Below, one piece after another: positions 1 through 51,876 of a DNA stretch of 51,876 nt. The notes beneath the pieces are model-generated. The model saw only the letters and a program-made list of their open reading frames with translations, did no database searches and was not told the DNA's origin. The first letter of the stretch is position 1; the number at the start of each line of letters is the position of its first letter. The DNA is from Candidatus Parvarchaeota archaeon (lineage in GTDB: Archaea; Nanobdellota; Nanobdellia; CSSed11-243R1). The translations under genes and the position numbers were made by a program. The stretch is taken from the NCBI GenBank assembly GCA_015522785.1, contig WALP01000001.1:1-51876 (forward strand). The letters are read 5' to 3'.

Positions 1-263
1 TCAACAACTACTTGCTTTTTCTGCAATCCCAAAACTAATGTCTTTGCGAAAATCCTGAATAATGAATAATCATCGACCTTCTTGTAACAGTTCCATTCAA
101 TCTCCACTTCATCCCCTTCGGGCTTTGTCTTGTTGGTATACTTTTGCTCCTCGACATCATATCCCATACTTCTAAACAAATCATATAATAAACGATAATA
201 TGCGCTAAAGTCAAATATTCCCGAATATTTTGCACGTCCTTTTGTAATTGCTATTTCTTCCAT
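1..263 (-). CDS. Hypothetical protein, partial (3' end outside window)
   Basis: The reading frame starts at the ATG at 263 and is open to the left edge, giving at least 87 residues that begin MEEIAITKGRAKYSG. It is acidic and aromatic in places (for example EVEIEWNCYKKVDDYS) and has no evident membrane segment or known motif. It lies 45 bp downstream of aCPSF1 on the same strand, so it may be the last gene of the psmB-aCPSF1 transcript. I do not recognise the family. The coding call rests on the uninterrupted frame and on charge-rich, protein-like composition. Confidence 0.6.
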   Translation of the reverse strand, partial: MEEIAITKGRAKYSGIFDFSAYYRLLYDLFRSMGYDVEEQKYTNKTKPEGDEVEIEWNCYKKVDDYSLFRIFAKTLVLGLQKKQVVV

Positions 264-308
264 GATACATCACTTATTTTAAGAGAATTTGCATATTTTA
301 AGGTTTCC

Positions 309-2213
309 CTACCTTATCCTTGTCGCGTCCAAATTCCTAGGAGCTGTCGTTTCCACTCTCAAAAGCTTGTGTATAGTGGATGCCAAGTCCAAGCACTTCG
401 AGCTTTCCCCATGGACAAACATAACCTTCCTCGGCTTCGGGTCCATATGCTTGACATAGTTTATCAATTGGTTTCTGTCGGAGTGCCCTGAAAGCCCCTC
501 AACAGAATGCACCGCAAGCTTGGTATCAACCATCTCGACTTTTCCCCCAAACGTTTCAACAGGAACTTGCTTCTCGCCCCTTTGCACCCTTCGACCTAAG
601 GTTCCCTCAGCTTGGTATGAAACAAAGACAATTGAATTCTTCTTATTAGGAGCCAGCTTCTGGAAGTAATAAACACTTGAACCTCCTGTAAGCATACCTG
701 ATGTCGCGAGTATTATACAAGGCTTTCTGCTGTTGATTATTTTGTCCCTTTCTTCCTGAGAGCCGACACGCACAAAACACTTCGCTACAAATGGATTATT
801 ATCATCCCCAAATATCTGTTTTTTGACATCACGGTTCATGAACTCAGGATATGTAGTGTGGATTGCGGTAACATCCCAAACCATACCGTCAACATAAACG
901 CTGACTTCAGGAATCTTTTTCTGGCGCATTGCTTCTTCGATTATGAGCATTACTTCCTGGGCGCGCCCGACACCAAGAACGGGAATCAAAACTTTTCCCT
1001 TGTTGTCAATAGTAGATTTGATTATATCTATAAGTTGAGTTTCACATTCTTCCCTTGATGGCTGGACATCCTCCTTTGAGCCGTATGTGGATTCCATCAT
1101 AAGTGTTTCTACTCTTTGGAATCTCGTCATTGCCGGCTCGAGCAGCTTTGTTCTCGCATACTTGAAGTCTCCCGTGTACAAAAAGTTGTGATATCCGTTT
1201 CCAATATTCAAGTGGACAAGCGAACTTCCGAGAACGTGTCCTGCATTGTGAAGTGTAAGTCTGACGTCGGCAGTTACATCCGTAACTTCGTCGTAATCCA
1301 ATGTGATTGTGTTTTTGATTACATCCTTTATCTCGCGGCTTGAATACTGTGGCTTCTTTCCAGTCCTTTGTATGACATCAATGTAATCTAATTGAAGCAG
1401 TGTCATGATGTCCCTTGTCGGCTCAGTCGCGTAAACGGGTCCTGTGTAACCGTACTTGAAAAGCAACGGCACTGCACCACTATGGTCAAGGTGCGCGTGT
1501 GATATCACAACTGCGTCTATCTTGTGAATGTCAAACTCTGGGGCATCAAAGTGCGGGAACGCGTTTTCCGGAGACGCGACATTTATACCTGTGTCCAAGA
1601 GCACGTTTGAAAGCGGCGTCTGCAATAGCATGCAGCTTCTTCCGACTTCCCTTCCGGCTCCGAGTACGGAAACCCTTACCCAGTACGATGGGTCCCTTTC
1701 CCATTTTGTCATGTAAATTTTCTTTCCAATCTTGTTCATGAAATCTCTGCGATATTCTGAGTTCTGGAACAATGTGTACCTGATTGTCTTAATTAAGTCA
1801 GAATTTATGACTGGCGCGCGTCTTATCTTTGGAACCCAAAGCGTCTTTTCTTTTATCTCATTCATTACCTGTCCTTCTTTTCCTATGACAAGTCCTGGCT
1901 TTTGAGCTTCTATAAACGCGATTGAACGCTTGTAATCAAACCAAACTTCTCCAAGCCCCGCCTCTTTGGGAACAATTTTGCTTATGATGTCCTGGGTTTC
2001 CTCCGGAGGAACGAGCATTGACGGGTCCATCCTTAACTCTACCCTTTTCTTAACTTTGTTCACAATACTTCTTATTGTTTCCTTTGAATCAAGAAAGAAA
2101 TCCCTGTTTTTTGTGTACAGTACTATGTTTGCCCCCTCATAAAACACGTCAGAGATTTGTGCGTTGGGAGGTAAGTCTTCCTTGATTTGTTTCAGGATGT
2201 CTCCATTCTTCAT
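309..2213 (-). CDS. KH-domain beta-CASP ribonuclease aCPSF1 (FttA)
   Basis: Archaeal homologue of the CPSF73 3'-end nuclease. The family cleaves nascent RNA at U-rich sites and drives transcription termination. The N-terminal ~145 residues are KH-type RNA-binding modules (IGKEGQVMNEIKEKT). A metallo-beta-lactamase core follows with the zinc motif SHAHLDHSG and GDFKYA, then a beta-CASP region ending in the late histidine motifs (VHSVEGLSGHSDRNQL, FVHGE). At 634 residues it has normal family length. The ATG at 2213 is preferred because a GTGAT ribosome-binding site sits just upstream; GTG 2222 and ATG 2219 are alternatives. It starts about 18 nt after psmB, so the two are probably cotranscribed. 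Confidence 0.95.
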   Translation of the reverse strand: MKNGDILKQIKEDLPPNAQISDVFYEGANIVLYTKNRDFFLDSKETIRSIVNKVKKRVELRMDPSMLVPPEETQDIISKIVPKEAGLGEVWFDYKRSIAFIEAQKPGLVIGKEGQVMNEIKEKTLWVPKIRRAPVINSDLIKTIRYTLFQNSEYRRDFMNKIGKKIYMTKWERDPSYWVRVSVLGAGREVGRSCMLLQTPLSNVLLDTGINVASPENAFPHFDAPEFDIHKIDAVVISHAHLDHSGAVPLLFKYGYTGPVYATEPTRDIMTLLQLDYIDVIQRTGKKPQYSSREIKDVIKNTITLDYDEVTDVTADVRLTLHNAGHVLGSSLVHLNIGNGYHNFLYTGDFKYARTKLLEPAMTRFQRVETLMMESTYGSKEDVQPSREECETQLIDIIKSTIDNKGKVLIPVLGVGRAQEVMLIIEEAMRQKKIPEVSVYVDGMVWDVTAIHTTYPEFMNRDVKKQIFGDDNNPFVAKCFVRVGSQEERDKIINSRKPCIILATSGMLTGGSSVYYFQKLAPNKKNSIVFVSYQAEGTLGRRVQRGEKQVPVETFGGKVEMVDTKLAVHSVEGLSGHSDRNQLINYVKHMDPKPRKVMFVHGESSKCLDLASTIHKLLRVETTAPRNLDATRIR

Positions 2214-2230
2214 TATCATCACAGAAAAAA

Positions 2231-2866
2231 CTACTTGCTCACTATTTTTTGTATTTCATCTTTTGGAACTTTTGTAATCCCCTTTTCAGTTATTGTGTAA
2301 ACATCAATCCCTTCGCCTGTCGCTATGTCTCTCGCCATTGCTGCCTTTATCGCTCTTGCCGCGATTCGGACTCCTTCCTTAAGCGAAGCTCCGTCCTTGT
2401 AGTTGTCTTCCAAAACACCGTAAGCCATCACGCTTCCGCTGCCAGTTGAAATAAACTTGTCTTCAAGGTTGCTTCCGTCAGGTCCGAGAGAGTAAAGATG
2501 ATATCCACTGTCATCTACACCCGCCAGCAAAAGCTGAACGTAAAATGGAACGCTAAATCTGTTGCCGTACAAAATGTTCGCAAGCAAAGTCGACGCTGCT
2601 TTCATGGTTATTGGTCTTCCCTTTCGAATTTCGTAAAGCTCAAGCTCTGCCTTTAGATACTTGGCTATCATCTGCGCGTCGCCCACCATGCCCGCTGTTG
2701 TCATCAAAATCTTGTTCGTTATTTCCACTACTTTGTCGACATTCTTATGGGCTATTAAGTATCCCATTGTGGCTCTTTTGTCCGCTGCAACAACCACGCC
2801 TTCCTTTGTTACAAGTCCGACTGTAGTTGTGCCATGTTTCATTTCGTCTTTTGATATTCCTTCCAT
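2231..2866 (-). CDS. psmB: Proteasome beta subunit
   Basis: Catalytic subunit of the archaeal 20S proteasome, an N-terminal-threonine hydrolase that self-processes inside the barrel. The 12-residue propeptide ends HG before TTTVG, so Thr13 becomes the nucleophile. The conserved lysine lies in AADKRATMG, and the late GSGS and YKDGASLKEG motifs are present. At 211 residues it has the family's usual size. A TATA box 27 bp upstream of the ATG indicates a leaderless transcript that continues into aCPSF1. No alpha subunit is in this window. Confidence 0.96.
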   Translation of the reverse strand: MEGISKDEMKHGTTTVGLVTKEGVVVAADKRATMGYLIAHKNVDKVVEITNKILMTTAGMVGDAQMIAKYLKAELELYEIRKGRPITMKAASTLLANILYGNRFSVPFYVQLLLAGVDDSGYHLYSLGPDGSNLEDKFISTGSGSVMAYGVLEDNYKDGASLKEGVRIAARAIKAAMARDIATGEGIDVYTITEKGITKVPKDEIQKIVSK

Positions 2867-2888
2867 AGTATCAACCAGAATTGCTAGG

Positions 2889-2897
2889 GATTAAATC
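2889..2897 (-). promoter_or_regulatory. TATA box for psmB
   Basis: On the minus strand this reads GATTTAATC, centred about 27 bp upstream of the psmB ATG. That spacing would start transcription at or next to the start codon. Confidence 0.55.
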
Positions 2898-2937
2898 GTA
2901 ATACATGTTTATAAATCTTTTTGTTTATTTGCAAAAC

Positions 2938-2946
2938 ATTATAAAC
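2938..2946 (+). promoter_or_regulatory. TATA box for serS
   Basis: ATTATAAAC is centred about 26 bp upstream of the serS ATG at 2968, and no ribosome-binding site lies between them. A leaderless mRNA is likely. It is divergent from, and separate from, the psmB box. Confidence 0.6.
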
Positions 2947-2967
2947 TTCTGAGAGATTTTTAAAAAT

Positions 2968-4242
2968 ATGTTGGACATAAAGCTGTTTCGGGAGAATCCG
3001 GATATAATAAGGGAATCTGAAAAGAAGAGATTCAAGGACACAAAAAATGTGGACAAAGTAATAGAGTATGATATCAAATGGAGGGAAGCAGTTGCCGAAC
3101 TCCAAGAATTGAAGCACAAACAAAATGAAGTCTCAAAGGAAATCATAGAGTTGAAAAAGAAAGGCGGAAGCGGAGAAAAAAAGATTTCCTTGATGAAAAA
3201 TATAACTAATGAAATAGCAATGCTCGAAGACAGGACCAAAGAACTTCTTCAAAAAAGAGACGAGTACAGGTACAAGGTTGGCAATATTCTTCACGAAAGC
3301 GTTCCTGTTGCTGAAACTGAAGAAGGGAATGTTGTCGTCAGAAAATGGGGTGAACCTAAAGAGTTTGACTTTGCGCCGAAGTCGCACGCAGACTTGATTG
3401 AAAGTTTGAAAATCGCTGATGTGGAAAAAGCCTCAAAAATAACGGGCGCGAGATTTTATTTCCTGAAAGGAAAAGGTGTTCTTCTAAACCTTGCATTAAT
3501 CAGATTCGCATTTGATATGATTATAAAAGAGGGATTCACTCCTATGTGGACACCATTCCTCCTGAGAAAAAGTTATATGAAGGAAGCTGCAGAGCTTGGC
3601 GACTTTGATGAACAGCTTTACTCGATAAAAGATGAAAACTGGTACTTAATTGCCACGACAGAACAGCCACTTGCATCATACCACTCAAACGAAGTCCTAG
3701 ATGAAAAAGAGCTCCCAATCAAATATGTTGGGTACTCAACTAATTTTAGAAGAGAAGCGGGAAGCCATGGAAAAGACACCAAGGGAATTTTTAGAGTTCA
3801 CCAGTTCGACAAAGTGGAGCAGTATGTTATCTGCAAGCCGGAGGATTCCTGGAACTGGCATGAAAAAATGGTAAAAATAAGCGAAAAAATTTATCAGGCG
3901 CTTGAAATTCCTTATCAAATTGTCAATATAGCAAGCGGGGAAATGAATGACAACGGCGCAAAGAAATATGACCTGGAAGGGTGGTTCCCAAGCCAAAAGA
4001 GGTATAGGGAGCTTGGTTCCGCCACTAACACAACTGATTATCAGGCAAGGAAGCTAAACATAAAATTCGGAAAAGTCGGCGGAAATAAAGAGCTTGTCCA
4101 CACGTTAAACAATACAGGCGTAGCAACCGAAAGGGCAATCTGTGCTATATTAGAAAATCACCAGCAGGAAGACGGAAGCGTCAAGATACCAAAAGCCCTG
4201 TGGGACTACACGGGTTTCAAAGAGCTGACGCCAAATGAGTAA
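2968..4242 (+). CDS. serS: Seryl-tRNA synthetase
   Basis: Class II synthetase charging tRNA-Ser. The first ~110 residues are the charged coiled-coil arm that contacts the long variable arm. The catalytic domain shows motif 2 (FRREAGSHGKDTKGIFRVHQF) and motif 3 (ELGSATNTTDYQARKL). At 424 residues with ordinary motifs it is the common SerRS type, not the rare methanogen type. The start is supported by a TATA box 26 bp upstream. The stop codon overlaps the next small gene by 8 bp. Confidence 0.96.
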   Translation: MLDIKLFRENPDIIRESEKKRFKDTKNVDKVIEYDIKWREAVAELQELKHKQNEVSKEIIELKKKGGSGEKKISLMKNITNEIAMLEDRTKELLQKRDEYRYKVGNILHESVPVAETEEGNVVVRKWGEPKEFDFAPKSHADLIESLKIADVEKASKITGARFYFLKGKGVLLNLALIRFAFDMIIKEGFTPMWTPFLLRKSYMKEAAELGDFDEQLYSIKDENWYLIATTEQPLASYHSNEVLDEKELPIKYVGYSTNFRREAGSHGKDTKGIFRVHQFDKVEQYVICKPEDSWNWHEKMVKISEKIYQALEIPYQIVNIASGEMNDNGAKKYDLEGWFPSQKRYRELGSATNTTDYQARKLNIKFGKVGGNKELVHTLNNTGVATERAICAILENHQQEDGSVKIPKALWDYTGFKELTPNE

Positions 4243-4390
4243 GAAAGCAGTCATAAATGAAACTCTTGCAATAATTCTCTTAATTGTCGGACTTGCAGCA
4301 ATTGTTGTTTTATGGCTTTCGTGGGGGAGCAAAGGAAAAGCTATAGGTGATGGTTTGAATAACCTCTTCACAACATTGTGGAATAAATAG
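4235..4390 (+). CDS. Small single-pass membrane protein, 51 aa
   Basis: The frame starts at the ATG at 4235 inside the end of serS and ends at TAG 4388-4390. It has a short basic N-terminus (MSKKAVINE), one strongly hydrophobic helix (about residues 10-30) and a short polar tail ending LWNK. The 8 bp overlap with serS implies translational coupling. The shape resembles archaeal class III signal-peptide or secretion-accessory microproteins, but no diagnostic cleavage motif is clear. Function unknown. Confidence 0.6.
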   Translation: MSKKAVINETLAIILLIVGLAAIVVLWLSWGSKGKAIGDGLNNLFTTLWNK

Positions 4391-4399
4391 TTTTAAAAA
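4391..4399 (+). promoter_or_regulatory. TATA box for the PINA gene
   Basis: TTTTAAAAA is centred about 27 bp before the ATG at 4422, directly after the stop of the small membrane gene. This gives the PINA-AK6-TctA genes their own leaderless promoter. Confidence 0.6.
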
Positions 4400-4421
4400 C
4401 GCACTTTTTCTTTTAGTATCC

Positions 4422-5963
4422 ATGAAGTATGTTCCAGACACATCTGCCATAATCGATGGTGTGATGTCCAAGAAGATTGAAGGTAAGGAAATAAAAGAAG
4501 CCACGATTCTTGTTCACAAGGCAGTACTAGCTGAGCTCGAAGCCCAGGCAAACTACGGAAAAGAAATAGGATTCTTAGGGCTCGAAGAATTGAAGAAGCT
4601 AAAGGAAATTTCAAAGAAAAACAAGAAAGTAAAGTTAAATTACATTGGCGAACGCCCGAAAGAATTCGAGATAAAATATGCGAAGGCTGGCGAAATAGAT
4701 GCGATGATAAGAGAACTCGCCCTCAAAGAAGAGGCGTACTTCGTAACTCTTGACAAAGTCGATGCCGAAGCCGCAAGAGCTCAGGGTATCAAAGTTATTT
4801 TCATTGAAACCGAAAGGATTGTTGAGACGTCTCCTCTTTCCTTTGAAAAGTTATTTGATGAAAAAACAATGTCAATTCATTTGAGAGAAGGAATGGTACC
4901 AATTGCCAAAAAGGGTGTCCCGGGAAGCTGGGAGATGACAAAAGTTGGCAAGAAAAAGATAGAAAAAGAAGAAATTCAAAACATCTCAAAGGAAATTGTT
5001 GAAAGAGGGAAAATGAATCTTCCTGGCTCATTCATAGAAAACGAACGCAAGCGAACAATAATCGCCCAGATAAATGATTACAGGATTGTTATAACCAAAC
5101 CCCCGTTCTCAGATGGATGGGAAATAACAATAGTCCGCCCAATCAAGAAAATGAGTTTAAGTGATTATGACTTGCCGAAAAAGCTGACGAAAAGATTTGA
5201 AACCAACGCCGCAGGCATACTTATATCTGGTGCGCCAGGGCACGGGAAGTCAACATTCGCAGAAGCTCTCGCTGAGTTTTACATGAAGAAAAATAAAGTT
5301 GTCAAGACTGTCGAGGCGCCAAGGGATTTGAGACTTCCTGCTGAGATTACTCAATACAGCAAGGCGCTCGGCAGCATTGATGAAATACGCGACGTTCTTC
5401 TTTTGAGCCGTCCTGATTACACCATCTTTGACGAGATGAGGAACAACCAGGATTTCCTTCTTTACTCGGATTTGCGTCTCGCAGGTGTAGGTATGATAGG
5501 TGTAGTACACGCAACATCCCCGATTGATTCCATACAAAGATTTGTCAAAAGAGTGGAATTAGGAATGATTCCTTCAATTATTGATACTGTGATTTTCATA
5601 GAAAATGGGAATGTCGCAAAGGTGTACTCATTGAATATATCAGTTAAGGTTCCAAGTGGGATGACTGAAAGTGACCTTGCTCGTCCGCTTGTTGAGATAA
5701 GAGACTTCTTTTCCGGAGAAGTGGAGTATGAAATGTATTCTTACGGAGACGAAACAGTCGTGATTCCTGTGACTCCCAAGAAAGGCATTGAGGAAATGTT
5801 GAAGAAAGAACTGAGAATGGATGTTGAAATAAGAACCAAAGATGGTGTTGCATACATCTATGCTAACAGAAACCAAATAAAAAGAATTCTTGGACGCAAT
5901 GGAAAGCGGGTAAGAAATCTCGAAAGAAGGATTGGCATGCCAATTGAAGTCATAAGTGTTTAA
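4422..5963 (+). CDS. PIN domain-AAA ATPase-KH protein (PINA family)
   Basis: Three-part protein of 513 residues. An N-terminal PIN nuclease-like domain has acidic residues in VPDTSAIIDG, AELEAQ and VTLDKVDAEAA. A VirB11/PilT-like ATPase core carries the P-loop GAPGHGKST (about residue 270) and a Walker B-like TIFDEMRNN. The C-terminus is a KH-type module (IKRILGRNGKRVRNLE). In Sulfolobus this family is reported as a Holliday-junction ATPase/helicase; the role here is inferred by family. It heads an operon with the AK6-like kinase, whose ATG lies 2 nt after its stop. Confidence 0.92.
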   Translation: MKYVPDTSAIIDGVMSKKIEGKEIKEATILVHKAVLAELEAQANYGKEIGFLGLEELKKLKEISKKNKKVKLNYIGERPKEFEIKYAKAGEIDAMIRELALKEEAYFVTLDKVDAEAARAQGIKVIFIETERIVETSPLSFEKLFDEKTMSIHLREGMVPIAKKGVPGSWEMTKVGKKKIEKEEIQNISKEIVERGKMNLPGSFIENERKRTIIAQINDYRIVITKPPFSDGWEITIVRPIKKMSLSDYDLPKKLTKRFETNAAGILISGAPGHGKSTFAEALAEFYMKKNKVVKTVEAPRDLRLPAEITQYSKALGSIDEIRDVLLLSRPDYTIFDEMRNNQDFLLYSDLRLAGVGMIGVVHATSPIDSIQRFVKRVELGMIPSIIDTVIFIENGNVAKVYSLNISVKVPSGMTESDLARPLVEIRDFFSGEVEYEMYSYGDETVVIPVTPKKGIEEMLKKELRMDVEIRTKDGVAYIYANRNQIKRILGRNGKRVRNLERRIGMPIEVISV

Positions 5964-5964
5964 G

Positions 5965-6510
5965 ATGATAATCTGTATCACGGGGACTCCTGGAGTTGGA
6001 AAATCCACAATTGCCAAGCGATTATCCAAAAGAATTGGAGCAAATGTTCTTGACTTGGAAGAAATTGCCAAAAAAGAAAAAATTGTCAAAGGATATGATA
6101 GGAGCGCTCGTTCTTACGTGATTGATGAAACCAAAATAACAAAAGCAATAAAAAAATATATTGAAAAGGGAAAAGATTACATTGTCCCCAATCATTTGTC
6201 GCAGTTTATTTCTCCGAAAATAGTCGATTTCTGTTTTGTGTTAAGATACAATCCCAAAAAACTCGAACATAGGCTAAAAAGGAGAAAATATCCAAAAAGG
6301 AAAGTTATGGAAAATGTTGAGACAGAGATTCTTGATTCATGTTTGATTGAATCAATTCAAAACAAGCACAGGAAAATTCATGAGATAGACACCAGCGACA
6401 GAAAAATAGATGACATTGTCAATGAGATAATAAAAATAATTAATGGAAGAAAAAAGCCATCCTATGGGAAAACAAGCTGGATGAAAAAATATGAATCTAT
6501 GTTAAAATGA
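5965..6510 (+). CDS. AK6/Fap7-type adenylate kinase-like NTPase
   Basis: P-loop nucleoside monophosphate kinase fold of 181 residues. It has GTPGVGKST at residues 7-15, an NMP-binding region ending VPNHLSQFI, and an arginine-rich lid (LKRRKYPKRK). The short lid and small size fit the archaeal/eukaryotic AK6 (Fap7) group, which has adenylate kinase activity and is linked to small-subunit ribosome maturation. The ATG at 5965 is chosen over GTG 5956 because the latter lies inside PINA. It overlaps the following gene by ATGA. Confidence 0.85.
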   Translation: MIICITGTPGVGKSTIAKRLSKRIGANVLDLEEIAKKEKIVKGYDRSARSYVIDETKITKAIKKYIEKGKDYIVPNHLSQFISPKIVDFCFVLRYNPKKLEHRLKRRKYPKRKVMENVETEILDSCLIESIQNKHRKIHEIDTSDRKIDDIVNEIIKIINGRKKPSYGKTSWMKKYESMLK

Positions 6511-7655
6511 ATGTGTTAATTTCAATACTTATTGGACTTGCACTCGGATTTATTACAGGATTAATTCCGGGACTACATCCCAACTTTATTGGAAGTATCC
6601 TGCTCTTTCAATTCAGCGACTGGTGGATTCTGCCGACTTTTGTCACAATGATTGTATCTTATCAATTCTTCGAGATAATCCGCTCAACATTTCTCTTTGT
6701 CCCGGATGAAAGCAATGTTCTCGCGATGCATCCCATATTCAGGTTTGTCCATGAGGGAAAGTCTTTGGCGGCAATAAAATTAATCACTGTTGGCATCTTG
6801 TCAGCGCTGTTAACTGGTGTTGTGTTGTCGCCTGTTTTAATAAAGTTTGTTCCCTTCTTGTATGATTCAATAAGGAAATATGTGCCGTTCGGATTGTTGA
6901 TTATTATGGGACTCTTGATAATAAAAGATAGAAAACCTCTTTATGCAATTATTATTTTCTTAATGTCTGGTGTGGTTGGGTATTTCGGGCTGAAAATGCT
7001 GAACCAACCCCTTATGATACTGCTCACTGGATTTTTTGGTTTCCCAATTTTGCTTGAAATAAGACAGAAACTACCAAAACAAATCAAATCTTATAAAATC
7101 CCAATTAATAAGAAAGATGTTTCAAAGGGTTTGGGCTCGGCGTTCTTGTCGTCGTTTTTCCTTACATTCATCCCGGCGGTCGGTCCAGCGCAAGCTTCCC
7201 TTTTCTCAAGATGGATGCTGAAGAAGAAAGAAGAATTTTTGATTTCAATCGGAGCAATTTCCGGATTTGACATAGTATTCTCAACAATACTCCTGTTCAC
7301 AGTGGGCAAGGCAAGGATTGGTGTTATTGAAATGCTAGGGCAAAAGTTTAGTTTTGACATAAAAACATTCGTGCTTGTCTTGCTTACCACGGTGACTGTT
7401 GGAATTATCTCTTATATACTGACGCTGCATGTAGGAAAATTATTCGCAAATCTTGAAAACAGAATAAATTACACATGGATAAAAATAATAGTTGTGCTCG
7501 CAATAACAGCCGCTGCGTTTTTCTTCGACGGTGTTTTGGGTATTGCCTTCCTGGCGGCTGCATCCGGAATAGGTGTGCTGGCAAACAAAGTAAAAACAAG
7601 CATGTCGAACTGCATGGGTTCACTTGTTGTTCCTACATTACTTTATTATTTCTAA
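6507..7655 (+). CDS. TctA-like integral membrane protein (archaeal COG1784 type)
   Basis: A 382-residue polytopic membrane protein with roughly nine or ten hydrophobic segments. The signature near the N-terminus is GFITGLIPGLHPNFIG. A second, similar repeat-like motif (FIPAVGPAQASLF) lies mid-protein, as expected for the inverted halves of the TctA/DUF112 permease superfamily. The archaeal members are of unknown substrate, and no partner binding protein is encoded nearby. It overlaps the AK6 stop codon by ATGA. Confidence 0.85.
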   Translation: MNVLISILIGLALGFITGLIPGLHPNFIGSILLFQFSDWWILPTFVTMIVSYQFFEIIRSTFLFVPDESNVLAMHPIFRFVHEGKSLAAIKLITVGILSALLTGVVLSPVLIKFVPFLYDSIRKYVPFGLLIIMGLLIIKDRKPLYAIIIFLMSGVVGYFGLKMLNQPLMILLTGFFGFPILLEIRQKLPKQIKSYKIPINKKDVSKGLGSAFLSSFFLTFIPAVGPAQASLFSRWMLKKKEEFLISIGAISGFDIVFSTILLFTVGKARIGVIEMLGQKFSFDIKTFVLVLLTTVTVGIISYILTLHVGKLFANLENRINYTWIKIIVVLAITAAAFFFDGVLGIAFLAAASGIGVLANKVKTSMSNCMGSLVVPTLLYYF

Positions 7656-7678
7656 TGGAAAATCATGTCCAGGGCATA

Positions 7679-7807
7679 TTAATTTTGGTTGAGGGAAGAT
7701 AATAGATTTACAGAAGCTTTGAGTTTATCAATATTTCCGCCGTGATGGTGCCATGTTCCGTAGCGCTTGCCGTTCCAAGTGTCTCCTGAAAAAATTGTAA
7801 AACTTTC
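7679..7807 (-). other. Open frame directly downstream of, and in phase with, the DP2 stop
   Basis: After the DP2 TAA the same frame stays open for about 42 codons to TAA 7679-7681. It has no start codon. The translation includes GDTWNGKRYGTWHHHGGN and looks protein-like, with Trp, His and Gly enrichment. It could be a decayed gene remnant, a rare readthrough tail or chance. DP2 already ends in a natural PCNA-binding tail, so the stop itself is probably authentic. Confidence 0.3.
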
Positions 7808-10800
7808 TTAACCACCAAAAAATTCTGTGAGTCCTTTTTGCTTTGTGGGTTCCTTTCCAAAAACAGAATCTACTCTTCTCTTCAATATGTCCAAAGTCTG
7901 CTTCAGATATTCAGGGATGGAATATTTCTCGGCAAGAGTCAGCGATGGCCCGAGATATTTCGACACTGTTCCTTCTGAAACCGTAAGCACGAGCTTTCCT
8001 CCGCATTTCAAGCACTTACCGGCAAGAGGTATCCTTCTGTATTTTTCGTTGCACTTTATGCACCTGACTTCCTGATGAGTATACTTTCTAAGATTCCCTT
8101 TTATGTCTTTCAAGAAGTGTTTTTCGATAACAATCCTTGCGACGTCCGACTTATCGACAGCCCTGATTTTTTCCGCGAGCTCCATCTGCAGCTTTACCTT
8201 GTCAGAAATTGTGGTAAGTGTCTTGTACGCCGAAACGCGGTTCCCTATGTTCATATCTGAAACGTTGTGGGTAAACATAAATCCTTTATATTCCTCTGGC
8301 TTTCCAAGGGTGTCTTTTACCTGCTTTATTTTCACATCATATGGCGACGCCCACTTTTGGGTTGCCTCATAAAACTCAATGGGGTAACTTGAAACTATAT
8401 CCATGTTGTAAACCTCATCATCAACTTCTTCAGGGATTAACCTTGTTGTGAGTACCAATGGCGCGTCCATGTGCCTGCTGCCTCTCGCGTCCGGAAGGTA
8501 TTGCCTTGAAAAGTTTAAAAGCGCGTCCATCAAAAGCATGAACCCTACTTCGTCGCCGTCGCAGTTTCGTCTGACGGCGGAATGGAAGTATGGATGTGCG
8601 AAAAAGCACTGTGTTTTTGAGAACCCTATTATCCTCCCTATTATTCCCGCTGAAGTGTGTGGTGCAAGGGCAATGATAAGCGTGCCAATCATGTCTTTTG
8701 GTGAGGATATATTGTAATAACTTGATGTTTTGTAATATCTTTGAAGCTCATCATCAACAAATGCTGCGGTGTTGTAAACCATCTTGAGCGCGGTAACATC
8801 TGTCCAGTCTTCGCAGTCTGGAAGTATAACATCCTGCGGGAATAACTCTAAAACTTGATTTGAATCTTCAAGAGGTTTTCCATATATGTCTGTTGTGTAT
8901 CCGAGTTCTTTCAGCTTTTCAACTGGAGTCCCGACTTCCTTCGGCTTGAAGTGAGTAATTGGAGTTTCAATTGCATCATATCTAATTGTGCCATCTTTGT
9001 TCACATAAACATCATGAAGGGCGCGAAGTATAGCCTTTTCAACAGGCTCCGGAATTCTCAGCTTATTTGAAGTCCCCCTCACCCCTTTCACAAGAGATGG
9101 CATAGACACCCCAAGATTTTCAAGCGCATCATTCACGTATTTTTTTATGTCCAACTTTTGTTTTGTGTAGAAAACAGTCCGCAGTCCGCAGTGGGTTTCT
9201 TTGTCAGTTTCCTTTCCACACTTAACACAAAATCTCAAAGGTTTCAATCTCTCCCCGCACTTTGGGCATTTGGGATAAACGCTTTCCACCCCACATTTAG
9301 GACATCTAAAAACCGGAAGATTTGTTTCAACATATCTAACTTCCATCGCGGCGTTGATGCTTCTCATTCTCCCCCCCTGTGATGCTACTGGGAACAAACC
9401 ATGTGGACTTCCTTTCATCTTTCTAAGCTTTGCCTTCTCGGGCCTTCCAAGGCGCGAGCCGACATAAATTCCTGCTCTATCCTTAATGGCAACTTCAGAA
9501 AGAGAGTTGATGAAATCTATTGGTGTTTCAAATTTTTCACTTGGGGTTTCCTTCCATTCATTTTTCGGAAGGTAGCCAAATGAGTAGAGTAATCCTATTG
9601 CATCCTCCCCTTCAATTAAAATCCCTTTGTCAACAAGCTTGTGGGGGATATAAATGTCTTCGAGAACTTTTTTTGTTTCCTTCGAGTGTGAGAGGAGTAT
9701 ATTTGAATCTTCAATCTTTGCATTCTTAACAGCATCATAAAGCATTTTTACTCCGTCAACTGTGGAATTATTGAAGAAAGGAGTTAATCTTGGGTGAAGG
9801 GGGATATTATATTTTACAGAAAGTCCCGCAAGCTGCTTCGCGTCGAGAGAGGAAACATCCTCGCTTCCGTTGGCGTTTTTGAATTCTTGAATCCACCACT
9901 CTTCCACATAAGGACTTGGAACTAATATATGATTATTCCTCGTAAATTCTCCATATGCAACTAAAATGTCTCCGAGGAAAAGTATATCTTTTATTTTGTT
10001 TTTGTATCTGTAAAAATCATCCATTGTGTTTATTTTCACAACGCTTTCATCGTACAGTTTGACAATAGGTCCATCAATAGTGTCACAAGGTGTCGCTGCG
10101 CATGCTTTTCCGGGGCGCTCCAGTCTCAACTGACTGCCTGTCGCTATGAAATTTCCTAAAACATGCATAGTCGCTGGATTAAAACTTGCCGCAGCAAGCC
10201 CACTTAATCTTGAACGCCCATATCTTAGTCTAAATCCTCCTTTCCTCATAGGATACGAAAACACTGGACGTCCAGCGACAGTTTCTTGGATGAAAATATC
10301 GTTTGGTTTAATTGTTTTCGAGTCGCTTTTCTTTCCGGCGTGAACTTTAGTTTTTATATCAACATACTCTTTTAGGAAATTCCAATCAGAAAGCCCGAAC
10401 TCTTCCCCCCACTTTTCAATTCTCTTTAAAATCTTAGGGGCTTTTTGGGCTAGCCCCTCACACAATACAAGACACATCCCCCCTCTTATCTTCGGTGTGC
10501 CAACTCTTGGCAAGTCCTTGTAAATTAAAACTTCTCTTTCTGATGTGGGGTCTCCATTTATCTCAATGGGTATTTTAGATAAAAGAAAGTCAAGCTCTTC
10601 TGGAGCTGGAAAGTATTGGAGCCTTGCAACACTTTTATGGTACGCTTCAACCTCAACCTTTGTTCTTTCTATTTCTTCTTTCGTTATATCAAATGACTCG
10701 AAGCCGAACACTCTCCTTAAATAATCTGCTATCAATAATGTAACTGCTGCGGCGGTTCCGCCTGCAGCTCTTATTGGCCCAGCAAAGTAGCATGACGCGT

Positions 10801-11221
10801 ATTTCTTCCCGTCGTTCCTGTCCTTGATTTTAAATTCTATAAATCCCTCAAGCGGAGCAGACACGACACCCATAGTTATGTATGCAAGTCCAACTCTTAC
10901 GCCTACTTCAAGAGCTTCTTTTTGGTCTTTGAATTTGCAAAATTTTTCCTTGGCAACTTCTTCCGCAATTTTCAAAGCTACTCTCCAGTCCCCGCTCCCA
11001 TATTTTTTATCAAGCTCCTCTAATCTTTTTGCGACTCCGGAGCCGACAATCTGAGGGGAAAGAGCACCTATCAATCCTTCCACTCTCTCAAAAAGGTTTT
11101 TTGCTAAAGGAATATCTACATAATCCTCTGGGTCGGAGCCGTTTTTCCTTGCTTTTGTGGCAAGTTCGTACGCCTTCTTGACCTCTTTTTCCATAGACTC
11201 AAAATATTCCTGAATCTCCAT
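7808..11221 (-). CDS. DNA polymerase D large subunit DP2
   Basis: Catalytic subunit of the archaeal family D replicative polymerase, a two-barrel enzyme. It shows the N-terminal block AGPIRAAGGTAAAVTLLIAD and a catalytic acidic block RRNCDGDEVGF. Cysteine clusters CPKCG/CPKCG/CVKCG and, near the end, CIKC/CLKC bind zinc. The protein ends QKGLTEFFGG, a PCNA-interacting box. The start is the ATG at 11221, which shares its A with the TGA of DP1; the frame extends further upstream but only into DP1. At 1,137 residues it is close to family size and shows no intein. Confidence 0.97.
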   Translation of the reverse strand: MEIQEYFESMEKEVKKAYELATKARKNGSDPEDYVDIPLAKNLFERVEGLIGALSPQIVGSGVAKRLEELDKKYGSGDWRVALKIAEEVAKEKFCKFKDQKEALEVGVRVGLAYITMGVVSAPLEGFIEFKIKDRNDGKKYASCYFAGPIRAAGGTAAAVTLLIADYLRRVFGFESFDITKEEIERTKVEVEAYHKSVARLQYFPAPEELDFLLSKIPIEINGDPTSEREVLIYKDLPRVGTPKIRGGMCLVLCEGLAQKAPKILKRIEKWGEEFGLSDWNFLKEYVDIKTKVHAGKKSDSKTIKPNDIFIQETVAGRPVFSYPMRKGGFRLRYGRSRLSGLAAASFNPATMHVLGNFIATGSQLRLERPGKACAATPCDTIDGPIVKLYDESVVKINTMDDFYRYKNKIKDILFLGDILVAYGEFTRNNHILVPSPYVEEWWIQEFKNANGSEDVSSLDAKQLAGLSVKYNIPLHPRLTPFFNNSTVDGVKMLYDAVKNAKIEDSNILLSHSKETKKVLEDIYIPHKLVDKGILIEGEDAIGLLYSFGYLPKNEWKETPSEKFETPIDFINSLSEVAIKDRAGIYVGSRLGRPEKAKLRKMKGSPHGLFPVASQGGRMRSINAAMEVRYVETNLPVFRCPKCGVESVYPKCPKCGERLKPLRFCVKCGKETDKETHCGLRTVFYTKQKLDIKKYVNDALENLGVSMPSLVKGVRGTSNKLRIPEPVEKAILRALHDVYVNKDGTIRYDAIETPITHFKPKEVGTPVEKLKELGYTTDIYGKPLEDSNQVLELFPQDVILPDCEDWTDVTALKMVYNTAAFVDDELQRYYKTSSYYNISSPKDMIGTLIIALAPHTSAGIIGRIIGFSKTQCFFAHPYFHSAVRRNCDGDEVGFMLLMDALLNFSRQYLPDARGSRHMDAPLVLTTRLIPEEVDDEVYNMDIVSSYPIEFYEATQKWASPYDVKIKQVKDTLGKPEEYKGFMFTHNVSDMNIGNRVSAYKTLTTISDKVKLQMELAEKIRAVDKSDVARIVIEKHFLKDIKGNLRKYTHQEVRCIKCNEKYRRIPLAGKCLKCGGKLVLTVSEGTVSKYLGPSLTLAEKYSIPEYLKQTLDILKRRVDSVFGKEPTKQKGLTEFFGG

Positions 11222-12690
11222 CACAAAAACCTCATTACTTTTGTTTGGTTGTTCTTCAAGCTGAAAATTGGAACTCTCCCTGGAGTTGGGTTGTGTCCGA
11301 GTTTCTCCTGGAAGGGCGTTTTCTTCTGGAAGCATCCTGTTCCAATAGTGGTTATATTTTTGTATCTCCCAACTTTTGTATAATGAATATGCCCACTTGC
11401 AAAAACATCGACTGGGCTGTCAATCACGAGAAAATCTCTTGACATAGGATTTATCAGTGTCGAGCCGTGTGATGGCGCAAGATGTCTTTTCTTGAGAAGG
11501 AATTCCATAATCTTATCTGCCCTTTCATAACCATATTTCCTAAGAGATGGAACATCAGAAACTAATTTATCAAACGACATTCCGTGATAAAGCAACGTGT
11601 CAAATCCTGGAAAACCATCAATGCCATGAATATTAACAACAGCAGGATTTGATGTCATAGTTATGTTGTTTATCTGATAAACTGGCTTTGCAATGTCTTC
11701 AAATAGAACATGTTGTGGCTCTGCGAGCCTTAGCGCATCGTGGTTCCCTGGAGCAACAATAATCTGTATATCTTCTGGTATGTCAGCAAAATATTTCGCG
11801 AACTCATTGTATTGGTCATAAATGTCTTTTATAATCAGCTCATTCTCTTGTCCGGGGTAAATTCCAACCCCATCAACCAAATCACCTATCACAAAAATAT
11901 ATTTTATCTTCTTGGCTATTTCTCTCTGGGATTCTGAACCCATCTTTCCCTTCAACCATTTGGCAAACATCCCAAACTCTTTTGGGAGAAACATATCACT
12001 CCCAACATGAGTGTCAGATATAAATGCAGCATAAACATCATCTTTTGCCTTCTTCAAAGGTCTGTCTGGAACATCAGGAAATATTATATTAGAAGGATAT
12101 AACACATCTTTTGATTTTGTTCCAACAACACCTATAACTTCATCTAAAACCAAATCATCAACAACTTTCAGCATTTTATCCTTTTTTATAATTAATTTTA
12201 TTTGTCCTGTAGGGTCTTCTATTTCCACTATATGCGCGCCTGTGAATGTTTTTCGTATATCTTTTATCATCCCTATTGTCGCGACTTCCTGGCGGCCCGT
12301 TGTTTTTAATATCCTGGAAATTGAAATGACATTCCTTAACTCAATCCTATTTCTCAAAAGGCGGCTAATCCTCTCAAATCTGTCAGTGTAGTAGGCAAGC
12401 CAGTCATTTATGTCAATTTTCTTATTTGACTGTTTGTACATCTTCTTGAGCTCAACTCTCGTATCTGCTTCGCTCCTTCTTTCAACATGCCTCTTTACAA
12501 CATAATTAATTTCAAGTTCCCCTTTCAAAGTGCCCTTAAATTTTTCATAAGTGTCTTTTGTCACAAATGTTGGTTTAGGATTTTGAGAGTCCAGGAAACT
12601 TAAGAAAGCATTTATATCTTTGTCTAGAATTTCCACATCTGGAGAAATTAAGTATCCTTTCTCGATTAATTTGTTCACCACATTTTCCAT
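11221..12690 (-). CDS. DNA polymerase D small subunit DP1
   Basis: Proofreading and scaffold subunit of PolD. The N-terminal part is helical, followed by an OB fold (IGMIKDIRKTFTGAHIVEIE). The calcineurin-like 3'-5' exonuclease core has metal ligands in SDTHVGS, GDLVDG, GNHDALR, YHG and GHIHYTKVG. It is 489 residues long. The ATG at 12690 follows a GAGGGGT ribosome-binding site. The gene sits 25 bp after orc1/cdc6 and overlaps DP2 by one base. The order orc1-DP1-DP2 next to the origin is also known from Pyrococcus. Confidence 0.97.
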   Translation of the reverse strand: MENVVNKLIEKGYLISPDVEILDKDINAFLSFLDSQNPKPTFVTKDTYEKFKGTLKGELEINYVVKRHVERRSEADTRVELKKMYKQSNKKIDINDWLAYYTDRFERISRLLRNRIELRNVISISRILKTTGRQEVATIGMIKDIRKTFTGAHIVEIEDPTGQIKLIIKKDKMLKVVDDLVLDEVIGVVGTKSKDVLYPSNIIFPDVPDRPLKKAKDDVYAAFISDTHVGSDMFLPKEFGMFAKWLKGKMGSESQREIAKKIKYIFVIGDLVDGVGIYPGQENELIIKDIYDQYNEFAKYFADIPEDIQIIVAPGNHDALRLAEPQHVLFEDIAKPVYQINNITMTSNPAVVNIHGIDGFPGFDTLLYHGMSFDKLVSDVPSLRKYGYERADKIMEFLLKKRHLAPSHGSTLINPMSRDFLVIDSPVDVFASGHIHYTKVGRYKNITTIGTGCFQKKTPFQEKLGHNPTPGRVPIFSLKNNQTKVMRFL

Positions 12691-12715
12691 ATTACATACC
12701 CCTCGGGGATTTTAA

Positions 12716-13921
12716 TTACAACTTAAGATCTACCTTCAAAAGATCTTCTATTTTATTTAATATCTCATCTGAAACACTAAGGCTTATTTCTCGTGTTCGT
12801 CCATATCTACCCTTGGAAATAACTTTTGCGTTTATTATACCAAGCATATCAAGTTCGGATATCAAATCTGAGACACGCCTCTGTGTAAGCGGCTTTGTCG
12901 CGGTTCTTACACAAATACTTTTGTAAACATCGTATATTTCTCCTGTATAAACTGGAGGTTCTCTGCTTTTCAGAATCAAAAATGCCGCATAAAGGACAGA
13001 TTGAGATTGAACAGGTAGATTTTTAACTACCTCTTCAATTGTTTCCTTTTCAATCTTTTCTTCTGCCAAGTCAACATCTTTTTCTTCAACTCTATCCCTT
13101 CCCGCCCTTTCAGCTATCTCCCCTGCGACTCTAAGTAAATCAAGGGCACGCCTTGCGTCACCGTGCTCTCTAGCTGCATATGCGGCGCACTTTGCTATTA
13201 CAGATTCTGATATTGAACCTTTATTAAATGCAATTTTAGCCCTTTCTGATAAAATATCTTTCAACTGAAGAGCATCATAAGGTGGGAATACCATTTCTTC
13301 TTCATTTAGAGAAGATTTTACTCTTGGGTCAATGTTATTCATAAATAAAACATCATTTGATATCCCAATAATGTTAATTTTTGCATTTTTTAGTTCCTGA
13401 TTAATTCTTGTGAGATTATACAAAACTTCGTCGCCTACCTTTTTGACAAGCTGATCAACTTCATCTAAAATCAAAATAATCAACTTTTTGTCCTTGTCTA
13501 TAGTCTCAAAAAATATTTTATATACTTCATCTGTTGGAAGCCCTGTTGCTGGAATATTCTGCCCAAATTCACGCGCCAGTTGAGCAATTAACCTATATTC
13601 TGTATCTGCAACTTTTCTCATTTTACAGTTTACATACACAACTTTTAGTGGTACATTTTTAGATTCTGAAATTTTATTTAATTGAGAACAAACATAATTT
13701 GTACATAATGATTTTCCGGAACCTGTTTTACCATATACAAAAACATTTGATGGTTTCTCCATCCTTAAAGCCGGCGCCAAAATCTTTGCTAATGCAGCTA
13801 TTTGTTCTTCTCTATGAGGGATATTATCAGGTGTGTATTGTATTGTCAGCGCATCTTTATTATTAAATATAGATTGTTTGTTTAGAAAGTCTTCAAAGAT
13901 TTTATCAACAGCTACCCCCAT
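12716..13921 (-). CDS. Origin recognition/loader ATPase Orc1/Cdc6
   Basis: AAA+ initiator of 401 residues. Walker A is VYGKTGSGKSLC (about residues 63-74) and Walker B is LIILILDEVDQL. Sensor 1 lies in IIGISNDV, and the region around EHGDARRALDLLRVAGE is the initiator lid. The C-terminal ~100 residues form the winged helix (RRVSDLISELDMLGI...GRTREISL) that binds ORB sites. The ATG at 13921 abuts the AT-rich region with ORB-like repeats, the expected arrangement for an initiator beside its own origin. It heads the replication operon. Confidence 0.96.
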   Translation of the reverse strand: MGVAVDKIFEDFLNKQSIFNNKDALTIQYTPDNIPHREEQIAALAKILAPALRMEKPSNVFVYGKTGSGKSLCTNYVCSQLNKISESKNVPLKVVYVNCKMRKVADTEYRLIAQLAREFGQNIPATGLPTDEVYKIFFETIDKDKKLIILILDEVDQLVKKVGDEVLYNLTRINQELKNAKINIIGISNDVLFMNNIDPRVKSSLNEEEMVFPPYDALQLKDILSERAKIAFNKGSISESVIAKCAAYAAREHGDARRALDLLRVAGEIAERAGRDRVEEKDVDLAEEKIEKETIEEVVKNLPVQSQSVLYAAFLILKSREPPVYTGEIYDVYKSICVRTATKPLTQRRVSDLISELDMLGIINAKVISKGRYGRTREISLSVSDEILNKIEDLLKVDLKL

Positions 13922-14023
13922 AGAAAATTATAATATTAACTTATTTAAAATTATTTGTATACTCTATGATATGTTCCACATGAAATAATTATTATCTGCC
14001 TTCTTCACGGATGGAAGACAGTC

Positions 14024-14045
14024 ATACCATCATTTCCTATGGAAA
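14024..14045 (-). repeat. ORB-like element, left inverted copy
   Basis: On the minus strand this reads TTTCCATAGGAAATGATGGT and a little beyond. It matches the right-hand ORB at 14312 through TTTCCATNGGAAATGA, then has GATGG in place of the G-run. Opposite orientation to the other three. Confidence 0.6.
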
Positions 14046-14311
14046 TATATTCGGTAAATCATGCAGAATAAAGGAAAAAATAGGTATTACACAACAATGG
14101 GACTATGATTTCCTTTAAAAGAATAAAAGAATTTAATTTCAAGCGAAATAATGGTTAATATAATTTATAATAGCTATATTATGTAATATATAAGAAAAAA
14201 CAACTTTAAAATTGAATTTAGAGGTTAAAATATTATTTATTTATTTATTATCTATATAGTAAATATATATATAATATATATAATATAATATATAATATAC
14301 AAAATTGGAAA

Positions 14312-14335
14312 TTTCCATTGGAAATGAGGGGGAGG
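14312..14335 (+). repeat. ORB-like element 1
   Basis: TTTCCATTGGAAATGAGGGG followed by GAGG. It has the dyad TTCCANTGGAA plus a G-string, the layout of the long archaeal origin recognition box bound by Orc1/Cdc6. Confidence 0.75.
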
Positions 14336-14346
14336 TTAAAAATTGC

Positions 14347-14372
14347 TTCCAAAAGAACAAAAGGGGTGTATT
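14347..14372 (+). repeat. ORB-like element 2
   Basis: TTCCAAAAGAAC then AAAAGGGGTGTATT. A direct repeat of element 3 at 31 bp spacing, close to three helical turns. Only 2 of 26 positions differ between the two. Confidence 0.75.
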
Positions 14373-14377
14373 TTTAA

Positions 14378-14403
14378 TTCCAAAAGAAATAAAGGGGTGT
14401 ATT
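14378..14403 (+). repeat. ORB-like element 3
   Basis: TTCCAAAAGAAAT then AAAGGGGTGTATT. Same orientation and length as element 2, with the G-run on the plus strand. Confidence 0.75.
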
Positions 14404-14467
14404 ATATTCTTTTTTTCGAAATTATCTTAAAATTTGATTTTTATTTTTTATAGTGTTCTAAAGGAAA

Positions 14468-15034
14468 TTATGGTGTCTGTGTGTTGATTAATTCATTGAG
14501 ATTATTTATTTTAGCTTTTAGTATTTGATTCTTTCCGACTTTGGCTTTTAACCAATCCTTAAGGACAACTATCTTCCTTTTGATAGAATGTTCTATTTTT
14601 ATTTTATCTTCATATCTAAATCGGCTCTTAGACTTGTTGAATTCTCTAATTTCATTTTCCAACTTAATTATCTGCTTTTTTATTATATCTTCCCAGTCAA
14701 TCTTTATTTCCTCACGATTCAATGAATTTAGTTTTTTAATTTCGCCTTCCTTCAGTTTTTTAGGGAATATAGCAAAAGGGCCTAAGGTATAATATTTATG
14801 TTCAACATTTTGCCCCCACGTGAATAATCCATTTTCTCTTTTAACATCAACAACCACAAATTCCCCAAGCTCCATTCCCTTTTTGACATTGTAATACAAG
14901 TTGCGCAGTGATATATATCCAAAAACATCCCTGTAAATTTTGAATATCTGATATCCATAAGCTATGTTCATGTGCTGAAGAATCGCAGCTATCCTCTCAC
15001 GTATGTCTGTTTTTATAGGTCTTCCTCTTGGCAT
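14468..15034 (-). CDS. Winged-helix-like DNA-binding protein beside the origin
   Basis: A 188-residue basic protein that I cannot assign to a named family. It starts MPRGRPIKTD, an AT-hook-like PRGRP. A helix-turn-helix-like stretch follows (IRERIAAILQHMNIAYGYQIFKIYRDVF...SLRNLYYNVKKGMELGEF), typical of winged-helix architecture, then a beta-hairpin region and a long charged helical C-terminus. It sits immediately across the origin from orc1/cdc6 and reads toward it. The position makes a role at the AT-rich origin, or as a local regulator, possible but unproven. Confidence 0.75.
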   Translation of the reverse strand: MPRGRPIKTDIRERIAAILQHMNIAYGYQIFKIYRDVFGYISLRNLYYNVKKGMELGEFVVVDVKRENGLFTWGQNVEHKYYTLGPFAIFPKKLKEGEIKKLNSLNREEIKIDWEDIIKKQIIKLENEIREFNKSKSRFRYEDKIKIEHSIKRKIVVLKDWLKAKVGKNQILKAKINNLNELINTQTP

Positions 15035-15166
15035 ACAAATTTCTTGTGTTTTGGTCTTTTAATTTTTTTCTATATTGAAAATAAATAACCCCTAAACACA
15101 TAAAAATCATTCACAAAACAAACCTTTTTATAATAAAAAATAGAAATATCATTAGGGTGTTGTGTA

Positions 15167-16189
15167 ATGATAAAAATTCCATTAAATGATATTATAAAGA
15201 AGATTAAAGAAAAAACCGGCTTGGATGAAAGTGTAATTGAGAAAAAGATAAATGATAAAGTCACCGAGCTTTCTGGGCTTGTTTCCAAGGATGGAGCTGC
15301 ACATATAATCGCCAATGAATTTGGTATTCAATTGTTCAAGCAGACGCCTGCTGGCTTTTTGAAAATCAAAAATATCCTTTCCGGAATAAAAACCGCCTCA
15401 GTTGTCGCAAGAGTTCTCAGGATTTATCCAGTAAAAGAGTTCACCACAAAAAAAGGAAATGAAGGAAAAGTAGTTTCATTTTTAGTTGGTGATGCCACCG
15501 GAAGGATGAGAATCGTTTTTTGGGATAACAAGCAGATAAAATTAATAGAAGAAGGAAAGCTCAACGAGGGAGATATAATCAAAATAACAAATGCGTATGT
15601 CAAAGAAGGACTAAATGGACTTGAGCTTCATGCGCGTTCGGCAAGTTTGATAGAAGTTAATCCTGATATCCCAGAGGCGAAAGAGATTCCACCAATGGAA
15701 CAAATTTGGCAGCATACTGAAAGGACAAAGATAAGTAACATAACTGATGGTGGAGTTTACGAGATAAGGGGTGCGGTCGTGAACATTTTGGAAAACAATC
15801 CTTTCTTTGATGTCTGCCCAAAGTGCAGGAGAAGAGTTCATGATGGGATATGTAGTGAGCATGGTAAAGTGGAACCTAAAAAGTCAATGTTTATCTCAAC
15901 TGTTGTCGACGACGGAACAGATAATATGAAAGTTGTGTTTTTTGGTAGCCAGGCAGAAAAACTTCTTGGCATTCCGGCAGATGAGGCATTCGAGCTTTCA
16001 AAGGAGCACAATAATTCGTTTTATCCAATTGAAGTGAGGAAGTTTGATATACTTGGTAGGGAAATTGTGATTGAGGGAAAAGTTTCCAGAAATGATTATT
16101 CCGGTGATTTGGAGATGATAGCAAGGAGAGTTGAATTTCCAAATCCAACAGTTGAAGCAAATAAATTACTTAAAGAGATAGAAAAATGA
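15167..16189 (+). CDS. Replication protein A, single-strand DNA-binding (RPA1-like)
   Basis: A 340-residue protein with two recognisable OB folds. The first is around residues 80-165 (SVVARVLRIYPVKEFTTKKG...ATGRMRIVFWD). The second is around 195-325 and carries a zinc-ribbon-like insertion (CPKCRRRVHDGICSEHG). The short N-terminal helical part resembles other archaeal RPA41-type subunits. It coats single-stranded DNA in replication and repair. Upstream are a TATA-like TTTTTATAATAA near 15125 and GGGTG ahead of the ATG. The stop overlaps the next start by ATGA. Confidence 0.88.
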   Translation: MIKIPLNDIIKKIKEKTGLDESVIEKKINDKVTELSGLVSKDGAAHIIANEFGIQLFKQTPAGFLKIKNILSGIKTASVVARVLRIYPVKEFTTKKGNEGKVVSFLVGDATGRMRIVFWDNKQIKLIEEGKLNEGDIIKITNAYVKEGLNGLELHARSASLIEVNPDIPEAKEIPPMEQIWQHTERTKISNITDGGVYEIRGAVVNILENNPFFDVCPKCRRRVHDGICSEHGKVEPKKSMFISTVVDDGTDNMKVVFFGSQAEKLLGIPADEAFELSKEHNNSFYPIEVRKFDILGREIVIEGKVSRNDYSGDLEMIARRVEFPNPTVEANKLLKEIEK

Positions 16190-16542
16190 AGATAAAAATA
16201 TCCACGCCACTTTATCCAACAGAGGATGGAGATAAAATAATCTCATCTCTGGAAAAAATATTTCCTGTAAAATTCAAAAAGAAAAAAGGGGAAATTTATT
16301 CAGAATTCACTGACATCAATCTTTTGGAAAATCTAAAACATAAAGTTGAGGATGGCAGAATAAAGACAACTGTCCTTTATCTTCTTGAAAAAAATAAGAG
16401 TGGAAATTCTTCAAAACTTGAACTCAACAAGCAGACTCTTATAGTGGGAAAAATACATTTTGTTGAGGAAGACTATGCTCTGGGAAATATTATTATTGAG
16501 TTTGATGATGTCAACAAAGCCGCAGAATATTTGAGTGGTTAA
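16186..16542 (+). CDS. UPF0201 family protein
   Basis: An alpha/beta protein of 118 residues starting MKIKISTPLYPTEDGDKI. The opening strand followed by PTED and a helix leading to IFP is the hallmark of the archaeal UPF0201/DUF54 family. Late in the chain VGKIHFVEEDYALGNIIIEF matches the conserved C-terminal strand pair. Related folds include dsRNA-binding exosome-associated proteins, but no activity is established. It is translationally coupled to RPA (ATGA). Confidence 0.75.
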   Translation: MKIKISTPLYPTEDGDKIISSLEKIFPVKFKKKKGEIYSEFTDINLLENLKHKVEDGRIKTTVLYLLEKNKSGNSSKLELNKQTLIVGKIHFVEEDYALGNIIIEFDDVNKAAEYLSG

Positions 16543-16544
16543 AA

Positions 16545-16880
16545 ATGTATGGTTATAGAAGGATGGCTTGGGAAATAAAAAAAGTCATTAAAAGTGTAAA
16601 CGAAGGGCGCTCTCTTGAGGAATGTCTGGATGGAACTTCATTTTTTACACAAGATGCGATTAAAAAAGGGTATGCCTCAAATGTTCTTGAAATTGGTGAG
16701 AGTTATAATTCCCTTTTGGCTGCTGGATTAGGGACATTAATAGGTGTCATAGCTTTGTTTCAGCAAGATGATTTGTCGAAGATAGCTTCAATCTCAGCTG
16801 GAACACTTTTATATGGATATTCCATATTAAATGTAGCTTACACAAAGATACTTACAAAAAAACTAAAGAATTTGAAGTGA
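16545..16880 (+). CDS. Hypothetical protein with hydrophobic C-terminal half
   Basis: A 111-residue protein. The N-terminal half is soluble-looking (WEIKKVIKSVNEGRSLEECLDG...). Two hydrophobic stretches follow (AAGLGTLIGVIALF and SISAGTLLYGYSILNVAY), possibly a membrane hairpin, and a lysine-rich end. The ATG at 16545 is 2 nt after the UPF0201 stop; ATG 16560 is an alternative. It is the third gene of the RPA operon and its 3' end abuts the convergent aIF5A gene. Family not recognised. Confidence 0.65.
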   Translation: MYGYRRMAWEIKKVIKSVNEGRSLEECLDGTSFFTQDAIKKGYASNVLEIGESYNSLLAAGLGTLIGVIALFQQDDLSKIASISAGTLLYGYSILNVAYTKILTKKLKNLK

Positions 16881-17267
16881 TTACTTAACTCCTTTCATCA
16901 GTTTTACGCCAACGTCCCAGTAAAGAATATTCATACCCTCCTGAATCTTATCCTTAAATTCGTCAGGTATATCAATGTCAAATGTTTCGAAAGTTTCCAA
17001 GTCCATCACGTTCGCTTTGTCGCCTGAGATTGAAATAACCTGTGCATTTTTCTTTTCAATGATTGGAACTTCTACACGGGAATCCGCTGACGAAACGATT
17101 GATCGCCTTCTACCATCTACTATTCCGACGGCTTCCAGCCTTATCTTTGGAGCGCCATGTTTTCCAGGCTTTGAATGAATTGTAGAAACAACCTTACAAG
17201 GAATATTATCAATCAAAACAAAACTACCAATTTTCAACTCATTAAGAGATGCGAACCTTTTTTCCAT
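16881..17267 (-). CDS. Translation factor aIF5A
   Basis: Homologue of eIF5A/EF-P of 128 residues, which helps the ribosome through difficult peptide bonds and in termination. The N-terminal SH3-like barrel carries the modification loop SKPGKHGAPK. Lys36 is the expected site of hypusine or deoxyhypusine. The C-terminal half is the OB domain. The gene lies 39 bp downstream of the histone gene on the same strand. No deoxyhypusine synthase gene is in this window. Confidence 0.96.
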   Translation of the reverse strand: MEKRFASLNELKIGSFVLIDNIPCKVVSTIHSKPGKHGAPKIRLEAVGIVDGRRRSIVSSADSRVEVPIIEKKNAQVISISGDKANVMDLETFETFDIDIPDEFKDKIQEGMNILYWDVGVKLMKGVK

Positions 17268-17306
17268 ACTACAACACCAAATTTAATTCATTTATTAATG
17301 TTTTCA

Positions 17307-17510
17307 TTAAGTCTTTAATGCTAATTCTATATCTTCGTCTTTAACTGTTGTTCTTCCTCCATGTTTCGCAAGCATAACTGCTTTGGTGGATAATTTTTCC
17401 CCATATTTTTCTAACACATCTCTAAGCGCTTTTTTCGCGCTTTCGCTTACTCTTTTTGCCCCCGCTTTTCTAATAAGCTTCTCCATCGCTGCTAATGCCA
17501 AAATACTCAT
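17307..17510 (-). CDS. Archaeal histone (HMf-like)
   Basis: A minimal histone fold of 67 residues with no tails. Helix 1 starts MEKLIRKAGAKRVS, helix 2 is ESAKKALRDVLEKYGEKLSTKAVMLAKH, and the GGRTTVKDEDIELAL end matches HMf-type proteins (KHAGRKTIKAEDIELA). The start is fixed by GAGGTGAT six bases before the ATG. It lies between aRF1 and aIF5A in a same-strand cluster. An ORB-like G-run motif lies upstream at 17545-17555. Confidence 0.96.
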   Translation of the reverse strand: MSILALAAMEKLIRKAGAKRVSESAKKALRDVLEKYGEKLSTKAVMLAKHGGRTTVKDEDIELALKT

Positions 17511-17540
17511 ATTATCATCACCTCATAAAAGATATAGAAT

Positions 17541-17557
17541 AATTAAGGGGTGTATCC
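17541..17557 (+). promoter_or_regulatory. ORB-like half motif upstream of the histone gene
   Basis: AATTAAGGGGTGTATCC shares AAGGGGTGTAT exactly with origin elements 2 and 3. It sits 30-45 bp upstream of the histone ATG, in the promoter zone. It lacks the TTCCA half of a full ORB, so Orc1 binding is only a possibility. Confidence 0.35.
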
Positions 17558-17570
17558 TTTTTAACTCTTT

Positions 17571-18659
17571 TTAGTTTGATTTATATCTTAATATCGCTCC
17601 AAATCCACCTAATTCACGCAATTGAACCCCTTCCTGGGTTTCTTCGGATATAAGAATAACTTCTGTGCCGAACTGCTTCGCAATGTTTGAGAATTCATCT
17701 ATCTTGCTTTCCTCAAGCGCTTCCGAAAGCAAAAGTTTCTCAACCGCACCTTTCTCAAGATTTGTTTTTACTTCATATTCACCATAGGATGCGAAGCCAT
17801 CATCCTTTGCTAGGTGCCTGAAGAATTCATCAAGTATCTTTTTTTCGGCGATTATTTCTTCCTGCGAGAGCACATCTTCGCTTTTAAGTATAAGCTGGCG
17901 CAAGCCTTGTTCTCCTGTATCGCTCGTGTCTTTAACAGTTATGACTTTTTTCTTCAAGTCATCAGGAAGAAAGTCCCCTTTGTAAAAATCTTCTTTCGCC
18001 GGACCGGGTCCACCTAGTAATATACCATTTAGATTTTTTATTCCCCTGAAACCATTTGCCGCGACATCCGCCGCCTTTTTGAAGAATTGTTTTATTTCTT
18101 CCTGTCTTTCCCTCTGGAAACGCGGGGCTGACTGTCCCCCTGCCTTCATTTTGCCAGGAACAAAGGAGTGCATATTGTTGAGTTCAATTACACTTTTCCC
18201 CTTTAGAAGTGCGACATTCGCGTCCTTGTGGTCAATTACTATCAATCCATAGACATGCTTTGCTTCAAGCATTTCTTTCAACGGCTCTACGACAAAATAA
18301 GAATCACATCGGTACAATTTTACATTTATTGGGGCTGGTGGTATGATTGTCCAAACCTGCAAGTCAGGCTTTCCTTCGGTGTCGGAAATGTTTCCGGCAA
18401 ACACAACGACGCCGTTGTCAGGTGTCTTCTTAAAATTTCTGAGTTCACTTATTATCTTTTCAATCGCAGATATAACATTCAACCTAACTGGTTTTGACTT
18501 TATGTTTGATGCGGTGTCTGCCTCATTTGCGAGCTGTGTTTTTGCGACGTCAAGATTGTATCCAGCCGGGACATAAAAACTGACTAACTCTGTATGCCTG
18601 CCTCTAATTTTTCCCAGCCTTTCTACAAGTTTTTTCAAATGATACATTTCTTCATCCAT
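17571..18659 (-). CDS. Peptide chain release factor aRF1
   Basis: Single archaeal release factor for all stop codons, 362 residues. Domain 1 has the NIKS codon-recognition loop (residues 52-55). Domain 2 has the catalytic GGQ in PGKMKAGGQSAPRFQRER (174-176). Domain 3 (from about 250) contacts ABCE1. The protein is about 50 residues shorter than typical aRF1 (about 410-420). No CxxC-type cysteines occur in domain 3, so the zinc minidomain appears to be absent. A TATA box about 29 bp upstream supports the start. Confidence 0.95.
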   Translation of the reverse strand: MDEEMYHLKKLVERLGKIRGRHTELVSFYVPAGYNLDVAKTQLANEADTASNIKSKPVRLNVISAIEKIISELRNFKKTPDNGVVVFAGNISDTEGKPDLQVWTIIPPAPINVKLYRCDSYFVVEPLKEMLEAKHVYGLIVIDHKDANVALLKGKSVIELNNMHSFVPGKMKAGGQSAPRFQRERQEEIKQFFKKAADVAANGFRGIKNLNGILLGGPGPAKEDFYKGDFLPDDLKKKVITVKDTSDTGEQGLRQLILKSEDVLSQEEIIAEKKILDEFFRHLAKDDGFASYGEYEVKTNLEKGAVEKLLLSEALEESKIDEFSNIAKQFGTEVILISEETQEGVQLRELGGFGAILRYKSN

Positions 18660-18683
18660 TTCATTAAAACAATTTCAAGTGTC

Positions 18684-18693
18684 TTTTTAAATT
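18684..18693 (-). promoter_or_regulatory. TATA box for the aRF1 gene
   Basis: AATTTAAAAA on the minus strand, about 29 bp upstream of the aRF1 ATG. It probably drives aRF1 and possibly the histone and aIF5A genes downstream. Confidence 0.5.
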
Positions 18694-18765
18694 CTTTGAT
18701 ACCAAAAAGTTAAATACATCTGATGCCTTTAAATTACAATAAGTAAATTTTTTGAGGTGATAATT

Positions 18766-19125
18766 ATGGAAAGCACACCAATTACTCGCGAGGAAACACT
18801 GGAACGTCTGGCAAGGATTAGGGCATCCTTGAATGGAAAATCTAAAAGCGAAATTGAAGCAAGGCTCAACAAGAGGATTGAAGAGGAATACCCCCAAGTT
18901 TTAGAAATAAATAAAAAATACAGGCAACTAAGAGAGGAAAAGGGAGGGCTGACTCTTGGTGACATGGTAAATCGCATTCGGGAACTTATGGATGTGATAG
19001 ATGATCCTATACTTTTTGAATATGCGGCAACTGGCGCGGTTCCAGGGTATAAAGAATATATATGGCTTCCAGGGCAGCCGAATCCACGATGGCAGCCGGG
19101 ATACACAAGAGCGCACGAGTATTAA
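18766..19125 (+). CDS. Hypothetical helical protein, 119 aa
   Basis: Highly charged helical N-terminal two thirds (TREETLERLARIRASLNGKSKSEIEARLNKRIEEEYP). The C-terminal tail is rich in Pro, Gly and Trp (IWLPGQPNPRWQPGYTRAHEY). No membrane segment or known motif. The ATG at 18766 is chosen over GTG 18757 because GAGGTGA sits 5 nt upstream of it and overlaps the GTG. TTTAAATTA around 18729 is a plausible TATA element. The 3' end overlaps the convergent valS by 4 bp. Unrecognised. Confidence 0.7.
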   Translation: MESTPITREETLERLARIRASLNGKSKSEIEARLNKRIEEEYPQVLEINKKYRQLREEKGGLTLGDMVNRIRELMDVIDDPILFEYAATGAVPGYKEYIWLPGQPNPRWQPGYTRAHEY

Positions 19126-21446
19126 ATAATCTTGTGCATTCTTACCAAGTCTTCGGCGAACAATGTAAGCTCTTTTGGAATTTCTATTCCGCCGATGTCC
19201 GCGTTGAGGGACATGCCTTTTTCTTTTTTTGTTTTCCAAATGTTTGAGTTGAACTCGATTATTTTTTCTGTCAATTCTGTCAGGCTGTCGTCGGTTTCAA
19301 CTTTTTCCGGAAACTTGGTTGTGTGTATTGAGTTCTTTGAGAAAATTTCAAGCCAGATTTTTTCCGTGATGAAAGGCGTTATCGGCGCCAAAAGTTTCAA
19401 AACATTTTCAAGTACAGTATAAAGCGTCTTTATCGCACCCCTCTGCTGCGCTTCAGTGAACAACCCTTCCTTATTGTATGCTCTTGCTTTTACCATCTCG
19501 ACATAATGGTCCGCAAATATACTCCATGCAAAGTGCTTTATTTCCGTCGCCGGAACGAAAAAGTTGAAATCTTCATACCCCTCTTTGCTTTTCTCGATTG
19601 TTTTGTTGAGCTCCGCAAGAATCCATTTGTCCGTGGGCATAAGCTCGGCTTCGCCCTCTTTAAGCTCGAATGATGATATGAATCTTGAGACATTCCAGAG
19701 TTTTGTCAGGAACTTCTTGGCGGTTTCTAGCCTTGACTCTGAGAACCTGAAATCGCTTCCGACGTTTGTCTCGGCTGCAATCCAGAACCTTATACTATCT
19801 CCGCCATATTTCTCAAGATAGGGTATAGGGTCAACAACATTCCCTATTGACTTGCTCATTTTCTTTCCGTGCTCGTCAACGCCATACCCGCTTATCCACG
19901 CGTGTTTGAAGACACACTTTTTAGTAAGCTGATAAGTTCTCAATATTGAATAATAAAGCCAAGTCCTTATGATATCTTTTGCCTGCGGGCGCACCGATAC
20001 AGGGAATGCTTTTTTGAACAATTGTTCATCTCTTTTATATCCTGATATAAAAAGAGCTGATATGCTGGAATCCATCCAAGTGTCAAATGTTCTTTTATCC
20101 CCTACAAATTCCGTACTGCCACATTTCTCACACTTTTCAAACGGTGCTTTTTCCTTCCATGGCTGGTAATATTTTCCAGGCTCCGGAAGGTGAGGCGCAC
20201 CACATTTCTTGCAGTACCAAATTGGGACTTCGGTGCCGTAGAATCTTCTTCTTGTGATTGGCCAGTCCATGGTGACTGAGTTTATCCAGTCAAATAGCAT
20301 CTGCCTGTAATAATCGGGATGGAATTTTATTTTCTCCCCGCATTTTTTCACGTCATCGAGGAAAGGAATCTGTTTCAAGTAATATTCTTTCATTGGGATT
20401 ATTTCAATTGGGTATTTCCCCCTTTCCGAGAAAGGCGTTCTGTGCATTATCTTTTCGACTTTTTCAACGACACCCATTTCCTTTAAGTCTTCAGTTATTT
20501 TTTCCCGCGCTTCTTTGACTTTCATCCCCTTATACTTTCCAGAGTTTTCGTTCATCCTACCGTTTTCATCAATCAGGATTTTTTCCGGAAGCTTGAGTTC
20601 CCTGAAGATTCTCACATCGGCATAATCCCCATAGGAACAAATCATAACCATTCCTGTTCCGAATTCTGGTTTGGCGTACGGGTGTGCAATTATTGGAACT
20701 TTTTGTCCATAAATCGGAACAATCGCCTTTCCATTCAATCCTTTGTATCTTTCGTCTTTTGGATTGTAAAGTATGGCTGCGCAGGCGCCAAGAAGCTCTG
20801 GACGTGTAGTAGCTACAACAATATCTTTTCCGCTATCTGTTTTGAATTTTATATACACAAGATTTGTCTCTATATCTTTATACTCTATCTCTGCATCAGC
20901 AATTGTTGTTTTTGTTTTGACGCAGTAGTTGTTCGGACGTGTGTCTTCATATATTAATCCTTTCTTCCACATTTCGATAAATGTTGCCTGCGTCAATTTC
21001 CTATACTCCTCAGAGTCAGTTCTGTAACGATGATTCTTGAAATCAGCACTAAATCCAATTTTGTGCATTATGTCAACAATATATTCTTCCAAATCGTCGA
21101 GGGATTTTCTGCAGTACCCAACAAATTCCTCACGCGGTATCTTATGCATTTGGATTTTGTATTTTTTCTCAGTGTAAAGCTCGACAGGGAGTCCGTTTCT
21201 GTCAATTCCAATAGGAAACAGCACATTTTTTCCCATCATTCTTTCTGTCCGCGCAATCATATCTATCTGCGAGTAATGCGCAACGGCGCTTATGTGCCAA
21301 GGTTTCCCAGAAGGATAAGGTGGAGGTGTGTCTATTGAAAACACTTCTTTGTCATCCGAAAGTTTGAAGTCATAAATTCCCTTTTCTTTCCAAAACTTGT
21401 TTAATTCTTCTTCAAACTCTTTTTTCCACCTTTTTTCATTAAGCAT
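19122..21446 (-). CDS. valS: Valyl-tRNA synthetase
   Basis: Class Ia synthetase of 774 residues. The nucleotide-binding start is DTPPPYPSGKPWHISA, with HISA (51-54) at the HIGH position. The editing domain shows ATTRPELLGAC and HPYAKPEFGTGMVM. DTWMDSS and GKKMSKSIGNVVDP (the KMSKS loop) precede the anticodon-binding helices. Together these favour ValRS over IleRS or LeuRS. The start is the ATG at 21446, 26 bp from a TATA box; a longer frame begins 39 nt upstream but would run through that promoter. It is shorter than most ValRS because the C-terminal extension is reduced. Confidence 0.9.
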   Translation of the reverse strand: MLNEKRWKKEFEEELNKFWKEKGIYDFKLSDDKEVFSIDTPPPYPSGKPWHISAVAHYSQIDMIARTERMMGKNVLFPIGIDRNGLPVELYTEKKYKIQMHKIPREEFVGYCRKSLDDLEEYIVDIMHKIGFSADFKNHRYRTDSEEYRKLTQATFIEMWKKGLIYEDTRPNNYCVKTKTTIADAEIEYKDIETNLVYIKFKTDSGKDIVVATTRPELLGACAAILYNPKDERYKGLNGKAIVPIYGQKVPIIAHPYAKPEFGTGMVMICSYGDYADVRIFRELKLPEKILIDENGRMNENSGKYKGMKVKEAREKITEDLKEMGVVEKVEKIMHRTPFSERGKYPIEIIPMKEYYLKQIPFLDDVKKCGEKIKFHPDYYRQMLFDWINSVTMDWPITRRRFYGTEVPIWYCKKCGAPHLPEPGKYYQPWKEKAPFEKCEKCGSTEFVGDKRTFDTWMDSSISALFISGYKRDEQLFKKAFPVSVRPQAKDIIRTWLYYSILRTYQLTKKCVFKHAWISGYGVDEHGKKMSKSIGNVVDPIPYLEKYGGDSIRFWIAAETNVGSDFRFSESRLETAKKFLTKLWNVSRFISSFELKEGEAELMPTDKWILAELNKTIEKSKEGYEDFNFFVPATEIKHFAWSIFADHYVEMVKARAYNKEGLFTEAQQRGAIKTLYTVLENVLKLLAPITPFITEKIWLEIFSKNSIHTTKFPEKVETDDSLTELTEKIIEFNSNIWKTKKEKGMSLNADIGGIEIPKELTLFAEDLVRMHKII

Positions 21447-21467
21447 AAAAGATAAAAATTTAGAATT

Positions 21468-21477
21468 GTTTAAATAG
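21468..21477. promoter_or_regulatory. Shared, near-palindromic TATA box for valS and the divergent membrane-protein operon
   Basis: GTTTAAATAG contains TTTAAA centred at 21471.5. It is 25-26 bp from the valS ATG (21446, minus) and 27-28 bp from the ATG at 21499 (plus). No other TATA-like element lies at the right spacing, so one box probably serves both leaderless promoters. Confidence 0.55.
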
Positions 21478-21498
21478 TTTTTCAAATATTGCTATTAT

Positions 21499-22032
21499 AT
21501 GGTTGAAGCATGGCTAATCGCGGCGGCGACATTGTTCCCAGTGATAGCTCTAAAAGTTTTGCTTCATCCAATGCTAAAGGGAACATTTGGGATGATTGTT
21601 AAAATCATAATTGGTATCGGCGCCGCAATCGGCGCCGCAACAGTTTCCACCTTTTGTCCCGCTCTTGGATTGGTCCTTGCAGTTGTTGCCATAATACTTG
21701 GTGAATTTTTTGGAGCATTAGGTGTTTATTTTGGACCCTCTCTTCCGTGGATTGGTCCATCAATAGGGAGCGCAATAGCACCAATAAGTAGTTCGTTGTG
21801 GTTGATATTAGTATTAACTCTAATACTTTTTGTGCTTCATATCCTTTCAATTTTAGAAATAATCCCTGTCATAGGAACAATAATCTTTATAGCTAACATT
21901 GTTATACCTTTGATTATTTTGTATTTGATATGGGGAAGTTACGTTAACGGAATATCTGGATTGAGCAGCTGCTTTGGCGGGAAGCCTGTAGCAATTCCTG
22001 GAACAGGCGGAATCAAAATAGGAACGTCCTAA
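21499..22032 (+). CDS. Polytopic membrane protein, 177 aa
   Basis: Four or five hydrophobic helices rich in Ile, Leu and Gly: MVEAWLIAAATLFPVIALKV, MIVKIIIGIGAAIGAATV, LGLVLAVVAIILGEFFGAL, LWLILVLTLILFVLHIL and IGTIIFIANIVIPLIILYLIW. A short soluble glycine-rich tail follows. The start fits the shared TATA box. It precedes, by 2 nt, a zinc-ribbon microprotein and then a MazG-like enzyme, so the three form an operon. Family not recognised; a small transporter or holin-like protein cannot be excluded. Confidence 0.75.
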   Translation: MVEAWLIAAATLFPVIALKVLLHPMLKGTFGMIVKIIIGIGAAIGAATVSTFCPALGLVLAVVAIILGEFFGALGVYFGPSLPWIGPSIGSAIAPISSSLWLILVLTLILFVLHILSILEIIPVIGTIIFIANIVIPLIILYLIWGSYVNGISGLSSCFGGKPVAIPGTGGIKIGTS

Positions 22033-22034
22033 TC

Positions 22035-22172
22035 ATGGAAATCACTCTTAAATGCCCATATTGTGATAACAAAAGAAAATTTTTGCCTAGAAACAAGAAG
22101 AACTTAATGAACAAAAGGGTACAATGCTTTTTCTGCGGAAGGTACTTTACTGTTAAGCAGGGGATAATGTGA
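22035..22172 (+). CDS. Zinc-ribbon microprotein, 45 aa
   Basis: The frame from ATG 22035 to TGA 22170-22172 encodes MEITLKCPYC...VQCFFCGRYFTV and ends GIM. Two CxxC pairs 20 residues apart form a classic single zinc ribbon, with basic residues between them (KRKFLPRNKKN). Start and stop are tightly packed: 2 nt after the membrane gene, and overlapping the GTG of the MazG-like gene. It probably binds nucleic acid or a protein partner. Function unknown. Confidence 0.7.
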   Translation: MEITLKCPYCDNKRKFLPRNKKNLMNKRVQCFFCGRYFTVKQGIM

Positions 22173-22540
22173 AAGAAATAGACGAATTGATTGATGTAAT
22201 CAACGAAACTTTAAGAAAGTGCCCGTGGTTAAAAGAGCAAACGATATACTCCCTAAAAGGTGAGCCGCTTAATGAGGCGCGCGAAGTCAAGGAAGCAATT
22301 GAGAACAATGACATGGACAACTTTGAAGAAGAGATAGGAGACTTAATTTATGACGCGCTTCTGATTCTTGCGGTTGCCGAAAAGCAAGGGATAACCAACT
22401 ACCATAACGTTTTGAAGAGGGTTATTGAAAAGATAAAGCGGCGCAAGCCATGGGTGTTCGGTGATGAGAAAGTTTCAACAGCGGAAGAAGCCGCCCGAAG
22501 ATGGTATGAGATAAAAAAAGAGGAAAAAAATCATAAGTAA
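22169..22540 (+). CDS. MazG-like nucleotide pyrophosphohydrolase
   Basis: An all-alpha NTP pyrophosphohydrolase of 123 residues. Metal-binding acidic residues lie in [13 protein letters not shown] and [12 protein letters not shown], matching the MazG ExxE...ExxD pattern. The C-terminal [22 protein letters not shown] resembles the end of bacterial MazG (VFGD.....EEV...W). The GTG start at 22169 overlaps the zinc-ribbon gene's stop. It probably hydrolyses non-canonical or excess NTPs. The 3' end overlaps convergent metK by 10 bp. Confidence 0.85.
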
Positions 22541-23664
22541 TGTCTTACTTCGTTTATTTTATCTGTTTTCTCCCACGGGAATCCTTTTCTGCCGAAGTGT
22601 CCATACGCCGCGGTTTTTCTGTAAATAGGGTTCTGTAATTTCAGTTGTTTGATTATTGCTCCCGGGCGCATATCAAAAACTTTTTTCACGATTCCAATCA
22701 ATTTTTCGTCTGAGATTATTCCCGTGTTGAATGAATTTACCATTACTGAAACAGGCTTTGAAACGCCGATAGCATAGGCAATCTGCACCTCGACTTTTTC
22801 GGCAAGCTTTGCCGCGACAAGATTTTTCGCTATATACCTCGCCATGTAACTTCCGCTCCTGTCAACTTTTGACGGGTCCTTTCCGGAGAAGCATCCTCCA
22901 CCATGGGCGCCAAATCCACCATATGTATCAACTATTATTTTTCTTCCAGTGAGTCCCGTGTCCGCTGCTGGTCCGCCTATGACAAATCTTCCAGTGGGGT
23001 TTATGTAGAATTTTGTTTTCTTATCAATCCAATCTTTCGCGACAGGAGAAATTACTTTGTCAATTATTTCTTTTCTTATCTTTTTGTTCTTGACTTTTGG
23101 AGAATGCTGAGTTGAAACAACAATTGTGTCTATCCTGACAGGCTTTCCGTTTTTGTATTCGACTGTAACCTGCGACTTCCCGTCTGGGCGCACCCAGTCA
23201 AGTATTTTTTTCTTCCTGACTTCCGCGAGGCGCATCGCAATTTTGTGCGCCATCATTATGGGTAAAGGCATTAATTCTTTTGTTTCGTTGGTGGCATAAC
23301 CGAACATTAAACCCTGGTCTCCGGCGCCCATCTCCTTCTTAATGACGCCCCTTGCTATGTCCGGCGACTGTTCATGCAGTGCAGTCAGGACCGCGATTGA
23401 GTCAAAATCAAATCCATATTCGGGATTGTCATACCCAACTTCATGGACAACTTTTCTTGCAGTTCCTTGAACATCGACATATCCCTTGGTGCTGACTTCT
23501 CCGGCAACGAGTATGAGTCCACGCGTCGCGAGAGTTTCGACGGCAACTTTAGAGTTTTTGTCCTGTTTTATCAGCTTATCGAGTATTTCGTCAGAAATTT
23601 GGTCGCACAATTTGTCAGGGTGTCCTTCCGTCACAGATTCCGAAGTAAATAAGTATTTTGCCAT
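22531..23664 (-). CDS. metK: S-adenosylmethionine synthetase, bacterial type
   Basis: Makes S-adenosylmethionine from ATP and methionine. The N-terminus [25 protein letters not shown], the block [17 protein letters not shown], and [29 protein letters not shown] are the bacterial/eukaryotic MetK signatures. Most archaea instead use the divergent archaeal MAT. At 377 residues it has normal length. The start is the ATG at 23664, where the conserved N-terminus begins; the frame extends 24 codons upstream but through the promoter. Confidence 0.97.
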
Positions 23665-23681
23665 GTGTACCAAAAGATAAC

Positions 23682-23697
23682 TTTTTAAATAAATATT
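23682..23697. promoter_or_regulatory. Shared A/T promoter box between metK and the tRNA gene
   Basis: TTTTTAAATAAATATT is centred near 23689.5. That is about 26 bp from the metK ATG (23664, minus) and 25-26 bp from the tRNA 5' end (23715, plus). It probably holds back-to-back or shared TATA boxes. Confidence 0.5.
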
Positions 23698-23728
23698 TCC
23701 ATTTCCTACCTTATGGCCCGGTAGCTTA

Positions 23729-23782
23729 ACAAGCACCCTTCTTAAAAAGAAGCGTGCACGGAAGAAGTGGTGTTTGGGTGAA
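23729..23782 (+). other. Putative D-loop intron of tRNA-Ile
   Basis: About 54 nt inserted in the D loop (borders +/-2). It contains element copy A. AAGCACC plus CTTCTT (23731-23743) can pair with AAGAAG plus GGTGTTT (23762-23775) with one bulged T, giving about 13 base pairs. I could not draw a canonical bulge-helix-bulge. GCTT/AAGC (23724-23727 with 23781-23784) could serve as the short exon-intron helix of a relaxed motif. Confidence 0.6.
23734..23768 (+). repeat. X-X'-TGCAC-X'' element, copy A (inside the tRNA)
   Basis: X CTTCTT (23738-23743), 3-nt A loop, X' AAGAAG (23747-23752), core CGTGCACGG, X'' AAGAAG (23762-23767). X can pair with X' or, more extensively, with X'' plus flanking CACC/GGTG. 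The first 33 nt match copy B with one mismatch. Confidence 0.75.
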
Positions 23783-23807
23783 GCCTGGTTGGAGCGCTGG
23801 TCTTATA

Positions 23808-23838
23808 TGACGCCTGTGGGTTACCTCAGGTCTCAGAA
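23808..23838 (+). other. Putative anticodon-loop intron of tRNA-Ile
   Basis: About 31 nt at the canonical 37/38 position (borders +/-2). It folds through CCTG (23813-23816) with CAGG (23827-23830) and an inner GG/CC pair. TGA (23808-23810) can pair with TCA (23833-23835). The bulge-helix-bulge is not textbook, so exact cut sites and even anticodon assignment need confirmation. Confidence 0.65.
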
Positions 23839-23876
23839 AACCAGAGGTCCGGAGTTCAAATCTCCGCCGGGCCATA

Positions 23877-23911
23877 CACCCTTCTTAGAAAGAAGCGTGC
23901 ACGGAAGAAAT
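23877..23911 (+). repeat. X-X'-TGCAC-X'' element, copy B (3' of the tRNA)
   Basis: Starts 3 nt after the tRNA. X CTTCTT (23881-23886), loop AGA, X' AAGAAG (23890-23895), core CGTGCACGG, X'' AAGAA(A). It differs from copy A at 23888 (G for A) and at its 3' edge, and lies 143 bp from it. A T-rich stretch follows (23913-23922), so it may act in 3'-end formation. Confidence 0.75.
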
Positions 23912-23921
23912 AGTTTTTCTT

Positions 23922-25028
23922 TTAGTGGATTATCAGCGGCACAAAAAGCTCATCTTTGCTTAGTCCGCCGTGGTCGCCGTTGAATTTGTGTTTGACATAG
24001 AATGTAATATCTATGTTGTCTTTTGGTAGTATTATAATATTGCCCACATCTTTTAGAAATTGTTTACTCGTTTTTTTCCCGAAAAATCCATTATCAATTA
24101 AGTCTTTTGTTTTATATATCTCGGCGTATTTCTCAAGTCGTTTTTTTAATACAGTCAAAACATAATTGATTTTGTTTTCTTTCACATGAAGGAACACATC
24201 TCTTGATCCACCAACGGGGAATATTTTTCTTCTACAGCAAGATTTCAAATTCTGCCAAACATTTTCCCAAAACCACTTTTTGCTTTCGAGTTTTATTTCC
24301 TTTTTAATACTCACACATCCATGGTCTGCTGTTATGATTATCTTTATTCCTTTTATGCTAAACAATTCGTTGTAGATTAATCTAAAAATTTCTTTTATTA
24401 ATGCAATAGATTCTTCCGAAAAAGGACCGTTTAGATGCTCTGATTCATCGTAGTGTGGGAGGTATAAATAAAAGAAAGATTTTTTCTTTTCATTTTTTAT
24501 TACATTTTTTGTTTTTACAACCGCCTCTACGATATTTCTATAAAAAACTAAATCCCCTTTGTTAAAATTGTATAAACTCCCTTTAAGTTCGTGAGGGTAT
24601 ATTTGATAAACAGAAACTCTTTTTTTGTGCAAATCTTTTATGAAATCTTTGTGCTTGATTAATGATGGAGTTGCAATCTTTTCAAATTTCTTTTGCATCT
24701 TTTCATCGACAGCTTCAAAAGGCAGCGGATTAAATTCCATTTTTATTTTACTGGAGTATACCTTCCATTCATACAATCCATGCTTTCCGGGCGGTTCGCC
24801 GCTGAATATGGATGTTATTGCCGCCGTCGTTGTCGTTGGGAACACGCTGCTTATTTTTCTTAACTTTGATTCTCTCAATACTTTTCGCACGTACTTATCT
24901 TTCTTTATTTTTTCAAGAATTTTATACCCGAAAGCATCGATTAATATAAACAATGTCTTTTTCCTTTTTGAATTAAGAACTAAATCTTTTATCTGTAGTA
25001 TGCTGTCGTCGTAGTTTGGCTTTAACAT
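23922..25028 (-). CDS. Type I phosphodiesterase/nucleotide pyrophosphatase family protein
   Basis: Alkaline phosphatase superfamily hydrolase of 368 residues. Metal ligands lie in LFILIDAFGYK (Asp), ADHGCVS and GDHGGLS. The nucleophile is expected in SSVFPTTTTAAITSIFSG, followed by GKHGLYEW, a typical arrangement for this family. HYDESEHLNG contributes another Asp/His. No signal peptide or membrane helix is apparent, so it probably acts in the cytosol. Substrate not predictable: nucleotide sugars, phosphonates and phosphodiesters are all possible. It converges on the tRNA. Confidence 0.85.
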   Translation of the reverse strand: MLKPNYDDSILQIKDLVLNSKRKKTLFILIDAFGYKILEKIKKDKYVRKVLRESKLRKISSVFPTTTTAAITSIFSGEPPGKHGLYEWKVYSSKIKMEFNPLPFEAVDEKMQKKFEKIATPSLIKHKDFIKDLHKKRVSVYQIYPHELKGSLYNFNKGDLVFYRNIVEAVVKTKNVIKNEKKKSFFYLYLPHYDESEHLNGPFSEESIALIKEIFRLIYNELFSIKGIKIIITADHGCVSIKKEIKLESKKWFWENVWQNLKSCCRRKIFPVGGSRDVFLHVKENKINYVLTVLKKRLEKYAEIYKTKDLIDNGFFGKKTSKQFLKDVGNIIILPKDNIDITFYVKHKFNGDHGGLSKDELFVPLIIH

Positions 25029-25059
25029 ATAAAAGAAAGAGGGAGGGATGCTTATAAAA

Positions 25060-25143
25060 TTATTCAGAATTCTCCGGGAACTCCCCGAGTTTGAATTGTC
25101 TTTGGAATTTGATTTCGTTTTCTTCTGTGTTTTCTGCCGCCAT
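25060..25143 (-). CDS. Possible 27-aa microprotein
   Basis: A short frame, MAAENTEENEIKFQRQFKLG and onward to ENSE, between ATG 25143 and TAA 25060-25062. The evidence is its signals: a near-perfect GGAGGT six bases before the ATG, and TATATATAAA-like sequence 35-45 bp upstream on the same strand. It is acidic at both ends and lies upstream of the phosphodiesterase gene on the same strand. Alternatively it is a leader peptide for that gene. Unrecognised. Confidence 0.45.
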   Translation of the reverse strand: MAAENTEENEIKFQRQFKLGEFPENSE

Positions 25144-25176
25144 GTTCTTACCTCCGCTATCTAAACGCATAACTTC

Positions 25177-25187
25177 TTTATATATAC
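25177..25187 (-). promoter_or_regulatory. TATA box upstream of the microprotein/phosphodiesterase unit
   Basis: GTATATATAAA on the minus strand. A start site about 26 bp downstream would leave a short leader containing the GGAGGT site. Apart from this, 25144-25307 shows no gene. Confidence 0.45.
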
Positions 25188-25307
25188 TCATTTACTTTGG
25201 TATAAATTTGGTAATAGTTGTTTTGAAGAATACAAAAATTAAAAAGCAAACTAACTTTCAAGTGAAGAAAACACATTTCGTTTTGGAGTTCCACGCTATA
25301 TCTTGTG

Positions 25308-26948
25308 TCACTCTTTCATCTTTTCGTACTTCTTTTTTATCTCGTCTATATCTATTCTTTCAATAAGAACCTCGGGCGCATTAATGATATGTCCTGGTTT
25401 AATTTCCGATTCAATCGAACTCCATTTAATTTCTTCGTCCAATTTCAGAATTTTCCACAGCTTCTCCGACAGCGACGGAACGAAAGGATACATGAAAACC
25501 GCGAGCGCCTTGGTTAGTTGTACTCCGACGTAAATTACGCTGTCGCGTCTGTTTTCGTTTTTCCACGGCTCGTTCTGCTGGAAGTATGTGTTTGCGTCCC
25601 TACATATATTGACTACTGCGTCCATCGCGTCCTTTATCTTGCCTTTTTCCAAAAATCCGGAAATCACATCTGAAGTCACATCTATTTTGTCAAGCAGTTC
25701 CTTGTCTTCTGTTGTCAGCTCTGCCTTCGGCACTTTAAGCGCGTAATACCTTTCCAAGAATTTTAAAACCCTATTGACAAAGTTGCCAAAGTCGCCGATT
25801 AAAATCTGGTTAATTGTTTTCTCGAGTTCCTTCCATGAAAAGTTAGTGTCCTTTGATTCCGGCCTGTCATAAAGCAGGTAAAATCTCCAATAGGGTGCGG
25901 GCAAAAGCTTGAGCGCGTCGTCAATAAATATCCCAATCTTTTTTGATTTGGAGAATTTTTTCCCACCTTCCCAGTTTAAATATTCTGTTGCGTAAATGCT
26001 GTCAGGTAGATGGTATCCTTCTTGGGATGCCATTAACTGCGCCGGGAAAAATATTGTGTGGAAGGGGATATTATCCTTGGCGAGAGTGTAAATTTGCTTC
26101 ACATCACTCCCGAACCAGAATTCTTTCCATTTTTCATCTTCTTTGAAATATTCAATTGTCGCCGACACATAGCCCAATGCCGCCTCAGCCCAAACATAAA
26201 TTACTTTTCCCTCCGCGCCTTTGAACGGAGCAGGAATCCCCCATTTCAAATCTCTTGTTACAGCTCTTGGTTTTAATCCCTGCTTCAATAAATTGAGTGT
26301 GAAATGTCTCACATTATCCTGCCACTCTGAATGAGAATTAACATATTTCTCTATCTCTGGCTGGAGCCTCGCTAAGTCAAGGAACCAGTGCTTCGTTTCT
26401 TTGAAAATAATATTTGTTCCACCACAAATTTTACAGTGTGGGTTTATTAAATCCTGCGGTTCAAGAAGCGCACCACATTTCTCACATTGATTCCCTTTTG
26501 CATATTCATAACCGCACTTTGGACAAGTACCTTCTATGAATGCATCCGCGAGAAAAACCTTACAATTGTTACAGTAGGGGCGTTTTTCAACTTTGGTGGT
26601 TATATATCCATTTTTATCCATTTTTTTGTATATATCAGTGATAAACTTTTTATGAATTGGACTCTCTGTTGAGGTGTAATTGTCAAATTTTATGTTGAAT
26701 TGTTCTATCAACTCTTTCAGTCTGTTGTGGTTTTCTTCGAGAAGTGACTTCACATCAATCCCTCTTTTCGCAGCCTCGAATTCCGCGCGGGTGCCGTGCA
26801 TGTCTGTTCCCGAAACATAAAGAGTGTCATATTCCTTGAGCTTGTAATACCTGGAAAAAACATCTCCCGACAAAAGAGATGAAACCAAATTCCCCAAATG
26901 TGGCATGTTATACCCATAAGGCCATGCGCTGCAAATCAACACTTTCAT
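25308..26948 (-). CDS. metG: Methionyl-tRNA synthetase
   Basis: Class Ia synthetase of 546 residues. PYGYNMPHLGNLVSSLLSGD holds the HIGH equivalent (HLGN, 17-20). Zinc-knuckle cysteines follow (CNNCK, CPKCG, CEKCG, CKICG), and KFSKSKKIG is the KMSKS loop. The C-terminal dimerisation domain of many MetRS is absent; it is often a separate protein. A TATA-like ATTTAATC 26 bp upstream supports a leaderless start at 26948 and lies across the end of the relE-like gene. Confidence 0.96.
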   Translation of the reverse strand: MKVLICSAWPYGYNMPHLGNLVSSLLSGDVFSRYYKLKEYDTLYVSGTDMHGTRAEFEAAKRGIDVKSLLEENHNRLKELIEQFNIKFDNYTSTESPIHKKFITDIYKKMDKNGYITTKVEKRPYCNNCKVFLADAFIEGTCPKCGYEYAKGNQCEKCGALLEPQDLINPHCKICGGTNIIFKETKHWFLDLARLQPEIEKYVNSHSEWQDNVRHFTLNLLKQGLKPRAVTRDLKWGIPAPFKGAEGKVIYVWAEAALGYVSATIEYFKEDEKWKEFWFGSDVKQIYTLAKDNIPFHTIFFPAQLMASQEGYHLPDSIYATEYLNWEGGKKFSKSKKIGIFIDDALKLLPAPYWRFYLLYDRPESKDTNFSWKELEKTINQILIGDFGNFVNRVLKFLERYYALKVPKAELTTEDKELLDKIDVTSDVISGFLEKGKIKDAMDAVVNICRDANTYFQQNEPWKNENRRDSVIYVGVQLTKALAVFMYPFVPSLSEKLWKILKLDEEIKWSSIESEIKPGHIINAPEVLIERIDIDEIKKKYEKMKE

Positions 26949-26955
26949 ATTTTTT

Positions 26956-26990
26956 GAAAGAATATATCAGATTAAATATGTTTTTCTTTG
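26956..26990 (+). repeat. Direct repeat bracketing the toxin-antitoxin module, left copy
   Basis: Shares GAA, AGAATATA, AGATTAAATAT and TTTTTCTTT in order with 27542-27576, with only small gaps and a few mismatches. This copy covers the end of the toxin gene and the metG promoter. Confidence 0.6.
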
Positions 26991-27244
26991 TAGATATTCC
27001 GTCGATGTCCTACTTTTTCTACGAAGATTATCTTTTTTTCATGTAATAAAAGTGCTAATATTCTATAGTCCCCAACTTTAAGCTTGTAATCATCGCACCC
27101 TTTTAGCCGTTTGAAAAAGTGTTTTGGGTCTTTGGCAGATTTTTCCAACTTGTCTATAACCCGCTTAGAGATTGTTAAATCAAGATTAGATAAGTCCCTA
27201 AATGCTTCCTCCGAAAGTTCAATTTTCCAAGAAATTTTACTCAC
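26972..27244 (-). CDS. RelE/ParE-type toxin
   Basis: A 90-residue protein of the RelE superfamily. It starts ISWKIELSEEAFRDLSNLD. Mid-chain is FKRLKGCDDYKLKVGDYRILALL and the end is IIFVEKVGHRRNIYK, the typical strand pattern and late basic residues of mRNA-cleaving RelE toxins. The GTG start at 27244 overlaps the antitoxin stop (GTGA), so the two are coupled. Catalytic residues cannot be proven by sight. Confidence 0.88.
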   Translation of the reverse strand: MSKISWKIELSEEAFRDLSNLDLTISKRVIDKLEKSAKDPKHFFKRLKGCDDYKLKVGDYRILALLLHEKKIIFVEKVGHRRNIYKEKHI

Positions 27245-27483
27245 ACCCCTAGTTTAGCTTTAGCCTTGGTTAAGCTTATCTTTTTACCTTTCTTTAGATT
27301 AAGTCTTGCGTTTAGGATACCTATTCTGAATTCTTCAGTATACTCTCCTTCTTCGTCGCCTTTCGGGATTAATTCTAATAATTTCCTTATAATATCATCA
27401 TAAGATTCTTTACTACTCTCTTTTAATTTAGCAAGACTTTTTCTTGTTTCAGGATATATTTGAATACTTGTGTATTCTGCCAT
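27241..27483 (-). CDS. Antitoxin of the RelE pair
   Basis: An 80-residue protein starting MAEYTSIQIYPETRKSLAKLK. The N-terminal strand and helix look like a ribbon-helix-helix DNA-binding unit (TSIQIYPETRKSLAKLKESSKESYDDIIRKLLELI). The basic C-terminal tail (LNLKKGKKISLTKAKAKLG) should wrap the toxin. ATG 27483 follows a GGTGAT ribosome-binding site. Likely autorepressor through the inverted AT-rich sites just upstream. Confidence 0.82.
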   Translation of the reverse strand: MAEYTSIQIYPETRKSLAKLKESSKESYDDIIRKLLELIPKGDEEGEYTEEFRIGILNARLNLKKGKKISLTKAKAKLGV

Positions 27484-27492
27484 TATCATCAC

Positions 27493-27513
27493 CTATATAT
27501 AGTCTATAGATAG
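27493..27513. promoter_or_regulatory. Palindromic operator candidate upstream of the antitoxin
   Basis: CTATATATAG (27493-27502), itself a perfect palindrome, is followed after one base by CTATAGATAG (27504-27513). The pair lies between the antitoxin ribosome-binding site and the TATA-like TTTTATAG near 27520. This fits ribbon-helix-helix autoregulation. Confidence 0.4.
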
Positions 27514-27541
27514 TTCTATAAAAGCTTTTTGTTTTTGTAAG

Positions 27542-27576
27542 GAAAAGAATATAAGATTAAATATATTTTTCTTTTT
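27542..27576 (+). repeat. Direct repeat bracketing the toxin-antitoxin module, right copy
   Basis: Partner of 26956-26990, 586 bp away in the same orientation. This copy carries the AT-rich promoter sequence of proS and ends just before its ATG. Confidence 0.6.
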
Positions 27577-27577
27577 G

Positions 27578-29074
27578 ATGGCAAAGGACAAGTTACAGGG
27601 AATTACTGTCGGCAAGAAAAATTTCAGCGAGTGGTACGAACAGGTAGTTTTGAAATGCGGGCTCGCGGACAAGCGCCTGGAGAATTCCAGAGGATTTTAT
27701 GGATACCCCCCATGGGGCTCAAAAATTTTGAGGGAGGTAGAACGCCTTTTTGAAAGCGAGCTTATCGAAAAGGAACATTCTCCAATCAGGACTCCGACCG
27801 CAATTCCGGTCACACTTCTTGAAAAGGAGAAGGAGCACGCGACAGGTTTCGCACCGGAAGTTTTTATGATAACTAAGGGGCATGGCGGCAAGGATTTGGA
27901 AATACCAAAAGTTCTCCGCCCGACAGGCGAAGCTGTTATGTATCCCTACTTCAGCTATTGGATTCAAACCTACAAAGACTTACCTTTCAAGGTTTTTGAA
28001 ACGCGCCCGTCATTCCGCGCCGAAAGGACAAATGCGATTTTCCCGTTGTTGAGGACGGCAGAGTTCTTTTGGATAGAGTCTCACACCGCTCAGGTTTCAA
28101 ACGATGACGCAGACAAGCAGGTGAAGGAAGACATGACAATTTTCAAGAAAGTTGTCGAGGACAATTTGGCAATACCTTTCATGCTTTTCAAGCGCCCGGA
28201 GTGGGACAAGTTCGCGGGGGCGGAATATACATGTGCTTATGATTCTCCACTTCCTGACGGCAGGATATCGCAGATAGGCACGACTCACAATCTCGGGCTA
28301 AATTTCTCGAAGCCGTTTGACGTTACATATGTTGACAAGAACAACAAAAAGCAGTTCTGCCACCAGACTTCTTTCGGAATGGGTGTAAGCAAAATACTCG
28401 GGATGCTTGCGGCGATTCACGGCGACGACAACGGATTAGTATTGCCGCCAAAAGTAGCTCCGATACAAATAGTGATTGTCCCAATTTATTACAAGGACGA
28501 CGAAAAGGAAGCGGCGCTCAGGCTCGCCAACAGCGTTAAGTCAAAGCTGAAAAAATTTAGGATAAAAATTGATTCGCGCGACAACTATTCGCCGGGATGG
28601 AAATTCAACGAGTGGGAAATGAAGGGTGTTCCAATCAGGATTGAGATAGGTCCTAAAGATGTCGAGAAAAACCAAGTTGTTTTGGTAAGGCGCTTTGACA
28701 GGAACAAAGAATTCATTCCAATTAGTGATTTGAGCTCAAAAACCATTGAAAAGAAGTTTGAGGAAATTACCGAGCTTATGTTCGCGAAGGCTGAGGAAAA
28801 CTTCAAGCGCGCGAAGGCAGACAGTTTTGAAGGTATTTTGAAAGAGATAAATGCAGGAATCCATCTTGTTGAAATCCCATTTTGCAACTCACAGAAATGC
28901 GTTGAAAAGCTTAAGGAAGAAACAATCAAGGTTAGGGGAGTTCAGCTTTTTGCCAACGGCGAAAAGTCCGTCGAGGAGAGCGTTGAAACTTCAAGGAAGG
29001 CAGCAAAAGGCAAGAAATGCGCAGTTTGCGGAAAGCCAGCAAAGGAAATTGTCTGGGTAGCTCGTCAATATTAA
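27578..29074 (+). CDS. proS: Prolyl-tRNA synthetase (archaeal/eukaryotic type)
   Basis: Class II synthetase of 498 residues. Motif 1 region: GEAVMYPYFSYWIQTYKDLPFKVF. Motif 2: RPSFRAERTNAIFPLLRTAEFFW. Motif 3: GMGVSKILGMLAAIHGDDNGLVLPP. The anticodon domain is followed by the zinc-binding extension (CNSQKC...CAVCG) and a terminal WVARQY, as in archaeal/eukaryotic-type ProRS. The ATG at 27578 is chosen over TTG 27575. A structured X-X'-X'' element begins 3 nt after its stop. Confidence 0.96.
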   Translation: MAKDKLQGITVGKKNFSEWYEQVVLKCGLADKRLENSRGFYGYPPWGSKILREVERLFESELIEKEHSPIRTPTAIPVTLLEKEKEHATGFAPEVFMITKGHGGKDLEIPKVLRPTGEAVMYPYFSYWIQTYKDLPFKVFETRPSFRAERTNAIFPLLRTAEFFWIESHTAQVSNDDADKQVKEDMTIFKKVVEDNLAIPFMLFKRPEWDKFAGAEYTCAYDSPLPDGRISQIGTTHNLGLNFSKPFDVTYVDKNNKKQFCHQTSFGMGVSKILGMLAAIHGDDNGLVLPPKVAPIQIVIVPIYYKDDEKEAALRLANSVKSKLKKFRIKIDSRDNYSPGWKFNEWEMKGVPIRIEIGPKDVEKNQVVLVRRFDRNKEFIPISDLSSKTIEKKFEEITELMFAKAEENFKRAKADSFEGILKEINAGIHLVEIPFCNSQKCVEKLKEETIKVRGVQLFANGEKSVEESVETSRKAAKGKKCAVCGKPAKEIVWVARQY

Positions 29075-29077
29075 CAT

Positions 29078-29119
29078 CTTTCTCTTAAAGGGAGAAAGCT
29101 GTACCAAAGAGAATTTTTT
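29078..29119 (+). repeat. X-X'-TGTAC-X'' element, copy C (3' of proS)
   Basis: X CTTTCTCTT (29078-29086), loop AAA, X' GGGAGAAAG (29090-29098; 9 bp including two G-T pairs), core CTGTACC, X'' AAAGAGAA (29106-29113), then TTTTTT (29114-29119). X and X'' also pair over 7-8 bp. The core has T for C compared with the other copies. Confidence 0.65.
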
Positions 29120-29188
29120 ACCAATACCTTTTTAAAAGAATGAATCCTCCAAATGTTCTATAGGGGTAACTTATCGGAGGGAGATTTT

Positions 29189-32062
29189 ATGAAATTAGAC
29201 GATTTTATACCAAATTCTTCAAAAGCATCGTCACAACTTAAGGTGTTTTTGGCAATTATGATTGTAGGTTTAGCGTCATTAATATTTGTTAGTGCCGCAT
29301 CTGCGTTGCCAGCACAATATGTTAATATAACAAATCCAGTTAACAATTCAGTTATAACTTCTATAAATGAAACTGTTTTCACTGCAGCAACTAATACTAC
29401 TGCGAATAATGTAACATTTTATTGGATAAATGCTAGTAACTCTAGCGCACTTGTCGAAATTTGTACTGCATATAACTCGGCCGGAAATTTATTTTCATGT
29501 AACAATACATTATTTAATGTCCCTGATTCAGAAGGAAACACTTTCATAGCAGTTGTTGACAATGATACATCAATAAATGATACCGCTGTTAATGTGTCAA
29601 TAGATGCGATGCCTCCAATAGTTAACCCTCCAATTCCGACCCCTGATAATTTGGTATGTCCATATGCAACAAATGGCAACCAGAATTTGAATGTAACAGT
29701 TATAGTTAACCCAACAGGTAACAACATCTCAGAAGTATATGTCGATTTTAATGGATCTAGCATTCCAAATGTAACCCTTAGATATAATATGTCCCCTATT
29801 GATCCAACAAACACAACATGGAGTGTTATAATTCCATTTAACACTACAAATTATAATTCCACAGGTGGTATCTTTCAAACATACCCTCTTTTTGTAGTTG
29901 TTAAAGACAATAATGGGTGGGAAGGTATTAATTTTTCTGATGTTGTGATATACAAAGGATTGGGGTTAACATATGATGATGAAAATATAAAACTCTCCAC
30001 TAATTTATGCAATATAACTAATTTTACTGATGCGAACTTGTCAGTTACTGCTGAGTTAAACGGAACTGGAGGCACATTCGTTAGTGAGAATGGAACACAG
30101 TTTGAATTTCATTTATGGGATGGATTTAAAGAAGTTATGTTTATCCAATTTTATGGGTTAAATTTATTTGATGACGCGACTATGGGAGCATTATTTAACC
30201 TATTTAATGCAATAAACTTTAGGGTTCCTGTACCGCACGCATTTGGCAACGCATCTTTGTTTGTTAATACTTCTATGTTTGCTAGTTTGAATGGTAGCGC
30301 GGAAATTGAGTTTTACAATACCCCATTTAGTGATAGTAATTTCTTAAATATGAGTGGCATCAACACGAGTGATATACCAAATATAAATACAACTTTAGGG
30401 ACCCCGTACAATATCACAATAAACAATGTTTCATGTACTGTCCCAAATATGACTATAAAGTTTAATGTGTCTCATTTTTCTGGATATACTATAGCAGATA
30501 CAGTTGACCCAATTGTTACTATATCCCCTGTTATTTCTCCAACTAAAACACCATTCAATGTATCCGCAAAGATAAATGGTACTGGGACAGCCATAAGTAA
30601 AATATTAGTTAAATTAAATGATACAATATTGTACTCATTAAATGATACTGCATTGTATACTTATTGTACTGATTTGACTTCAGATGGCACTGTGATAAAC
30701 TGTACTTTTCCAATTAATGAAGATTACAATGGTAACTATACATTAAATATAACTGCAAGGGATTTTGGAGGAACAACTGGAAATGTTGGCAGCGCAACTC
30801 AATACCCATTGTTAATTGATACTACACCTCCACTAATCCAAAATTTAGGCATTGGTATAGCAAATGATTCCGCAACATTTGATTTCAACACAAATGAAAA
30901 TGCAAAATGCTTTATAGATTATGGGTTGACAGATAGTTTTGGGACCCCTACTGCATTAGATGGATGGAATACCACTCATCATTTTGTTATAAACAATTTA
31001 AATAATGGCACACAATATCATTATAATATAAATTGTACTGATGTTCTTGGTAATAGTGGCAACATAATCCAGAGCACTTTCAGGACTACCGTGGAATACA
31101 ATGGTTCCTTAAATGCATCAACCACAACAACAATTGTGGCAAATTCCACTGAAAATGGCACAACAAACAAATTTGTTGAACTTGAATTAACTCCAAACAG
31201 CAATTTGAGTATAGATTTACAATTGTTTAAACTGGATAGTAAACCCTATCCCTCTGCAAAAGTTGGAGATGTTGAGGTAGGATTGTATTTCTTCGTTGGT
31301 TCAAATGTTGCTAATTTCGGGTATGCCATTATAAAAGTATATTACAACCCTGCTGATTTGCCGTCGAACATAGATGTAAGCACGATGAGATTGTATTATT
31401 ACAACAATACTATACAAAAATGGGTAAAAATACCCGGTGGGGTGAACACCACAGCCCATTATGTGTGGGGCAACACAACTCATTTCTCTACATGGGCTGT
31501 CGGCGGAGAACAGACGACATCTAATAACGATAATACAAATACAGGTTCAAGCGGCAGCACAGGTGGACTTCCTCCACAACCAACAAATAATGTGTGGACT
31601 GGTGGAACATTCGAAGCGCCAATGGTTGTTGGGGATAATGTCATACTTACTTGGATGAGTGAGAACCATACTATAACATTGATGGAATTGACACAAGATA
31701 GTGCAAAAGTCCAAGTGGCATCAACACCAACAAACATAACTCTTGCAGTTGGTGAAACAAAGAATGTTGACATTAACGGCGACGGTATAAATGACATTTC
31801 GATTTATTTGAGCAAAATCGAGCTTGGAAAGGCATACTTCACGCTTGACAAGTTAACACAGGGTACGACAACTGAGCCTACAGCTCCAACGGAAAACGGG
31901 ACAACAACTCCAACAACTCCAATAAATGAGAATGGTGGTTCTTCATTACCTCCAACAAGCAGCGAGATGAGTCCATTAATAGTTGGTATCATTGTCCTTG
32001 CAATTATTGGAGGGGCAATTTTGTTCCTAAAACCGGAGTTACTTGGAATTAAAAAGAAGTAG
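29189..32062 (+). CDS. Large cell-surface (S-layer-like) glycoprotein
   Basis: A 957-residue exported protein. The start at ATG 29189 follows GGAGGGAG. Signal/membrane helix at about residues 18-37 (LKVFLAIMIVGLASLIFVSAASA). The ectodomain has beta-sandwich repeats and very many N-glycosylation sequons (NxT/S). Near the end come an S-layer-type domain (VVGDNVILTWMSENHTITL...DINGDGINDISIYL), a Thr/Pro linker and an anchoring helix (LIVGIIVLAIIGGAILFL) followed by GIKKK. It probably forms or decorates the cell envelope. T-rich sequence after the stop (32063-32088) is a likely terminator. Confidence 0.85.
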   Translation: MKLDDFIPNSSKASSQLKVFLAIMIVGLASLIFVSAASALPAQYVNITNPVNNSVITSINETVFTAATNTTANNVTFYWINASNSSALVEICTAYNSAGNLFSCNNTLFNVPDSEGNTFIAVVDNDTSINDTAVNVSIDAMPPIVNPPIPTPDNLVCPYATNGNQNLNVTVIVNPTGNNISEVYVDFNGSSIPNVTLRYNMSPIDPTNTTWSVIIPFNTTNYNSTGGIFQTYPLFVVVKDNNGWEGINFSDVVIYKGLGLTYDDENIKLSTNLCNITNFTDANLSVTAELNGTGGTFVSENGTQFEFHLWDGFKEVMFIQFYGLNLFDDATMGALFNLFNAINFRVPVPHAFGNASLFVNTSMFASLNGSAEIEFYNTPFSDSNFLNMSGINTSDIPNINTTLGTPYNITINNVSCTVPNMTIKFNVSHFSGYTIADTVDPIVTISPVISPTKTPFNVSAKINGTGTAISKILVKLNDTILYSLNDTALYTYCTDLTSDGTVINCTFPINEDYNGNYTLNITARDFGGTTGNVGSATQYPLLIDTTPPLIQNLGIGIANDSATFDFNTNENAKCFIDYGLTDSFGTPTALDGWNTTHHFVINNLNNGTQYHYNINCTDVLGNSGNIIQSTFRTTVEYNGSLNASTTTTIVANSTENGTTNKFVELELTPNSNLSIDLQLFKLDSKPYPSAKVGDVEVGLYFFVGSNVANFGYAIIKVYYNPADLPSNIDVSTMRLYYYNNTIQKWVKIPGGVNTTAHYVWGNTTHFSTWAVGGEQTTSNNDNTNTGSSGSTGGLPPQPTNNVWTGGTFEAPMVVGDNVILTWMSENHTITLMELTQDSAKVQVASTPTNITLAVGETKNVDINGDGINDISIYLSKIELGKAYFTLDKLTQGTTTEPTAPTENGTTTPTTPINENGGSSLPPTSSEMSPLIVGIIVLAIIGGAILFLKPELLGIKKK

Positions 32063-32099
32063 TTTCTTTTTTCTCCTTTTTTGATTTTTTAACCGCAAT

Positions 32100-32110
32100 T
32101 TATATATATT
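32100..32110 (+). promoter_or_regulatory. TATA box for the surface subtilase gene
   Basis: TTATATATATT is centred 27 bp before ATG 32132, so the long mRNA is probably leaderless. Confidence 0.6.
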
Positions 32111-32131
32111 GCCTATATTATAAGTGTTTAT

Positions 32132-35100
32132 ATGGGGGTAAGCAAAGGTTTAGTTTTGATTATACTATTAATCTTAATTTTTGGTGTAGCACATGCGGAT
32201 TTGGGGCAAAAAATCCAGATAGAAAAACCTCAAGCGATAGCTAAGCATATTTTCACTGATATCTCGGCAAATTCATTTTCATCTCTTGCCGTGTCTCCTG
32301 ATGATTATGAGTATGATAACGAACCAGGATATGCGTCATCGATTCCAACTAATGGTTCAATCCAAACTCACACTTTTCATACAACAACAGATGTGGATTG
32401 GGTAAAATTTAACTGTGTAGAAAATGAGTCATATAACATAACCACAAACGATTCAAATATATATATCCAAGTATATGGCTCGTCACTAAATCTTGTTAGC
32501 TTTAACTATTATTACAATGGAAGTGAGTATGTAATTAAATCCCCAAAGGATATTTTTTATTGTGATTCAAATGAGACAATTTATGTAAAACTAGAGTACA
32601 GTTATTACTCTACCGCTACATACACATTAAATGTAATCAACACAACCTCTCCGGTAAGTGAGAGAGACAATGCGTATTTTAACTCAACTGAGTTGTCAAC
32701 AAATGGGACAAAAATTTCTAAGCAATTCTCGTTTTTTTCCAACGATAAAGATTATTTTAAATTCAATGCGATAGCAGGGAATATCTATGTAATTGAGACA
32801 TACAACAAAACACCCGGCACAGATACTTATCTAACATTATATAATACTAATGGGATGACGGTAATAAAAGAAAATGACGATGATTCTATTTATTTAAATT
32901 CTCGGATTGTTTGGAACTGCACTTCAGATGGGACATATTATGCTTCGGTGTGGGACAGGTATGGAAAGGGAGGCAATTATACAATTAGGGTTTACAAGCC
33001 AACAATTACACAGCTACAAGCGGACGGGACGCCAATAACCCAATCTTTTAATGAAGTGGGTTCAGCTAATTACACGAAATTTTCGGCAGTCGCTGGAACA
33101 AAATATATCATTAAAACACAAAATATAACTACTAATACTGATACCTATCTCAAGTTATACAACGCGTCTTTTAGTTTGTTAAAATATGATGATGACACAT
33201 ATTTTACGGGTGTTCAAAATGCTAATTCTTTGGTTACATGGTATGCCCCTACGAATGGGACATATTACATCGAGGTTTCCGATTATTACATAAAAAGTGG
33301 GCAATTTAATGTGTCTGTCAATGATACAATCCCGCCAGGACCTTCTGATTCGTTTGAACCTGACGACTATTTCACAGATGCTAATTGGAGTTACACTAAC
33401 AACACGTTGCAAAGCCATTCATTTTATTACTATGGCGAGTCAGATTTTGTGAAATTCAATGCAACTGCTGGAAAGACATACATAATCAAAACAAACAATC
33501 CTGGTGGAAGGATTGTAGACACTTATCTAATCTTGTATTATCCAAATTATTCAATTGCGAAGTACAATGATGATGTTGGTAGCTGTAGTTTGACGGATTA
33601 CAAAGGTTGCTTATCAGAAATTGATTTTAAACCAACTATCAATGGAACTTATTATATTGAAGTGTGGGATATTTCTTCTGCAGGGGGGAACTACACTCTA
33701 TCGGTTGTTCAAAATGGAACATTGAATGTCAACACAATTTACCCGTTGTCAAGCAAGAATGTTTCAAAAAATGGATTGTTTGAATACACAGTAAACATTT
33801 CGTGTAACGGAGGTTATTGTGGAAATGTAAACGCAACTCTTGATCCAACACATAAGAATAACTACATCCCTGCAACGAATAATGTTAAAAATTTTGAAGT
33901 ATCTCCAAATGGGCAGTATATAATTTTATTAAAAGGAACTAATACTAATTCACAGAAAGGATTTAGTATAAATTCAATGAAATCAAATGTCAAATCTCTT
34001 CAGGATAAATTTTTAAGTACATCTCCCAACATTAAGGTTATCCATAAATACTCCACTCTTAATATTGTCGCAGTTGAATTGACACCCCCACAGCTTGATG
34101 ATTTGAAGGGGAATCCTTATGTTGCAGATGTTGTGCCAAATAGAGTATTTCATGCTGCTCTTAACGAGAGTGTCCCACAGATAAGGGCAAATGACACATG
34201 GGACATCCAATATCATGGAGTTAACATAACAGGTGTAAATCAAACAGTATGTATTTTAGATAGTGGTGTCAATTACACTCATCCAAATTTAGCGCATGCA
34301 TATTTTAACAATAGTGGATATGACTTTTGTAATGGTGTCAATTGTAATGATAGTTACGATGCAGACCCAATGGACGAATATGGGCATGGGACACATGTCG
34401 CGGGGATAATTGTCTCAAATGACACAACTTACAGAGGTGTTGCCCCAGATGCCAAGTTTGTTCCGGTAAAAGTGATGAACGCAACAGGTTCAGGAACGAC
34501 TGAAAGTATTCTTGCAGGTATCGACTGGTGTGTTTCAAATGCGACAAAGTATAACATATCGGTTATAACAATGAGTTTGGGGAGCGACACTTTGTTTGAT
34601 AGTGTTTCGTCGTGTGAAGGAAACTTTTCAGCGCTGACTTCCGCAATAAACAATGCGACGAATGCTGGATTAGTTGTTGTCGCTGCATCTGGGAATGATG
34701 GTAGTCCTAGTGGGATATCTGCACCGGCATGTATTGGAAATGTTATATCTGTTGGGGCAGTTGACAAAAATGATACTGTCGCAGATTACTCAAATGTCGC
34801 TCCAATTTTGGATGTGCTTGCCCCTGGAACAAATATCTATTCTACTATGATTTATAATTCCAGTCCTGAATTGGGATGTTATTCAAATTCTGATTGGTGC
34901 TATCTTTCTGGAACATCAATGGCTGCGCCACATGTCGCTGGAGCAATTCTATTGATGGATCAGTACAACAAGATGAGAATGGGCTCAAATCTTGACAAGG
35001 ATGCCGCTTTAAAATACCTTAAAGATTATGGCGTTAATGTAACAGATAAAAGGAAGAGTGTTGGAAGTGGTTTGACATTTCCGAGGATTGATGTTTACGC

Positions 35101-37777
35101 GTCTGTATTAGGATTGAAATATAAAGGTATTGTTCCAATGGATTCTGGGTCGCCATTTTTCACGACAACACATCCACAGTATACCAACACCAGCCAAAAT
35201 CCTATTTATTCTTCTAATCTAAGTTGTCTTCAAAATATGCAGGATGGAGATTATTGTTTAGTCACATGGGTAATCAATGCTAGCGGGCAGATGAATACAA
35301 CTTGGGATTTCTTTGTGAAGTTAGACAGTGATATCTTAGGAGATGTTAAGAGTGCAACAGATAGCATATCTATTGTACCTCAAAATGTTGTCCCAGACTT
35401 AAAAGTTTATTCTCCAATAGATGGACAATCATTAAGTGTTTCTGGAGTGCATGTCAATATATCCGCATTTTGTAACACATCTTTGGTTTCCACTGTTGGT
35501 TATCAATTGACAAATAGTACTGGTAGCGTTTTAAGAAGCGGAAATTTATCGAAAGTCGAAGCCACGAATTATTGGGATACAACCATCCCAACAGTTAACC
35601 TCCCTTCAGGTATGTATAACTTAACGATAACTGCGGTTAACTCTCTCGGAAATTCAACATCTGTTGTTGTTAAAAACTTGACAGTAGACGCGACGTACCC
35701 AAGCATAACCATTAACTCATCATACCCCCAAAACACAACTACTCCTTGGCTTAACATTACTGTTTCAGATGACACGAATGTAAGTAGTGTGTGGTATAAT
35801 CTAAATGGCGGAAGCAACACGACTTTGTTTTATGGAAGCATGACGCCTGTTGTGAACAACACCGCTGTTACACTTAATTATCCGGGTTGGAACTATTTTG
35901 TTGTTTACGCTAACGATACTTCAGGGAATTTAATAAATCGCACGAAAGAATTTTATGAAATCTCACAGATGAACACGACAAAGTGGATAGCGGAAACAAA
36001 TGCGTCGGCGATTTATCCAAACGGAGCATCTGTTTGGAACAATCAAACATTTAACATCACTTTGAACTCGACAAGCTTTAATGTGACATTAGTTGATGTC
36101 AATGGGACAAATGTGTGGTGGGATTACAACTTTGCATTTAAAGAAAATGATTCGCAGTTGAATAACATAACCTCAAATTATGGGATGACGCCTTATTTGA
36201 CACTATACCTGGACAAGAATCTGATTAAAGACAAAATTTGTGAAGAAAATAACTGCACGGATCTTTTAAATGCTGACTACGCGAAGATTACTTTCTCCCC
36301 TAATTCTTCAGGATATGATGGTGTTTACTCTTGTGGTAGGGGGATTCCAGATGATTTTTCATCTTGTGTTAAACTAAACGCGTGCACAACTAACAATGTT
36401 GACTGTTATACTGACTCGTCAACAGAAACAACAGTTTATGTAAATAGATTTTCGACACTTGTTGTGGTGAATGACACAACACCCCCGGATGTCATAATTA
36501 GCTCTCCAGAGGATAAAGTTTACACATCTTGTTTTGTAAACACCAACGTGAGTTCATCCCATGACGTTGAGACATGTACCTACTCCCTTGATGGTGCATC
36601 GAATGTTTCTCTTAACAAATCAAATGAGTATTTTATATCAACTCTTGGCCCACTTAAGAACGGAAACCACAACATAACAGTTTATTGTGTTGACTCGAGT
36701 GGCAATTATAACTCAAGCTATCGTGAATTTACCATCTATGATGACACACCACCAAGTTTAAATGGAGTTTATGTTAGTAAATCAAATTCATCGGCAACAA
36801 TTCATTTTAAGACGGACGAGTATGCTAAATCAACAGTGTATTTGTATAGAAAATCAGATTGTTCAGATTTGAGGGAATCAAAAAATACTGACTGGGGAAC
36901 TACTCACTCCGCATACTTTAGCGGTTTGTCATCTTCGTATACATATTATTACCAGATTATCGCTGAGGATTATCAGGGAAACGTCTATAACTCAACTTGT
37001 TACAACTTTACTACATCAGCAGGGGAGTCGGGCAATGAAAATAATGAAGCTGGAGCCAGCGGTGGGAACACCACACAACAGAATAACGAAGTTGTAAGTG
37101 AGGTATTCTTTTGGCAGAGCTTGGAACCAAACAAAGAGATTGATGTAGACGTGAAAAGTTCGGCCATAGCGGTTGATATGATAAAGTTATATCTAAGTAA
37201 CTTAACTACCAATGCTCAGCTCACAGTGAAATCAAGTGGAGACACACCGCCGTTTGGAATTCCTGGCGCGCCAGGTGTTATTTACCAGTACTTCACGGTG
37301 TCCACAAATTTTGATAGTGAAATTAGTTCAATGCATGTTGATTTAAGAGTACCTGTTAGTTGGTTCATCAGCAATGGTTATAACCCTAACAATGTAACCG
37401 TGTATCATTATTATAATAATTCATGGGTTCCAGAATTTACATCATACAAAGGAACTTCTGGGGATAATTACCTTTATGCCATAGATATAAACCATCTTTC
37501 AGCATTCGCAGTAACATCGGTTAAGTTGGTTGAATACTGTGGGAACGGCATATGCAACCAGACAGTTGGAGAAAATTGTTCCACTTGTGAGGCAGATTGT
37601 GGATTGTGTTTAAGTGAGCTTCCAATTTATAATACGGAGGGTAATACCTCCAATAATATAACTGAAGTAACCCATGCTGGAACTCAAAGCAATACTGTTT
37701 ACATTGTGATTGGTGTTGTCGTTATTGTCGTCGTTGGGTTTTTAGCATTTCAGATGTATAGGAGGGAGAATTATTGA
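32132..37777 (+). CDS. Membrane-anchored subtilisin-like (S8) surface protease
   Basis: A 1,881-residue protein. Signal peptide 1-22 (LVLIILLILIFGVAHA). Four PPC-like beta-domains occupy about 60-530 (each with EPDDY/DVDWVKFNA-type motifs). An I9-like propeptide lies at about 595-685 and the S8 domain at about 700-990, with catalytic Asp710 (ILDSGVN), His752 (GHGTHVAG) and Ser929 (SGTSMAAPHVAGA). Ig/FN3-like beta-domains follow, then a six-cysteine knot (CGNGICNQTVGENCSTCEADCGLC without its last residues is diagnostic), and a C-terminal helix VYIVIGVVVIVVVGFLAF. Rich in N-glycosylation sequons. Probable roles are envelope processing, nutrition or attack on other cells. Confidence 0.92.
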   Translation: MGVSKGLVLIILLILIFGVAHADLGQKIQIEKPQAIAKHIFTDISANSFSSLAVSPDDYEYDNEPGYASSIPTNGSIQTHTFHTTTDVDWVKFNCVENESYNITTNDSNIYIQVYGSSLNLVSFNYYYNGSEYVIKSPKDIFYCDSNETIYVKLEYSYYSTATYTLNVINTTSPVSERDNAYFNSTELSTNGTKISKQFSFFSNDKDYFKFNAIAGNIYVIETYNKTPGTDTYLTLYNTNGMTVIKENDDDSIYLNSRIVWNCTSDGTYYASVWDRYGKGGNYTIRVYKPTITQLQADGTPITQSFNEVGSANYTKFSAVAGTKYIIKTQNITTNTDTYLKLYNASFSLLKYDDDTYFTGVQNANSLVTWYAPTNGTYYIEVSDYYIKSGQFNVSVNDTIPPGPSDSFEPDDYFTDANWSYTNNTLQSHSFYYYGESDFVKFNATAGKTYIIKTNNPGGRIVDTYLILYYPNYSIAKYNDDVGSCSLTDYKGCLSEIDFKPTINGTYYIEVWDISSAGGNYTLSVVQNGTLNVNTIYPLSSKNVSKNGLFEYTVNISCNGGYCGNVNATLDPTHKNNYIPATNNVKNFEVSPNGQYIILLKGTNTNSQKGFSINSMKSNVKSLQDKFLSTSPNIKVIHKYSTLNIVAVELTPPQLDDLKGNPYVADVVPNRVFHAALNESVPQIRANDTWDIQYHGVNITGVNQTVCILDSGVNYTHPNLAHAYFNNSGYDFCNGVNCNDSYDADPMDEYGHGTHVAGIIVSNDTTYRGVAPDAKFVPVKVMNATGSGTTESILAGIDWCVSNATKYNISVITMSLGSDTLFDSVSSCEGNFSALTSAINNATNAGLVVVAASGNDGSPSGISAPACIGNVISVGAVDKNDTVADYSNVAPILDVLAPGTNIYSTMIYNSSPELGCYSNSDWCYLSGTSMAAPHVAGAILLMDQYNKMRMGSNLDKDAALKYLKDYGVNVTDKRKSVGSGLTFPRIDVYASVLGLKYKGIVPMDSGSPFFTTTHPQYTNTSQNPIYSSNLSCLQNMQDGDYCLVTWVINASGQMNTTWDFFVKLDSDILGDVKSATDSISIVPQNVVPDLKVYSPIDGQSLSVSGVHVNISAFCNTSLVSTVGYQLTNSTGSVLRSGNLSKVEATNYWDTTIPTVNLPSGMYNLTITAVNSLGNSTSVVVKNLTVDATYPSITINSSYPQNTTTPWLNITVSDDTNVSSVWYNLNGGSNTTLFYGSMTPVVNNTAVTLNYPGWNYFVVYANDTSGNLINRTKEFYEISQMNTTKWIAETNASAIYPNGASVWNNQTFNITLNSTSFNVTLVDVNGTNVWWDYNFAFKENDSQLNNITSNYGMTPYLTLYLDKNLIKDKICEENNCTDLLNADYAKITFSPNSSGYDGVYSCGRGIPDDFSSCVKLNACTTNNVDCYTDSSTETTVYVNRFSTLVVVNDTTPPDVIISSPEDKVYTSCFVNTNVSSSHDVETCTYSLDGASNVSLNKSNEYFISTLGPLKNGNHNITVYCVDSSGNYNSSYREFTIYDDTPPSLNGVYVSKSNSSATIHFKTDEYAKSTVYLYRKSDCSDLRESKNTDWGTTHSAYFSGLSSSYTYYYQIIAEDYQGNVYNSTCYNFTTSAGESGNENNEAGASGGNTTQQNNEVVSEVFFWQSLEPNKEIDVDVKSSAIAVDMIKLYLSNLTTNAQLTVKSSGDTPPFGIPGAPGVIYQYFTVSTNFDSEISSMHVDLRVPVSWFISNGYNPNNVTVYHYYNNSWVPEFTSYKGTSGDNYLYAIDINHLSAFAVTSVKLVEYCGNGICNQTVGENCSTCEADCGLCLSELPIYNTEGNTSNNITEVTHAGTQSNTVYIVIGVVVIVVVGFLAFQMYRRENY

Positions 37778-38328
37778 AAAGAGTTTTTTTAGCAATTAAA
37801 ATTCCTGATGAAATCTCGCAGAAGCTGTCTCGTTTCCAAAATGAAATTAAAAAATTAGATATTGACGCGAAATTTGTTGAAGAAGAAAATTTTCATATTA
37901 ACATAAAATTTTTTGGTAATATCTCTGATAAGAAATTAAAGGATATTTTGGATGTGTTGAATGATTTAGTTAAATCCACTCGTCTTTTTGAGGTAGATGT
38001 TCAGGGAGTTGGCATCTTTCCAAGTGAAGAATTTGTTAGAGTATTGTGGGCGGGCGCCCAATCAGAAGGGTTGAGACAATTACATACTATAGTTGAGGCT
38101 AAACTTGAGGAGCTTGGCATACCAAAAGACGAGCGCAGGTTCACACCACACGTAACTTTAGCAAGAATAAGGAATCCAAGAAATAAAGAGATGTTCCTTG
38201 ACAAGATAAGAGAGAATTACAAAAAAGAATTTGGTTCATTTACAGCATTATCGATGTCACTTTTTGAAAGCAAGCTCTCGAAGCAGGGTCCAACTTATGG
38301 GGTAATAAAGGAGTTCAGGTTCAAATGA
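37774..38328 (+). CDS. thpR: RNA 2',3'-cyclic phosphodiesterase (LigT/ThpR)
   Basis: A 2H phosphoesterase of 184 residues with two HxTx-type motifs, HINIKFFG and HVTLARI. It opens cyclic phosphates or ligates tRNA halves in vitro, and is linked to RNA end processing. The TTG start at 37774 is fixed by GGAGGGAG five bases upstream; it overlaps the stop of the subtilase gene (TTGA). The first motif has Asn-Ile where Thr is most usual (HINI), a common variation. It overlaps topA by ATGA. Confidence 0.92.
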   Translation: MKRVFLAIKIPDEISQKLSRFQNEIKKLDIDAKFVEEENFHINIKFFGNISDKKLKDILDVLNDLVKSTRLFEVDVQGVGIFPSEEFVRVLWAGAQSEGLRQLHTIVEAKLEELGIPKDERRFTPHVTLARIRNPRNKEMFLDKIRENYKKEFGSFTALSMSLFESKLSKQGPTYGVIKEFRFK

Positions 38329-40394
38329 AAACTTTAATCATATGTGAAAAACCAACAGCGGCAAAAAAGATAGCTACTGCTCTTTCACAGGGAAAGTTGG
38401 CAGTAAAAAAGTCAAGTGAAGGAGTAGATTATTACGAGTTTAACATAAAAAAACACACTTATGTAGCAGTCCCGGCAGTTGGTCATATTTTCGCGTTAAA
38501 AGACACAAAAAAAGGTTGGGAATATCCAATATTTGATATGGAATGGGTGCCGGTTTTTGTAGCGAATAAAAAAGCAGAGTACACAAAAAAATATTATGAT
38601 ACCTTCAAGGAAGCATCAAAGGGTGTCAAAGATTTTATAGTTGCAACAGATTTTGATGAGGAAGGAAGCGTGATAGGCTACAACATTCTTAGATTTTTGT
38701 TCAATAAGAAAGACGCAAAGAGAATGAAATTTTCCACATTGACAAAAGAAGATTTAATCAATTCATTTGAGAAAATACAAAAGCATCTCGATTTTGGGAG
38801 AGTAGAATCTGGACTCACAAGGCACTCTCTTGATTTTCTTTGGGGGGTAAATGTTTCAAGGGCACTCACATTGTCAATAAAACATCATGGGAAAAAACTT
38901 CATCATTACCTTTTGTCTGCCGGAAGAGTCCAGACACCGATGCTTTACTTTTTGATAAAGCGCGAAAAGGAAATCGCTGCGTTCAAGCCGAAGCCATATT
39001 GGGAACTTTACGCGGAGATAAAAACAAAACCCATGGTTGTTGCTCATCACAAAAAGACAAAGTTTTGGAAGAAGAGAGAAGTTGACTCTGCTTATGAAAA
39101 TGCTGACAGGGAAGACGCTGTAGTCACGCTGATGAAAAGAACTAAAACAAAAAAAGACCCACCTAATCCGTTTGACTTGACATCTCTCCAAACGGAGGCA
39201 TACAGGTATTTTGGGTATTCTCCAAAGCGAACATCTGACATTGCTCAAAATTTATACACAAAAGGATATATCTCATACCCGAGAACATCCTCTCAGAAGC
39301 TTCCGAAACAAATAGGTTATAACTCTATTTTGAAAAATCTTGCTAAGATTAAAAAATATGAGAAAATTGCTAAAGAACTTCTTTCAAAAAAAGAACTTGT
39401 CCCGAAAGAAGGAAAAAAGGATGACCCCGCGCACCCTGCTATTTACCCGACAAAAGAAGTGCCAGATATTTCCACTCTGCGTGCAGATGAAAAAAAGCTT
39501 TATGATTTAATAGTCAGAAGATTTCTCGCAGTATTTGGAGAACCTGCAATACGAGAATCCACAAAAGTTGTTTTTGACATAGGCAAGGAAGAATTTGTGG
39601 CGACGGGCTCAAAGACATTGGAGAAGAATTGGATGAATTATTATGGGTCATACTCAAAGCTTGAAGAGGCAGAATTTCCAAAAATTGAAAAGGGTGACAA
39701 TTTTAAGGTCAAAAAAATTGAGCTTGTTGAAAAGGAGACACAACCCCCAAGCAGATACTCACAAGGTTCAATTGTTAAGGAGCTCGAAAAGGTTAATCTT
39801 GGCACAAAGGCAACCAGGGCGTCAATATTACAGACCCTTTATGATAGGGGGTATATTGAAGACAAAAGTATAAAAGTTACAAAGTTGGGCATGGCTGTCG
39901 GGAAAGCTCTTGCTGAAAATGTTCCGGACTTAACATCGGAAAACCTCACTAGGGAATTCGAGAATGAAATGGAGAAAGTAGAGAAAGGGAAAATAAAGCG
40001 CGAGAAAGTCATAAAAGATGCAGTTAAGGTAATTAAAAAGATATCAAAAGAATTTAAGGAAAATGAGAAAAAAATCGGGCCGAAGATAGAAAAAGCGATT
40101 CTTGACACACAGGAAGAACAAAGTTTGCTCGGGACATGTCCAAAGTGCAAGACTGGGCAGTTAAAGATTTTATATTCTCCTAAAACAAAAAAGAAGTTTG
40201 TGGGGTGCACTAATTATCCGAAATGTAACAATATTTATCCGCTTCCTGGCGGGGCTAAGATAATCAATACTGGTAAAATTTGTCCTTATTGCCATACGCC
40301 AATCGTTAAGGTCATAAGAAAGGGAAAGCGCCCATTTACAATGTGTCTTGACCCGAAATGCAAGACAAAAGAAAATTGGGGTAAGAAAAAGTAA
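38325..40394 (+). CDS. topA: DNA topoisomerase type IA
   Basis: Relaxes negatively supercoiled DNA through a 5'-phosphotyrosine link. The Toprim domain begins TLIICEKPTAAKKIA and has ATDFDEEGSVIGYN as its acidic motif. SAGRVQTPMLYFLIKREKEI and the active-site GYISYPRTSSQKLP (Tyr near residue 319) follow. The C-terminus carries two zinc ribbons (CPKCKTGQL...CTNYPKC and CPYCHTPIV...CLDPKC). At 689 residues it is normal for the archaeal enzyme. It is translationally coupled to thpR. Confidence 0.95.
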   Translation: MKTLIICEKPTAAKKIATALSQGKLAVKKSSEGVDYYEFNIKKHTYVAVPAVGHIFALKDTKKGWEYPIFDMEWVPVFVANKKAEYTKKYYDTFKEASKGVKDFIVATDFDEEGSVIGYNILRFLFNKKDAKRMKFSTLTKEDLINSFEKIQKHLDFGRVESGLTRHSLDFLWGVNVSRALTLSIKHHGKKLHHYLLSAGRVQTPMLYFLIKREKEIAAFKPKPYWELYAEIKTKPMVVAHHKKTKFWKKREVDSAYENADREDAVVTLMKRTKTKKDPPNPFDLTSLQTEAYRYFGYSPKRTSDIAQNLYTKGYISYPRTSSQKLPKQIGYNSILKNLAKIKKYEKIAKELLSKKELVPKEGKKDDPAHPAIYPTKEVPDISTLRADEKKLYDLIVRRFLAVFGEPAIRESTKVVFDIGKEEFVATGSKTLEKNWMNYYGSYSKLEEAEFPKIEKGDNFKVKKIELVEKETQPPSRYSQGSIVKELEKVNLGTKATRASILQTLYDRGYIEDKSIKVTKLGMAVGKALAENVPDLTSENLTREFENEMEKVEKGKIKREKVIKDAVKVIKKISKEFKENEKKIGPKIEKAILDTQEEQSLLGTCPKCKTGQLKILYSPKTKKKFVGCTNYPKCNNIYPLPGGAKIINTGKICPYCHTPIVKVIRKGKRPFTMCLDPKCKTKENWGKKK

Positions 40395-40449
40395 TCCTCC
40401 CATGGGGGATAACCATATGATACTTTTTCGCGTTTTGTTTCCATTGCCA

Positions 40450-40459
40450 TTTATACATA
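40450..40459 (+). promoter_or_regulatory. TATA box for the TrmB-like gene
   Basis: TTTATACATA is centred 26 bp before ATG 40480, giving a leaderless transcript. Confidence 0.6.
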
Positions 40460-40479
40460 AAGAATGTGTAGTATAATAC

Positions 40480-41157
40480 ATGGCACGCACTGATATAATG
40501 GCTTTGCTTAATTCAATTGGGTTAACACAATATGAATCCAAGGTTTATACAACACTGGCGACACTTGGAACTGCAAGCGCGAAGGATGTTAGCACTATAT
40601 GCAATATTCCTTATGGTAAAATTTATGAGGTTCTTTCCACACTTGAAAAAAAAGGGTTTGTTGAAACAGTTCTCTCCCGTCCAATGAAATTTACGGCAGT
40701 TAACCCAAATAAAGTCATGCAAAGTGTTAAAGAGAATGAGATTAAAAAAATAAACAAAATTAAACACCTGTTGTTGGACGAATTTAATGACAAATCTACA
40801 AGTGTTAAAAAAGGAGGATTTGTGCTGATAAAGGGGATGCATATTTTGGATAAACTTAAGCAGACCATGGTTTCTGCGAAAAAAGAGGTTTTGGTATATT
40901 CTTCAGATAAGTGCGTTACGAAAGTTGAAAAAGTGAATAACTTATTGAATAAACTATCAAAAAAAGGCGTTAAAGTAAAGATTAAGTTTCCTAAAAAAAA
41001 GATACGAAGCAATTTTATTGTTGTTGATAAAAAAGAAGCAATAGTTTTTGTTTTGTCGAATGATAACCTTGATATATTACACGGGGTGTGGACAAATAGT
41101 TCATTCTTTGTTGAATTGCTGTTAAGCTTTTTCTATTCTGGAAATTCTAAAGTGTAG
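40480..41157 (+). CDS. TrmB-family transcriptional regulator
   Basis: A 225-residue regulator. The N-terminal winged helix is typical TrmB (LNSIGLTQYESKVYTTLATLGTASAKDVSTICNIPYGKIYEVLSTLEKKGFVE). The C-terminal part has a helical linker and a small domain resembling the TrmB phospholipase D-like fold (VLVYSSDKC...). TrmB proteins usually sense sugars or other small ligands; no transport genes lie nearby, so its target is unknown. The 3' end overlaps the convergent aminopeptidase gene by 11 bp. Confidence 0.9.
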   Translation: MARTDIMALLNSIGLTQYESKVYTTLATLGTASAKDVSTICNIPYGKIYEVLSTLEKKGFVETVLSRPMKFTAVNPNKVMQSVKENEIKKINKIKHLLLDEFNDKSTSVKKGGFVLIKGMHILDKLKQTMVSAKKEVLVYSSDKCVTKVEKVNNLLNKLSKKGVKVKIKFPKKKIRSNFIVVDKKEAIVFVLSNDNLDILHGVWTNSSFFVELLLSFFYSGNSKV

Positions 41158-42052
41158 TTACAATAGGTTCATCCAGCATAAGAAGTGTGTGCTCTGTTTG
41201 GGCTACCATCCCATTGCTTTCTTCTTTCAATACTGAAAAATTGTGGAGTGAACCATTTCTCACGAGTTCCCTTAATGCAATCTCCAGTCCGAATCCGCTA
41301 ACTTCTTTCGCGAGCCACCTTTTCCCAAATGGTAGCGTCTTATACTTGTCCATGACAATATTCAAAATTTTTCTTGCAGTTGCGTTCCTCACAGGCTTTG
41401 GATTTTCGAGCATATATATTTCTGAGTTGAATGCGTCTACCACTCTGCCAATTCCATTTGTTACGAAAGGCTCAATTGCAATTGCCATCCCCTTTTCCAA
41501 TTTCACATTACTTTTATTGTCAAAGTTCGGGATAGTTGGAGGGGTGTGATTCTCATATTCTTGCAATCCATGTCCAGTTAAGTTTGCGATTGGGTTAAAT
41601 CCTTTACTTTTGATTGTATCTTCAACTACAGCACCTATCTTTGAAACTTCAATGCCGGGCTTCGCGATGTCAATGGCTGCCCTGACTGCTTCCTCACTTG
41701 CCTTAATCAAGTCATTCCATTTGGTGTCTCCGACTTCAATCGTCCTTGCGGTGTCTGCTATGAATCCGTCAACATGCACGCCGACATCCACTTTCACGAC
41801 ATCACCCTTTTTGAAGACAGTCTCGTCGTTCATTGAAGGAGTCCAGTGGGCTGCTATTTCGTTTATGGAAATATTCATGGGCCACGCCGGAAAACCACCG
41901 AGTTTTATTATCTCATTTTCCAGTTTTTCAGCAACATCCAGCGCTTTAACATTTGGTTTGATTATTTCTCTTGCGAGAGCATGAACTTTTTTCGCAATAT
42001 CTCCTGCCTTTTTGTATTTTTCAATTGTTTTTTCATCCATTTTTTCTTCCAT
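41147..42052 (-). CDS. map: Methionine aminopeptidase, type II
   Basis: Removes initiator methionine co-translationally. Metal ligands are visible: Asp in VDVGVHVDG, Asp in IADTARTI, His in LTGHGLQEYENH, Glu in AIEPFVTNG and Glu in AQTEHTLLM. The inserted helical subdomain before the last motifs marks type II (the archaeal/eukaryotic MetAP2 class). The start is ATG 42052, following GGTGAT and one base after the PolB stop; a longer frame upstream lies within PolB. 301 residues, normal length. Confidence 0.95.
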   Translation of the reverse strand: MEEKMDEKTIEKYKKAGDIAKKVHALAREIIKPNVKALDVAEKLENEIIKLGGFPAWPMNISINEIAAHWTPSMNDETVFKKGDVVKVDVGVHVDGFIADTARTIEVGDTKWNDLIKASEEAVRAAIDIAKPGIEVSKIGAVVEDTIKSKGFNPIANLTGHGLQEYENHTPPTIPNFDNKSNVKLEKGMAIAIEPFVTNGIGRVVDAFNSEIYMLENPKPVRNATARKILNIVMDKYKTLPFGKRWLAKEVSGFGLEIALRELVRNGSLHNFSVLKEESNGMVAQTEHTLLMLDEPIVTTL

Positions 42053-42053
42053 T

Positions 42054-44516
42054 TCAATCACCAAAAAATCCTCCAAGTTTCGTTTGGACCTTACCAAGCA
42101 ACTCATCTTTGCTAATACCTACTGCTTCAAATATCTTTTCAACTGCGGGTATTACTTGGTTGTTTATGTAATATTCTGGGTCGTATTCTAACTTCCTGTC
42201 GAGCACGTCTTCAAGTATGAACGCCTTGTCAGATATGCTCCCACTTCCTTTGACAATTATATACTTTATTATCTGCCCCGGTTCGAATGTGTACCCTTTC
42301 TCTTTTGCCTTTATCGCGGCAGACACATGAGGCCCTATTGATTCATAATCTTCTATTTTTCTTGTCAGTTGGGTGTAGATTGTTACTTTATCTATTGGAA
42401 TCTTTCCTTCTTTTAGTTTTTTAATAGTGTCTCGTGTTATCCTGATTGCTTTTTCCTTTGAGCCGTCGACAAGAATTGATTTTATGACAGCGATTTGTGT
42501 TTCCTTTGCTATCTTTGACCAATCTCTTCTAACCCACTCCAGCCCCTTGATTGTTAAGTTGCCTAGGGTGTCTGAGAGGGCGTATCTTTTCTTAGCTAGA
42601 AACACTCCACGCGAATAAAATCCTTGAAAATCTAATTCCATCATCTCCGGGAGGGATGAGTTGATTTCTTTTATGAATTTTTTAGAGTCCTCCAAACTTT
42701 TGTTTTTTAATGAGATAAATAGAGAATCAGTGTCAGCATACAAAACACTAAACCCTTTTGATTCTGCTTCGCTTATCACTTTTGTGATGTAATGTCTGCC
42801 AAGGGCAGTTATGCTTGCGGCGCATTCCCAACAATACCACCTGCTCCGAGCGAATCCGAGATAACCATACATAGCATTCGCAATTGTTTTTATAGCGTAA
42901 CTTCTTGCGGATAAAATCTTGTAGTCTTCATCGTTTTTTGGAAGTTTTTTTATGATTTCTTTTATCCTTATCCGTCTGTTTATCAAATTTTCAAGTAGCT
43001 GTGGTATGAATCCTTTCTTTTCTTTACAGAAACTATACTTTTTCCCATTTATTTCTGGCGTTTCAAATCCAACTTTGCAACAGTCACAAAATAATGTTGT
43101 AGGGCAAATATTATATGATACAATTATACTTGGATAAAGTGAACGAAAGTCATAAACCACGATATTCTCAAATAATCCCACTTCTGGTTTGTGTACATAT
43201 GCTCCTTCATATGATTTTGCCTGCCTGTCTGAAACGAAGTGCCCTAGTGGCTTTGGGGGTATTAATTCCTTAAAATCATGCGCATTTTTCGCAAGGAACC
43301 ATTCAACACACTGTCCATATGTCATCCTGCTGACATCGAACGGAGTTTGCCCAACAATTTTTGTCATTTCGGCAATCAAGTTAAATAATTTTTCCATGAG
43401 TTTTAGGGTTATTTCTGCATCTTTCATAGAGTATTCGAATATTTTTTTTAAATCATCTCCGCCATTGTCCCACATTTTAGACATTTCAGTCCAATGGAAT
43501 CCTTCAACTTTTTTTTCACCTATCAATTCATCAGCCACTGCATTTAGATTATATGTTTCAGTTTTTAATGTGGGTCCTAAAATATTTCTTATGAATATGA
43601 AGAGGTCTATATGTGGTATGCCAATAATTTTTGCAGCCTTGCCAATCCCACGTTTAGTTATTTTTAACTTTGAGTTATCAACTCCAAGCTTTAAGTTTAA
43701 TTTGTACTTTTTTGCTCTTTCGTTTATATATGGAAAGTCGAAATTGTCACTGTTGTACCCAACGATTATCTGTGGGTTTTCATTTTTTATAATATCCTCA
43801 AATCTAAGAAGCACATCCATCTCTGACTCGACAACCTCAACGAAGTCCTGCATCTCATCACATTTTTTCCATGATATTACTTTATTGAATCCATAATTTG
43901 TCGAGATTGATATCATTAAAATAGGGTCTTTTTCGGGGCGAGGATTGCCTATTGGATTATATGTTTCAATATCTACTGCCATTATCTTTGGATTTTCAAT
44001 GAGCTCGCTGTTTGTTTCTTCAATTACATCCGCTAAAATTGTAAAATTAGTGTTGGGTGATGTAGACTTGACTTTTTCTCCTTCTACTCTCACCCGTGTG
44101 AACATTTTGAATCTTTTATCTATGAGGTACCTGCGGTGGATTGGGATGTCCGTCTCTAACAATTCTGAAACGCCACTTATTCTTTTTATTGGTTCGAAGA
44201 AATGTTTCATCTCAGAATATGTGTTAAATGTTAATTTTAGGGTTGTCACATCTCTCCCAACGAGATGTGATTGATATTCCTCTATCTTTTTTATCAGTGC
44301 CTCTTTTTCACCGACAATCACCTTCAAATTTTTTATTGAGTTGATTACACTTTCTTTATCTTCTGGACTGATGACAGCGTAGAAATAGGGGTGGAAAGAA
44401 TTATCTACTACAATAACTTTCTCCCCTTCTTTTGTATACCCATATACCACAATTTTTTCTTCATTGTCGTCATATTTTATATCAAACGGATAAAATTCCA
44501 ACAATGTTTTTCCCAT
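42054..44516 (-). CDS. Family B DNA polymerase
   Basis: An 820-residue polymerase with proofreading. Exo I is AVDIETYNP, Exo II is VGYNSDNFDFPYI, and Exo III contains YSMKDAEIT. Polymerase motif A is DFRSLYPSIIVSYN, motif B is IANAMYGYLGF, and motif C is YADTDSLF. It ends QTKLGGFFGD, a PCNA-binding box. The start is the ATG at 44516; a TATA-like TTTAAA lies about 28 bp upstream. It is cotranscribed with map. With PolD also in the window, the organism has both archaeal replicative polymerases. Confidence 0.96.
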   Translation of the reverse strand: MGKTLLEFYPFDIKYDDNEEKIVVYGYTKEGEKVIVVDNSFHPYFYAVISPEDKESVINSIKNLKVIVGEKEALIKKIEEYQSHLVGRDVTTLKLTFNTYSEMKHFFEPIKRISGVSELLETDIPIHRRYLIDKRFKMFTRVRVEGEKVKSTSPNTNFTILADVIEETNSELIENPKIMAVDIETYNPIGNPRPEKDPILMISISTNYGFNKVISWKKCDEMQDFVEVVESEMDVLLRFEDIIKNENPQIIVGYNSDNFDFPYINERAKKYKLNLKLGVDNSKLKITKRGIGKAAKIIGIPHIDLFIFIRNILGPTLKTETYNLNAVADELIGEKKVEGFHWTEMSKMWDNGGDDLKKIFEYSMKDAEITLKLMEKLFNLIAEMTKIVGQTPFDVSRMTYGQCVEWFLAKNAHDFKELIPPKPLGHFVSDRQAKSYEGAYVHKPEVGLFENIVVYDFRSLYPSIIVSYNICPTTLFCDCCKVGFETPEINGKKYSFCKEKKGFIPQLLENLINRRIRIKEIIKKLPKNDEDYKILSARSYAIKTIANAMYGYLGFARSRWYCWECAASITALGRHYITKVISEAESKGFSVLYADTDSLFISLKNKSLEDSKKFIKEINSSLPEMMELDFQGFYSRGVFLAKKRYALSDTLGNLTIKGLEWVRRDWSKIAKETQIAVIKSILVDGSKEKAIRITRDTIKKLKEGKIPIDKVTIYTQLTRKIEDYESIGPHVSAAIKAKEKGYTFEPGQIIKYIIVKGSGSISDKAFILEDVLDRKLEYDPEYYINNQVIPAVEKIFEAVGISKDELLGKVQTKLGGFFGD

Positions 44517-44540
44517 CAAAAGATATTAATCTTGTAAACT

Positions 44541-44548
44541 ATTTAAAC
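44541..44548 (-). promoter_or_regulatory. TATA box for PolB
   Basis: GTTTAAAT on the minus strand, about 28 bp upstream of the PolB ATG. It sits just before the divergent RqcH start at 44555 and is too close to serve that gene. Confidence 0.45.
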
Positions 44549-44554
44549 TATGCT

Positions 44555-46525
44555 ATGAAAGAAGGACTTACTTCACTTGAAATCATTGTTTTAGTGAGAG
44601 AATTACAGAAACTCTTAGGTGCGAGAGTAGAAAAGATATACCAATTAACAAAAAAAGAATTTGCTTTCTATTTGTATAAAGGCGGAAAGGCAATATTAAA
44701 GGCAGATGTCCCGCGCGTGATTTGTCTCACAGAGTACAAGAAGGAAAATCCCACAACACCTTCACACTTCTCAATGTTTTTGAGGAAGTACCTGTCAAAC
44801 TCAATGATTAATGCAGTGCGGCAGCTTAACAGCGAGAGGATAATGGAATTTGAGTTCAAAAAAGGCGTCCAAAAATACTTTTTGATTTTCGAGTTGTTCA
44901 GCAAGGGCAATGTCATTCTTTGCGACAGCGAACACAAGATTCTCATTCCATTGTCATCTCAGTCATGGAGGGACAGAGTAATAAGGTATGGTGAGAAGTA
45001 TAACCTCCCACCACAAAAGGTTGACTTTGATGATATTGATTTTCCTTCTTTCAAGACACATGTCTCATCTTCAGGAAAAGACATTGTTCGCACGATAGCA
45101 ACAATGGGGCTTGGAGGGACATATGCTGAGGAGATTTGCCTTTTGTCAAACATTAATAAGAACACTCCCGTAGATGAACTTGATGATAACCAATTGAGAA
45201 TTGTGTTTGACAATATCATTGGACTAATCAATAAGGCGAAAGAGGGAGATATTGAGGCAAATGTCATCTTCGAAAATAAAAAGCCCGTGGATGTTCAACC
45301 CTTTCTGCTTCAGATATACGCTTCTAATAAAAAGAGAATTTTCAGCAGCTACAACGAAGCACTTGATTTTTACTTCACTAACTACGAGGGCAACAAGGAA
45401 TCAACCACTATCTCTAATGCGTTCTTAAAAGAAATTATAAAGCAGGAGGCAATACTTGAACAGCACAAGAATTATCTTAAAGAGTTGAATGAGAAGTCCG
45501 AGCTTTACAAATCTCAGGCGGACTTCATATACCAGCACCTTGGCGAGGTTGATGATATAATTCGAACTGTGCAGAATGCGAGGGAGAAAAATTACAGCTG
45601 GGATGAAATAATCTCAACCCTCAAGTCAAAAAAAGCTGAGGGCAACAGGGAAGCACAGCTGATAGAAGATATCACTCCATCTAACGCAGAAATTGTTCTT
45701 GAGAGTGGAGTCAAAATTGACATCCGCAAGAGCGCGGTAGAAAATGCCAACGATTTGTACACAAAGTCAAAGAAACTTGCGTCAAAAATAGAAGGGGTGG
45801 AAAAGACAATTGCACTTGTTGAGGAAAAAATAAAACAATTAAGAATTAAAGGCGAATCAGTCCAAGTTTCCTCTCCAAAGAAAATCGAGAAGAAGGAGAG
45901 AGAATGGTTTGAAAAGTTCTATTGGTTTTTCACATCTGGCGGGAAATTAGTCATTGCCGGAAAGGACGCAACCCAAAATGAGATTTTGATAAAGAAATAT
46001 CTGGAACAGGGAGACATTGTTTTCCACGCCGACGTGTACGGCTCGCCGTTCGCGGTGATGAAAAAAGGCGCAGATAGCACAGACACAGATAAAGTTGAGG
46101 CAGCCACGTTTACTTTGTGCCACTCTCGTGCGTGGAGGAACAAGCGCCTTGAAAGCGTTTACTGGGTTTTGCCGGAGCAGGTTTCCAAGAAGGCGCCCAG
46201 CGGAGAGTATATCGGCAGGGGCGCATTTATGATTTATGGAAGGAAGAATTACATAAAAGATGTCGAGCTTCGCTTCGGGGTGGGCGTCCAGATTGACCCG
46301 CTGAAAATCATATCAGGTCCCGTTGAAAATGTTAGGCGGAAGGCAAAATATTACGCCGTTTTGATACCCGGAGACAAGAGCAAAGATGCAATTGCAAAGG
46401 ATGTGAAAAACCAACTTCTTAATGTTTCCCGGGAAGAGCACAAGCAGTTAATTTCTTCTTTATCATTAGAGGATATCAAGCAGCACGTTCTCGACAGTTC
46501 AAATGTTTTTGGAGTTGTGGAGTAG
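44555..46525 (+). CDS. NFACT protein, RqcH/Rqc2/NEMF homologue
   Basis: A 656-residue ribosome-rescue protein. The NFACT-N domain starts LTSLEIIVLVRELQKLLGARVEKIYQ. A central helical, coiled-coil region (about 300-460) follows, then the NFACT-R domain (WFEKFYWFFTSGGKLVIAGKDATQNE...VFHADVYGSPFAV). The family binds 60S/50S-nascent-chain-tRNA complexes and adds alanine tails for degradation. The ATG at 44555 is chosen because the conserved N-terminus begins there; upstream in-frame codons overlap PolB. First gene of an operon with uppS and tyrS. Confidence 0.92.
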   Translation: MKEGLTSLEIIVLVRELQKLLGARVEKIYQLTKKEFAFYLYKGGKAILKADVPRVICLTEYKKENPTTPSHFSMFLRKYLSNSMINAVRQLNSERIMEFEFKKGVQKYFLIFELFSKGNVILCDSEHKILIPLSSQSWRDRVIRYGEKYNLPPQKVDFDDIDFPSFKTHVSSSGKDIVRTIATMGLGGTYAEEICLLSNINKNTPVDELDDNQLRIVFDNIIGLINKAKEGDIEANVIFENKKPVDVQPFLLQIYASNKKRIFSSYNEALDFYFTNYEGNKESTTISNAFLKEIIKQEAILEQHKNYLKELNEKSELYKSQADFIYQHLGEVDDIIRTVQNAREKNYSWDEIISTLKSKKAEGNREAQLIEDITPSNAEIVLESGVKIDIRKSAVENANDLYTKSKKLASKIEGVEKTIALVEEKIKQLRIKGESVQVSSPKKIEKKEREWFEKFYWFFTSGGKLVIAGKDATQNEILIKKYLEQGDIVFHADVYGSPFAVMKKGADSTDTDKVEAATFTLCHSRAWRNKRLESVYWVLPEQVSKKAPSGEYIGRGAFMIYGRKNYIKDVELRFGVGVQIDPLKIISGPVENVRRKAKYYAVLIPGDKSKDAIAKDVKNQLLNVSREEHKQLISSLSLEDIKQHVLDSSNVFGVVE

Positions 46526-46534
46526 GTGAGCAAG

Positions 46535-47215
46535 ATGCATGTTGGAATAATAATGGATGGCAACAGAAGGTATGCGACAAAGAAAAAACTTTTTCCAAAA
46601 TTTAAAGGGCACCTTGAAGGCAAAAAAGCTCTTGAAAACTTGCTGATTAAATGGGCAAAGCTGGATGAACCTTATTATCTCACTTTGTATGCTTTTTCGC
46701 TTCACAACTTAAAGAAAAGGAATCTGCTGGAGCGGAAGTTCATTTACAAGCTTTTGGAAATGGGATTTAAGGAAATGGTTGATTTCGAGTTGATTTATAG
46801 AGATAAAATAAGAGTTAATTTCATAGGAGATTTGAACTCGTGTCCCAAAGGGTTGAGAAAAATAATGAATGAGATTTCCGAAAGAACAAAAAGACATAAC
46901 GGGAAGGTCCTCAACTTTGCGGTGTGCTACGACGGGCACGAGGAAATTGTCAGCGCTGTAAATAATATCTTGTCTTCTAATATTAAAAAAGCCAGCGAGA
47001 AAACAATAAAGCACAACATTTACACGAAAAATCTTCCACCTCTTGATTTGATAATACGGACTGGTGGTGAGAAGAGACTTTCTGGTTTTATGTTATGGGA
47101 TTCATCATACGCGGAGCTGATATTCCGCGACGAGCTTTGGCCGGAATACAATTACAAAATGTTCCGTGCGGACTTGGATGAATTCAAGAAAAGGAAAAGG
47201 AGATTCGGAAAGTAA
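46535..47215 (+). CDS. uppS: Cis-prenyltransferase (undecaprenyl diphosphate synthase family)
   Basis: Makes the long polyprenyl carrier used in archaeal N-glycosylation. Substrate motif IIMDGNRRYA at the N-terminus, YAFSLHN mid-chain, and the late RTGGEKRLSGFMLWDSSYAELIF. At 226 residues it is slightly short. The ATG at 46535 follows GGTGA with 5-nt spacing; the upstream GTG at 46526 lies at that site. It follows RqcH by 9 bp. The many sequons in the two surface proteins fit an active glycosylation pathway. Confidence 0.93.
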   Translation: MHVGIIMDGNRRYATKKKLFPKFKGHLEGKKALENLLIKWAKLDEPYYLTLYAFSLHNLKKRNLLERKFIYKLLEMGFKEMVDFELIYRDKIRVNFIGDLNSCPKGLRKIMNEISERTKRHNGKVLNFAVCYDGHEEIVSAVNNILSSNIKKASEKTIKHNIYTKNLPPLDLIIRTGGEKRLSGFMLWDSSYAELIFRDELWPEYNYKMFRADLDEFKKRKRRFGK

Positions 47216-47243
47216 TAAAAATGACTAACTTGTTGATGTAATC

Positions 47244-48260
47244 ATGGAATGGAAGGATAAATTCGAATTGGCGAAGCAGAACACAAAGGAAATTCTCACT
47301 GAAGATGAACTGAGGGAACTGCTGAAGACAAAAAGCAATCCTACTGCGTATTGGGGAATTGCCCCAACAGGACCAGTTCATATGGGTTATCTAGCAACAA
47401 TGGGCAAGATTTTCGATTTCAGCAAGGCAGGAATAAAGACGAAAATAATGATTGCCGACATACACGCCGCGCTTGATGACTTGAAAACCCCATGGGACGA
47501 AATTCAAAAGAGAAGGGAGTATGTGAAAAAATGCCTAGAGCTAGCGATTCCGTGGAAAACAAAGCCGGAATTTGTCTTTGGCTCTGACTTCGAGCTCACA
47601 AGGGAATACCAGGCAGACATCCTGAAGCTTTCATCTTTCACGACAGTCAAGAGGGCGACAAGGGCGGCGTCAGAAGTCACTAGGATGAAAAACCCAAAGG
47701 TTTCTGAATTAATTTACCCTGTGATGCAGGCGCTCGACGAGGAATACCTAAAAGTTGACATACAGCTTGGCGGCATAGACCAGCGACACATTCTTGCGTA
47801 TGCAAGGGAGTACCTTCCAAAAGTGGGATACAAATCAAGGGTGGAAGTTATGATGCCGCTGATGGTTAGCCTGAAAGGTCCCGGCGTAAAGATGAGCGCG
47901 TCAATTCCCGAAACGAGCATAAAAGTTCATGATTCCGAGGAAGCAATTCGTGAGAAAATCAAGAAAGCGTATTGTCCGGCAGGTGAGGTGAAGGACAATC
48001 CAATATTACAACTTTACAAATATGTTGTCTTCCCGCTTAAGGGAAGTGTCGAGATAAAGCGCCCTGAAAAATTCGGTGGCGACATAAAATTCGAGTTTTA
48101 TGACGACTTGGAGAGAAAGTTCATTGATAAGGAACTCCACCCGCTGGACATCAAGGCGGCGCTGACAAACGAGCTCGTGAACATCTTCTCCAAAATAAGA
48201 AAGTATTTTGAGGAGCACAAGGATGAACTCGAAGCTCTTGGCGACGCTTTCCTTTCCTAG
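47244..48260 (+). CDS. tyrS: Tyrosyl-tRNA synthetase (archaeal type)
   Basis: Class Ic synthetase of 338 residues. IAPTGPVHMGYL holds the HIGH equivalent (HMGY, 46-49), with tyrosine-binding IQLGGIDQRH, and KMSAS (216-220) as the KMSKS loop. The compact C-terminal helical domain ends KIRKYFEEHKDELEALG. Archaeal/eukaryotic TyrRS reads the C1:G72 pair. Two tandem X-X'-TGCAC-X'' elements begin 3 nt after its stop. Confidence 0.95.
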   Translation: MEWKDKFELAKQNTKEILTEDELRELLKTKSNPTAYWGIAPTGPVHMGYLATMGKIFDFSKAGIKTKIMIADIHAALDDLKTPWDEIQKRREYVKKCLELAIPWKTKPEFVFGSDFELTREYQADILKLSSFTTVKRATRAASEVTRMKNPKVSELIYPVMQALDEEYLKVDIQLGGIDQRHILAYAREYLPKVGYKSRVEVMMPLMVSLKGPGVKMSASIPETSIKVHDSEEAIREKIKKAYCPAGEVKDNPILQLYKYVVFPLKGSVEIKRPEKFGGDIKFEFYDDLERKFIDKELHPLDIKAALTNELVNIFSKIRKYFEEHKDELEALGDAFLS

Positions 48261-48263
48261 TAC

Positions 48264-48295
48264 CTTTCTTAAGAAGAAAGCTGCACTAAAGAAAG
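48264..48295 (+). repeat. X-X'-TGCAC-X'' element, copy D (3' of tyrS)
   Basis: X CTTTCTT (48264-48270), loop AAG, X' AAGAAAG (48274-48280), core CTGCACTA, X'' AAGAAAG (48289-48295). X' and X'' are identical 7-mers, both complementary to X. Confidence 0.75.
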
Positions 48296-48298
48296 CAC

Positions 48299-48334
48299 TT
48301 TCTCTTTAGAAAAGAGAAACTGCACTAAGAGAAA
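48299..48334 (+). repeat. X-X'-TGCAC-X'' element, copy E (3' of tyrS, tandem)
   Basis: X TTTCTCTTT (48299-48307), loop AGA, X' AAAGAGAAA (48311-48319), core CTGCACT, X'' AAGAGAAA (48327-48334). The stem sequence differs from copy D, but X' and X'' have changed together with X. It lies between convergent tyrS and lhr. Confidence 0.75.
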
Positions 48335-48373
48335 AAACTTATATTTTTCCGTACGTGCTTTCATAAAAGGGGG

Positions 48374-51115
48374 TTACCAGAAAATTCTCGTTTCTATGAA
48401 TCTTTTTTCTTCTTTTATTATGTCTTTAACCAAGTCATCTTCATTTTTATGATACCTATTGAGAATTCTTCTACCGACTTTCGGCCCTATTCCGTAGCCC
48501 GCAAGCACGAAAACCGCAGACTTCCCATAATTGATGAACATCTCGGCGGTTTCGCTGAATTTTTTTATGAATTTTTCTTCCTCCTCGTTTAACTTCTGCT
48601 TGTTGGTATATTTTCTGAGTATCTTCTTGGCTATTTCACTTTCCTTATATGGCACAAACCCTATTAGCTTAGCTCCGCATTTTGGACACTTCAAATTCTC
48701 TGGAACATTTTTCACGGAATAAACGCCGATTGTATTCCCGCACGAGAGGCATCCGAACCAGAACTTCCTGTTTTTCAGCCTTTCCTTGACAAGATTATAA
48801 ATTTCTTTTATCTTTCCCTTTGGTTTCATGAGTGAAGTCCTGTATCTCAGCCCTTCGACTCCAAGAGGGGAAATCTCATAATTCGGGGAGTTTATAACTT
48901 CAATTTTTCCGCTTTTTATTTTTTCCAGAATGTCCCTCGCGCTTTTCGTGTCGAGCTTTTCTCTAAGCAGTTCCTTCATTGCCTCTTCATACACGAATGT
49001 GTTTTGGTAGACAGTCGTCAGTCGCGATAGGATATACTGTGAGAACTCCGCGTTTTTGTCGACTATGCCAAATCTTTTCGCCACGTGGTAAAACCGATAA
49101 AGGAACATCGAGGTGTTCTTCATAGACTTTTTGATTATATCGTCAATCCATTCTGGCTGAAGCTCGTTCATTGCTTCGACTATCTGCTCCTGCCCGACTA
49201 TCAACGGCATCTTGAAAAGCAATCTATAAGCGTCGTTCTGAACGCCGATTGAGGAGCCAATTTTGGATGTTATCATAGCGCCAATTGCCTTTGAGAGTGT
49301 CTGGTTAACCTTGCTTCCGAAACAGGAATGGACAATCGTGTAATCTTCATAGGATTCTATGAACATCCTCTTGCTTGTGGAAATCACGAAATCATCCTTT
49401 TGTTTTTTCAGCTCCCCGAGGGCGAATTTTTCTCGCAAATCTCCTGCGAGTTTTGCTATTTCCATGGGAACTGGTATCAATTCTCCTTCCCAGCTCGGGA
49501 CTGCTCCCTCTCCGCTCTCGCTTGACACCACATTTACTTTGTCTTCCTCTACATCAACAACGCGCCAGGTTTCGCCTTTCATGATGAACTGTGCCCCGTG
49601 CTTTATGTGCTCAGCTACGAATCCCTGGTGGAGAATTCCAATTACCTTGTTCAAGTCAGATGCGAATACCTTGTAGTCTCTTTCGTGGGGAATCATAGAA
49701 AGGTTTTCGAAATAGTACATCATACCCTTTCTCGTCCTGAACAGCCCTTCATCCTTTTCGCCTATAAGGTGGATGTCTTTCATTAATTCAATCATGGAAT
49801 CCAATTCTTCCCTTGACAATTTCCTGTATGGGTATGATTTTGTTACTATTTTGTAAATTTCATCTCTTGTTGGAGTCCTGCTCTCGTTTTGGAAATCCAT
49901 GCAAATTCCGACAATCTGGTGCGAGAGAACGTCGTACGGCTTTTCTGGAATTGTCGGCTCCTCGAGCCAGCCGTCTTCGATTTTTTTGACAACAGCAAGG
50001 GCTTCAAGGTAGTCGTCGATTGAGTTGCATATTATTTCTCCCTTTGAAATCCTCCCGACTCCGTGCCCGCTTCTTCCCACGCGCTGTATTAGTTTTGTCG
50101 CCTGGCGGGGCGAGCCATATTGAATGACTAAATCAACGCTTCCGACATCAATTCCAAGCTCCAGTGAGGAGGTCGAGATTATCGCCTTGAGTTCCCCGTT
50201 CTTGAATTTCTGCTCTACATCGAGCCGCACACCTTTAGATAGGGATGAATGATGTACAGCGATTTTTGCGTCAGGTTTCCACATCCTGAATTTCGCGCCT
50301 ATTCCTTCCGCCGTCTCTCTTGTGTTTACAAAGACAATTGTCGACCTGCTTTCCTCAACCATCCTATCAATTTTTCTCAGGCAGTACGCCACGTTGGGGG
50401 TGGTGCTTATCTCCCTCGCGAGAGCGAAGTCTTCCGCTGACGGCCTAGGATAGTCAACATTGAATTCGTATTTCTTTTCGGCACGGGCGTCTATTATCTC
50501 ACACTCATTGCTTGTCAGGAACTTGGCGATTTTTTTTGGGTCTCCCACCGTTGCGGACAGTCCTATCCTCTGGAATTTTTTGCCTCGCAGACTCTCAAGT
50601 CTTTCTAGGGCAAGCGAAAGCTGTGTTCCTCTTTTGTTTTCGCAAAGTTCATGAATCTCGTCAACGACAACATACTCAACGTTCCTGAGAAGTTCCCTGA
50701 ATCTTTTCCCAATCAAAATTGCCTGGAGGGTTTCGGGAGTTGATATGAGCACATCCGCGGGGTCCGCAAGCTGCTGCGCTCTCTCTTTTTTTGTGGTGTC
50801 TCCGTGCCTCAAATCGACATCCAGTCCGATATAACTCGCGAGTTTTATTATCCTGTCAAGTATGTCCCTGTTTAGGCTTTTCAGCGGAGTTATGTAAAGA
50901 AACCGAATCCCCTTTTTGTCTTTGTCTTTGAGGAGCATGTCAAATATCGGTAGGACTGCTGCGAGAGTCTTCCCGTGTCCGGTAGGAGCAATTATTAGTA
51001 TGTCCTTTCCTTTTGTTATATTTGGAATTGCCATCCTCTGGGGTAGCGTGCTTTCTAAGTATCCCTGTTTGTCAAGCCATTCCCGTATTTTTGGATGCAG
51101 GTTTTCGAACGTCAT
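48374..51115 (-). CDS. lhr: Lhr-type superfamily 2 ATP-dependent helicase
   Basis: A 913-residue helicase. Motif I is IIAPTGHGKTLAA, motif II is VVVDEIHEL, motif III is GLSATVGDP. Domain 2 has STSSLELGIDVGSVDLVIQYGSP and QRVGRSGHGVG (motif VI). Then come the winged helix and the Lhr core region. The C-terminal part has a zinc ribbon (CLSCGNTIG...CPKCGAKL) and a helix-hairpin-helix-like end (GYGIGPKVGRRIL). Lhr enzymes unwind branched DNA and RNA:DNA in repair and recombination. 3'-convergent with tyrS, divergent from cca. Confidence 0.94.
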   Translation of the reverse strand: MTFENLHPKIREWLDKQGYLESTLPQRMAIPNITKGKDILIIAPTGHGKTLAAVLPIFDMLLKDKDKKGIRFLYITPLKSLNRDILDRIIKLASYIGLDVDLRHGDTTKKERAQQLADPADVLISTPETLQAILIGKRFRELLRNVEYVVVDEIHELCENKRGTQLSLALERLESLRGKKFQRIGLSATVGDPKKIAKFLTSNECEIIDARAEKKYEFNVDYPRPSAEDFALAREISTTPNVAYCLRKIDRMVEESRSTIVFVNTRETAEGIGAKFRMWKPDAKIAVHHSSLSKGVRLDVEQKFKNGELKAIISTSSLELGIDVGSVDLVIQYGSPRQATKLIQRVGRSGHGVGRISKGEIICNSIDDYLEALAVVKKIEDGWLEEPTIPEKPYDVLSHQIVGICMDFQNESRTPTRDEIYKIVTKSYPYRKLSREELDSMIELMKDIHLIGEKDEGLFRTRKGMMYYFENLSMIPHERDYKVFASDLNKVIGILHQGFVAEHIKHGAQFIMKGETWRVVDVEEDKVNVVSSESGEGAVPSWEGELIPVPMEIAKLAGDLREKFALGELKKQKDDFVISTSKRMFIESYEDYTIVHSCFGSKVNQTLSKAIGAMITSKIGSSIGVQNDAYRLLFKMPLIVGQEQIVEAMNELQPEWIDDIIKKSMKNTSMFLYRFYHVAKRFGIVDKNAEFSQYILSRLTTVYQNTFVYEEAMKELLREKLDTKSARDILEKIKSGKIEVINSPNYEISPLGVEGLRYRTSLMKPKGKIKEIYNLVKERLKNRKFWFGCLSCGNTIGVYSVKNVPENLKCPKCGAKLIGFVPYKESEIAKKILRKYTNKQKLNEEEEKFIKKFSETAEMFINYGKSAVFVLAGYGIGPKVGRRILNRYHKNEDDLVKDIIKEEKRFIETRIFW

Positions 51116-51125
51116 TTTACCACTA

Positions 51126-51135
51126 TTTTTTAAAG
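51126..51135 (+). promoter_or_regulatory. TATA box for the CCA-adding enzyme gene
   Basis: TTTTTTAAAG is centred about 27 bp before ATG 51158. The lhr promoter must lie in the same 42 bp gap, with AAATATAATC near 51145-51154 (minus) the best candidate. Confidence 0.5.
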
Positions 51136-51157
51136 TTGAGATTGATTATATTTTATT

Positions 51158-51876
51158 ATGGATTCCATACTCAAAAAGGTAGTGAAAAGGATAACTCCAT
51201 CAAAATCAGAGATAGCTAAAGTGGAGTCGATTATAAATCTTTCCAAATCTCTCTTGACTTCTCAGCTTTCCAAGATGGGAATCAACGCCGAAGTTTTCGT
51301 CGGCGGAAGCATCGCTAAGGGCACGTGGATAAAGGGAGACTATGACGTTGACTTGTTTGTGAGATTTAAAGGATACAAGGATGAGGAGATAGGAAACCTG
51401 CTTGTCGGTGTTGTCAAAAGGGCTTTCGGCAGATGCGAGATTATGCACGGAAGCAGAAATTACTGCAAGCTTAAGTTCAATGGGTGCAATCTTGAAATCA
51501 TACCTGTTATGAAAGTGAACTCCCCAAGCGATGCGAAGAATAGCATGGATGCTTCAATCTTCCATGTGAATTATGTCAGGGAAAAAATATCCCACAATCC
51601 GAAATTGGCGGACGAGATAAGGCTGTTCAAGATGTTCGCGAAGGCGCACAATGTTTACGGGGCTGAAACTCACATCTCCGGAATTTCAGGATATGTGAGC
51701 GAACTGCTTATGATTCATTTCGGTTCTTTCAAGAACTTGGTTAACCAATCTTGCAAGCTGAAGCCACCGGTTTTCATTGACATTGAAAATCACTATAAAA
51801 GTTTTTACGACGCCAAAAGGCAGTTGTCAAAGCCGAAAATTAGCTCTCCAATAGTGCTCATAGACCCTGTGATGAA
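51158..51876 (+). CDS. cca: CCA tRNA nucleotidyltransferase, archaeal class I, partial
   Basis: At least 239 residues; the frame runs off the right edge. The nucleotidyltransferase signature is GGSIAKGTWIKGDYDVDLFV, with catalytic Asp pair DVD, followed by LEIIPVM (third acidic position). This is the archaeal class I pattern. The enzyme adds CCA to tRNA 3' ends; the tRNA in this window does not encode CCA, so it needs such an enzyme. The ATG is supported by a TATA box 27 bp upstream. Confidence 0.94.
   Translation, partial: MDSILKKVVKRITPSKSEIAKVESIINLSKSLLTSQLSKMGINAEVFVGGSIAKGTWIKGDYDVDLFVRFKGYKDEEIGNLLVGVVKRAFGRCEIMHGSRNYCKLKFNGCNLEIIPVMKVNSPSDAKNSMDASIFHVNYVREKISHNPKLADEIRLFKMFAKAHNVYGAETHISGISGYVSELLMIHFGSFKNLVNQSCKLKPPVFIDIENHYKSFYDAKRQLSKPKISSPIVLIDPVM

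Follow-up and report, generated by a model that had tools for sequence, protein, structure and literature searches.

Two described systems are among the closest to the elements reported here. The BoxC/PIT/TM-ECO repeats of Enterobacteria, including E. coli, are class II purine-motif intrastrand triplex repeats with a G/C-rich consensus (CCCTCNCCC...); they are reported to be always intergenic, and are not reported from stop codons or from genes for tRNA or rRNA (PMC4666352). According to that source, which cites a 1994 study, purine-motif triplexes form in single-stranded DNA and not in RNA. The second system is the bulge-helix-bulge (BHB) intron of Archaea. Large-scale transposition of tRNA introns is known in Thermoproteales (PMC4033280, PMC4090602), and its mechanism is stated to be unknown (PMC4090602).

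Further small elements and folds offer points of comparison. Rickettsia palindromic elements are small, mobile and palindromic, and insert in frame in protein genes and also in RNA genes. ENE/MALAT1-type RNA triple helices combine a pair of U-rich strands with a single A-rich one (U.A-U).

Here we describe a family of archaeal elements of about 40 nt (about 35–45 nt) that resembles BoxC/PIT/TM-ECO in carrying, on one strand, a pyrimidine stem, a short loop, a purine stem, a linker and a mirrored purine stem, and in being a dispersed intergenic repeat of about 37–40 nt that is patchy between close relatives. This layout is that of the class II intrastrand triplex of Hoyne/Maher and Holder et al., and the claim of a preliminary description that no described element has this architecture is contradicted by the BoxC/PIT repeats (PMC4666352). 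Unlike BoxC, the elements are A/T-rich and have a lower stem with a pyrimidine mismatch, and their many different pyrimidine strands are T-rich (CTTTCTTT, CTTTTCTT and others) and do not match the BoxC consensus CCCTCNCCCN3-6GGGNGAGGGN3GGGNGAGGG. Against the ITxF loop range of 1–6 nt, the first loop is mostly 3 nt long, and the second, which holds a strand of the lower stem, 6–8 nt, so that it touches or exceeds the upper bound.

What the family has in common with archaeal BHB introns, including those of Thermoproteales, is the presence of short inserts in tRNA and rRNA genes with otherwise intact exons, at canonical as well as non-canonical positions and with several in one tRNA, together with exon:intron complementarity and spread between sites; unlike those introns as described, its members have a common internal three-strand module, and relatives in intergenic DNA and in proteins. 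They are shorter than Rickettsia palindromic elements, are archaeal and not bacterial, and possess a mirror third strand that the Rickettsia elements lack. Like REP/RAYT repeats and MITEs they are dispersed hairpin repeats, and the ANME-1 element occurs within a MITE-like unit with inverted repeats; unlike the situation in REP/RAYT systems, the DPANN hosts have no Y1 transposase. The copies at stop codons, and only these, recall ENE/MALAT1 as three-strand elements near an RNA 3' end, but with one pyrimidine and two purine strands. In the literature covered, which is partial and leaves novelty provisional, we found no description of the family and none joining triplex repeats and transposed introns.

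Five elements in the window

The window, which is the whole 51,876-nt stretch analysed here, belongs to the small genome of a DPANN archaeon and contains five elements (Table 1). The preliminary description had located five copies with the order X, loop, X', core and X'', and all were found with this layout; R1, a covariance model built from 13 copies other than these five, recovers those at 48260-48295 and 29074-29113. The proposed TGCAC core consists mostly of the 3' strand of the lower stem plus the linker.

Table 1. Elements of the window and the interrupted tRNA gene, with strand segments of each element
Feature	Position	Strand	Context	Lower stem	X	Loop	X'	Linker	X''	Model match and remarks
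tRNA-Ile gene, anticodon UAU	23715..23874	+								Rfam RF00005, 45.8 bits, E 5.6e-9; inserts of 61 and 32 positions
Element 1, element class II	23733..23767	+	D loop of tRNA-Ile	GCAC/GTGC, C.C mismatch	CTTCTT 23738-23743	AAA	AAGAAG 23747-23752	ACG	GAAGAA 23761-23766	
Element 2, element class II	23877..23909	+	2 nt 3' of tRNA-Ile	CAC/GTG	CTTCTT 23881-23886		23890-23895		GAAGAA 23904-23909	
Element 3, element class I	29074..29113	+	one-base overlap with proS TAA stop (ORF 27575-29074)	ACA/TGT	CTTTCTC(TT)		GAGAAAG	ACC	AAAGAGAA	R1 E 2.7e-5
Element 4, element class I	48260..48295	+	one-base overlap with tyrS TAG stop (ORF 47244-48260)	GTA/TGC	CTTTCTT 48264-48270	AAG	AAGAAAG 48274-48280	ACT	AAAGAA 48288-48293	R1 E 8.7e-8
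Element 5, element class I	48295..48334	+	tandem with element 4	GCA/TGC	TTTCTCTTT 48299-48307	AGA	AAAGAGAAA 48311-48319	ACT	AAGAGAAA 48327-48334	

The tRNA-Ile had been identified correctly. Its D loop is split by element 1 and its anticodon by a separate, ordinary intron. ARAGORN detected no tRNA in the window, missing this interrupted gene, and assigned no single clear isotype to the virtually spliced sequence; the Rfam match settled the case. Relative G002 carries the same element as element 1 in the same tRNA site, and at the proS stop codon of relative G001 an element occupies the place of element 3 with its lower stem changed to AAA/TTT.

Two other features of the window were observed. 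The S-adenosylmethionine synthetase adjoining the tRNA (22531-23661) resembles the bacterial MetK type and not the archaeal type, and a small gene pair on the minus strand (26972-27492) resembles a RelE-type toxin with its antitoxin.

Anatomy and range of the family

Each element consists of a lower stem, a pyrimidine mismatch, the X:X' hairpin, a linker and X''. The lower stem measures 3 bp in element class I (GCA/TGC, CGA/TCG, AAA/TTT and others) and about 4 bp in element class II (GCAC/GTGC, CAAC/GTTG, CAGC/GCTG, CAAG/CTTG and others), and the 1x1 pyrimidine mismatch that separates it from X:X' is C.C in 155 of 183 elements. The upper stem has 6–12 bp, with X the pyrimidine strand and a loop of mostly 3 nt; the linker is ACC in 84 of 100 elements of class I and NNCGG, NNCGA or NNGGG in most of class II. 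G-U pairs are almost absent (6 of 1390 upper-stem and 5 of 549 lower-stem pairs), in keeping with folding as DNA or with strict demands of a triplex.

The genome to which the window belongs carries about 60 copies: 63 full elements were counted in 335 kb of stretches, a few of them doubled where stretches overlap. Six second-order Markov shuffles of the same sequence yielded no element, and neither did control patterns read backwards. A covariance-model search, of the kind that the preliminary description had proposed, revealed many further copies, both here (78 R1 matches at E<=1, some being partial matches on the opposite strand) and in two congeners, AUK188 and Dive96_bin10.467 by their matches, with 95 and 106 matches at E<=0.5. 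At E<=1e-3, R1 matched 53 of 280 genomes of the class; at E<=1e-4 it matched 38 of 245 in the phylum containing the Micrarchaeum genome and 46 of 58 in the ANME-1 class, where single genomes had up to 113 matches. The family thus extends to other Nanobdellota, Micrarchaeota, Diapherotrites and ANME-1, with tens to more than 100 copies per genome in several lineages of very small archaea and in the methane oxidisers; among 20 control genomes of other groups, 19 gave no match and one gave a single weak match (E 5.5e-4).

No Rfam family scored above its gathering score at the elements. Bacterial matches from a pattern scan of GTDB were attributed to chance, falling in lysine/alanine-rich coding repeats, and viral carriage was set aside when two exact patterns gave no match in IMG/VR. 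A third subtype, seen in L002 (about 1590-1640) and in T loops of G000:C11, C26 and C29, has CCTGTGCT or CCTGCGCT as its core, with strands such as TTTCTCTCTT in the place of X, and is near-identical in many T loops (for example CACTTTCTCTCTTTGAAAAGAGAGAACCTGCGCTAAGAGAGAAACTTGG); it escaped the element scanner because its mismatch is 1x2.

The third strand mirrors X'

The relation of X'' to the hairpin was measured in 134 distinct elements picked by hairpin, mismatch, lower stem and linker, with X'' ignored. In 121 of them X'' is exactly X' read backwards from the stem base, in a single fixed register. Counted by position, 875 of 904 (97%) agree, compared with 736 +/- 11 (maximum 774) when X'' strands were dealt among elements of equal class and length, and G stands over G 137 times against 69 +/- 5 in the shuffles; other registers give a match of about 0.4–0.7. 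A model or a pattern containing an A-rich X'' had served to fetch some of the loci; since neither ties X'' to X', selection does not bias the shuffle test, though kinship between copies remains.

These results uphold the earlier claim that X, X' and X'' covary, and they change its form. X'' had been taken for a second complement of X, with two competing Watson-Crick helices as the general rule; it is instead a mirror of X', and among 87 discriminating elements the exact fixed-register mirror holds in 77 and a direct repeat, in any register, in 34. The cleanest case is L036 of Diapherotrites, in which three copies have three different 12-nt X strands (CTTTTTCTTTCT, CTTTTCTTTTCT and CTTTCTTTTTCT), each with a perfect 11-nt mirror (AAAAAGAAAGA, AAAAGAAAAGA and AAAGAAAAAGA, respectively). 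In Micrarchaeota the mirror is exact in 12 of 14 elements representing nine different X, and in element class II the base triplet covaries as well, C-G being accompanied by G in 52 of 55 cases and T-A by A in 27 of 28.

A mirror copy cannot be produced by copying a hairpin arm, and in general it cannot form Watson-Crick pairs with X. Judged from sequence, X'' has to be such a mirror if it is to lie antiparallel over X' as a purine third strand, and the layout is that of a class II (Y-R-R) purine-motif intrastrand triplex.

Copies within tRNA and rRNA genes

Placement was assessed with a strict, insert-tolerant tRNA test applied to 183 elements of three congeneric genomes. Of these, 67 are inside tRNA-like genes in the same orientation as the gene and five in the opposite one, four of the five being apparently partners in inverted pairs; random positions scored 8 of 366 by the same test. 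Many cases escape the test, so the actual share is above this figure; inspection by eye puts it at about two thirds in the genome of the window. Most clusters there are inside tRNA genes, with up to three elements per tRNA, and occupy the D loop, the T loop, the anticodon loop or the neighbourhood of the variable region. Copies occur within Rfam-mapped 16S (two in G001) and 23S genes (G001 and G002), and also just 3' of 16S. This intron-like placement in tRNA and rRNA genes, seen for most copies in this genus, had been overlooked in the preliminary description.

Two arrangements were observed alongside. The Rfam-identified RNase P RNA gene of G001 (L288:2409-2744) has an element close to one of its ends, in the opposite orientation. 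In T loops and 23S, elements form inverted head-to-head pairs (G000:C26:5106-5187, G000:C30:24819-24900, L288 and L272) whose X'' strands can pair with each other; the MITE-like unit of ANME-1 has a similar twin layout.

Signs of a splicing fold are present in part of these copies. A clear bulge-helix-bulge is seen at one 16S copy of G001 (GGGATTAGATA/CACC...GGTGCTAAAGA/CCCCGG): two 3-nt bulges flank the helix formed by exon TTAG and insert CTAA, and CACC/GGTG makes up the inner helix. This inner helix draws on the bases of the lower stem, so that the lower-stem fold and the splicing fold are mutually exclusive at this stem. In several T-loop copies, exon TTCAAA pairs with insert TTTGAA. More generally, the 5' arm and the 3' end of the insert pair by at least 6 bp in 42% of tRNA and rRNA copies compared with 16% with shuffled tails; this pairing was found in none of the stop-codon copies and shows no excess in ANME-1 copies. 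A BHB helix is seen in some, not every, intron-located copy. The tRNA splicing endonuclease (PF01974) is present in G001, G002 and others, and gave no match in the genome of the window, which is incomplete (69%). We infer that the tRNA and rRNA copies are spliced out as introns.

Copies at stop codons

Ten elements start within -3 to +2 nt of a co-directional stop codon, compared with 0.6 expected at random positions and 1.9 at random intergenic positions. According to their translations, the hosts are proS (in two species), tyrS, uS7, uS12, uS9, an Asp/Asn-type synthetase, MCM, a deaminase and a coiled-coil protein. In an eleventh host, a cytidylate kinase, the stop falls inside the element; 7 of the 11 are apparently translation genes. 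The link to translation proposed earlier is supported to the extent that the elements occur in tRNA genes and often beside translation genes, but it is not exclusive across the family: MCM-, cytidylate kinase- and deaminase-like hosts are among those at stop codons, and the ANME-1 copies are scattered between genes in all orientations.

A short ORF that precedes a thrS-like gene contains an element at G000:C29:6113 and L281 c14886. The beginning of the thrS-like gene recurs in this ORF in both species (MKLLQWH / MRILQWH), and the arrangement may represent an mRNA intron or a leader peptide. The direct repeat at G000:C29:6113 was considered as a target-site duplication and rejected, since G001 has the same arrangement in diverged form, pointing to an older duplication of the gene start.

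Turnover and dispersal

Matching by upstream flank identified 38 sites common to congener pairs, 20 of which differ in both X and the lower stem. Where the pairs differ, the element class is often different as well, and each copy keeps three matching strands. By sequence comparison, then, the position at shared sites persists while the module is replaced or rewritten.

In ANME-1 the copies are dispersed and intergenic, with the upstream neighbour co-directional in 16 cases and opposite in 21. Many belong to a MITE-like unit, about 130 bp in length and inverted at its ends, and others are solo; in G284 and G291 the ends of this family are GATTACACAGATTT...AATCTTGTG. In one ANME-1 leuS lineage the gene contains a 36-nt in-frame element that is intact in five genomes, partly decayed in three and absent in four; this copy is not an intron. 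Comparison with the empty leuS sites established no target duplication, the relatives being too diverged to reveal one. The absence or decay of the leuS insertion in relatives and the lack of orientation bias in ANME-1 support mobility.

A search for mobilising enzymes found none. The Y1 transposase (PF01797) is absent from the DPANN hosts G000, G001, G002, G281 and G283, which led us to reject mobilisation by RAYT in DPANN; in ANME-1 it is present in some genomes and absent from G544, which carries elements.

Discussion

The explanation we favour, and consider probable, is that the family is a small mobile element of DNA whose strand takes a triplex-type fold and which RNA genes tolerate through bulge-helix-bulge splicing. 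The sequences themselves establish the family, the covariation of its three strands in a fixed register, its gene contexts, and insertions set against empty sites in relatives; formation of the triplex, its formation in DNA, splicing of the tRNA and rRNA copies and the mode of movement are inferred. X and X' would form a hairpin closed below by the short lower stem with its pyrimidine mismatch, and X'' would return up the groove as a third strand mirroring X', A over A-T and G over G-C. The selected fold would most likely be that of the single-stranded DNA of the Y-R-R strand, serving the element's own spread, and new sites would be entered at the DNA level. Survivors in DPANN would be mostly those insertions that the cell can neutralise: in many tRNA and rRNA copies the 5' arm of the lower stem would re-pair with the 3' end of the insert, creating a bulge-helix-bulge and allowing excision as an intron, and insertions at stop codons would be tolerated since no coding sequence is lost. 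Its ANME-1 form is an intergenic repeat that in some cases belongs to a MITE-like unit and in others is carried in frame by a protein gene. Several observations run counter to this account. The strong sense orientation in tRNA genes and at stop codons would not be required of a purely DNA-level element; conservation in place at proS in two species suggests that some copies are useful; a bulge-helix-bulge helix was seen in some and not all intron-located copies; and the analysis established no target-site duplication and found no mobilising enzyme.

The main rival places the selected fold in RNA, with X'' docking on the X:X' hairpin of the transcript through purine-motif or minor-groove triples, so that a compact knot steers intron folding and protects mRNA 3' ends right behind the stop codon. 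We judge it unlikely. It would account for the strand bias in tRNA-like genes (67 vs 5), for the sharp peak at co-directional stop codons and for the share of translation-like genes among their hosts. In RNA folds computed without a triplex, X:X' and the lower stem prevail in 10–11 of 11 stop-codon copies, and the proS element is kept in two species with a changed lower stem. On the other side stand the statement cited in PMC4666352 that purine-motif triplexes do not form in RNA, the lack of orientation bias in ANME-1 and the preference of the 5' arm for the insert's 3' end in 49 of 67 folds in tRNA context, which would disrupt the knot. In its most specific form we hold this proposal to be likewise unlikely: a natural purine-motif (R.R-Y) triplex in RNA around which tRNA and rRNA introns fold and which also serves, across several archaeal phyla, as a cap directly behind stop codons. 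Given the statement in PMC4666352, to find such a triplex at work in the RNA of a cell would be the greater surprise.

An RNA switch in which X pairs with either X' or X'', as a regulated terminator or a splicing switch, is very improbable. X'' can pair with X in some copies, and the tRNA-located folds show near-equal preference for X:X' (28 of 67) and X:X'' (25 of 67), so that competition for X may occur inside some introns according to these predictions. However, the constrained relation is the mirror and not the complement (77 vs 34 of 87), X:X'' is preferred in 0 of 11 stop-codon copies, and the elements have no ligand, common gene class or consistent U-tract. For the terminator of the preliminary description we found no evidence, and the ANME-1 copies point both ways relative to genes. 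About as improbable are ordinary archaeal tRNA introns sharing sequence through past transposition, with the triplex pattern as a low-complexity by-product: intron transposition on a large scale has its precedent in Thermoproteales, but the G positions of X'' track those of X' far beyond shuffles, and ANME-1 copies are intergenic and in-frame insertions and not tRNA introns.

A mobile DNA element of the kind we favour would connect triplex-type DNA repeats and archaeal introns, which have so far been described separately. For the archaea that carry it, the inserts mean that standard tools miss many tRNA genes. The many different, self-consistent three-strand copies constitute a natural mutagenesis set for the question of whether purine-motif triplexes work in cells, and a single family that appears, by lineage, as an intergenic repeat, an in-frame protein insert or an intron-like insert would offer a testable route of intron gain.
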